A DNA stretch of 25,365 nucleotides from a virus. Position numbers and translations under genes: made by a program. Position 1 is the stretch's first letter; every line of letters begins with the position of its first letter. Location: IMG/VR virus record IMGVR_UViG_3300035698_017115, positions 1 to 25,365 of that record, one strand, 5' to 3'. Shown piece after piece: positions 1 through 25,365 of this stretch. The notes beneath the pieces were generated by a model. It was not told the origin of the DNA. It worked only from the letters and a program-made list of their open reading frames with translations, and ran no database searches.

Positions 1-1
1 A

Positions 2-463
2 TTTATATCAGGTGCTAAAAACGCATTCGGCGATAACCCTGCCAAATTGGCCGAGTGGGAAAAGGCCGGAAAACAGACCGAAGGACTCATCGATAAATTC
101 AACATACAAGAGAACTCCATCGACCGATGGGCGGCGACACAGATAACCACACAGCTAGAAGGCGATGGTGTGACCATGGTGCCGTTCGGGCAGGGATTTG
201 CATCGATGAGCCAGCCGACTAAGGAATTTGAAAAGCTGATACTCGGCGAGGAAATACTGATCGCCGATAATCCCGTACTCCGGTGGATGGCGGCAAACGC
301 CAAAGTCGAAGAGGATGCGGCGGGAAATCTTAAACCCACTAAGAAAAAATCATCGGAAAAAATAGATGGCATAGTCGCGGCGATCATGGCGCTCGGCCGG
401 GCGATAGCCAAACCCATCGCTCAGAAAAGCATTTATGAAACCAGAGGGGTTATAACCTTATGA
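2..463 (+). CDS. terL: Terminase large subunit, C-terminal end (partial)
   Basis: The reading frame is open to the window edge, so the N-terminal ATPase part is missing. About 153 residues remain. They look like the end of the nuclease domain of HK97/lambda-type TerL: the run VPFGQGFASMSQPTKEFEKL, then ADNPVLRWMAANA, a lysine-rich linker, and SSEKIDGIVAAIMALGRA, whose aspartate is the usual last metal-binding residue of the RNase H-like nuclease. TerL cuts concatemeric DNA and pumps it into the prohead through the portal. The next gene, portal, starts 4 bases before this stop (ATGA overlap), the normal terL-portal order. Small terminase must lie upstream. The first in-frame start-like codon inside the window (TTG at 47) is internal, not the true start. 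Confidence 0.93.
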   Translation, partial: FISGAKNAFGDNPAKLAEWEKAGKQTEGLIDKFNIQENSIDRWAATQITTQLEGDGVTMVPFGQGFASMSQPTKEFEKLILGEEILIADNPVLRWMAANAKVEEDAAGNLKPTKKKSSEKIDGIVAAIMALGRAIAKPIAQKSIYETRGVITL

Positions 464-2031
464 GTTTTTTATCAAAGATAATCGGCAAATGGGGAAAAAC
501 GAAAAGGTCTGGGACGACAAATCCTGCTCAATGGCTGATTGACTGGGTGTCCGGCGGGTCTCAAACATCGAGTGGTGTCAATGTCACTGAGGATAACGCA
601 CTGCAGTACACACCTTTTTGGAGTGCGGTTCGGGTGATAAGCGGTACAGTGGCGACGCTGCCTTTTATCGTCTACAAAAGGACAGGCAAAGGCAAGGTCA
701 GGGTTGCAGAACACCCCGCGTATAAACTGCTGCACAATAGACCCAATAAATTCATGGATGCCCTTACATTCATCGAGACCAGGCAGGCGCAGGTACTGAC
801 TTACGGCAATTCCTATGCAGAGATACAAAGAGATGGTGCCGGCCGGCCGGTGGCACTGTGGCCATTATTACCTGACAGGACGTTCCGCAAGATGAGCGAA
901 GGGGGGGTGCCATATTATGAAGTTCGCTCGTCAACCGGCGAAACCGTATATCTGCCCGACTACAACGTTCTGCATATCAAGGGACTCGGATTTGATGGGT
1001 ATACCGGGTACAACGTGGTGCAGTATCATAAAGAAGCCATAGGTTACGGCAAGGCGGTCAAGGAATACGGCAGCCGATTCTTCGGCAACGGGGCAGCGCC
1101 CGGCGGAGTGCTGGAACATCCGGCCAATCTTTCAACAGAAGCAAAGGCCAGACTGACTGAATCGTGGCAGAAAGAGCAGGGGGGGTTATCCCGGTCTCAC
1201 CGTATGCGGGTGCTGGAAGAGGGGATGAAATGGGTTAAAACCGGTGTTGATCCGGGTCAGGCACAGGCACTCGAAACCCAGAAATACACCGTCGATGACT
1301 GTTCGAGAATTTTCAATATTCCACCGCACAAGATTGGCTCGATGGACAGGGCAACTTTCTCAAATATCGAAGAGCAGAATATAGACTTTCTGACAAGCAC
1401 AATGTTTTACTGGTTCCGCAAGTGGGAGCAGGAATGCAATTATAAACTATTCACACCTTCCGAGCAGGCCAATATGTTCTGCGAGATTCTTATCGATGGC
1501 CTGCTCCGCGGCAATATTAAGAGCAGATACGAAGCATACAATATAGGCAGAAACGCCGGATTTCTTTCCGTCAATGATGTCAGGGAGAAGGAAAACATGA
1601 ACTCAATCGGCGACAAAGGTGACATTTACCTGGAACCTTTGAATATGAAACCGGCAGGGACCGAGACGCCGGCTCCGGCAGCTAAACCGGCAGATAAACC
1701 CAAACCAGACACTGACGAAGATGAGCAGGAAAACGTCCGCAATGCACACCACGAACTGATTACGAGTCAATTAGCCAGAATTTTACGCAAACAGGACAAC
1801 GCTGTCAAAAAAGGTGTCGGGGAAGATTTTTATGAGCACCAGAGGGATTACGCATTCCGCGTGGTGTTTGCATCTGTAAACGCATGGGCCAGTACAAAAG
1901 GTGTAGGTGAAACACGGGTGAGGGAATTGCTTACATCCATAATTAACCAGTACATCAAAAAAGAAAAACCATTAACCGAGGAAGATGCCGCAGGGTTGGC
2001 AGAGTTGATAATGCAAGAAACAGGAGATTAA
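460..2031 (+). CDS. Phage portal protein (HK97 family)
   Basis: This 523-residue protein matches HK97-type portals in length and sequence. It forms the dodecameric ring at the capsid vertex through which TerL packages DNA. Recognisable parts are the N-terminal TPFWSAVRVISGTVATLPF segment, the QAQVLTYGNSYAEIQRDG block, ALWPLLPDRTF, and SRIFNIPPHKIGSMDRATFSNIEE followed by the long clip/stem helix region. After about residue 400 there is a Pro/Ala/Lys-rich linker (TPAPAAKPADKPKPD) and a helical C-terminal domain of about 110 residues, longer than in minimal portals. Its ATG overlaps the terL stop and it is followed after 1 base by the protease, so translation is probably coupled. Confidence 0.95.
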   Translation: MSFLSKIIGKWGKTKRSGTTNPAQWLIDWVSGGSQTSSGVNVTEDNALQYTPFWSAVRVISGTVATLPFIVYKRTGKGKVRVAEHPAYKLLHNRPNKFMDALTFIETRQAQVLTYGNSYAEIQRDGAGRPVALWPLLPDRTFRKMSEGGVPYYEVRSSTGETVYLPDYNVLHIKGLGFDGYTGYNVVQYHKEAIGYGKAVKEYGSRFFGNGAAPGGVLEHPANLSTEAKARLTESWQKEQGGLSRSHRMRVLEEGMKWVKTGVDPGQAQALETQKYTVDDCSRIFNIPPHKIGSMDRATFSNIEEQNIDFLTSTMFYWFRKWEQECNYKLFTPSEQANMFCEILIDGLLRGNIKSRYEAYNIGRNAGFLSVNDVREKENMNSIGDKGDIYLEPLNMKPAGTETPAPAAKPADKPKPDTDEDEQENVRNAHHELITSQLARILRKQDNAVKKGVGEDFYEHQRDYAFRVVFASVNAWASTKGVGETRVRELLTSIINQYIKKEKPLTEEDAAGLAELIMQETGD

Positions 2032-2032
2032 A

Positions 2033-2701
2033 ATGGCGGATAAAAAGGAAAACCAAACAGAAAAAAGAGAACTTCGGGTGCTCAATGTTGATGATATTGA
2101 GCTTCGGGTTACTGATGGTGATAATCCGAAAATTACAGGATACGCCGCGAAATTCGGCAAGTGGTCAGCGGATTTAGGCGGGTTCACTGAAAGAATCAAA
2201 AAAGGTGCGTTCGATGAGGCACTGGAAACATCCGATGTCCGCGCACTCAAAAATCATGACCCAAACCTGCTGCTCGGCAGGACCACAAGCGGAACGCTGA
2301 GGCTTTCGACCAATTCGGTCGGGCTCAGCTTTGAAATCGACCCACCGGACACAAATACAGGCCGTGACACCATCGAGGAAATCAGGCGAAAAGATATATC
2401 CGGATGCAGCTTTGCGTTTACCACATTAGAGGACGACTGGAAGTATAACGAGGATGGGACTGTACAAAGAACAATCAATAAGGTCGGCGAACTGTTCGAT
2501 GTCGGGCCGGTGACGTATCCGGCTTACCCGGATACCACGGTCGCGGCACGCAGCCTGGACGAAAACCGAAAAAATACGGCACAACAAGAGGAAAATAAAA
2601 AAGAAACAGAAAAAAAAGGACGTGAGCGTCGGCGGGAGATCGAGCGAAAGTATCGACTCGCCGGACGCATAATAAACCGTAACAGGTCAGCCGAAGTTTG
2701 A
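2033..2701 (+). CDS. Prohead maturation protease (HK97 gp4-like, S78)
   Basis: A serine protease that cleaves the delta/scaffold part of the capsid protein and itself inside the prohead. The 222-residue protein carries the family signatures: ITGYAAKFGKWS near residue 34, KNHDPNLLLGRT with the candidate catalytic His75, and DISGCSFAFT around 121-130 containing the candidate catalytic serine (Ser123 by position), then DVGPVTYPAYPDTTVAAR. The last 50 residues are highly charged (KKETEKKGRERRREIERK), consistent with a tail removed by self-cleavage. AGGAG lies 8 bases upstream of the ATG. It sits between portal and capsid genes, the standard order. Confidence 0.94.
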   Translation: MADKKENQTEKRELRVLNVDDIELRVTDGDNPKITGYAAKFGKWSADLGGFTERIKKGAFDEALETSDVRALKNHDPNLLLGRTTSGTLRLSTNSVGLSFEIDPPDTNTGRDTIEEIRRKDISGCSFAFTTLEDDWKYNEDGTVQRTINKVGELFDVGPVTYPAYPDTTVAARSLDENRKNTAQQEENKKETEKKGRERRREIERKYRLAGRIINRNRSAEV

Positions 2702-2764
2702 CCAGTTATGCCAGGCCGATGTTCTGGGATGAACATTTAACAATGTAAAAAGGAGTTTACGAAC

Positions 2765-4093
2765 ATGACAGTAATTGAATTAAGAGAGCGGGCAGTTGCA
2801 GAAGCTGAGGCAGCACGCGCAATAAAAGATAAGGCCGACGAAGAGGCCAGGGGTATGACTCAGGAAGAGGCCGATAAATTTGACGGCCATATGAAAGAAT
2901 GCGCACGGGTCGAAGCTGAAGCGGGTAGGCAGGAAACCCTCGAAGCGACCGAAAAAAGACTCCAAGACCCGGCAAAAAGGCAAGTGACACCTGAAACAGC
3001 AACGGGCGCAAGAATTGAAACGCCTGCACCATCAATATTTAGAACTGGTCAGCTTCGGGCATTCAAAGGAAAAACAGCAGATGCCGATGCTTACAAGGCG
3101 GGCAAGTGGCTGATGGGGTCTATTGTGGGCGATGCCGCATCGAGGCAATGGTGCAGAGATCATGGCATTGAGATTCGTCTCCAGTCAGAGGGTGTCAATA
3201 CCGCCGGCGGTTTTGTAGTTCCTGATGTTATGGAACGAGCAATTATTGACCTGCGTGAAACTTACGGCATGTTCCGAGCAAACGCAAGAGTTCTGCCAAT
3301 GTCAAGCGACCACAGCTTAGTACCGAGACGTACAGGCGGGGTCACTGCTTACTTTGTAGGTGAAGCAACCGCCATAACAGATTCGGATAAAAGCTGGAAC
3401 CAGGTTGAGTTGACCGCAAAGAAGCTCGGTGCATTGACCAGAATGTCAACTGATTTGAACGAAGATGCGATTATCAATATCGCTGACGACTTGGCGCAGG
3501 AAATGGCATGGGCATTTGCAAAGAAAGAAGATGAGTGTGGTCTCGACGGTGACGGTACAGCCACCTACGGCGGTATGGTAGGCATCAGGACGAAGTTTGT
3601 CGATGGTCTGCATACAGCAGGTTACGATGAGGGTACATCTGCCTGTACCGCATGGTCGGATATTACGATTGCTGATGAAATCGTTACGGTTATGGGTTTA
3701 CTGCCGTCATACGCATTGGCAAGAGCAAAGTGGTATATCCATCCGGCAGGAAAAGCATCTTGTTTCGATGCGCTTGCATTGGCCGGCGGCGGTAATACGA
3801 CCAGAGAAATTGCATCAGGTGCAGAACCATCATTCGCTGGTTTCCCTGTTGTTGTTTCATCTGCTATGCCATCGGCACCAACAGACCAGACAGTTGCAAT
3901 ACTGTTCGGTGACTTGGGGATGTCCTCAACATTCGGCGACCGCAGGGGCATCACAATCAAGGTAAGTGCAGACAGGTATCTGGAATATGACCAGATAGGT
4001 ATTCAGGCAACCGAGAGATTCTGCATTGTCAACCATGACATCGGTGACACAAGTGTTGCTGGCGCTGTTGTTGCCTTAGTTGGTAATACTTAA
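2765..4093 (+). CDS. Major capsid protein (HK97 fold)
   Basis: This 442-residue protein is the HK97 gp5-type coat protein. Residues 1-100 form a charged coiled coil (RERAVAEAEAARAIKDKADE and onward), the delta/scaffold domain that the neighbouring protease would remove. The mature part follows: EGVNTAGGFVVPDVMERAII is the typical N-arm and start of the HK97 fold, then FRANARVLPMSS, WAFAKKEDECGLDGDGT, the P-domain segment ALARAKWYIHPAGKA, and a C-terminal A-domain with FGDLGMSSTFGDRRGITIKV. AAGGAG lies about 9 bases before the ATG, and the 63-base gap after the protease gives this highly expressed gene its own strong ribosome site. Confidence 0.95.
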   Translation: MTVIELRERAVAEAEAARAIKDKADEEARGMTQEEADKFDGHMKECARVEAEAGRQETLEATEKRLQDPAKRQVTPETATGARIETPAPSIFRTGQLRAFKGKTADADAYKAGKWLMGSIVGDAASRQWCRDHGIEIRLQSEGVNTAGGFVVPDVMERAIIDLRETYGMFRANARVLPMSSDHSLVPRRTGGVTAYFVGEATAITDSDKSWNQVELTAKKLGALTRMSTDLNEDAIINIADDLAQEMAWAFAKKEDECGLDGDGTATYGGMVGIRTKFVDGLHTAGYDEGTSACTAWSDITIADEIVTVMGLLPSYALARAKWYIHPAGKASCFDALALAGGGNTTREIASGAEPSFAGFPVVVSSAMPSAPTDQTVAILFGDLGMSSTFGDRRGITIKVSADRYLEYDQIGIQATERFCIVNHDIGDTSVAGAVVALVGNT

Positions 4094-4147
4094 TAGGCGG
4101 TTTTAAAAAAGTAAATGTAAATTTAAAAAAAAAAGGAGAACATAAAA

Positions 4148-4633
4148 ATGTTACCAGATTTTAAGATTAAACAATTGATTATACCGACAACGGCGATTAC
4201 CGCCGCAAGCACAGCGAACTGGGGCTACGTCGATACAAAAGGATACAGCCATCTTGTTGTATCCCTCTCAGAAATGAGCGCCTCGGCGGCTACCCAGGTC
4301 ACCGGGCTACGTGTAAGGGAAGATAACACTGTCCCGACCGCATTTACCGACATGAGCGCTATCGTCGCATTGTGCGGAGCTGCCGCGACAAGTGCCACCG
4401 CCGGTTTCGTTCTGCCGACACCAAATTCGGCAGTCGAGAACAACTATAAATTCAATATCGACCTTCGCGGACGAAAAAGGTACGTCGGGCTCGACTTTAT
4501 CCCGGGGGTCACAACCCGAGCGGCCGCACAGGCCCTTTTGTTCAGGGGTGAAGAAGGTGCGGACCAGGCAATAAGTTCAGATGCAACAGCAACGGTAACT
4601 ACAGCATCGCTGCGACTGAATTTGTCTATTTAG
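4148..4633 (+). CDS. Putative capsid decoration / minor head protein
   Basis: A 161-residue protein with no strong motif that I recognise. It is Ala/Thr/Ser-rich and looks beta-rich, with no membrane segment or coiled coil. It follows the capsid gene after 54 bases and has a strong AAAAGGAG ribosome site. It is the last gene before a strong hairpin terminator, so it shares the capsid transcript and is likely made in high amount. Position and size fit a head decoration protein or a second coat-associated protein. The region GRKRYVGLDFIPGVTTRAAA resembles segments seen in small head proteins of unknown function downstream of HK97 coat genes. The role is inferred from position, not from a recognised family. 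Confidence 0.6.
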   Translation: MLPDFKIKQLIIPTTAITAASTANWGYVDTKGYSHLVVSLSEMSASAATQVTGLRVREDNTVPTAFTDMSAIVALCGAAATSATAGFVLPTPNSAVENNYKFNIDLRGRKRYVGLDFIPGVTTRAAAQALLFRGEEGADQAISSDATATVTTASLRLNLSI

Positions 4634-4644
4634 TTTGATTTTGT

Positions 4645-4680
4645 CCCTGCCCGGCAATAAAAGCCGGGCAGGGTAATTTT
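4645..4680 (+). terminator. Strong rho-independent-type hairpin after the capsid block
   Basis: CCCTGCCCGGC (4645-4655) pairs perfectly with GCCGGGCAGGG (4663-4673): 11 bp, loop AATAAAA, followed by TAATTTT. It starts 11 bases after the decoration gene stop and only 26 bases before the start of the next gene. An internal terminator here would let capsid and decoration transcripts exceed downstream connector and tail transcripts. The T tract is short, so it may be leaky or act as an mRNA 3'-end stabiliser. Confidence 0.8.
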
Positions 4681-4699
4681 GAAATACGAAAGGAATTGT

Positions 4700-6202
4700 A
4701 TGCCGGAGAAGACTATCAGCCAACGGGTTTTGGAAGTGCCGTTTTGGTATCACAGGATTGAATTGCCTGATGAAATAATCACACCGGGCTTTTCTCCGAT
4801 ATATGCCGAAAGATATGCTCTGCCAGATGATTTGACGGGGAAAAGAGTGCTGGATGTTGGCGCTTGGGATGGATACTGGACTTGGGAGGCGTTAAAAAGG
4901 GGGGCGAAGGAAGTTGTCGCTATCGATGACTTCAGCGACGATTGCGGTAGCGGAATAAAACCACCTAAAAAAGAATGGGAAACATTCGATATTTGCCGCG
5001 AGGCGTTCGGCTTTACCAGGAAAACAAAAAACGGATGGAAGAATAAAAAGAAACAGACCGTGAACCGGATCAAAATGTCCGTTTATGACGTCGACAGCCT
5101 GGGCCAGTTCGATGTGGTATTCCTGTTCGGCACAATATATCACTTTAAATACCCGATGCTGGCACTGGATAAGGTGGCATCCGTCTGCAGCGGTGAGATA
5201 TACTTAGAAACGGCGGCACTGGATGACTATTCACCTTACCGCAACCTGGTGGGGCAGGGTTACAACAAAAACGATATGGTGATGGAATTTTACCCGACCA
5301 ATCAGTTCGGCAATAATCATAATAACTGGTGGGCACCAACGCTGCAGTGCCTGGGCGCCATGGTTGAATCGTGCGGCTTTAAATCTGTCAGGGCATGGCC
5401 GCTGACTGATACCCCGGCTGATGTGTCGGAGTGCAGGGGATTTGTGTATGGCTCGAAAACCGGAATTGTTAATGATTATGTTGAAAAAATGGCCGGTAAA
5501 AATGCCGGCAAAAGAGAATTAAAAGTGGCAGCGGTGATGAGCGTGCCTCGGCTGGGGTTCCAGGACAACTCGTTCTGCGTGTTCGAGGGGATTGCGCCGC
5601 TGGGAATTCCGCTTTTAAAAACACAGGGCGCATTCTGGGGACAGTGCCTCGAAAGGGGTATGCAGCAGCAGATAGATGAACACGACTGCGATGCAATATT
5701 GACAATAGATTACGATACGATATTTAATCCCGATGATGTTCAGAAAATGGTACAGCTGATGATAGACAATCCGCAGGCGGATGCGGTTGTACCGTTCCAG
5801 TGCGGCAGAAGCGGAATGAGCACGCTGGCGACTATTAAAACCAAGTCCGGCAGAGTCAGGGAAGTGATGCAGCGGGAGGAATTTGCACCGGAACTGACCA
5901 AGATAGCGACAGGGCATTTCGGGCTGACACTGATAAGGACATCAAGCCTGCTGAAAATTCCGCATCCGTGGTTCAAGGGTGAGCCGGCACCGGAGGGTCA
6001 GTGGGGTCCGGGCAGGATAGACGACGACATTTACTTCTGGAAAAAAATGGAAAAACACGGATTGAGCGTTTACTCAGCGAACAGGGTTACACTCGGCCAC
6101 TTGGAACTGGTTGTGACATGGCCGGATGAGAACCTGACTGCAATGTATCAGGATACCGCGGATTTCAGGAAAAACGGTAAACCGAAAAAAGCATGGAAAT
6201 AA
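4700..6202 (+). CDS. Fused SAM-dependent methyltransferase / GT-A glycosyltransferase
   Basis: This 500-residue protein has two enzyme domains. Residues 1-255 look like a CmoB-like (DUF1698-type) class I methyltransferase: motif I VLDVGAWDGYW (50-60), acidic loop VVAIDDF (72-78), FLFGTIYHFKYP (141-152), and GEIYLETAALDDY (165-178). Residues 273-500 look like a GT-A glycosyltransferase: ILTIDYDTIFNPDDV (333-347) carries a DxD-type motif (Asp337/Asp339), GHFGLTLIRTS (405-415) and GRIDDDIYFWKKM (438-450) are acceptor-side motifs. I chose ATG 4700 over the TTG at 4679 because AAAGGA lies 5 bases upstream. It follows the terminator and precedes head-tail connector genes. The substrate is unknown: virion protein modification is possible from position, nucleotide or RNA modification cannot be excluded. 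Confidence 0.82.
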   Translation: MPEKTISQRVLEVPFWYHRIELPDEIITPGFSPIYAERYALPDDLTGKRVLDVGAWDGYWTWEALKRGAKEVVAIDDFSDDCGSGIKPPKKEWETFDICREAFGFTRKTKNGWKNKKKQTVNRIKMSVYDVDSLGQFDVVFLFGTIYHFKYPMLALDKVASVCSGEIYLETAALDDYSPYRNLVGQGYNKNDMVMEFYPTNQFGNNHNNWWAPTLQCLGAMVESCGFKSVRAWPLTDTPADVSECRGFVYGSKTGIVNDYVEKMAGKNAGKRELKVAAVMSVPRLGFQDNSFCVFEGIAPLGIPLLKTQGAFWGQCLERGMQQQIDEHDCDAILTIDYDTIFNPDDVQKMVQLMIDNPQADAVVPFQCGRSGMSTLATIKTKSGRVREVMQREEFAPELTKIATGHFGLTLIRTSSLLKIPHPWFKGEPAPEGQWGPGRIDDDIYFWKKMEKHGLSVYSANRVTLGHLELVVTWPDENLTAMYQDTADFRKNGKPKKAWK

Positions 6203-6213
6203 GGAGCATGATT

Positions 6214-6489
6214 ATGAAGCAGGACGATATATATGTAAAAATGACAAAGGTATGGAGTCGCTTTCAAGTCGGTGACGTTGTTCGCTTTGGTCTGAACAAG
6301 GGCAAGAGCCGTATAGCTCTGGGGCTCGGTGTGGAAGTATCCAGACAGAAAGCGGTAAATGACCCGATAGTTGCAAAAAAACCGAAGGTCGAGACTGCGA
6401 CAATAAATATAGATGCAGAAACCGCAGAAGTCACACCCGTAAAAGAAACAAAAAATAAATTCACAAAAACCGGTAAAGGTAAAAAATAA
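6214..6489 (+). CDS. Small basic-tailed protein between capsid and connectors
   Basis: A protein of 91 residues. The start at 6214 is preferred to the in-frame ATGs at 6193 and 6208, because AAGGAG (6201-6206) is 7 bases from 6214 and only 1 base from 6208. The N-terminal half (RFQVGDVVRFGLNKGKSRIA) resembles the short proteins often found just upstream of phage head-tail connector genes, which carry a GDVV segment. The C-terminal third is a low-complexity, Lys/Thr-rich tail ending KFTKTGKGKK. There are no catalytic motifs. Its stop overlaps the next start (TAATG), so it is translationally coupled to the connector gene. Function unknown. Confidence 0.7.
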   Translation: MKQDDIYVKMTKVWSRFQVGDVVRFGLNKGKSRIALGLGVEVSRQKAVNDPIVAKKPKVETATINIDAETAEVTPVKETKNKFTKTGKGKK

Positions 6490-7049
6490 TGGCTTTAACT
6501 GAAACAACCGCGCCTTCCGTTGAGCCGGTGATACTGGTGGATATGAAACTGTTTCTGCGGGTCGATGGCACCGAGGACGATTTGATCATAACGAGCCTGA
6601 TAATCGCGGCCAGAAGAAACGCCGAGATATTCTGCAACCGGTCTTTTATTACGACTACATGGAAAATTTCTCTGCCCAATTTCCCAACGACAATAGAACT
6701 GCCACGCCCGCCGGCGATTAGTGTGCCTACGGTTAAATATTACGATACCGACAACGTCCAGCAGACCCTGGATACATCTTATTACGAGACTGATTTTGAA
6801 TCTGAACCCGGGCGGATCACTCTGGCTTACGGTTATTCGTGGCCGAGCGTTTACGATATTTTGCTGCCGGTCGAGGTCAATTACACCGCCGGGTTCGGGG
6901 CGGCGGCATCGGATGTGCCGGATGATATTATTACGGCGGTAAAACTGCAGGTCGCGGAATTATACGAAAACAGGCTCAGTCCGCCGGAAGAATCGGCGAA
7001 GGTAATGTCGGCGGCAAGATCGCTTTTATGGCCCTACAGGATATTTTAA
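6489..7049 (+). CDS. Head-tail connector protein (HK97 gp6-like)
   Basis: This 186-residue protein has the pattern of phage connector adaptors that dock under the portal. Helices with VDMKLFLRVDGTEDDLIITS (18-37) and IIAARRNAEIFCNRSFITTT (38-57) are typical of the gp6/YqbG-like (Phage_connect_1) family. They are followed by a beta-rich insertion and a C-terminal helical part with PDDIITAVKLQVAELYENRL. AAAGG lies 9 bases upstream of the ATG. The gene starts within the stop of the preceding ORF and overlaps the next connector gene, matching the usual gp6-stopper order. Confidence 0.86.
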   Translation: MALTETTAPSVEPVILVDMKLFLRVDGTEDDLIITSLIIAARRNAEIFCNRSFITTTWKISLPNFPTTIELPRPPAISVPTVKYYDTDNVQQTLDTSYYETDFESEPGRITLAYGYSWPSVYDILLPVEVNYTAGFGAAASDVPDDIITAVKLQVAELYENRLSPPEESAKVMSAARSLLWPYRIF

Positions 7050-7378
7050 TGGATATAGGCAAACTGAGACATAAAGTTCAGCTGCAAAGCGGCACTGAAA
7101 GCCAGAACGGCTTCGGTGAAGTGACCAGCAGCTATGCGGCGTACGATGTTGCGTGGGCACAGATAACACCTTTGAACGGTCGCGAACTTGAACTGGCACA
7201 GCAAATATCGGCCGAGGTCAACTACAAGATAACCATAAGGTATCACTCATCGGTTACGGTTAAAGACAGGGTTGTCAGGATTACCGCTGCGGGGACGCGG
7301 ACGTTTGAAATAACAGCGAGAATAAATCCGCAGGAAAAAAATGAAATGCTGATTTTGTACTGCAAAGAGATTTTGTAA
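7049..7378 (+). CDS. Head-tail joining / stopper protein (SPP1 gp16-like)
   Basis: A 109-residue protein beginning MDIGKLRHKVQLQSG, the characteristic start of the phage head-tail joining family, whose members close the packaged head and form the interface to the tail. The central GFGEVTSSYAAYDVAWAQIT and the ELELAQQISAEVNYKI segments also fit. An upstream in-frame ATG at 7028 would add 7 residues inside the previous gene. I chose 7049 because the family starts there, AGGA lies 7 bases upstream, and it overlaps the stop of the preceding gene as TAATG. Confidence 0.88.
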   Translation: MDIGKLRHKVQLQSGTESQNGFGEVTSSYAAYDVAWAQITPLNGRELELAQQISAEVNYKITIRYHSSVTVKDRVVRITAAGTRTFEITARINPQEKNEMLILYCKEIL

Positions 7379-7403
7379 AGAGATGTATTTTAAGGAAACA
7401 ATG

Positions 7404-7607
7404 ATGTCACTATCAGATGGAGACAAAGCAGAATGCAAAGAGATTGCAAGAACAATAATTAAAGAGGTTATATCCGAACATATCACAAGCTGCCCGCACG
7501 GCAAGACGATCCTTGCGAGTAAGTCGCTTCTGATAGGGATGTGCGTCGGCAGCGGCATCGCAAGTGCCGGAAGCATGATGGCACTGGTTAAACTTATCTC
7601 AATGTAA
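7404..7607 (+). CDS. Small membrane protein with CPHGK motif
   Basis: About 67 residues starting MSLSDGDKAE. AAGGAA at 7392-7397 supports 7404 (or 7401) over the ATG at 7383. The N-terminal half is charged and helical (KAECKEIARTIIKEVISEHI), then comes TSCPHGK, then a single hydrophobic segment (LLIGMCVGSGIASAGSMMAL). Small phage proteins with an amphipathic helix, a CPxGK motif and one C-terminal membrane segment recur in structural operons of many siphoviruses, without an agreed function. A holin or assembly role is possible but not shown. It begins the AT-rich cassette. Confidence 0.65.
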   Translation: MSLSDGDKAECKEIARTIIKEVISEHITSCPHGKTILASKSLLIGMCVGSGIASAGSMMALVKLISM

Positions 7608-7621
7608 AATAAAAGGGCATC

Positions 7622-7873
7622 ATGAAAATAAAAAGATTGATAGAAGAGAAAGACATACGTTGTGATTTATCTAAAGTGTATGTAAATGTACGATTTTCTG
7701 ACCATCCGGAAATTGGAGCTCGTGGCTTTGATTTACCTTTAACTTCAACAGGTGAAGATTTTGACAATGGAGTAATTTCGTTAATTCAAGATACGAAGCA
7801 AATTATAGTGAACACCATCGCTGCAAGAGAGAGGTTGGCTTCGAGATTAGGGGAATTTGAGGTAGAAGTTTAA
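7622..7873 (+). CDS. Hypothetical protein in AT-rich cassette
   Basis: An 83-residue acidic protein beginning MKIKRLIEEKDIRCD. I do not recognise a family. It has a plausible ribosome site (AAAAGGG about 7 bases upstream) and its stop overlaps the next start by one base, so it belongs to a translated unit with the following gene. It is predicted soluble with a helical C-terminus (DTKQIIVNTIAARERLASRL). Base composition is clearly more AT-rich than the capsid and tail genes on either side, suggesting acquisition together with its neighbours. Confidence 0.6.
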   Translation: MKIKRLIEEKDIRCDLSKVYVNVRFSDHPEIGARGFDLPLTSTGEDFDNGVISLIQDTKQIIVNTIAARERLASRLGEFEVEV

Positions 7874-8334
7874 TGCCATATGTTTATAACTTTGACAGTT
7901 GGGACGATGAGTTAGGTAAATGGAGCACTGAAGCTAATGCCTATGATGATAATGTCGTAACAAATGCAACCTGTATTCTAACAGGTGTGGAAAATAGTGG
8001 GTATTTGACATTGAATTTTGCATCACCTGTATTTAGTAGTGGTGTTCAAATTTACTTTTTAACAACTTCTATTGATTATAGTTTCAACATGCAAGTACAG
8101 AATACTGATGATTCATGGACAAGTATTTTTACAGGTACTTTGGCTCAACTTATATTTGTGCCAAAACCATATACTCCACGATTAATAAAAGCTGTCAAAA
8201 TAGCTTGTGCTCAATCATCCGGAAGAGCAAGTTTATTTGCTGTAGGAGAATATCAGGTTTGGGCTATAGCAAAAAGATCAAAAATAAACGGTTCTCTTAT
8301 TAGTAAACCTGCTTTAATTGGAGGATTAGTATAA
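7873..8334 (+). CDS. Hypothetical, possibly virion-surface beta-rich protein
   Basis: A 153-residue protein whose pattern of alternating hydrophobic and polar residues with many Asn/Thr/Ser (NSGYLTLNFASPVF, IYFLTTSIDYSF, VQNTDDSWTSIFTG) suggests a beta-sandwich, perhaps carbohydrate-binding-like, though no family is certain. It has no signal peptide. Its start overlaps the preceding stop and its stop overlaps the next ATG, placing it in a coupled unit between head-tail connectors and tail completion genes. Codon use is AT-rich. A minor virion surface or neck-fibre protein is an inference from fold-like pattern and place. Confidence 0.55.
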   Translation: MPYVYNFDSWDDELGKWSTEANAYDDNVVTNATCILTGVENSGYLTLNFASPVFSSGVQIYFLTTSIDYSFNMQVQNTDDSWTSIFTGTLAQLIFVPKPYTPRLIKAVKIACAQSSGRASLFAVGEYQVWAIAKRSKINGSLISKPALIGGLV

Positions 8335-8948
8335 TGAATTACTTAGGTGACTTTGCAGAAGGTTCGACAGTTGTAATTGCATTTACTTCTAACGATGCAA
8401 GTGGTGGAGTAGTTGCTCCATCGTCAGCCTTTGAAGTGGCAGATTTTAAGGTGTATAAAAATACACTGGCAACAGAGCGGGGTGATACAACTGGTTATTC
8501 AGTATCCGGCACAATCAATACTGGTACTCATGCTGTTTATATTGACACAAATGACAATACAGTGGCTGATTTTTTTGCTGCAGGAAATGATTATATTGTT
8601 GTACTTGACCCCGATGAAACAGTAGATGGTCAAACAATAGAGGCTGTAATTGGAATATTCTCAATTCAGAACAGGTACATGGTCGGAACAAACAGTGCGG
8701 CGTTGGCAACTGTCTGCACAGAAGCAAGACTTGCGGAATTAGCCGCGGCGAACCTGCCGACCGATATTGATTTTATCCAAAATATTTTAGAGGGTGATGT
8801 CAGTCTCGACACAAGCGGAACGCCTTATCAGCTGGTCGTTAAGAAAAAAAGCACGGCCACGGTATTGATCAGGAAGAACCTGACTGACATTGACGGGGTC
8901 GATCTTGGTTCAATAAGCACCATTATAGGAGGCCAGCTTGAGCCATGA
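8334..8948 (+). CDS. Phage minor structural / fibre-like protein, apparently chimeric
   Basis: A 204-residue protein. The N-terminal part (1-115) is a beta-rich domain with GDFAEGSTVVIAFTSNDASG at its start and a central DNDYIVVL-like strand. The C-terminal part contains GTNSAALATVCTEARLAELA and NLPTDIDFIQNI, a helical segment widely repeated in phage neck or tail-fibre proteins of environmental phages, then a short beta domain with DTSGTPYQLVVKK. DNA coding the first half is AT-rich and the second half GC-rich, with the change near 8690. The gene therefore looks like a recombination product. It overlaps the tail terminator gene by 4 bases. Confidence 0.65.
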   Translation: MNYLGDFAEGSTVVIAFTSNDASGGVVAPSSAFEVADFKVYKNTLATERGDTTGYSVSGTINTGTHAVYIDTNDNTVADFFAAGNDYIVVLDPDETVDGQTIEAVIGIFSIQNRYMVGTNSAALATVCTEARLAELAAANLPTDIDFIQNILEGDVSLDTSGTPYQLVVKKKSTATVLIRKNLTDIDGVDLGSISTIIGGQLEP

Positions 8949-9427
8949 TAACATTCGGAATAGTCGGGATCAAGGGGCTGGGCCTGGGCGGCCGGGGTGC
9001 GGTATCGTCAACCGCGACAATAGAGGGCGCGATATATTCACTGATCACACAGGATGCGGATGTGCTGGCAATAGTAAGCACAAGGGTTTATCCGAGTATT
9101 GTCCTGCAGGGTGCATCGATGCCGGCGGTTACTTATCAGCAGATAACCGGCCAGCGGGACAGCAGTATGTCTGGAGCAAGCGGAGTGGTTGAATCAACGT
9201 TCCAGATAAACTGCTGGGCTGAAACTTACAGCGAATCCGATGAACTGGCAAATGCGGTCAGGCTGGCGCTGAACTGTTACGCCGGGACGGTAGGCAACTG
9301 CGAAATTTACTCGGTCGACCTGGTCAGCGAAACCGACACGGCCGAACAGACAGCAGGCGCCGATGTGTCAAGGCGTTACGGTAAATTGCAGGATTATGTC
9401 ATCTGGTTCGGGGAGGCGACATCGTGA
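8945..9427 (+). CDS. Tail terminator / tail completion protein (DUF3168-like)
   Basis: This 160-residue protein matches the DUF3168-type tail terminators that cap the growing tail tube and join it to the head. Key features are IEGAIYSLITQDADVLAIVS followed by RVYPSIVLQGASMPAVTYQQ, then the strand VVESTFQINCWAETYSESDE and a helix with LANAVRLALN. The last part, SRRYGKLQDYVIWFGE, is the usual C-terminal strand. It overlaps the previous gene by 4 bases (ATGA) and the next by 4 (GTGA). Base composition returns to that of the structural core here. Confidence 0.82.
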   Translation: MITFGIVGIKGLGLGGRGAVSSTATIEGAIYSLITQDADVLAIVSTRVYPSIVLQGASMPAVTYQQITGQRDSSMSGASGVVESTFQINCWAETYSESDELANAVRLALNCYAGTVGNCEIYSVDLVSETDTAEQTAGADVSRRYGKLQDYVIWFGEATS

Positions 9428-9783
9428 GACTGATAGACAACACCGCAAAATATTTAAAACGAACCGAATACCGGATTAACAGGGGAATTAAAAAGTCCGC
9501 CGGCCTGGTCAAGAAAACCGCACGGCAGATTGTGCCGGTCGATACCGGCAAGCTGCAAAAGTCCATCAGGTACAAAATGATAAAAGGCCGCACCGCGGCC
9601 ATGGTGGGTTCGGCGAGAAAATATGCCAGGCATGTCGAATTCGGTACCAGCGATACGCCGGCGATGCCGTACCTGCGGCGGGCAATGGCTATGAATATGA
9701 GGAAAATAAGAAAACTTTTAACGGGTAAATATTACGCCACCAGAGAAGGTGACGTTAAGAAATTTTTCGGCAAATACAAATAA
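9424..9783 (+). CDS. HK97 gp10-like tail / neck protein
   Basis: A 119-residue basic protein of the HK97 gp10 family, which acts at the head-tail interface. The family signature is clear: KKTARQIVPVDTGKLQKSIR (30-49), the AMVGSARKYARHVEFGTSDT segment (59-78), then MPYLRRAMAMN. It starts with GTG, and its start overlaps the upstream stop as GTGA. The AGGC-like ribosome site is weak, consistent with translational coupling to the tail terminator gene. Confidence 0.9.
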   Translation: MRLIDNTAKYLKRTEYRINRGIKKSAGLVKKTARQIVPVDTGKLQKSIRYKMIKGRTAAMVGSARKYARHVEFGTSDTPAMPYLRRAMAMNMRKIRKLLTGKYYATREGDVKKFFGKYK

Positions 9784-9795
9784 AAGGAGATTAAA

Positions 9796-10161
9796 ATGGC
9801 GGCATTACACGGAAAAACGGCCAAGGTGGATTTGGGCGGCGTTATCGAGGCGACGACAGGGTGGTCAATGAATACATCGGCGGATGTGGCCGAATCCACA
9901 AAAATGGGCGATACATGGAAAACGCACGCGATAGGTTTTGACGATGCCACCGCGACCGTCGACGGCAACGGCAGGACAACGAGGGACACCATCGCTCAGA
10001 TAGGCAGTGAGGCAACGCTGAAACTCTATGTCGATGCGACACAGTATTTCTCGTTCAACGCGATATGTACAGGCATAACAGAAACCGCATCCAAAGATGA
10101 CGTCGGCAGGATGAGTTATTCGTTTGAGATGGACGACCCGGCAGGGGCTATATTTACATAA
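9796..10161 (+). CDS. Tail tube-like protein, first of two paralogs
   Basis: A 121-residue protein with AAAAGGAG upstream. The motifs MAALHGKTAKVDLGG, TGWSMNTSADVAESTKMGDT and MSYSFEMDDPAGAIF match small major tail proteins of the beta-sandwich tube fold. It is similar to the next gene in the HGKT start, the ADxAEST block and the YSF-then-GA ending, so the two are duplicates that diverged. Which one builds the tube cannot be told from sequence. Possibly both alternate, or one is a tube-cap or decorating variant. Confidence 0.75.
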   Translation: MAALHGKTAKVDLGGVIEATTGWSMNTSADVAESTKMGDTWKTHAIGFDDATATVDGNGRTTRDTIAQIGSEATLKLYVDATQYFSFNAICTGITETASKDDVGRMSYSFEMDDPAGAIFT

Positions 10162-10211
10162 AATTGAAAACCTGAAAATATAAAAAGACTTTTCAAAAAG
10201 GAGATTGAAAA

Positions 10212-10628
10212 ATGGCAGAGGCAAATTATCACGGAAAAACATCGAGCGCCTACTGGAAAGCGTCCGGCGGGGCATTCGCGGCGATTAGTGATGTTACCGA
10301 ATGGAGTATTTCACTGACGGCAGATACCGCCGAAAGTACCGTCATGCACGCGACGAACACCGGCAAGAGCCGAGAACCCGGGTTTTTATCCGGCACGGCA
10401 ACGGTTACCTGCCTGCTCGGCGGTGACAATGCGATTGATGAAGGATCGCTCGGGGCACTGGAGCTGCTGCGTACCGGACTCAATGCGGACAAAGGCTATG
10501 TGACCCCGATTTTAGGCGCTTTGTGCGTCGGTGCAGCCGACGGGGTCGACAAGGATGGGGTAGAAACAGTGACGTACAGTTTCCAATTGTCAGGGGCCGT
10601 CACGGCTACGGTGACAGAGGGTACTTAA
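10212..10628 (+). CDS. Tail tube-like protein, second paralog
   Basis: A 138-residue protein beginning MAEANYHGKTSSAYWKASGG with AAAAAGGAG about 8 bases upstream. It shares with its upstream neighbour the HGKT start, a TEWSISLTADTAESTVMHAT block corresponding to the neighbour's TGWSMNTSADVAESTKMGDT, and a terminal VTYSFQLSGAVTAT. It carries an extra loop (CLLGGDNAIDEG to LLRTGLNADK) that the shorter copy lacks. A strong ribosome site and its position just before the tail chaperone genes fit the major tail protein. Confidence 0.78.
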   Translation: MAEANYHGKTSSAYWKASGGAFAAISDVTEWSISLTADTAESTVMHATNTGKSREPGFLSGTATVTCLLGGDNAIDEGSLGALELLRTGLNADKGYVTPILGALCVGAADGVDKDGVETVTYSFQLSGAVTATVTEGT

Positions 10629-10661
10629 AAACCTAATTTATTAAAAAAGTGAGAGAAAGTT

Positions 10662-11108
10662 ATGACTATTGATCTTAGCGGATTTGTACCGAGGCGTACG
10701 AAAATAACCATCGGGAGTAAGGAATTTACCTTTACCGAACTGACACTGGCTGACCTGGCCGAATTCAAACAGCACCTGCGGCAGCAGCGTGAAGAACTAA
10801 ATGCGGTCAGGCGAAAAAGACTTTTAACAGAAGCCGCTGCCATCGGCGGGATCGACTCGCTGGAACTGCTGAAACTGACCGACACAACCATCAGCAACGA
10901 AGAATTCGAGCAGCAGTCAGAGACCATCGAGGGGATCGGCTTTCTTGCGTTCTGCTCACTGAGACGATCTCACGAGGGCATCAGCCGCGATCAGGTGATG
11001 GGAATGATAACTACCGATGATATTGAAAAAGTTACAAAGGCGATGTTCCCGGAAAAAGAGAAAGATACTGAAAAAAAAACACCGGACAAACCAAAGAAGA
11101 AAAAATAA
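10662..11108 (+). CDS. Tail assembly chaperone (gpG-like)
   Basis: A 148-residue protein placed between tail tube and tape measure genes, the invariable position of tail assembly chaperones. It begins MTIDLSGFVPRRTKITIGSK, then FTFTELTLADLAEFKQHLRQ, a mostly helical body, and a Lys-rich tail (EKEKDTEKKTPDKPKKKK). The tail is coded by A-rich DNA that contains a -1 slippery heptamer. Frameshifted ribosomes would add the next ORF. The protein is thought to coat the tape measure during tail assembly and is not part of the virion. Confidence 0.85.
   Translation: MTIDLSGFVPRRTKITIGSKEFTFTELTLADLAEFKQHLRQQREELNAVRRKRLLTEAAAIGGIDSLELLKLTDTTISNEEFEQQSETIEGIGFLAFCSLRRSHEGISRDQVMGMITTDDIEKVTKAMFPEKEKDTEKKTPDKPKKKK
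11072..11078 (+). promoter_or_regulatory. Probable -1 programmed frameshift site A AAA AAA
   Basis: In the chaperone frame the codons read GAA AAA AAA ACA, so bases 11072-11078 form the slippery heptamer A AAA AAA. A -1 slip enters the frame of the ORF at 11123-11335, which is open from before 11072 to its stop. No obvious stem follows, so stimulation may come from another element. A weaker alternative is G AAA AAA directly before the TAA at 11106. Confidence 0.7.
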
Positions 11109-11122
11109 ACGAAACGACAACG

Positions 11123-11335
11123 GTGGCACTGGTATGCAGGTTTTACGGGTTCAGTTTAAATGAGGTGATGAATATGACAATAACACAGTTCGCCGTTATG
11201 GTCAGAGAGATAAGCAGTATCATGAAATTAGAGACCGGGTCAGGGGACAGTGCAACAAAGTCGCGAAGCCTGACAGGTAATGCGGCGGCAAACTTCGGAC
11301 GGAATATGATGACTGCTAAAAATAAAAAGGGATAA
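11123..11335 (+). CDS. Tail assembly chaperone frameshift extension (gpT-like)
   Basis: The second half of the tail chaperone pair, probably made only as a -1 fusion with the upstream gene (about 220 residues in total, 10662-11335). The frame is open continuously back through the slippery site. Its own best start is a GTG at 11123 without a ribosome site, which argues against independent translation. The content VCRFYGFSLNEVMNMTITQFAVMV resembles the domain of gpGT-type proteins that recruits the tape measure or tube protein. It ends 5 bases before the tape measure start. Confidence 0.8.
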   Translation: MALVCRFYGFSLNEVMNMTITQFAVMVREISSIMKLETGSGDSATKSRSLTGNAAANFGRNMMTAKNKKG

Positions 11336-11340
11336 AAATT

Positions 11341-13212
11341 ATGGCACTGATGGAAGCTTTTGTGGTTATCAAGGCGTCGATGGGACCGCTGAAAAAAGCC
11401 TTTGCAGCGATACGAAGTATGACCAAATCGATTGCGTCGATGATTGAAAACACTATCACCAAGGCGTTTAGTATGGCGATGTCGGCGATTAAAACTATCG
11501 TGAAAAAGATTTGGACAATCTCAAAGTGGGCCTTTGTCGGGATGGCAGGATTTATCGGGGTCGCATCCATCGCGGCGGCGAAACAGGAGGATGTCGAAAA
11601 GCGATTGACGGTCGCATTGAAATCGACGGGCATGGCGGCGGGACTGTCGGCCAAAGAAATCATGAAACAGGCAAAGGCACTGCAGGCGGTCTCGACCTAC
11701 GGCGACGAGGCGATAATCCCGATGCAGACGTTATTGCTGACCTTCAAGAATATCAGGGGCGATACCTTCGAGCGGGCGACGAAAGCGATATTGGATCTTT
11801 CTGCGGCGATGGACCAGGACCTGAAATCGTCCGTCGTCCAGATAGGCAAAGCGCTGCATGACCCGATTCTCGGATTGACGGCGCTGAGGCGGGTTGGAAT
11901 TGTGTTCACAAAGGACCAGGAGGATATAATCAAGAGCCTGACCAACACCAACCAGATTGCAAAGGCACAGGCGATCATCCTGACCGAACTGGAAAGCGAG
12001 TTTGGCGGGATGAGCGGGGTGGTCGAAACGGCGAGCGGGGCATTTGCGCAGATGAAAAATACGCTCGGCGACCTGGCTGAAAAATTCGGGACGCCTTTTT
12101 TGGCCGGCTGGACGAAATTCGCCGTCGGGATGAAAAAGTGGGCCGACGAACACGAGGCACTGTTCGAAAAGCTCGGCCAGACATTAGCGGGAATCGCCAC
12201 GGCGATAACCAGGACGATCTCGACACTTCTGGAACCGTTGAAAAATAAAATAGACGACCTTGCAAATAAGTTTGCGAATTTTCCGGTCGAGGCGAAACTG
12301 ACACGGACGATATACAAAATCGGCGGGTGGGTTGAGAAGATCACCTTAACAATGAAGGAACTTTGGGATTTCATCGTTCAACTCTGGAAGAGCGACGATT
12401 TGGCAAGTGGAATTAAATACGCCCTTGGCCTTGCAAGTGCCGAGTTTGAGAAGTTTGCGAGGCAGGTTTCTATTTTGATGGGTGGCGTCGCTGAAATTGT
12501 CGTGGCTCAATTCAACCGCGAATTCGGAGAAGGCCTCTCTAAAACATTTTTCAATTTCGCCGAGGCGGTGTCCAGCTTGGGCATAAAAAGAAAACCTCGC
12601 AACAAAGAGGACATACAGGGCTATGGTTCCATGCCGGGTTTAGGTAAGGCAATGAAAAAAGATACGCTCGGGAACGTACTTCGTTGGCCGTTTCAGGGGG
12701 CCATAGAAGGGGCGGCGACACCTTCGTACATGCTTTCAAAATATTTTGGAAAAGAATCGTTAAACGGCGAAATTCCAGATCTCGAACGTTTTATCAAGCA
12801 AGCAAACAATGTCACGGCCAGATCGGTATCGGCAGATCCGGAATTAAAAAAGAGTTTTTCAGAATTTAAAAGTACCCTTGACAACATTTATTCATCCATT
12901 GATATGAAATGGGCAAACGTCGCCAAGGGCGCAAGTATGGGCGGTGAGGATGGAGTTGGGGTTGCAGGTGCCGGCCAGGCTGGCATCGGCGGCAGCGTTG
13001 CGGGTAGTCGGGACACCTATGGATTCAGCGGGTTTCGGGATATGTGGAAAAATGTCGCGTCACAGCTTTCCCCATCGGGCAATCCGGTTGTAGCGGCAAC
13101 GAACAAGGTGCAGCGAGCCATCGAAAACAACGGTCGTGAATTAAAAGAACTCAACAAATACATGGCTGCGACTAAATTAGGTGGCCCGATAGTTGGTGTT
13201 GTCGGGGCTTAA
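11341..13212 (+). CDS. Tail tape measure protein
   Basis: The largest protein in the window (623 residues) and the standard neighbour of the chaperones. It sets tail length and helps DNA entry. It begins with a long amphipathic helix region, then hydrophobic AFVGMAGFIGVASIAAAKQE around 62-81, and the conserved tape-measure block YGDEAIIPMQTLLLTFKNI, FERATKAILDLSAAM, and GKALHDPILGLTALRRVGI. A second half of helices follows, and a Gly-rich stretch (VGVAGAGQAGIGGSVAG). By the usual rough rule of 1.5 angstrom per residue the tail would be about 90 nm, so a rather short siphovirus tail. Some part of the region after about 12370 is more AT-rich. Confidence 0.92.
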   Translation: MALMEAFVVIKASMGPLKKAFAAIRSMTKSIASMIENTITKAFSMAMSAIKTIVKKIWTISKWAFVGMAGFIGVASIAAAKQEDVEKRLTVALKSTGMAAGLSAKEIMKQAKALQAVSTYGDEAIIPMQTLLLTFKNIRGDTFERATKAILDLSAAMDQDLKSSVVQIGKALHDPILGLTALRRVGIVFTKDQEDIIKSLTNTNQIAKAQAIILTELESEFGGMSGVVETASGAFAQMKNTLGDLAEKFGTPFLAGWTKFAVGMKKWADEHEALFEKLGQTLAGIATAITRTISTLLEPLKNKIDDLANKFANFPVEAKLTRTIYKIGGWVEKITLTMKELWDFIVQLWKSDDLASGIKYALGLASAEFEKFARQVSILMGGVAEIVVAQFNREFGEGLSKTFFNFAEAVSSLGIKRKPRNKEDIQGYGSMPGLGKAMKKDTLGNVLRWPFQGAIEGAATPSYMLSKYFGKESLNGEIPDLERFIKQANNVTARSVSADPELKKSFSEFKSTLDNIYSSIDMKWANVAKGASMGGEDGVGVAGAGQAGIGGSVAGSRDTYGFSGFRDMWKNVASQLSPSGNPVVAATNKVQRAIENNGRELKELNKYMAATKLGGPIVGVVGA

Positions 13213-13224
13213 AGGAATTTGGAA

Positions 13225-14040
13225 ATGAGTATAACTATCGATTACGACAGGTTGCCGGGGTATCCGAAAGAGATCTTAACCGACGAAGGGGTTCGGGTTA
13301 TCGATAAGCTGCAGTGCACATGGGGAGACAGGATACAATTAGCCAAGGAAATACTCGGCTATCAGATGGGCAGTACCATCGAACCGCGGGCCGAATATGA
13401 ACCGGAAGGGGGGACAAATCTTAGTAATGTGTATGCCGCTGCGGTTGAGATTGATCCTTTGGGGCCGATAACGCCCGAAGGCAACCCTTATTCGTACATC
13501 AAGGCCATTCTTACCGTTACCTACGAAACGATGGACTACAACGACCCTAACGCCGAGGAACTTTATGTTTCAGAATCCATCGAGCCGGCATCAGAATTCG
13601 TAACGCTTTCTAAAAAAGGGCTGTACTGGGGCACAGGGGAAACCAAGGTGGAACTGGAAAAGGACGATTCGATTGAGGCACCCGGCAAGATCGTTCGGAT
13701 GATAGACTGGGTTTATACCGTCCATAAGGTATCATCTATTCCCAGCTCGGTGTGGACACTGCCGGGCAAAGTAAATGCCTTTTCGGAATATTCATCGAGG
13801 TTCGGAAAAACGTTCGACGCCGGAACGCTTCTTTTCGGCAACCCATCCCTCTCCCGCGAGGTGACAAGCGAGGGCGTGCAGGCGTGGACGATTACATACA
13901 GAATGACATATAAACCTACCGGATGGAACAATTTTCCAAGAACCAACAACTATAACGAAGTAAGCTGGGAAACGATAAAAACAAGCGGCGGCAGTAAGTT
14001 TTATGTTTATGACACCGCGAGCTTTGGTGGGGTTCTGTAA
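13225..14040 (+). CDS. Distal tail-region protein, function uncertain
   Basis: A 271-residue protein following the tape measure. The ATG at 13225 is preferred to the TTG at 13219, since AAAGGA lies 8 bases upstream. It is beta-rich, with aromatic strands (YSYIKAILTVTYETMDY, GLYWGTGETKVELEKDD, WTITYRMTYKPTGWNNF) and ends KFYVYDTASFGGVL. The place right after the tape measure is that of a distal tail or tail hub protein, but I do not recognise the family, and it is not a clear Dit/siphovirus gp27-like sequence. The near-adjacent next start suggests a baseplate-type operon with the genes that follow. Confidence 0.65.
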   Translation: MSITIDYDRLPGYPKEILTDEGVRVIDKLQCTWGDRIQLAKEILGYQMGSTIEPRAEYEPEGGTNLSNVYAAAVEIDPLGPITPEGNPYSYIKAILTVTYETMDYNDPNAEELYVSESIEPASEFVTLSKKGLYWGTGETKVELEKDDSIEAPGKIVRMIDWVYTVHKVSSIPSSVWTLPGKVNAFSEYSSRFGKTFDAGTLLFGNPSLSREVTSEGVQAWTITYRMTYKPTGWNNFPRTNNYNEVSWETIKTSGGSKFYVYDTASFGGVL

Positions 14041-14042
14041 GC

Positions 14043-14465
14043 ATGACGATTAACAAAAAACCATTTAAGAGATTAAAAGCTTTCAAGTCGCCGGTCAGCG
14101 CATCGGAATACAACCGGCTGGTCGGGCTTGTGGAAAACATCGCCCGGTCGATGGGAGGCGACTGTATAACAGACAGCACCGGACTTCACATCAGAAAAAG
14201 ACCAAATAAAATAACAAATATATCAATCATCAGGGCATTCTGCAAAACCGATGCGAGCACAGGGACAACATTGACCTGCTATCTTGATACCGATGCAACC
14301 GGTGAAGAAGTAACGGTGAACTTTTCGCTGATTGGAACGGAGAATTTAAATGAGTGTTTTCCTTTATTGAAAGATGGCTCAGAGATAGCGGTTGCGTACT
14401 ACGGCGACACAAAGGCATGGCGGTGTGTCGGCGGGCCATTCCATTTAATGGATATTTGTGCATAA
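14043..14465 (+). CDS. Tail-associated hypothetical protein
   Basis: A 140-residue protein. The N-terminus is basic (MTINKKPFKRLKAFKSPVSA), followed by a helix (SEYNRLVGLVENIARSMGGD) and then beta strands (TGTTLTCYLDTDATGEEVTV, EIAVAYYGDTKAWRCVGGPF). No known family is recognised. It lies 2 bases after the previous stop, and its stop overlaps the ATG of the cysteine-rich protein by one base. The organisation, helix then beta domain, resembles small tip or fibre-attachment proteins. Virion location is inferred from operon position. Confidence 0.6.
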   Translation: MTINKKPFKRLKAFKSPVSASEYNRLVGLVENIARSMGGDCITDSTGLHIRKRPNKITNISIIRAFCKTDASTGTTLTCYLDTDATGEEVTVNFSLIGTENLNECFPLLKDGSEIAVAYYGDTKAWRCVGGPFHLMDICA

Positions 14466-15157
14466 TGGCAAACCAAACAATATACGGATGTTTCAAGGTA
14501 TCGACAGGAGTAGTCACCTTTGAAGGCGAGGCTTGTGACGCTGGTGATTATACAGGTTGTCTTGTAACCGATGGCGGCGCACATGATGGTCAGATTGCGG
14601 TCACTTTAACAGAGGTCAGTTGCAGTGATACATATTATGCTTGTTTTAATACCGCAACAGGGCAGTTTGACCTATCAATACCTGACAATTGTTGTATAGA
14701 GGTCTGCTCATATCAAACCTGTAGCTGTTTTAGTTATGGATATACCCCCAAATATTATACTCTTGAATTTTCCGGTATTTCCGAATGTGCCGGTACACCA
14801 TTCTGGCCATCCGACCCGAATGGTGTTTATATTGCTGCTTGCGTTAGTGGCGGCGGATGTGCTTGGTGGAGTGCCGGCGGCGGTGCTGATTGGCAGGCAG
14901 GGATTGAGTTGGTAGGTACTAATAAATATATCTTTCTGGGCAGTTATAGAGAGGATGACTATGATGGCATGAGTTTCCTTGCCTGCATTGATAGCTGTGA
15001 CCTTGATGGGTCTGTTTCAAATGCCTTGGTGGTTGGTGGTTGCAGGGGCAATTCTGGACCTGCTGCCTGTGGTTGGGATGGAGGCGGTTGGGAGCAAACC
15101 GGCTATGGTGGTTCGGCTTCGTGGTGCCAGAATCAACATCCTGGAGGTTGCCCATAA
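14465..15157 (+). CDS. Cysteine-rich tail-associated protein
   Basis: A 230-residue protein with about 19 cysteines (roughly 8 percent), many paired as CC, CSC or spaced singly in Gly/Ser/Tyr-rich loops: DNCCIEVCSYQTCSCF, AACVSGGGCAWW, LACIDSCDLDG, ending QNQHPGGCP. No signal peptide is seen, so it is made in the cytoplasm, and the cysteines may form disulfides only in released virions, or bind metal. The start at 14465 gives a normal N-terminus overlapping the preceding stop; an upstream in-frame ATG at 14354 lies deep within the previous gene. The final third is Gly/Trp-rich. Position suggests a tail tip or fibre component. Function unknown. Confidence 0.7.
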   Translation: MANQTIYGCFKVSTGVVTFEGEACDAGDYTGCLVTDGGAHDGQIAVTLTEVSCSDTYYACFNTATGQFDLSIPDNCCIEVCSYQTCSCFSYGYTPKYYTLEFSGISECAGTPFWPSDPNGVYIAACVSGGGCAWWSAGGGADWQAGIELVGTNKYIFLGSYREDDYDGMSFLACIDSCDLDGSVSNALVVGGCRGNSGPAACGWDGGGWEQTGYGGSASWCQNQHPGGCP

Positions 15158-15159
15158 TT

Positions 15160-15543
15160 ATGGATTTTTGTATTAAAAAACCGGAAAACTTAACAACAGC
15201 CCAGCTTGAAAACTGCAGGAAGTGCAGGCATATTTCGGGCAAAAAGATATGGTGCTGCAAGTGGGGTTTTTATGTTCAGGGGCATAAAAAACAGGTTCAG
15301 AACAGGATTCGCAAGCCGAAGATAATAACGCCGCCGACTATAGCAAAGATGGCCGAACATTTCGGCAAGGCGATGTTCAGGTGGGCGAAAAAAGGATTCA
15401 AGTGTGTAAGCAAAGACGAATATATGAAACGCAGGCAGATATGTTTCTTATGCCAGCCGACAGGGCGGTGTCCACATTGCGGATGTCAGCTTTGGGCAAA
15501 GGTCGCGTTGGCAACGGAAACCTGTCCTGAAAATAAATGGTAA
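15160..15543 (+). CDS. Small protein with zinc-binding cysteine clusters
   Basis: A 127-residue protein starting MDFCIKKPEN. Cysteines lie at 4, 19, 22, 32, 33, 82, 95, 98, 104, 107, 109 and 122. The C-terminal pattern QICFLCQPTGRCPHCGCQLW ending TCPENKW matches small phage proteins with a CxxC...CxxCxC...CPxxxW layout found near tail-fibre genes of many tailed phages. Those have no established function. GGAGG lies 12 bases upstream of the ATG, and the gap to the previous stop is 2 bases. The middle (NRIRKPKIITPPTIAKMAEH) is basic and helical. A metal-binding assembly factor or virion part is possible. Confidence 0.7.
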   Translation: MDFCIKKPENLTTAQLENCRKCRHISGKKIWCCKWGFYVQGHKKQVQNRIRKPKIITPPTIAKMAEHFGKAMFRWAKKGFKCVSKDEYMKRRQICFLCQPTGRCPHCGCQLWAKVALATETCPENKW

Positions 15544-15555
15544 GGAGTAAACAAA

Positions 15556-16824
15556 ATGGCGGTAAAATATTGGTCAGGTGAAGATGCTGTGTATCAGATT
15601 GCATATAACACAGGTTCACATTTACCTGTCGTTGGTGAGGTGCTGGCTGTTGATGGCGAAGAGGCAACTGAATATGCTACGGTGCTTGCGTGGACGATTG
15701 CATCGGGTGCTTGGGGTACAAGCGATGCGGCAGGGCTAATGTTCCTTTATAACTGTTCGGCGGCGTTTATTACCAATCTGGCGAACGGTGACGACTTGGA
15801 AGATACTACGCCGAATATGGTGTGTAATGTTTTAACTGTTGTCAATGCTATAACTGGTGACTGGAAATCCGTAGGCAACTGGGGAACAGGGTTAAACCCA
15901 TCATTACCTGTCGCTGGTGATGAGGTGATTTTCGATGGTCGGTCAACGGAATCAGTAGCCGATGGGATTGCCGTTGATGAAACTGGCGGTATTGTCTTTG
16001 ATTTGCTTCATGTAAAATCTACATTTACAGGCAGCATCGGAACGAGTAGTGAACGACTTCATACAGCAGTGACCAAAGTAATAATCGAGGGGCCGGGCAC
16101 CTATTACATCGAGTGTTCCGAGGATGCGACAGGCAAGGATATAACAATCGCCAATGTGATAATCAACGAGCCGGATGCGACGGTCTATCTGACCAGCAAC
16201 GAAAATACCGCGAGCTGGTGCTGCGGGTTCACCGATGTATTCGCCCCCGGCGGCAACGTCCATATCGGCGACTCGAACATCAGTACATTCGTGGCGAACC
16301 TGTATATCCCGCCGACGAACAATAAGGCCAGAAACGTCACCGTCACCGTTTATGAGGACTGCGAAAGATATAAAGCGACAACGGCAAAGATGAACGTCTA
16401 CCTGCGAAACGGGACATTTACATGCGACAGCGGACTGGGGATATTAGTGTTCATGGCAGGGACCACAAACTACGGCACGGACCTGGGCACCTCTCCGGAA
16501 ACGGGAATGAATATCGCAACCTATTATCAGTACGGTGGAACAATGAACTGGTACCCGGACGACTCCGGCGACTCTGCCTATGTAGGCAAGGGTTACCTGT
16601 TCGGTGGCTCATTTTTAGCAAATGCCGCCACAAACAGCGATCGGGCCAAGGTACTCGGCAACGGTGCAGGCAGCGACATCTTTGTATTTAAAGGCGCTAC
16701 GCTCAATATCGCCAACGGGATGGGAAATATCACGATTGCCGCCAGCAGCCAGTTGTGGAACTTCGGCGGCACGATCACGACCGACAGCGGCTCGGAGATA
16801 GCAGTCAGCTACGACCAGCCGTAA
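15556..16824 (+). CDS. Tail fibre / receptor-binding-like protein
   Basis: A 422-residue protein with AAGGAG upstream. The first 95 residues form a beta-rich domain, then a segment NAITGDWKSVGNWGTGLNPS with the NW..G.PV.GD pattern seen in beta-helical surface proteins. The rest has repeating short strands with Asn/Gly/Thr turns (YYIECSEDATGKDITIANVI, NIANGMGNITIAASSQLWNF), typical of a right-handed beta-helix. It has no signal peptide. Being the last large structural gene before the orientation change, it fits a host-recognition fibre. The receptor is unknown. The 3' half is GC-richer than the 5' half, which may reflect exchange of receptor-binding domains. Confidence 0.68.
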   Translation: MAVKYWSGEDAVYQIAYNTGSHLPVVGEVLAVDGEEATEYATVLAWTIASGAWGTSDAAGLMFLYNCSAAFITNLANGDDLEDTTPNMVCNVLTVVNAITGDWKSVGNWGTGLNPSLPVAGDEVIFDGRSTESVADGIAVDETGGIVFDLLHVKSTFTGSIGTSSERLHTAVTKVIIEGPGTYYIECSEDATGKDITIANVIINEPDATVYLTSNENTASWCCGFTDVFAPGGNVHIGDSNISTFVANLYIPPTNNKARNVTVTVYEDCERYKATTAKMNVYLRNGTFTCDSGLGILVFMAGTTNYGTDLGTSPETGMNIATYYQYGGTMNWYPDDSGDSAYVGKGYLFGGSFLANAATNSDRAKVLGNGAGSDIFVFKGATLNIANGMGNITIAASSQLWNFGGTITTDSGSEIAVSYDQP

Positions 16825-16829
16825 AAAAT

Positions 16830-16967
16830 ATGGATGAAGAAGTGAATAAACTGATATGCGAACTGATCAGGCTCCAGCTTGTGATGGCAACGGCACTGGC
16901 CGATATGGAGGAGGTAGCGGTAAAACTGCAAATCCAAATGAGAAAACAACACGCGAAAAACGATTAA
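16830..16967 (+). CDS. Very small helical protein
   Basis: A 45-residue ORF starting MDEEVNKLICELIRLQLVMA, 5 bases after the fibre stop. It is a single amphipathic helix with regular heptad-like hydrophobics and a basic end (RKQHAKND), so it could oligomerise or pack on the fibre as a chaperone-like peptide. The ribosome site is poor, suggesting translational coupling to the fibre gene. Its stop overlaps the stop of the minus-strand gene, making a tail-to-tail junction. Real translation is plausible, not certain. Confidence 0.45.
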   Translation: MDEEVNKLICELIRLQLVMATALADMEEVAVKLQIQMRKQHAKND

Positions 16968-17431
16968 TAAATTGGATGTTTTCTTGTTTTTCCATTCGTC
17001 TTTTTTGTGTAACTGATTAGCTTAACACCAGTATTAATCAAATTGTTAAAATCTGACCTGTTTGGAAATTCACACACAGAGTAACTTTTAACTGTGCTTT
17101 TTGCACCTATTGCGGTTACATATTGGTAGGTTCCGTTATAAAAAAGAGGATTAGCGATTGTTAAACTCTGACCATCGACAAAACCTTTCTTAAGCCCCCG
17201 GACGTGTAGCACAACACCATTTTCAATAGTCAAAAGGTTCCCGTTTTCTAAAACAGAAAGAACCTCCACGCCTGTTATTTTCACCAAACAATTCTTTGGT
17301 ATTACATTGTTGCCTTGCTTAAAAACCATAAGACCTCCAGAAGTGTAGTATGTATCACCTAAAAGGATTTCACCAACATCAACATATTGTCCATCCCAAT
17401 AAATAAAATTATTATGAAATTTTTTATACAT
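16964..17431 (-). pseudogene. C-terminal part of a secreted coiled-coil-type gene (probably disrupted)
   Basis: The 155 codons from the first ATG (17431) are AT-rich and encode a beta-rich region (GDTYYTSGGLMVFKQGNNVI, VLHVRGLKKGFVDGQSLTIA, FYNGTYQYVTAIGAKSTVKS). The frame is open for another 34 codons upstream, reading SKNDQEFKKSTPDLYSIVYR and onward, which looks like genuine protein but has no good start codon. It runs back to a stop at 17534 inside a palindromic repeat. The ORF on the other side of that repeat (17609-17824) is in the same frame, so these were probably one gene. If it is still translated from 17431, it lacks its N-terminus. The function of the intact protein is not recognised. 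Confidence 0.5.
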
Positions 17432-17536
17432 TTTTTCAACCCAATTTTGGTTTCTTGCTTTGCCACGATATACGATGCTGTAGAGATCAGGAGTGGATTT
17501 TTTAAATTCTTGATCATTTTTTGATTTTAATATTCA

Positions 17537-17640
17537 ACCGCAATTCTACGGGTTTCAACCCGTAGATGAAGTCATCCGCCAAAGGCGGACGGGTGAAGCC
17601 CGAACCGGCTATGCCATGGGTTTTAACCCGTGGTTGTTAA
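17537..17640. repeat. REP-like palindromic element inserted in a coding region
   Basis: It contains four consecutive hairpins: CTACGGGTT with AACCCGTAG (17546-17565), TCCGCC-AAA-GGCGGA (17575-17589), CGGG with CCCG (17590-17602), and CCATGGGTT with AACCCGTGG (17614-17633). The outer two share the GGGTT/AACCC core, as in paired REP or BIME-type elements and some IS200/IS605-linked sequences. It adds several in-frame stops to the minus-strand gene around it. The exact ends are uncertain by about 5 bases. Confidence 0.6.
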
Positions 17641-17824
17641 CTTTAGATAATTTTTCTTCGGGGCAAAGAGTCTTTAATTGCTTAATTTCTTTTTCGAGCT
17701 GCTCGATCTTTTCTTTCAGCAATTTGTTTTCATTCTCCAATTTGATATAAGATGGGCTGGGAGTTCCCTGTATAGGAATAACAAACAGAACAGCCAAAAC
17801 AAAAAAAACTATCATTTTTTTCAT
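17609..17824 (-). pseudogene. N-terminal fragment: signal peptide plus coiled coil
   Basis: The 71 codons start MKKMIVFFVLAVLFVIPIQG, a clear Sec signal peptide with a charged start and hydrophobic core, followed by a coiled coil (YIKLENENKLLKEKIEQLEK and onward). The last 10 residues (VNNHGLKPMA) and the stop are encoded by the palindromic element. AGAGGTG lies 4 bases upstream of the ATG, a usable ribosome site. It may still make a short secreted coiled-coil peptide, but frame continuity with 16964-17533 suggests it is the front of a broken cargo gene. Such exported coiled-coil proteins look bacterial and not phage structural. Confidence 0.55.
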
Positions 17825-17960
17825 AATACACCTCTCTGTAGAAAAACCCTTATAAATGCCTTCAAAAAACCTTAGTCACTATCTGTATTTTTTGATACAA
17901 CCTATTCTGGAGCAAGGGTGAAAACGGTCAATTTTCAAAAAGAGGTGTATATCAAGGGGA

Positions 17961-18248
17961 TTACGCAGATTTTGCGCTCCCGCGACCTCGTTTTTTGCGA
18001 ATCTCTTTTGCACGAGATTCAGCATGATCAACAACAGACTTCGCACGAGAAGCAGCATCAGTGCTGTAAGTACGTTCGATTTCCTCGCCAATAGCCTTGG
18101 CCATATAATACTCCCTATCTCCTGGTGACATATCGTCAAGAGCAAGGATACCTGCAGACAAAACCCTTTTTAAAGAGCCACATCGATTAGCCAGATTATC
18201 GGCTATTGGCTTTGCAAACTCAGTTAAATCGTTTGTTCTTGTTCCCAT
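17961..18248 (-). CDS. Hypothetical charged protein, divergent from promoter region
   Basis: A 95-residue protein starting MGTRTNDLTEFAKPIADNLA; a TTG 15 codons upstream (18293) is less likely because it would lie in the operator region. It is mostly helical with RVLSAGILALDDMSPGDREY and a basic C-terminus (KEIRKKRGRGSAKSA) that could bind nucleic acid. I recognise no helix-turn-helix or catalytic motif. It is transcribed away from the plus-strand gene at 18416, sharing a 122-250 base promoter region, an arrangement like a phage regulatory switch or a toxin-antitoxin-like pair, though neither is shown. Confidence 0.6.
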   Translation of the reverse strand: MGTRTNDLTEFAKPIADNLANRCGSLKRVLSAGILALDDMSPGDREYYMAKAIGEEIERTYSTDAASRAKSVVDHAESRAKEIRKKRGRGSAKSA

Positions 18249-18286
18249 ATAATAATTTTTACAAAAAAAAAGTTCTTTTGCAAGTA

Positions 18287-18366
18287 TTGACAAAATAAAG
18301 TTTTATGTACTTTTGTATATTTTCTGTACAATTATGTGTTGACAAATTCAGCAAGAAGCCGATACT
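18287..18366. promoter_or_regulatory. Divergent promoter region with dyad operator
   Basis: The plus promoter is TTGACA (18339-18344), 16 bases, GATACT (18361-18366), about 50 bases before the ATG at 18416. A second TTGACAAA stands at 18287, a direct repeat 52 bases apart. Between them, TGTAC (18306-18310) and GTACA (18326-18330) form a 25-bp imperfect dyad with an AT-rich centre, a good operator candidate. The minus-strand gene at 18248 must be transcribed from the same interval, but no clean minus -10 box is seen. Regulator identity is inferred to be one of the two flanking small proteins. Confidence 0.5.
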
Positions 18367-18415
18367 TATTACAGTTTAAACTATTTGAAAAAGTAACTAT
18401 TTTAAAGGTTAAGTT

Positions 18416-18604
18416 ATGTCGAACGCAGTCAATAAAATCAACAGGGCATTAATTCAGGCCGAAGTTGATCCATCCCTGAAGGAAGCATTTAAGGCATGGT
18501 GGCAAAGTCATGGTTTCGCTTCGGAAGCCGAGGCAGTCCGTTACCACATCCGTAAAATAACAGATTTTGATAGTATTTGTCAAGAAAAACTTTGCCCAAA
18601 TTAA
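18416..18604 (+). CDS. Small possible ribbon-helix-helix regulator
   Basis: A 62-residue protein with AAAGG 7 bases upstream. It contains KINRALIQAEVDPSLKEAFK and then WWQSHGFASEAEAVRYHIRK, resembling CopG/Arc-type RHH proteins (short beta strand, helix, turn, helix with SEAEAVRYHI). The match is weak and based on pattern only. It lies downstream of the promoter with the dyad at 18306-18330, so autoregulation is plausible. It is followed after 27 bases by the alpha-CTD-like gene. Alternatives are an antitoxin-like or Cro-like factor. Confidence 0.5.
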   Translation: MSNAVNKINRALIQAEVDPSLKEAFKAWWQSHGFASEAEAVRYHIRKITDFDSICQEKLCPN

Positions 18605-18676
18605 CATTTTTTTAAAGAAGGGCGGTTAGCGGTGATTTTCTCTGCGAATCTGGCTGGGGAGTTTAGGAAAACGGCA

Positions 18677-19039
18677 ATGAAATTTAACGTTGATTATGAC
18701 GAAAAGGCCGGTCTTACATCTATTAAAGCACAAAAAGCCTCCGCTGGTAGCACAAAAACTGTCTGTGAATATCTTCTTAACCCCGTTCAGACAAGGCAGT
18801 TGAGTAAAGACCTGCTGGATGTTGTCAGGAAACTTGATGAGGGCAAGCCGAGCGATTTTGCGGACGAGCCGGCCAGGGTGCGGAACACCCTGCGAAGATT
18901 GAATATCAGGACGAAGGATGACCTAAAAATGGTCTATTTGAAAAGGGTGCAGGCCGTTCGAAATTGCGGCAGGAAAACGATCGACCGGATCATGCAGCTT
19001 AAAAAAGAACATGAAGAAAAACAGGCAAGGATGAGTTGA
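18677..19039 (+). CDS. Protein with RNA polymerase alpha-CTD-like helix-hairpin-helix domain
   Basis: A 120-residue protein starting MKFNVDYDEKAGLTS with AGGA about 8 bases upstream; a GTG at 18632 would add 15 residues. The last 50 residues before the tail (ARVRNTLRRLNIRTKDDLKM then KRVQAVRNCGRKTIDRIMQL) follow the pattern of the alpha-subunit C-terminal domain of bacterial RNA polymerase: VRxxNxLxxxxIxTxxDL, VRNxGRK, xxxIxxL. In alpha this fold contacts UP elements and activators. The N-terminal half has no such match. It could be an HhH DNA-binding protein or a mimic that contacts host activators or DNA. It lies between a regulator-like gene and the integrase. Domain match is visual only. 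Confidence 0.6.
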   Translation: MKFNVDYDEKAGLTSIKAQKASAGSTKTVCEYLLNPVQTRQLSKDLLDVVRKLDEGKPSDFADEPARVRNTLRRLNIRTKDDLKMVYLKRVQAVRNCGRKTIDRIMQLKKEHEEKQARMS

Positions 19040-19084
19040 AAAGAGGTAGAGAAGGAGCTCTTTGAAAATTTAATATTGAACTGC

Positions 19085-19137
19085 TTGCAACTAACGACTG
19101 TTTTGGTTATTATCGCTGCCGGCTTGCGACAGCCGGC
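19085..19137 (+). promoter_or_regulatory. Candidate integrase promoter and leader hairpin
   Basis: TTGCAA (19085-19090), 17 bases, TATTAT (19108-19113) is a reasonable sigma70-type promoter. Immediately after it, GCCGGCT (19118-19124) pairs with AGCCGGC (19131-19137), a perfect 7-bp stem with loop TGCGAC, ending 3 bases before the AAGGAGG ribosome site of the integrase at 19152. A stem this close may limit initiation or protect the 5' end. No T-run follows, so it is not a normal terminator. Confidence 0.35.
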
Positions 19138-19151
19138 GGAAAGGAGGAGTT

Positions 19152-20102
19152 ATGGAACAGTCGGAAACAAGTCTATTTGAATTATTCGAGAAGTACCTTT
19201 TAAGGGCTGATCTGGCCGAGTCTTCGGTCGAGTTTTACAGCAGGGCGGTTAAGTGGTTTGTAGTCTTATTCGGCGATGTCCCGGCAGGGCGGCTGAGCTA
19301 CGAACACGCAGAGGATTTTAAAAGCTGGCTGGGCAAGGGCAGGGCGAAAACCTCGGCTAATTCGTATTTACGGGGTATCAAGCCTTTTTTTTCATGGATG
19401 CACAGGCGAAGGTACATTGAAACCAATCCGTTCGACCAGGTAAGGCTTTTTCGCACCGGCGATAAGAAGATCGAGGTTTACGAGGTCGACGAGGTCCAGC
19501 GGATGTTTGATGTCGCGGACCTTCGCTGGCAGGTAATTATCTCACTGGCACTGAACTCGATGCGTCGGGCCGAGATATTGAACCTGGTGATCAGTGATAT
19601 TGACTTTGAAAAGAACATGATACTGGTCAGTGAGAAAAAGGACACCAAGCACACATGGCGGTGGCGGATCAAGAACCGGAACCAGTTTTACATCGGATTG
19701 CCGGAGATTGTGACGAAGCTTTTGATCAGGCTCAGGGACGAATTGCCGATAGGCCAGCCCTATATTTGTTTGAAACATAATTATTACAGGCGAAATATGC
19801 GGCTGAAATCCGAGAGCAGACTGACCCACGAGAAGCGAAACAATCCATGGGGCAACTTCGATCGGGACTTTAAATCTTTGCTGCGGCGTGCGATTGTCAG
19901 ACACAGAAGGTTTCACGATCTAAGGGCGACTTTCGCCACTGAAAGGTACAACAGCGGCTATAATCTGAAAAAGCTGCAGTATTTGTTAAGGCATTCGTCG
20001 ATACAGACGACGGCCAGATATATCAAAAACATCGATGAACAGAAATTAGTTGCCGAGAGTGCAAAAACCTTTGAAAAACATTATGTATCAAACGTCCCAT
20101 AA
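19152..20102 (+). CDS. int: Tyrosine recombinase / phage integrase
   Basis: A 316-residue site-specific recombinase with an AAGGAGG ribosome site. Residues 5-95 form the SAM-like core-binding domain (SSVEFYSRAVKWF, NSYLRGIKPFFSWM). The catalytic domain has the full set: Arg138 in SMRRAEILNL, a Lys in the central strand, HDLR (His255, Arg258), LLRHSS (His281) and the nucleophile Tyr290 in ARYIKN. It has no N-terminal arm-binding domain of lambda type, so it is a short, XerC/D-like form. Noncoding DNA with tRNA-like sequences follows directly, the usual neighbourhood of attP. It shows the phage is temperate, or was. Confidence 0.93.
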   Translation: MEQSETSLFELFEKYLLRADLAESSVEFYSRAVKWFVVLFGDVPAGRLSYEHAEDFKSWLGKGRAKTSANSYLRGIKPFFSWMHRRRYIETNPFDQVRLFRTGDKKIEVYEVDEVQRMFDVADLRWQVIISLALNSMRRAEILNLVISDIDFEKNMILVSEKKDTKHTWRWRIKNRNQFYIGLPEIVTKLLIRLRDELPIGQPYICLKHNYYRRNMRLKSESRLTHEKRNNPWGNFDRDFKSLLRRAIVRHRRFHDLRATFATERYNSGYNLKKLQYLLRHSSIQTTARYIKNIDEQKLVAESAKTFEKHYVSNVP

Positions 20103-20199
20103 TATATGTTGTATAGTATAGTTATGGGGTTGGAATTTATGATTATCTCACTTATTATGTGGCGGCTGTTGCAGGCAAATTTTCATTTCTAAAAAACCA

Positions 20200-20220
20200 G
20201 CAGACAAAATCACCGTCTGC
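20200..20220 (+). terminator. Hairpin downstream of integrase
   Basis: GCAGAC (20200-20205) pairs perfectly with GTCTGC (20215-20220), loop AAAATCACC. It lies 98 bases after the integrase stop. No T tract follows, so termination is weak or absent; it may be an RNA-processing or structural stem. Confidence 0.3.
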
Positions 20221-20252
20221 AGGTTCATCAAGAATCATTACCCTCCTCCGAG

Positions 20253-20359
20253 GCTCGGCGGTCGATGTTTGGCCGCCGAGCTATAAATAAAAGGGCCGTA
20301 AATTAAAAAGGGGTTCGGTAAGCGGCAGGACGCCGGAAAAAACCGAACCCCGCCGGCCC
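20253..20359 (+). ncRNA. Structured RNA region with two strong stem-loops
   Basis: First stem: GCTCGGCGG (20253-20261) with CCGCCGAGC (20273-20281), 9 bp perfect, loop of 11. Second, nested: GGGCCG (20293-20298) with CGGCCC (20354-20359), enclosing GGGGTTCGGT (20310-20319) with ACCGAACCCC (20342-20351), 10 bp perfect, which encloses CGGC-AGGAC-GCCG. Perfect nested stems of this kind indicate a folded RNA. I cannot assign it to a known family. It lies directly before tRNA-like element 1. An ORF on the minus strand here is only a shadow. Confidence 0.5.
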
Positions 20360-20386
20360 CTGACCAGGAGGAAACAAAAAAAAACA

Positions 20387-20473
20387 GGAGCCGAGGCCCA
20401 GGGCAGGTTTGGGCACCACGCGGCAGGGACGCTGCGAGGAAGGACGGGAGTTCGAATCTCTCCGGCTCTCCCA
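20387..20473 (+). tRNA. tRNA-like element 1 (tRNA or tmRNA 3' end; possible attP core)
   Basis: The 3' half is excellent: GGGAG (20446-20450), T-loop TTCGAAT, CTCTC, then acceptor CGGCTCT (20463-20469), discriminator C and an encoded CCA (20471-20473). GGAGCCG at 20387-20393 pairs with the acceptor strand (6 pairs plus one G-U). GCCC/GGGC could be a D stem. The middle does not give a normal anticodon arm: the best stem is CGCGGC/GCTGCG with a 6-base loop. The GGAC before the T stem resembles tmRNA 3' ends. It may be a degenerate tRNA, a tmRNA-derived sequence, or the host tRNA 3' end carried as the att core next to int. Confidence 0.5.
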
Positions 20474-20478
20474 TAAAT

Positions 20479-20616
20479 CCCGAGTATGTTCAATAAGTCT
20501 AACGCGAGCCATGGCGACCCTTAACTTAAAAAAACACTTATCATCAAATGAAATACGATTCTGGCGAGATGAATAAAGTAAGTTGTTGATAGGGCGGTAA
20601 AACGCCGTTACTCGGG
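20479..20616 (+). other. Spacer with long-range stem and internal hairpin
   Basis: CCCGAGTA (20479-20486) is complementary to TACTCGGG (20609-20616), closing a domain of 138 bases between tRNA-like elements 1 and 2. Inside, GGCG (20593-20596) pairs with CGCC (20603-20606) around GTAAAA. The middle is AT-rich with no ORF of note. Together with the flanking stems it suggests one longer structured transcript and not inert spacer. Confidence 0.35.
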
Positions 20617-20637
20617 TCCCTTTTTAAAAGTTAATAT

Positions 20638-20712
20638 AGGGCAGTAGCTCAGTTGGTTGAGCGTTGGCCTGAAAATGGCCTGAGGACGCAGGTTCGAATC
20701 CTGCCTGCCTCC
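20638..20712 (+). tRNA. tRNA-like element 2, abnormal anticodon arm
   Basis: Acceptor AGGGCAG (20638-20644) pairs with CTGCCTC (20705-20711) with five Watson-Crick pairs, one G-T and an A-C end mismatch. D stem GCTC/GAGC with loop AGTTGGTT and T arm GCAGG-TTCGAAT-CCTGC are perfect. The anticodon arm is odd: GGCC (20666-20669) pairs with GGCC (20677-20680) around the 7-base loop TGAAAAT, which lacks U33. An alternative reading with loop CTGAAAA gives a Phe-like GAA anticodon but no stem. No CCA is encoded. Anticodon and amino acid are therefore not assigned. Confidence 0.6.
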
Positions 20713-20717
20713 TTGAT

Positions 20718-20829
20718 GTCCATGTGCCGAATAGCAGGACTACTCCAAAGAATGCGGGCCTGTAACTTTGGAGAATGAGCCAGCCAGTTTCATAGGTATG
20801 ACGGAATCCGTTGTCTGGCAACCGTGACG
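20718..20829 (+). ncRNA. Structured spacer RNA upstream of a terminator
   Basis: CTCCAAAG (20743-20750) pairs perfectly with CTTTGGAG (20766-20773), with a 15-base loop. A smaller stem GTCC/GGAC (20718-20721 with 20737-20740) and ACGGAATCCGT (around 20801-20811) are also present. It ends in the terminator at 20830. The segment could be the body of a small RNA or a 3' extension of tRNA-like element 2. I cannot name a family. Confidence 0.35.
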
Positions 20830-20850
20830 GCTCGGAGAGACGAGCTTTTT
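20830..20850 (+). terminator. Rho-independent terminator
   Basis: GCTCG (20830-20834) pairs with CGAGC (20841-20845), loop GAGAGA, followed by TTTTT. It ends the transcript carrying tRNA-like element 2 unless read through, so element 3 may need its own promoter. The flank TTTTTAAAAGTTAATA just after it is nearly the same as the flank before element 2 (20620-20635). Confidence 0.7.
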
Positions 20851-20864
20851 AAAAGTTAATAATA

Positions 20865-20999
20865 TGGGCAGTGGCGGAATAGGTAGACGCAACAGTAATC
20901 CAGTGCGAGTGAAATAACCGAAAGGTACACCCTAAGAGTAAAGTAGCACTGTGAGCGAAGTAAAGCAAGCTCGTGCAGGTTCAAATCCTGCCTGCCCTC
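20865..20999 (+). tRNA. tRNA-like element 3, about 135 nt, with long insertion
   Basis: The acceptor strands TGGGCAG (20865-20871) and CTGCCCT (20992-20998) give six pairs with a T-T end mismatch. The D region TGGCGGAATAGGTAGACGC is typical of tRNA-Leu, and the T arm GCAGG-TTCAAAT-CCTGC is perfect. Between D and T arms are 84 bases instead of about 30-45. ACAGT (20892-20896) pairs with ACTGT (20948-20952), closing a 51-base loop that holds ACC-GAAA-GGT; a competing stem is CAGTGC/GCACTG. GAGC/GCTC (20953-20972) may be the variable arm. Either a tRNA-Leu-type gene with an insertion in the anticodon loop or a tRNA-mimicking RNA. Confidence 0.55.
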
Positions 21000-21036
21000 T
21001 TAAAATTTAATAACATTTTTTTCTCGGAGGTAAAAA

Positions 21037-21189
21037 ATGACATACATAGTTTTCGAAGACAAACTCAGACCGGTTAAGGGACTGAGAGAGATTCAAGAAG
21101 GAAAGCACCAGGGGCAACTCGAGGCGACGCTTTTCTACCCCGAAAACCGCAAGGTGTTCATAAATAAAAACCAAGTCAGGGAGTATTGA
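21037..21189 (+). CDS. Small protein, 50 residues, function unknown
   Basis: Starts MTYIVFEDKLRPVKGLREIQ with a strong CGGAGG ribosome site 7 bases upstream and ends KNQVREY. It is a compact acidic/basic mixed protein, probably one small alpha-beta unit (TYIVFED, then helix, then ATLFYPENRKVFINK). I recognise no family. Its stop lies 2 bases before the lysozyme-like start, so it is the first gene of the lysis/early group and likely cotranscribed with it. Confidence 0.65.
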   Translation: MTYIVFEDKLRPVKGLREIQEGKHQGQLEATLFYPENRKVFINKNQVREY

Positions 21190-21191
21190 AC

Positions 21192-21686
21192 ATGAAACTT
21201 TTCTATGCACTGTTGGCGGGGGTGGGTGTGTTGTTCGGAGTGATCCCTGAGACCGATGGAGCGGTCTGCAGGGGGCAAATCACGCTGACGGCAGAGATGC
21301 CCACGATTAAAAAGGCAGCAGAACGAAACGGATGCTGTGATGATGACTTCCTTTTACTGCTGGCAATCCGCAAGGCTGAAAACGGCCGGGCGGGTCGTGA
21401 ATTTGGCGTCATGCACCACAAAGCCCTGGATACCGATCTCGACACCCAGGCGGGATGGGCAGCGGCGACTATTGTTAAAAACCGGAAGCGTTGGGATAAG
21501 GAGGTGCGAACTGCCGGAAACGGCGGGCCTAAACCCGAAAAGGACGATGCCAGCGTCCCGGGGTTTATCGAATACCTCGGTGACAGATACTGCCCGGCCA
21601 GCTGCGACCCCGAAGGCAACCGCAACTGGAAGCGAAATGTCCGGTACTGGTTCGAAAAATTCAAAGGGGAGAATCAATGCCAATAA
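21192..21686 (+). CDS. Secreted lysozyme / lytic transglycosylase-like protein (putative endolysin)
   Basis: A 164-residue protein; ATG 21192 is preferred to the TTG at 21186 because GGGAG lies about 8 bases upstream. Residues 1-24 form a hydrophobic export signal (FYALLAGVGVLFGVIPE...), possibly a signal-arrest-release type. The mature part has FLLLLAIRKAENGRAGREFG, whose Glu63 matches the catalytic glutamate of SLT/lysozyme-like folds, followed by GWAAATIVKNRKRWDK and a C-terminal PGFIEYLGDRYCP region. Cys residues (26, 48, 49, 134, 138, 163) could form disulfides. It would cleave host peptidoglycan at lysis. Exact chemistry is inferred. Confidence 0.75.
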   Translation: MKLFYALLAGVGVLFGVIPETDGAVCRGQITLTAEMPTIKKAAERNGCCDDDFLLLLAIRKAENGRAGREFGVMHHKALDTDLDTQAGWAAATIVKNRKRWDKEVRTAGNGGPKPEKDDASVPGFIEYLGDRYCPASCDPEGNRNWKRNVRYWFEKFKGENQCQ

Positions 21687-21847
21687 CCATAATCGAAAGC
21701 GAATATGCCTACGCCTGCCGGATGGCGGCAGATAAAAACGTATCGGGCCACATCAGGCGGCGGTTCAGATTGAGAAAACAGGTAATGGAGCACAGAGCAT
21801 GGCCGAATCCACGAATCCAAAGCAAAGAAAACACAGAATGCCGCTGA
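21677..21847 (+). CDS. Small basic protein, 56 residues
   Basis: Begins MPITIIESEYAYACRMAADK, with GGGGAG 4-5 bases upstream, and overlaps the end of the lysozyme gene by 10 bases. The centre is very basic (HIRRRFRLRKQVMEHRAW), so it may bind nucleic acid or membrane. No family recognised. Good ribosome site and tight overlap support expression. Its 3' end overlaps the next small ORF in another frame. Confidence 0.5.
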   Translation: MPITIIESEYAYACRMAADKNVSGHIRRRFRLRKQVMEHRAWPNPRIQSKENTECR

Positions 21848-21969
21848 GACTGACCAGGCTGGGCAAACTTGACAAGATGGATCACCGGTTCGACCTGTAC
21901 ATGGCGGATGTGCCGATCAGCCAGATCAACGAACACGCAGAGCGGTTCGTCAGGACGTTTAAATTTTAA
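21799..21969 (+). CDS. Small basic protein, 56 residues, overlapping the previous ORF
   Basis: Starts MAESTNPKQRKHRMPLRLTR and ends EHAERFVRTFKF. It overlaps the previous ORF by 49 bases in another frame, and its ribosome site is weak (GGAG 9 bases upstream). The DLYMADVPISQINEHAERFV section looks like a helical structured element. One of the two overlapping ORFs may be a minor product. Function unknown. Confidence 0.4.
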   Translation: MAESTNPKQRKHRMPLRLTRLGKLDKMDHRFDLYMADVPISQINEHAERFVRTFKF

Positions 21970-21976
21970 CTTTTAA

Positions 21977-22004
21977 TAATCAATAATCAATAATAAGTAA
22001 TCAA
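21977..22004 (+). repeat. AT-rich TAATCAA repeats before the replication genes
   Basis: TAATCAA occurs at 21977, 21984 and 21998 in the 58-base gap before the gene at 22028. The block is almost pure A/T. It could bind a regulator or be part of a promoter; three copies is little, and simple AT-rich slippage cannot be excluded. Confidence 0.3.
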
Positions 22005-22027
22005 TTAGAGATGCAGGGAAGCGGAAG

Positions 22028-22579
22028 ATGGTAAGGGATACCTCAATTCTGGCACTTGAAAATATCAAAGGCAGTCTTCTCGGTGCCGATGAGCGGGCGG
22101 TTTACAACGTGCTCGCCGAGATAGGGCCTACTCACGACCGGCGTATCCTTGAGGCACTGAACCAAAAAGAATCCGCCACGCTCAAACCCAAACGCGAAAA
22201 ACGCATCTGGACCATCAACAGCGTCACCGGACGGCGAAACGGGCTGGTCAATCTCGGTATCGCTGTCGATGCTGGAAAGTTCCGGGGTCAATGGAAGGGT
22301 TGGAAAAAGATGTATCACTTCTGGCGGGTGGTCGGTGACGTTCGCGAACCCGCCGGCTGGCGGAAGGTGACTGACAAACCCAAGCCGATCGCTCCGCCGG
22401 TGCTTTCGGCAGCTGAAAAAAGGGCCAGGCAAGCTGAGCGGCGAGCGAAGACTGCGGCGGAAGTGTTCGACAGGATGAACGTGTCCGAGGCCGGGCGTGT
22501 GCTGCATGAATGGCGGAAGCATAAGACGCAAAAGAAATCCGTAAAAACAAAACAGTTGGTAATGTTCCCATCTAATTAA
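22028..22579 (+). CDS. Probable DNA-binding protein of the replication module
   Basis: A 183-residue basic protein. The N-terminal 80 residues (VRDTSILALENIKGSLLGAD, ERAVYNVLAEIGPTHDRRIL, then KPKREKRIWTINSVTGRRNG) look like a winged-helix DNA-binding domain: helix, helix, RxxN recognition helix, strand. The rest is a basic linker (KPKPIAPPVLSAAEKRARQA) and a C-terminal helical region. Such proteins often stand just upstream of phage replication initiators. It is followed after 12 bases by the initiator-like gene with its own AAAGGAG. Exact role is inferred. Confidence 0.55.
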   Translation: MVRDTSILALENIKGSLLGADERAVYNVLAEIGPTHDRRILEALNQKESATLKPKREKRIWTINSVTGRRNGLVNLGIAVDAGKFRGQWKGWKKMYHFWRVVGDVREPAGWRKVTDKPKPIAPPVLSAAEKRARQAERRAKTAAEVFDRMNVSEAGRVLHEWRKHKTQKKSVKTKQLVMFPSN

Positions 22580-22591
22580 CAAAGGAGAGTA

Positions 22592-23521
22592 ATGCTGGCA
22601 TACAGGATCACAGAATGGGACGAGCGGTACGAGGTTACCGACAAGCTGCGGGCGGCTAAGCCTGGGACACCCATCGATAAGCTGCGGAAACGTCCGCTGG
22701 ATTTTATTCGGTGGAAGGTCAACGGCCACGCCATTCGGCCGGCGTACCGCGAATTAGTGACCAAGGCGTGGCGGCCGGGCGAAATGGCAGAACTGGCGGT
22801 GTTCGGACTGTTCGGCAAACTGCTGGAATTAGCCGGCGACCAGGCCAGAGAATTCCGCGGCTGGATACTGGATGAAAAACAAAGGCCACTGGACGCCAGG
22901 GGTATCGGTAAACTCATACTGGTTCACGAGACTGGCCGACTCAAACAGGCACTTGATTTGCTTTGCGATCCGGTGATCGGATGGCTCGAAATTGCCGAAA
23001 TGCCTGCCGAACTTGTCCCGATTGGCCATGTGTCCTGTGAAATTGTGGAAAACTCGAAGCAATTTCCACAACTCCGCAAAAATTCGGGAGCTTGTGACCA
23101 CAACTCCGCAAAAATTCGGTACAAAGGCCCGGAACCCTTCAAAGAAGAAACCGAAACTGAAATAGAAACTAATAAGAAAACAAACGGAGAGGATTTTTCT
23201 TCTCTGGATTCGGATTCGGTTTCAGAGACGCAAAGGCGAACCGTTAAGGCCGCACGGCAGATGGCATCTTTGAAACTGGCGGAATATTTCGACATCAAGG
23301 CGACGGACAGGTCGGACATTACCACAATACGCGACATACTTAATCAGGCAGAGGCCCTGGCGAATACGCTCCCGGAGGGGACAGGGGTTTTTGATTTAAT
23401 GGTTGAAAAGGGGAAGGCATGCTACGGCAATAAAATATCGATGTTCGTCGCGGCGATGAAACGGGCACCTTTCAACTACGAGCCGGAACGAAGGAAGATA
23501 TTCGGAGTGAATTTCAAATGA
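22592..23521 (+). CDS. Putative replication initiator / replisome organizer
   Basis: A 309-residue protein starting MLAYRITEWDERYEVTDKLR with AAAGGAG 6 bases upstream. Residues 1-145 are helical and charged with a possible winged helix (LRKRPLDFIRWKVNGHAIRP, AELAVFGLFGKLLELAGD). A polar linker from about 150 to 215 (TETEIETNKKTNGED) separates a C-terminal helical domain (RRTVKAARQMASLKLAEYFD and onward). N-domain, linker, C-domain is the layout of lambda O and DnaD-type helicase-loader proteins. The linker-coding DNA has direct and inverted repeats, possibly the origin. The family is not certain. Confidence 0.5.
   Translation: MLAYRITEWDERYEVTDKLRAAKPGTPIDKLRKRPLDFIRWKVNGHAIRPAYRELVTKAWRPGEMAELAVFGLFGKLLELAGDQAREFRGWILDEKQRPLDARGIGKLILVHETGRLKQALDLLCDPVIGWLEIAEMPAELVPIGHVSCEIVENSKQFPQLRKNSGACDHNSAKIRYKGPEPFKEETETEIETNKKTNGEDFSSLDSDSVSETQRRTVKAARQMASLKLAEYFDIKATDRSDITTIRDILNQAEALANTLPEGTGVFDLMVEKGKACYGNKISMFVAAMKRAPFNYEPERRKIFGVNFK
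23044..23119. repeat. Candidate replication origin: direct and inverted repeats inside the initiator gene
   Basis: An exact 22-bp sequence occurs at 23066-23087 and 23098-23119, 32 bases apart; since 32 is not a multiple of 3, the two copies are read in different frames, so the repetition is selected in DNA, not protein. TGTGGAAA (23044-23051) is inverted as TTTCCACA (23063-23070), and TTGTG/CACAA (around 23092-23103) surrounds the second copy. A purine- and A-rich stretch (23140-23200) follows. This resembles lambda ori, iterons within gene O beside an AT-rich region. Confidence 0.5.
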
Positions 23522-23670
23522 CAAAATCGAAGGAATGCCAGGTGCAGGATGTAAGATTTTACATGCACAAGTGCGAGATTTGTAAGCGGCGTTGGGACAG
23601 TGAAAAGAAGGCTGAACCGTGCCCGAAATGCGGGCATTGGCATATCAGTATGAGTTCGTTTTTAAAGTGA
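23518..23670 (+). CDS. Small zinc-ribbon protein
   Basis: A 50-residue protein beginning MTKSKECQVQDVRFYMHKCE. CEICKRRW and CPKCGHWH form a four-cysteine zinc ribbon (Cys19, 22, 35, 38). The start overlaps the initiator stop (ATGA), so it is translationally coupled. Small zinc ribbons next to phage replication genes may bind DNA or RNA or help loading, but no specific role is known here. Confidence 0.7.
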   Translation: MTKSKECQVQDVRFYMHKCEICKRRWDSEKKAEPCPKCGHWHISMSSFLK

Positions 23671-23686
23671 GGAAATAAATACCCCA

Positions 23687-23926
23687 ATGAAAAAGGGAAA
23701 CTGGCAAACAACTGAAATTTTTGGCATTATTGCGACGGCGTTGGCGATTGGTGGGGTTGTGCTTAATAATCACATAGATATTCGCTGTTTTTATGTGTGG
23801 ATCATTTCGAACGCGATATGCGCGATGCTGCATTTCAGGGCCAGGCTTTGGAGCCTGTTCGCCCGTGATATTATTTTCGTTGCTCTGGCGGTACAGGGGA
23901 TAATTTTGTGGGGACGAAATGTCTGA
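23687..23926 (+). CDS. Small membrane protein, possibly PnuC-like
   Basis: A 79-residue, three-helix membrane protein: ATALAIGGVVLNNHIDIRCF, YVWIISNAICAMLHFRARLW and RDIIFVALAVQGIILWG. The WIISNA...LWSL.ARDI pattern resembles the PnuC-like short membrane proteins found in many phages and bacteria, which relate to nicotinamide nucleoside transport domains but are only part-length. A holin is an alternative, as it lies near lysis-type genes. The ribosome site is weak: AGGAAA lies about 13 bases upstream. Confidence 0.55.
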   Translation: MKKGNWQTTEIFGIIATALAIGGVVLNNHIDIRCFYVWIISNAICAMLHFRARLWSLFARDIIFVALAVQGIILWGRNV

Positions 23927-23967
23927 ACAGCAAAATTGGGAATGTCTTATCAGGAAAAGGAGTCCAC

Positions 23968-24168
23968 ATGAAACTAATAGCAATATCAATTCTTGTGATG
24001 CTGATGTCCGGCTGTGCGTATGTCAGCGTCAAGACCCCGACAGTTGAGTTTACGAGCGTGACCTTACTCAAGGATATAACAGTGGACCCTAATGGCCTTG
24101 CAAGCACTACCAGTACAGGCACAGACGTTTTGATAGGCTTGGGCGGTATGATTGCGGGGGCAAAATGA
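23968..24168 (+). CDS. Small lipoprotein
   Basis: A 66-residue protein with AAAAGGAG 8 bases upstream of ATG 23968; an upstream in-frame ATG at 23908 overlaps the previous gene and is not supported. Residues 1-15 form a signal peptide with lipobox LMSG-C (Cys16), followed by AYVSVKTPTVEFTSVTLLKD and a Gly-rich C-terminus (DVLIGLGGMIAGAK). Phage lipoproteins of this size include Rz1-type spanins and superinfection-exclusion proteins. No Pro-rich region like Rz1 is seen, so exclusion or membrane modification seems equally possible. It indicates a host that processes lipoproteins. Confidence 0.72.
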   Translation: MKLIAISILVMLMSGCAYVSVKTPTVEFTSVTLLKDITVDPNGLASTTSTGTDVLIGLGGMIAGAK

Positions 24169-24284
24169 CTTTACTGATTAACCAGATTGTTTGCGGGGTT
24201 AAATGTGGATAGTTCCAAAGAACAAAGAGTTATCTCGTTTTGCACGGCGAGGCTAATTAAAGCATATTTTGAAAGGATTGAGAA

Positions 24285-24917
24285 ATGAAAACAAAATTGA
24301 GATTTGTTTTTCACAAGCCCAAAGGTGAATTTAGATTATGGCCGCCGAGAGTAGTTGGCGTTGGCATTGTCGGCTGGACGTGGATTCTCGGCTTGTTCTA
24401 CAACTGGAAGGTTCTTAAATATAACTACAGCCATGTCGAGGTTTGGATTCCTGATGAAGCTGGCGATTTTTCTGTGCCTGTGTGCACCGTTGACGATACT
24501 GAGGACACTTGGTATTTGGGTAGATGCTTCTCATCCACCACTCGCGGCGATGCCAATGGTGTAAGATTTGCCCCTGCCAGTGAAGTCCTGAAACATCCTG
24601 AACGATGGAAACATATCGAGTGTGAAGTTGACAGTGAGAGGCTTGAGGTTGCTGTGCAGGAAGCTGAGAAAATGGTTGGGGCAAAGTATGATTACAATTA
24701 CGTATTTAGCTTTATGCAGCCATTTAATATTCAAAAAGAGATTGAGTGGGCATGTAGTGAGTTCTGCGACTGGTTTGCCTGCCTGTGCAAAGGGCTGTTT
24801 TGGGGTGCTTGGAAAATGAGCTGGCAAAGACACAAGCTTATATCCCCCCGTCGCATGGCGTATGAACTGGCCAAGGTATTCAGCGAACCTGTGGCCTTAT
24901 TTGGAGATGTGGAATGA
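24285..24917 (+). CDS. Permuted papain-like (YiiX/LRAT-type) cysteine hydrolase
   Basis: A 210-residue protein with AAAGGA upstream. YSHVEVWIPDE holds the candidate His50 and acidic partner, FSSTTRGDANGVRF lies in the middle, GAKYDYNYVFSFM precedes EWACSEFCDWFACL, where Cys157 is the candidate nucleophile. His before Cys is the circularly permuted NlpC/P60 order of YiiX, LRAT and related phage proteins. Such enzymes act on peptide, ester or lipid bonds. It has a hydrophobic N-terminal stretch (VVGVGIVGWTWILGLF). In phages related genes are common, often near lysis functions, but the substrate is unknown. A separate helper for host lysis or envelope remodelling is plausible. Confidence 0.72.
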   Translation: MKTKLRFVFHKPKGEFRLWPPRVVGVGIVGWTWILGLFYNWKVLKYNYSHVEVWIPDEAGDFSVPVCTVDDTEDTWYLGRCFSSTTRGDANGVRFAPASEVLKHPERWKHIECEVDSERLEVAVQEAEKMVGAKYDYNYVFSFMQPFNIQKEIEWACSEFCDWFACLCKGLFWGAWKMSWQRHKLISPRRMAYELAKVFSEPVALFGDVE

Positions 24918-24953
24918 ATAACAGCAATAAGATAATCTATGGAGAAAGAAATT

Positions 24954-25365
24954 ATGAAAGCATACAAAGGGACAGATAAAAATTTGCGATGCCAAGGTTT
25001 TAAATATGAAATTGGCAGAGATTACGAGTATGAAGGTAATATAGTTATGTGTAATAGGGGATTCCATGCTTGTAAAGACCCGTTTGATATATTTAGTTAT
25101 TACCCACCTGACGGTCTGAATCGCTTTTTTGAAGTGGAGCAATCCGGTGATACGTCAAGTAGTGGTGATAAAACAGTATCACAAAGAATAAAAATAAAAG
25201 TAGAGCTATCTTTAAAGCAGGTTTTTGAAATTGGCTTTAAGGCAATCTTTAAAAATGTAAGAAAATCAAAAAAGACCAAGAATACCACTGGCGACGATGC
25301 TCATGCGAATACCGCTGGCGACGGAGCTCATGCGAATACCGCTGGCTACAGAGCTCATGCGAATA
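24954..25365 (+). CDS. Repeat-containing protein, DUF7666-like N-terminus (partial)
   Basis: The reading frame is open to the window edge; 137 codons are visible. It begins MKAYKGTDKNLRCQGFKYEI and continues GFHACKDPFDIFSYYPPDG and NRFFEVEQSGD, an N-terminal domain known from phage and bacterial proteins of unknown function. The 3' part visible is a repeat of 9 residues, NTxGDxAHA, coded by an exact-length 27-bp unit. Family members usually continue with many such repeats forming a left-handed or pentapeptide-like helix. GGAG lies 9 bases before the ATG; an in-frame ATG at 24939 would add 5 residues. AT-rich until the repeats begin. Confidence 0.7.
   Translation, partial: MKAYKGTDKNLRCQGFKYEIGRDYEYEGNIVMCNRGFHACKDPFDIFSYYPPDGLNRFFEVEQSGDTSSSGDKTVSQRIKIKVELSLKQVFEIGFKAIFKNVRKSKKTKNTTGDDAHANTAGDGAHANTAGYRAHAN
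25281..25361 (+). repeat. 27-bp coding tandem repeats
   Basis: Three units of 27 bp at 25281, 25308 and 25335, each of the type AATACC(A/G)CTGGC..., ending CTCATGCG. They encode NTTGDDAHA, NTAGDGAHA and NTAGYRAHA. The array continues beyond the window. Repeat DNA is GC-richer than the gene before it, pointing to recent expansion. Confidence 0.9.

Follow-up and report, generated by a model that had tools for sequence, protein, structure and literature searches.

What kind of RNA is encoded directly 3' of the tyrosine integrase gene in a viral DNA of 25,365 nucleotides (IMG/VR record IMGVR_UViG_3300035698_017115), the whole of which is referred to here as the window? A first-pass annotation, made from the letters alone, described a cluster of three tRNA-like elements with abnormal anticodon arms and offered as explanations a new structured RNA class, a decoy against tRNA-cutting defences or a decaying tRNA array. 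All three elements were located at the claimed sites (Table 1) and none of them has a normal anticodon arm: in element 1 the anticodon-like stem is long with a loop of 6 nt, in element 2 the loop lacks U33, and element 3 has no canonical arm. CCA is seen in element 1 only, in agreement with its reported lack in the other two. The tRNA predictors did not resolve the cluster into three ordinary tRNAs, the single ARAGORN call in the window being element 2, as 'Phe AAA'. The GOLLD, ROOL and tmRNA models of Rfam gave nothing above gathering score in the window, and an identity of the elements with GOLLD or ROOL was rejected on the lack of any Rfam match to either.

Table 1. Positions of the cluster features, counted from the first nucleotide of the window.
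Feature	Position	Strand	Basis or remark
Tyrosine integrase gene	19152..20102	+	directly 5' of cluster
Perfect hairpin, 9 bp	20253..20281	+	5' of element 1
Perfect hairpin, 10 bp	20310..20351	+	5' of element 1
Element 1, tRNA-like	20387..20473	+	inspection, shuffles
Element 1 acceptor, 7 bp	20387-20393 with 20463-20469
Element 1 D stem	20396-20399/20411-20414
Element 1 T arm	20446-20462
Element 1 CCA	20471-20473
5' flank of element 2, CTTTTTAAAAGTTAATA	20620..20636	+	repeat comparison
Element 2, tRNA-like	20638..20712	+	ARAGORN, Rfam tRNA
Perfect hairpin, 8 bp	20743..20773	+	between elements 2 and 3
Terminator-like hairpin, 5 bp with T5	20830-20850		weak, not called by scan
5' flank of element 3	20845..20861	+	identical to CTTTTTAAAAGTTAATA of element 2
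Element 3, tRNA-Leu-like shell, anticodon arm replaced	20865..20999	+	Rfam tRNA, class filter
Element 3 acceptor 5' strand, TGGGCAG	20865..20871	+
Element 3 U8, G9 and D arm, TGGCGGAATAGGTAGACGC	20872..20890	+	Leu type: A14, A15, GG
Element 3 payload replacing anticodon and variable arms	20891..20974	+	last base U48
Payload alternative stem, ACAGT/ACTGT	20892-20896 with 20948-20952
Payload alternative stem, CAGTGC/GCACTG	20901-20906 with 20946-20951
Payload hairpin, ACC-GAAA-GGT	20917-20926
Element 3 variable-arm hairpin, GAGC...GCTC	20953..20972	+	3' strand stops exactly 2 nt 5' of T stem
Element 3 T arm, GCAGG TTCAAAT CCTGC	20975..20991	+
Element 3 acceptor 3' strand, CTGCCCT	20992..20998	+	then no CCA

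Perfect hairpins lie near the elements as had been claimed. Of the terminator described with them, a hairpin followed by a T tract is indeed present, but it is weak, and the promoter and terminator scan of the window stayed at chance level. The 17-nt 5' flank common to elements 2 and 3, which in element 3 overlaps this T tract, together with the 89% identity of their 27-nt 3' ends, indicates that the two arose by duplication, as had been proposed. Folded as single sequences the elements have unexceptional energies (z -1.1 to -1.6), and the case made below was therefore built on comparative evidence. The integrase protein, used as a query, brought in no relatives, and the two relatives found through a downstream protein (L002, L003) gave no Rfam or ARAGORN matches. 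The product of positions 18632-19039, 5' of the integrase gene, weakly resembles the C-terminal domain of the RNA polymerase alpha subunit (E 2e-4, short of the cutoff).

Elements 1 and 2 have D arms that are not of the Leu type and are aberrant only in their anticodon arms. For element 1, given its T arm, a 7-pair acceptor strand and a correctly spaced D stem of 4 bp occurred together in only 10 of 2000 shuffles. The Rfam tRNA model did not detect it, even with laxer filters, and the tmRNA covariance model gave a partial match of 17 bits, to this element only, against a gathering score of 47. Element 1 is named here a more distant tRNA-like element. It adjoins the integrase gene, and with its tRNA-like 3' end and CCA it could also serve as the core of attP, although 84,980 species genomes contained no exact copy of a 31-nt piece of it. 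Element 2 combines a class I D arm with an anticodon stem of 4 bp and the loop TGAAAAT, and scored 49.9 bits with the Rfam tRNA model in the whole-window scan (gathering score 29). Its acceptor and T arm are nearly identical to those of element 3, and it probably represents another such shell, of a non-Leu type. Two wider patterns modelled on the window shells found no further relatives. Aberrant as the other two elements also are, firm membership of the class described below is limited to element 3.

Element 3 reached 32.2 bits with the Rfam tRNA model under laxer filters (gathering score 29), in an alignment that places 51 nt where the anticodon loop should be. Six of its seven acceptor pairs form, and the next base is C, where tRNA-Leu has the discriminator A73. 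The T arm is of a type with a 5-bp stem and has the loop UUCAAAU. Between the D and T arms lies a stretch, termed here the payload, that contains a small hairpin, two alternative stems and the variable-arm hairpin (Table 1), and no single excision restores an anticodon arm. The first 25 nt match exactly in two other phage contigs only (L004, L005), and in both the sequence runs on into a tRNA-Leu-like molecule in which ~100 nt replace the anticodon and variable arms.

Viral contigs were then searched with two gapped patterns, in which 60-90 or 91-121 nt separate a D arm from a T loop, and species genomes with a stricter gapped pattern, the latter giving 69 loci, mostly in Firmicutes. Matches were filtered for acceptor pairing, T-stem pairing and the lack of an ARAGORN call, a filter that element 3 passes. 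At least 222 elements in at least 219 loci remained, among them members in SPP1, phi3T, an SPO1-type phage, Listeria PSA, L. plantarum phages and ~70 prophage loci. The suggestion of a new structured RNA class is supported, on a scale far larger than the window. The members share a shell made up of a 7-bp acceptor, a Leu-type D arm, U48 and a T arm, with a structured insert, mostly of 60-120 nt, in place of the anticodon and variable region. Type one, mostly from Firmicutes phages, has a 6-bp T stem and the T loop UGCAAAU, and type two a 5-bp T stem and the T loop UUCGAAU. Element 3, which is of type two, has the Leu shell, U48, an insert of at least 60 nt and a helix 2 nt before the T stem. 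It would seem likely, on these comparisons, that it belongs to a class of non-coding RNAs that is widespread in phages and has tRNA-Leu as its scaffold. No Rfam family covers the class in scans of the window and the member loci, and no description was found in the literature; its novelty is provisional, because preprints and subscription papers lay outside the literature search.

Covariation of the acceptor is almost perfect. Among members whose T stem has 6 bp, 127 non-redundant cores were compared; pairs 2-7 are formed in 116-127 of them (shuffle means 52-70), the inner pairs being 97-100% paired with all four Watson-Crick types represented, against ~50% in shuffles. At the eighth position only ~54% are still paired, and the acceptor is therefore exactly 7 bp long. 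The acceptor pattern is much alike in the 63 members whose T stem has 5 bp. The alignment of homologues that had been recommended as a check finds the acceptor of the element 3 class to covary. D-stem pair 11:24, both sides of which were free in the search, is C-G in 195 of the 222 elements, T-A in 21 and mixed in 6, and U48, which was likewise not imposed, is kept in 125 of the 127 cores. A14 and A15 are also kept, yet partly imposed by the search, and the conservation of the D and T loops, imposed in part by the search patterns, was excluded as evidence. Compared in this way the sequences demonstrate a covarying shell with the acceptor, D and T arms and tertiary core of an ordinary tRNA. T is enriched at position -1, the base that RNase P prefers there, and A stands at the discriminator in 72 of the 127 cores of the 6-bp type and in 44 of the 63 of the 5-bp type. 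An encoded CCA follows the acceptor in 9 of the 222 elements among the matches listed.

An ordinary anticodon arm (5-bp stem, 7-nt loop, U33) is found in 6 of 137 members with a 6-bp T stem (7.4 when shuffled) and in 9 of 63 with a 5-bp T stem (4.2 when shuffled), as against 86 of 90 ordinary tRNA-Leu sequences. The earlier idea of a decoy that resists anticodon nucleases through an altered anticodon loop does not fit the class, because there is no anticodon arm to cut.

The payload is itself structured. Across 201 payloads the fold is on average better than that of dinucleotide-shuffled copies (mean z -0.89), and a helix whose 3' strand stops exactly 2 nt short of the T stem scores 5.39 against 3.64 +/- 0.09, with weaker signals at neighbouring offsets; this demonstrates, for the set as aligned, a fixed junction geometry. 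Three related loci (L258, L261 and L283) share a structure of two hairpins and a loop-loop kissing helix. The structure as a whole is paired in 99% of cells, 11 of the changes in it are two-sided, and its covariation is 0.549 against 0.283 (0 of 500 shuffles). The kissing helix has three pair types at two positions, and the signal collapses when the alignment is slid by one column. A model of this trio gave ~15 strong matches in 247 genomes, all of the same family. Payload structure is in this way demonstrated, at the level of covariation, in at least one subfamily.

Under the constant shell the payloads are, by the same comparisons, demonstrably unrelated: 205 of them fall into 177 clusters, 156 of which are singletons. 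One contig (L124) carries six copies with a shell identity of 0.90 and a payload identity of 0.37, where random sequences give 0.49, and two others (L033, L049) carry three copies each. Unrelated L. plantarum phages have near-identical ends and different inserts, and Listeria PSA, FHC193-PLM9 and the myovirus P100 have the acceptor ATACTCG/CGAGTAT in common with differing payloads. Across named loci with unrelated payloads, acceptors match at 3.90 of 7 positions within a host genus and at 2.87 between genera (0 of 1000 permutations), a link between shell and host that is likewise demonstrated for these loci. This leaves two possibilities: the shell is read by a factor of the host, or phages that share a host swap shells while their payloads change.

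These features lead us to a tentative proposal, for which the balance of probability is still somewhat unfavourable: in many phage families a constant, host-matched tRNA-Leu shell may deliver and stabilise rapidly swapped RNA payloads, sometimes with several of them arrayed on a single phage contig, that act in trans in conflict. As the constant shell, the acceptor, Leu-type D arm, U48 and T arm would together adopt the tRNA elbow fold, with the hypervariable structured domain replacing the anticodon arm and usually enlarging or rebuilding the variable arm. Host RNase P would cut the 5' end, as the exact 7-bp acceptor and T at -1 suggest, and the shell, protected as a tRNA, would give a stable RNA that cannot decode and that displays its payload in trans. 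More speculatively, the payload might diversify under conflict between phage and host or between phages, and the shell might be tuned to the tRNA-handling machinery of the host group. Against the reading as a whole stand the small number of close relatives of element 3 (L004 and L005), the unremarkable single-sequence folding energies and the frequent position of the class at the start of late operons, which also fits a role in cis.

In Firmicutes relatives the element often lies between late transcription regulator and terminase genes. At 52 phage and prophage loci the 5' gene matches late transcription regulator families in ~20 (phrog_36 9, phrog_248 7 and phrog_2198 4, memberships that may overlap), and the 3' genes include HNH endonucleases and terminases; in phiFL2A the cluster lies between the ArpU and terminase genes. 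An alternative that we consider unlikely, if worth weighing, is that the tRNA-like fold acts in cis inside a late mRNA leader with the insert as neutral filler, where it might, with equal reserve, be an RNase P cut site, a translation enhancer or a protector of the 5' end. The gene order speaks for this, phiFL2A, PSA and FHC193-PLM9 fit it directly, the yjdF riboswitch sets a precedent and translation rises when tRNAs are grafted into leaders (PMC9142559). The element of SPP1, however, lies between head genes 9 and 11, that of the SPO1-type phage SBSphiJ3 lies inside a tRNA array, as do those on several contigs, six copies on one contig are ill-suited to a single leader, and selection acts on helices and a kissing loop of the payload.

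Other RNAs accompany the class at some loci. A ROOL RNA on contig L050 (667-1248, 260.7 bits) ends ~14 nt 5' of a member at about 1262-1385, and ROOL and a member share one tRNA island on L268. On L198 the Listeria sRNA rliG (3553-3738) overlaps the start of a member (about 3697-3850), with an mcrA RNA at 3962-4013 on its 3' side; rliG is an expressed sRNA (PMC6786865), which hints at transcription at this member locus. The PSA leader (L356) resembles this arrangement. A skipping-rope RNA (RF02924) lies just 5' of a member at L309 5654-5732 (minus strand). Directly 5' of the element a hairpin, GTTCGGGGNTAGCCCGGAC, is conserved between SPP1 (L318 ~2475-2493) and SBSphiJ3 (L320 ~2382-2400), and it also occurs in the member-bearing loci L115 (5189) and L224 (2058). 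Just 3' of the SPP1 element (L318 ~2614-2662) there is a second, very short tRNA-like element with the acceptor ACGGAC/GTCCGT and a T arm and without an anticodon arm. On L111 (minus) and L314 (plus) there are Leu-like shells in which the D loop is altered or interrupted and additional inserts occur.

It seems quite unlikely that the RNAs are decoys or sponges binding host proteins that engage tRNA through its elbow or acceptor end, such as defence effectors or tRNA-modifying or CCA-acting toxins. In favour of this, the elbow is kept while the decoding parts are gone, the shells follow host genus, and nearly all members of the 6-bp T-stem type have G55, which removes the pseudouridine site (this base was partly forced by the genome pattern and unforced in the viral scans). 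A decoy, on the other hand, has no need of a hypervariable structured payload, and without an anticodon the anticodon nucleases are excluded as its target.

A Y RNA-like mimic of tRNA that partners a Ro-type protein is improbable. Bacterial Y RNAs are given as tRNA mimics in work that PMC12282133 cites, and in CKA15, a P100-like Listeria phage, abundant ncRNAs without an assignment lie close to the tRNA genes (PMC12282133) and a Ro-like gene is present. Alf5, a phage of the Felix O1 type with E. coli K-12 as host, has two unannotated tRNA-like elements with aberrant arms (L355 1234-1310 and 1390-1470) beside a gene for a DUF2828/DUF7788 plus VWA protein, a Ro-like layout. Against this, scans of the window and the member loci matched no Rfam Y RNA family, and no Ro-like protein is among the neighbour families listed. 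To our knowledge, Y RNAs have no free 7-bp tRNA acceptor. In P100 itself (L359, minus strand, ~36400-36545, which is 126.4-126.55 kb of the phage) the ATACTCG/CGAGTAT shell lies near tRNA genes and its D loop is degenerate.

Decaying or intron-interrupted tRNA genes can be dismissed as hardly credible for the element 3 class, in spite of the tRNA-Leu derivation, the duplication of elements 2 and 3 and the odd anticodons in a few neighbours that ARAGORN calls, since acceptors of exactly 7 bp covary across unrelated phages with the core contacts kept, and since one excision yields a Leu anticodon arm in 12 of 137 and 6 of 63 members, near the 7.9 and 4.3 of shuffles, and in none of the window elements, so that a spliced tRNA-Leu was rejected.

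The preferred reading, a non-decoding tRNA-Leu scaffold with an exchangeable payload, would place an apparently unannotated class in such classic phages as SPP1, phi3T, the SPO1 type and Listeria PSA, overlooked because tRNA finders require an anticodon arm. It raises the testable question of what phages show on a tRNA body that does not decode, and may bear on why ROOL and other structured phage RNAs are located in tRNA islands and late-operon leaders.

Among known systems the class is closest in its shell to the class II tRNA-Leu, with which it has in common the 7-bp acceptor, the D arm with A14, A15 and GG, U48, the T arm and a helix at the position of the variable arm. It differs in having no anticodon arm, a long variable payload and usually no encoded CCA, and often a 6-bp T stem with the T loop UGCAAAU. 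In tmRNA (ssrA) a long structured insert likewise replaces the anticodon arm of a tRNA shell, although that shell is Ala-like rather than Leu-like and the inserts of the class are mostly 60-120 nt. Bacterial Y RNAs such as YrlA resemble it as phage-borne tRNA mimicry, but the class has no Rfam match, free tRNA-like ends and a hypervariable domain. The yjdF riboswitch also places a tRNA-like fold in mRNA leaders (PMC9142559); it is a homologue of tRNA-Lys with a ligand pocket and without a hypervariable payload. ROOL and GOLLD, which form RNA cages (PMC12286853), are likewise large structured phage RNAs near tRNA islands, and ROOL lies close to a member on L050 and shares a tRNA island with one on L268. 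In sequence and size both differ from the class. In laboratory tRNA-scaffold vectors an insert replaces the anticodon stem and gives a stable RNA. If the scaffold reading is true, the class, with its constant shell and hypervariable payload, would be the counterpart of these engineered vectors, one that appears natural and diversified.
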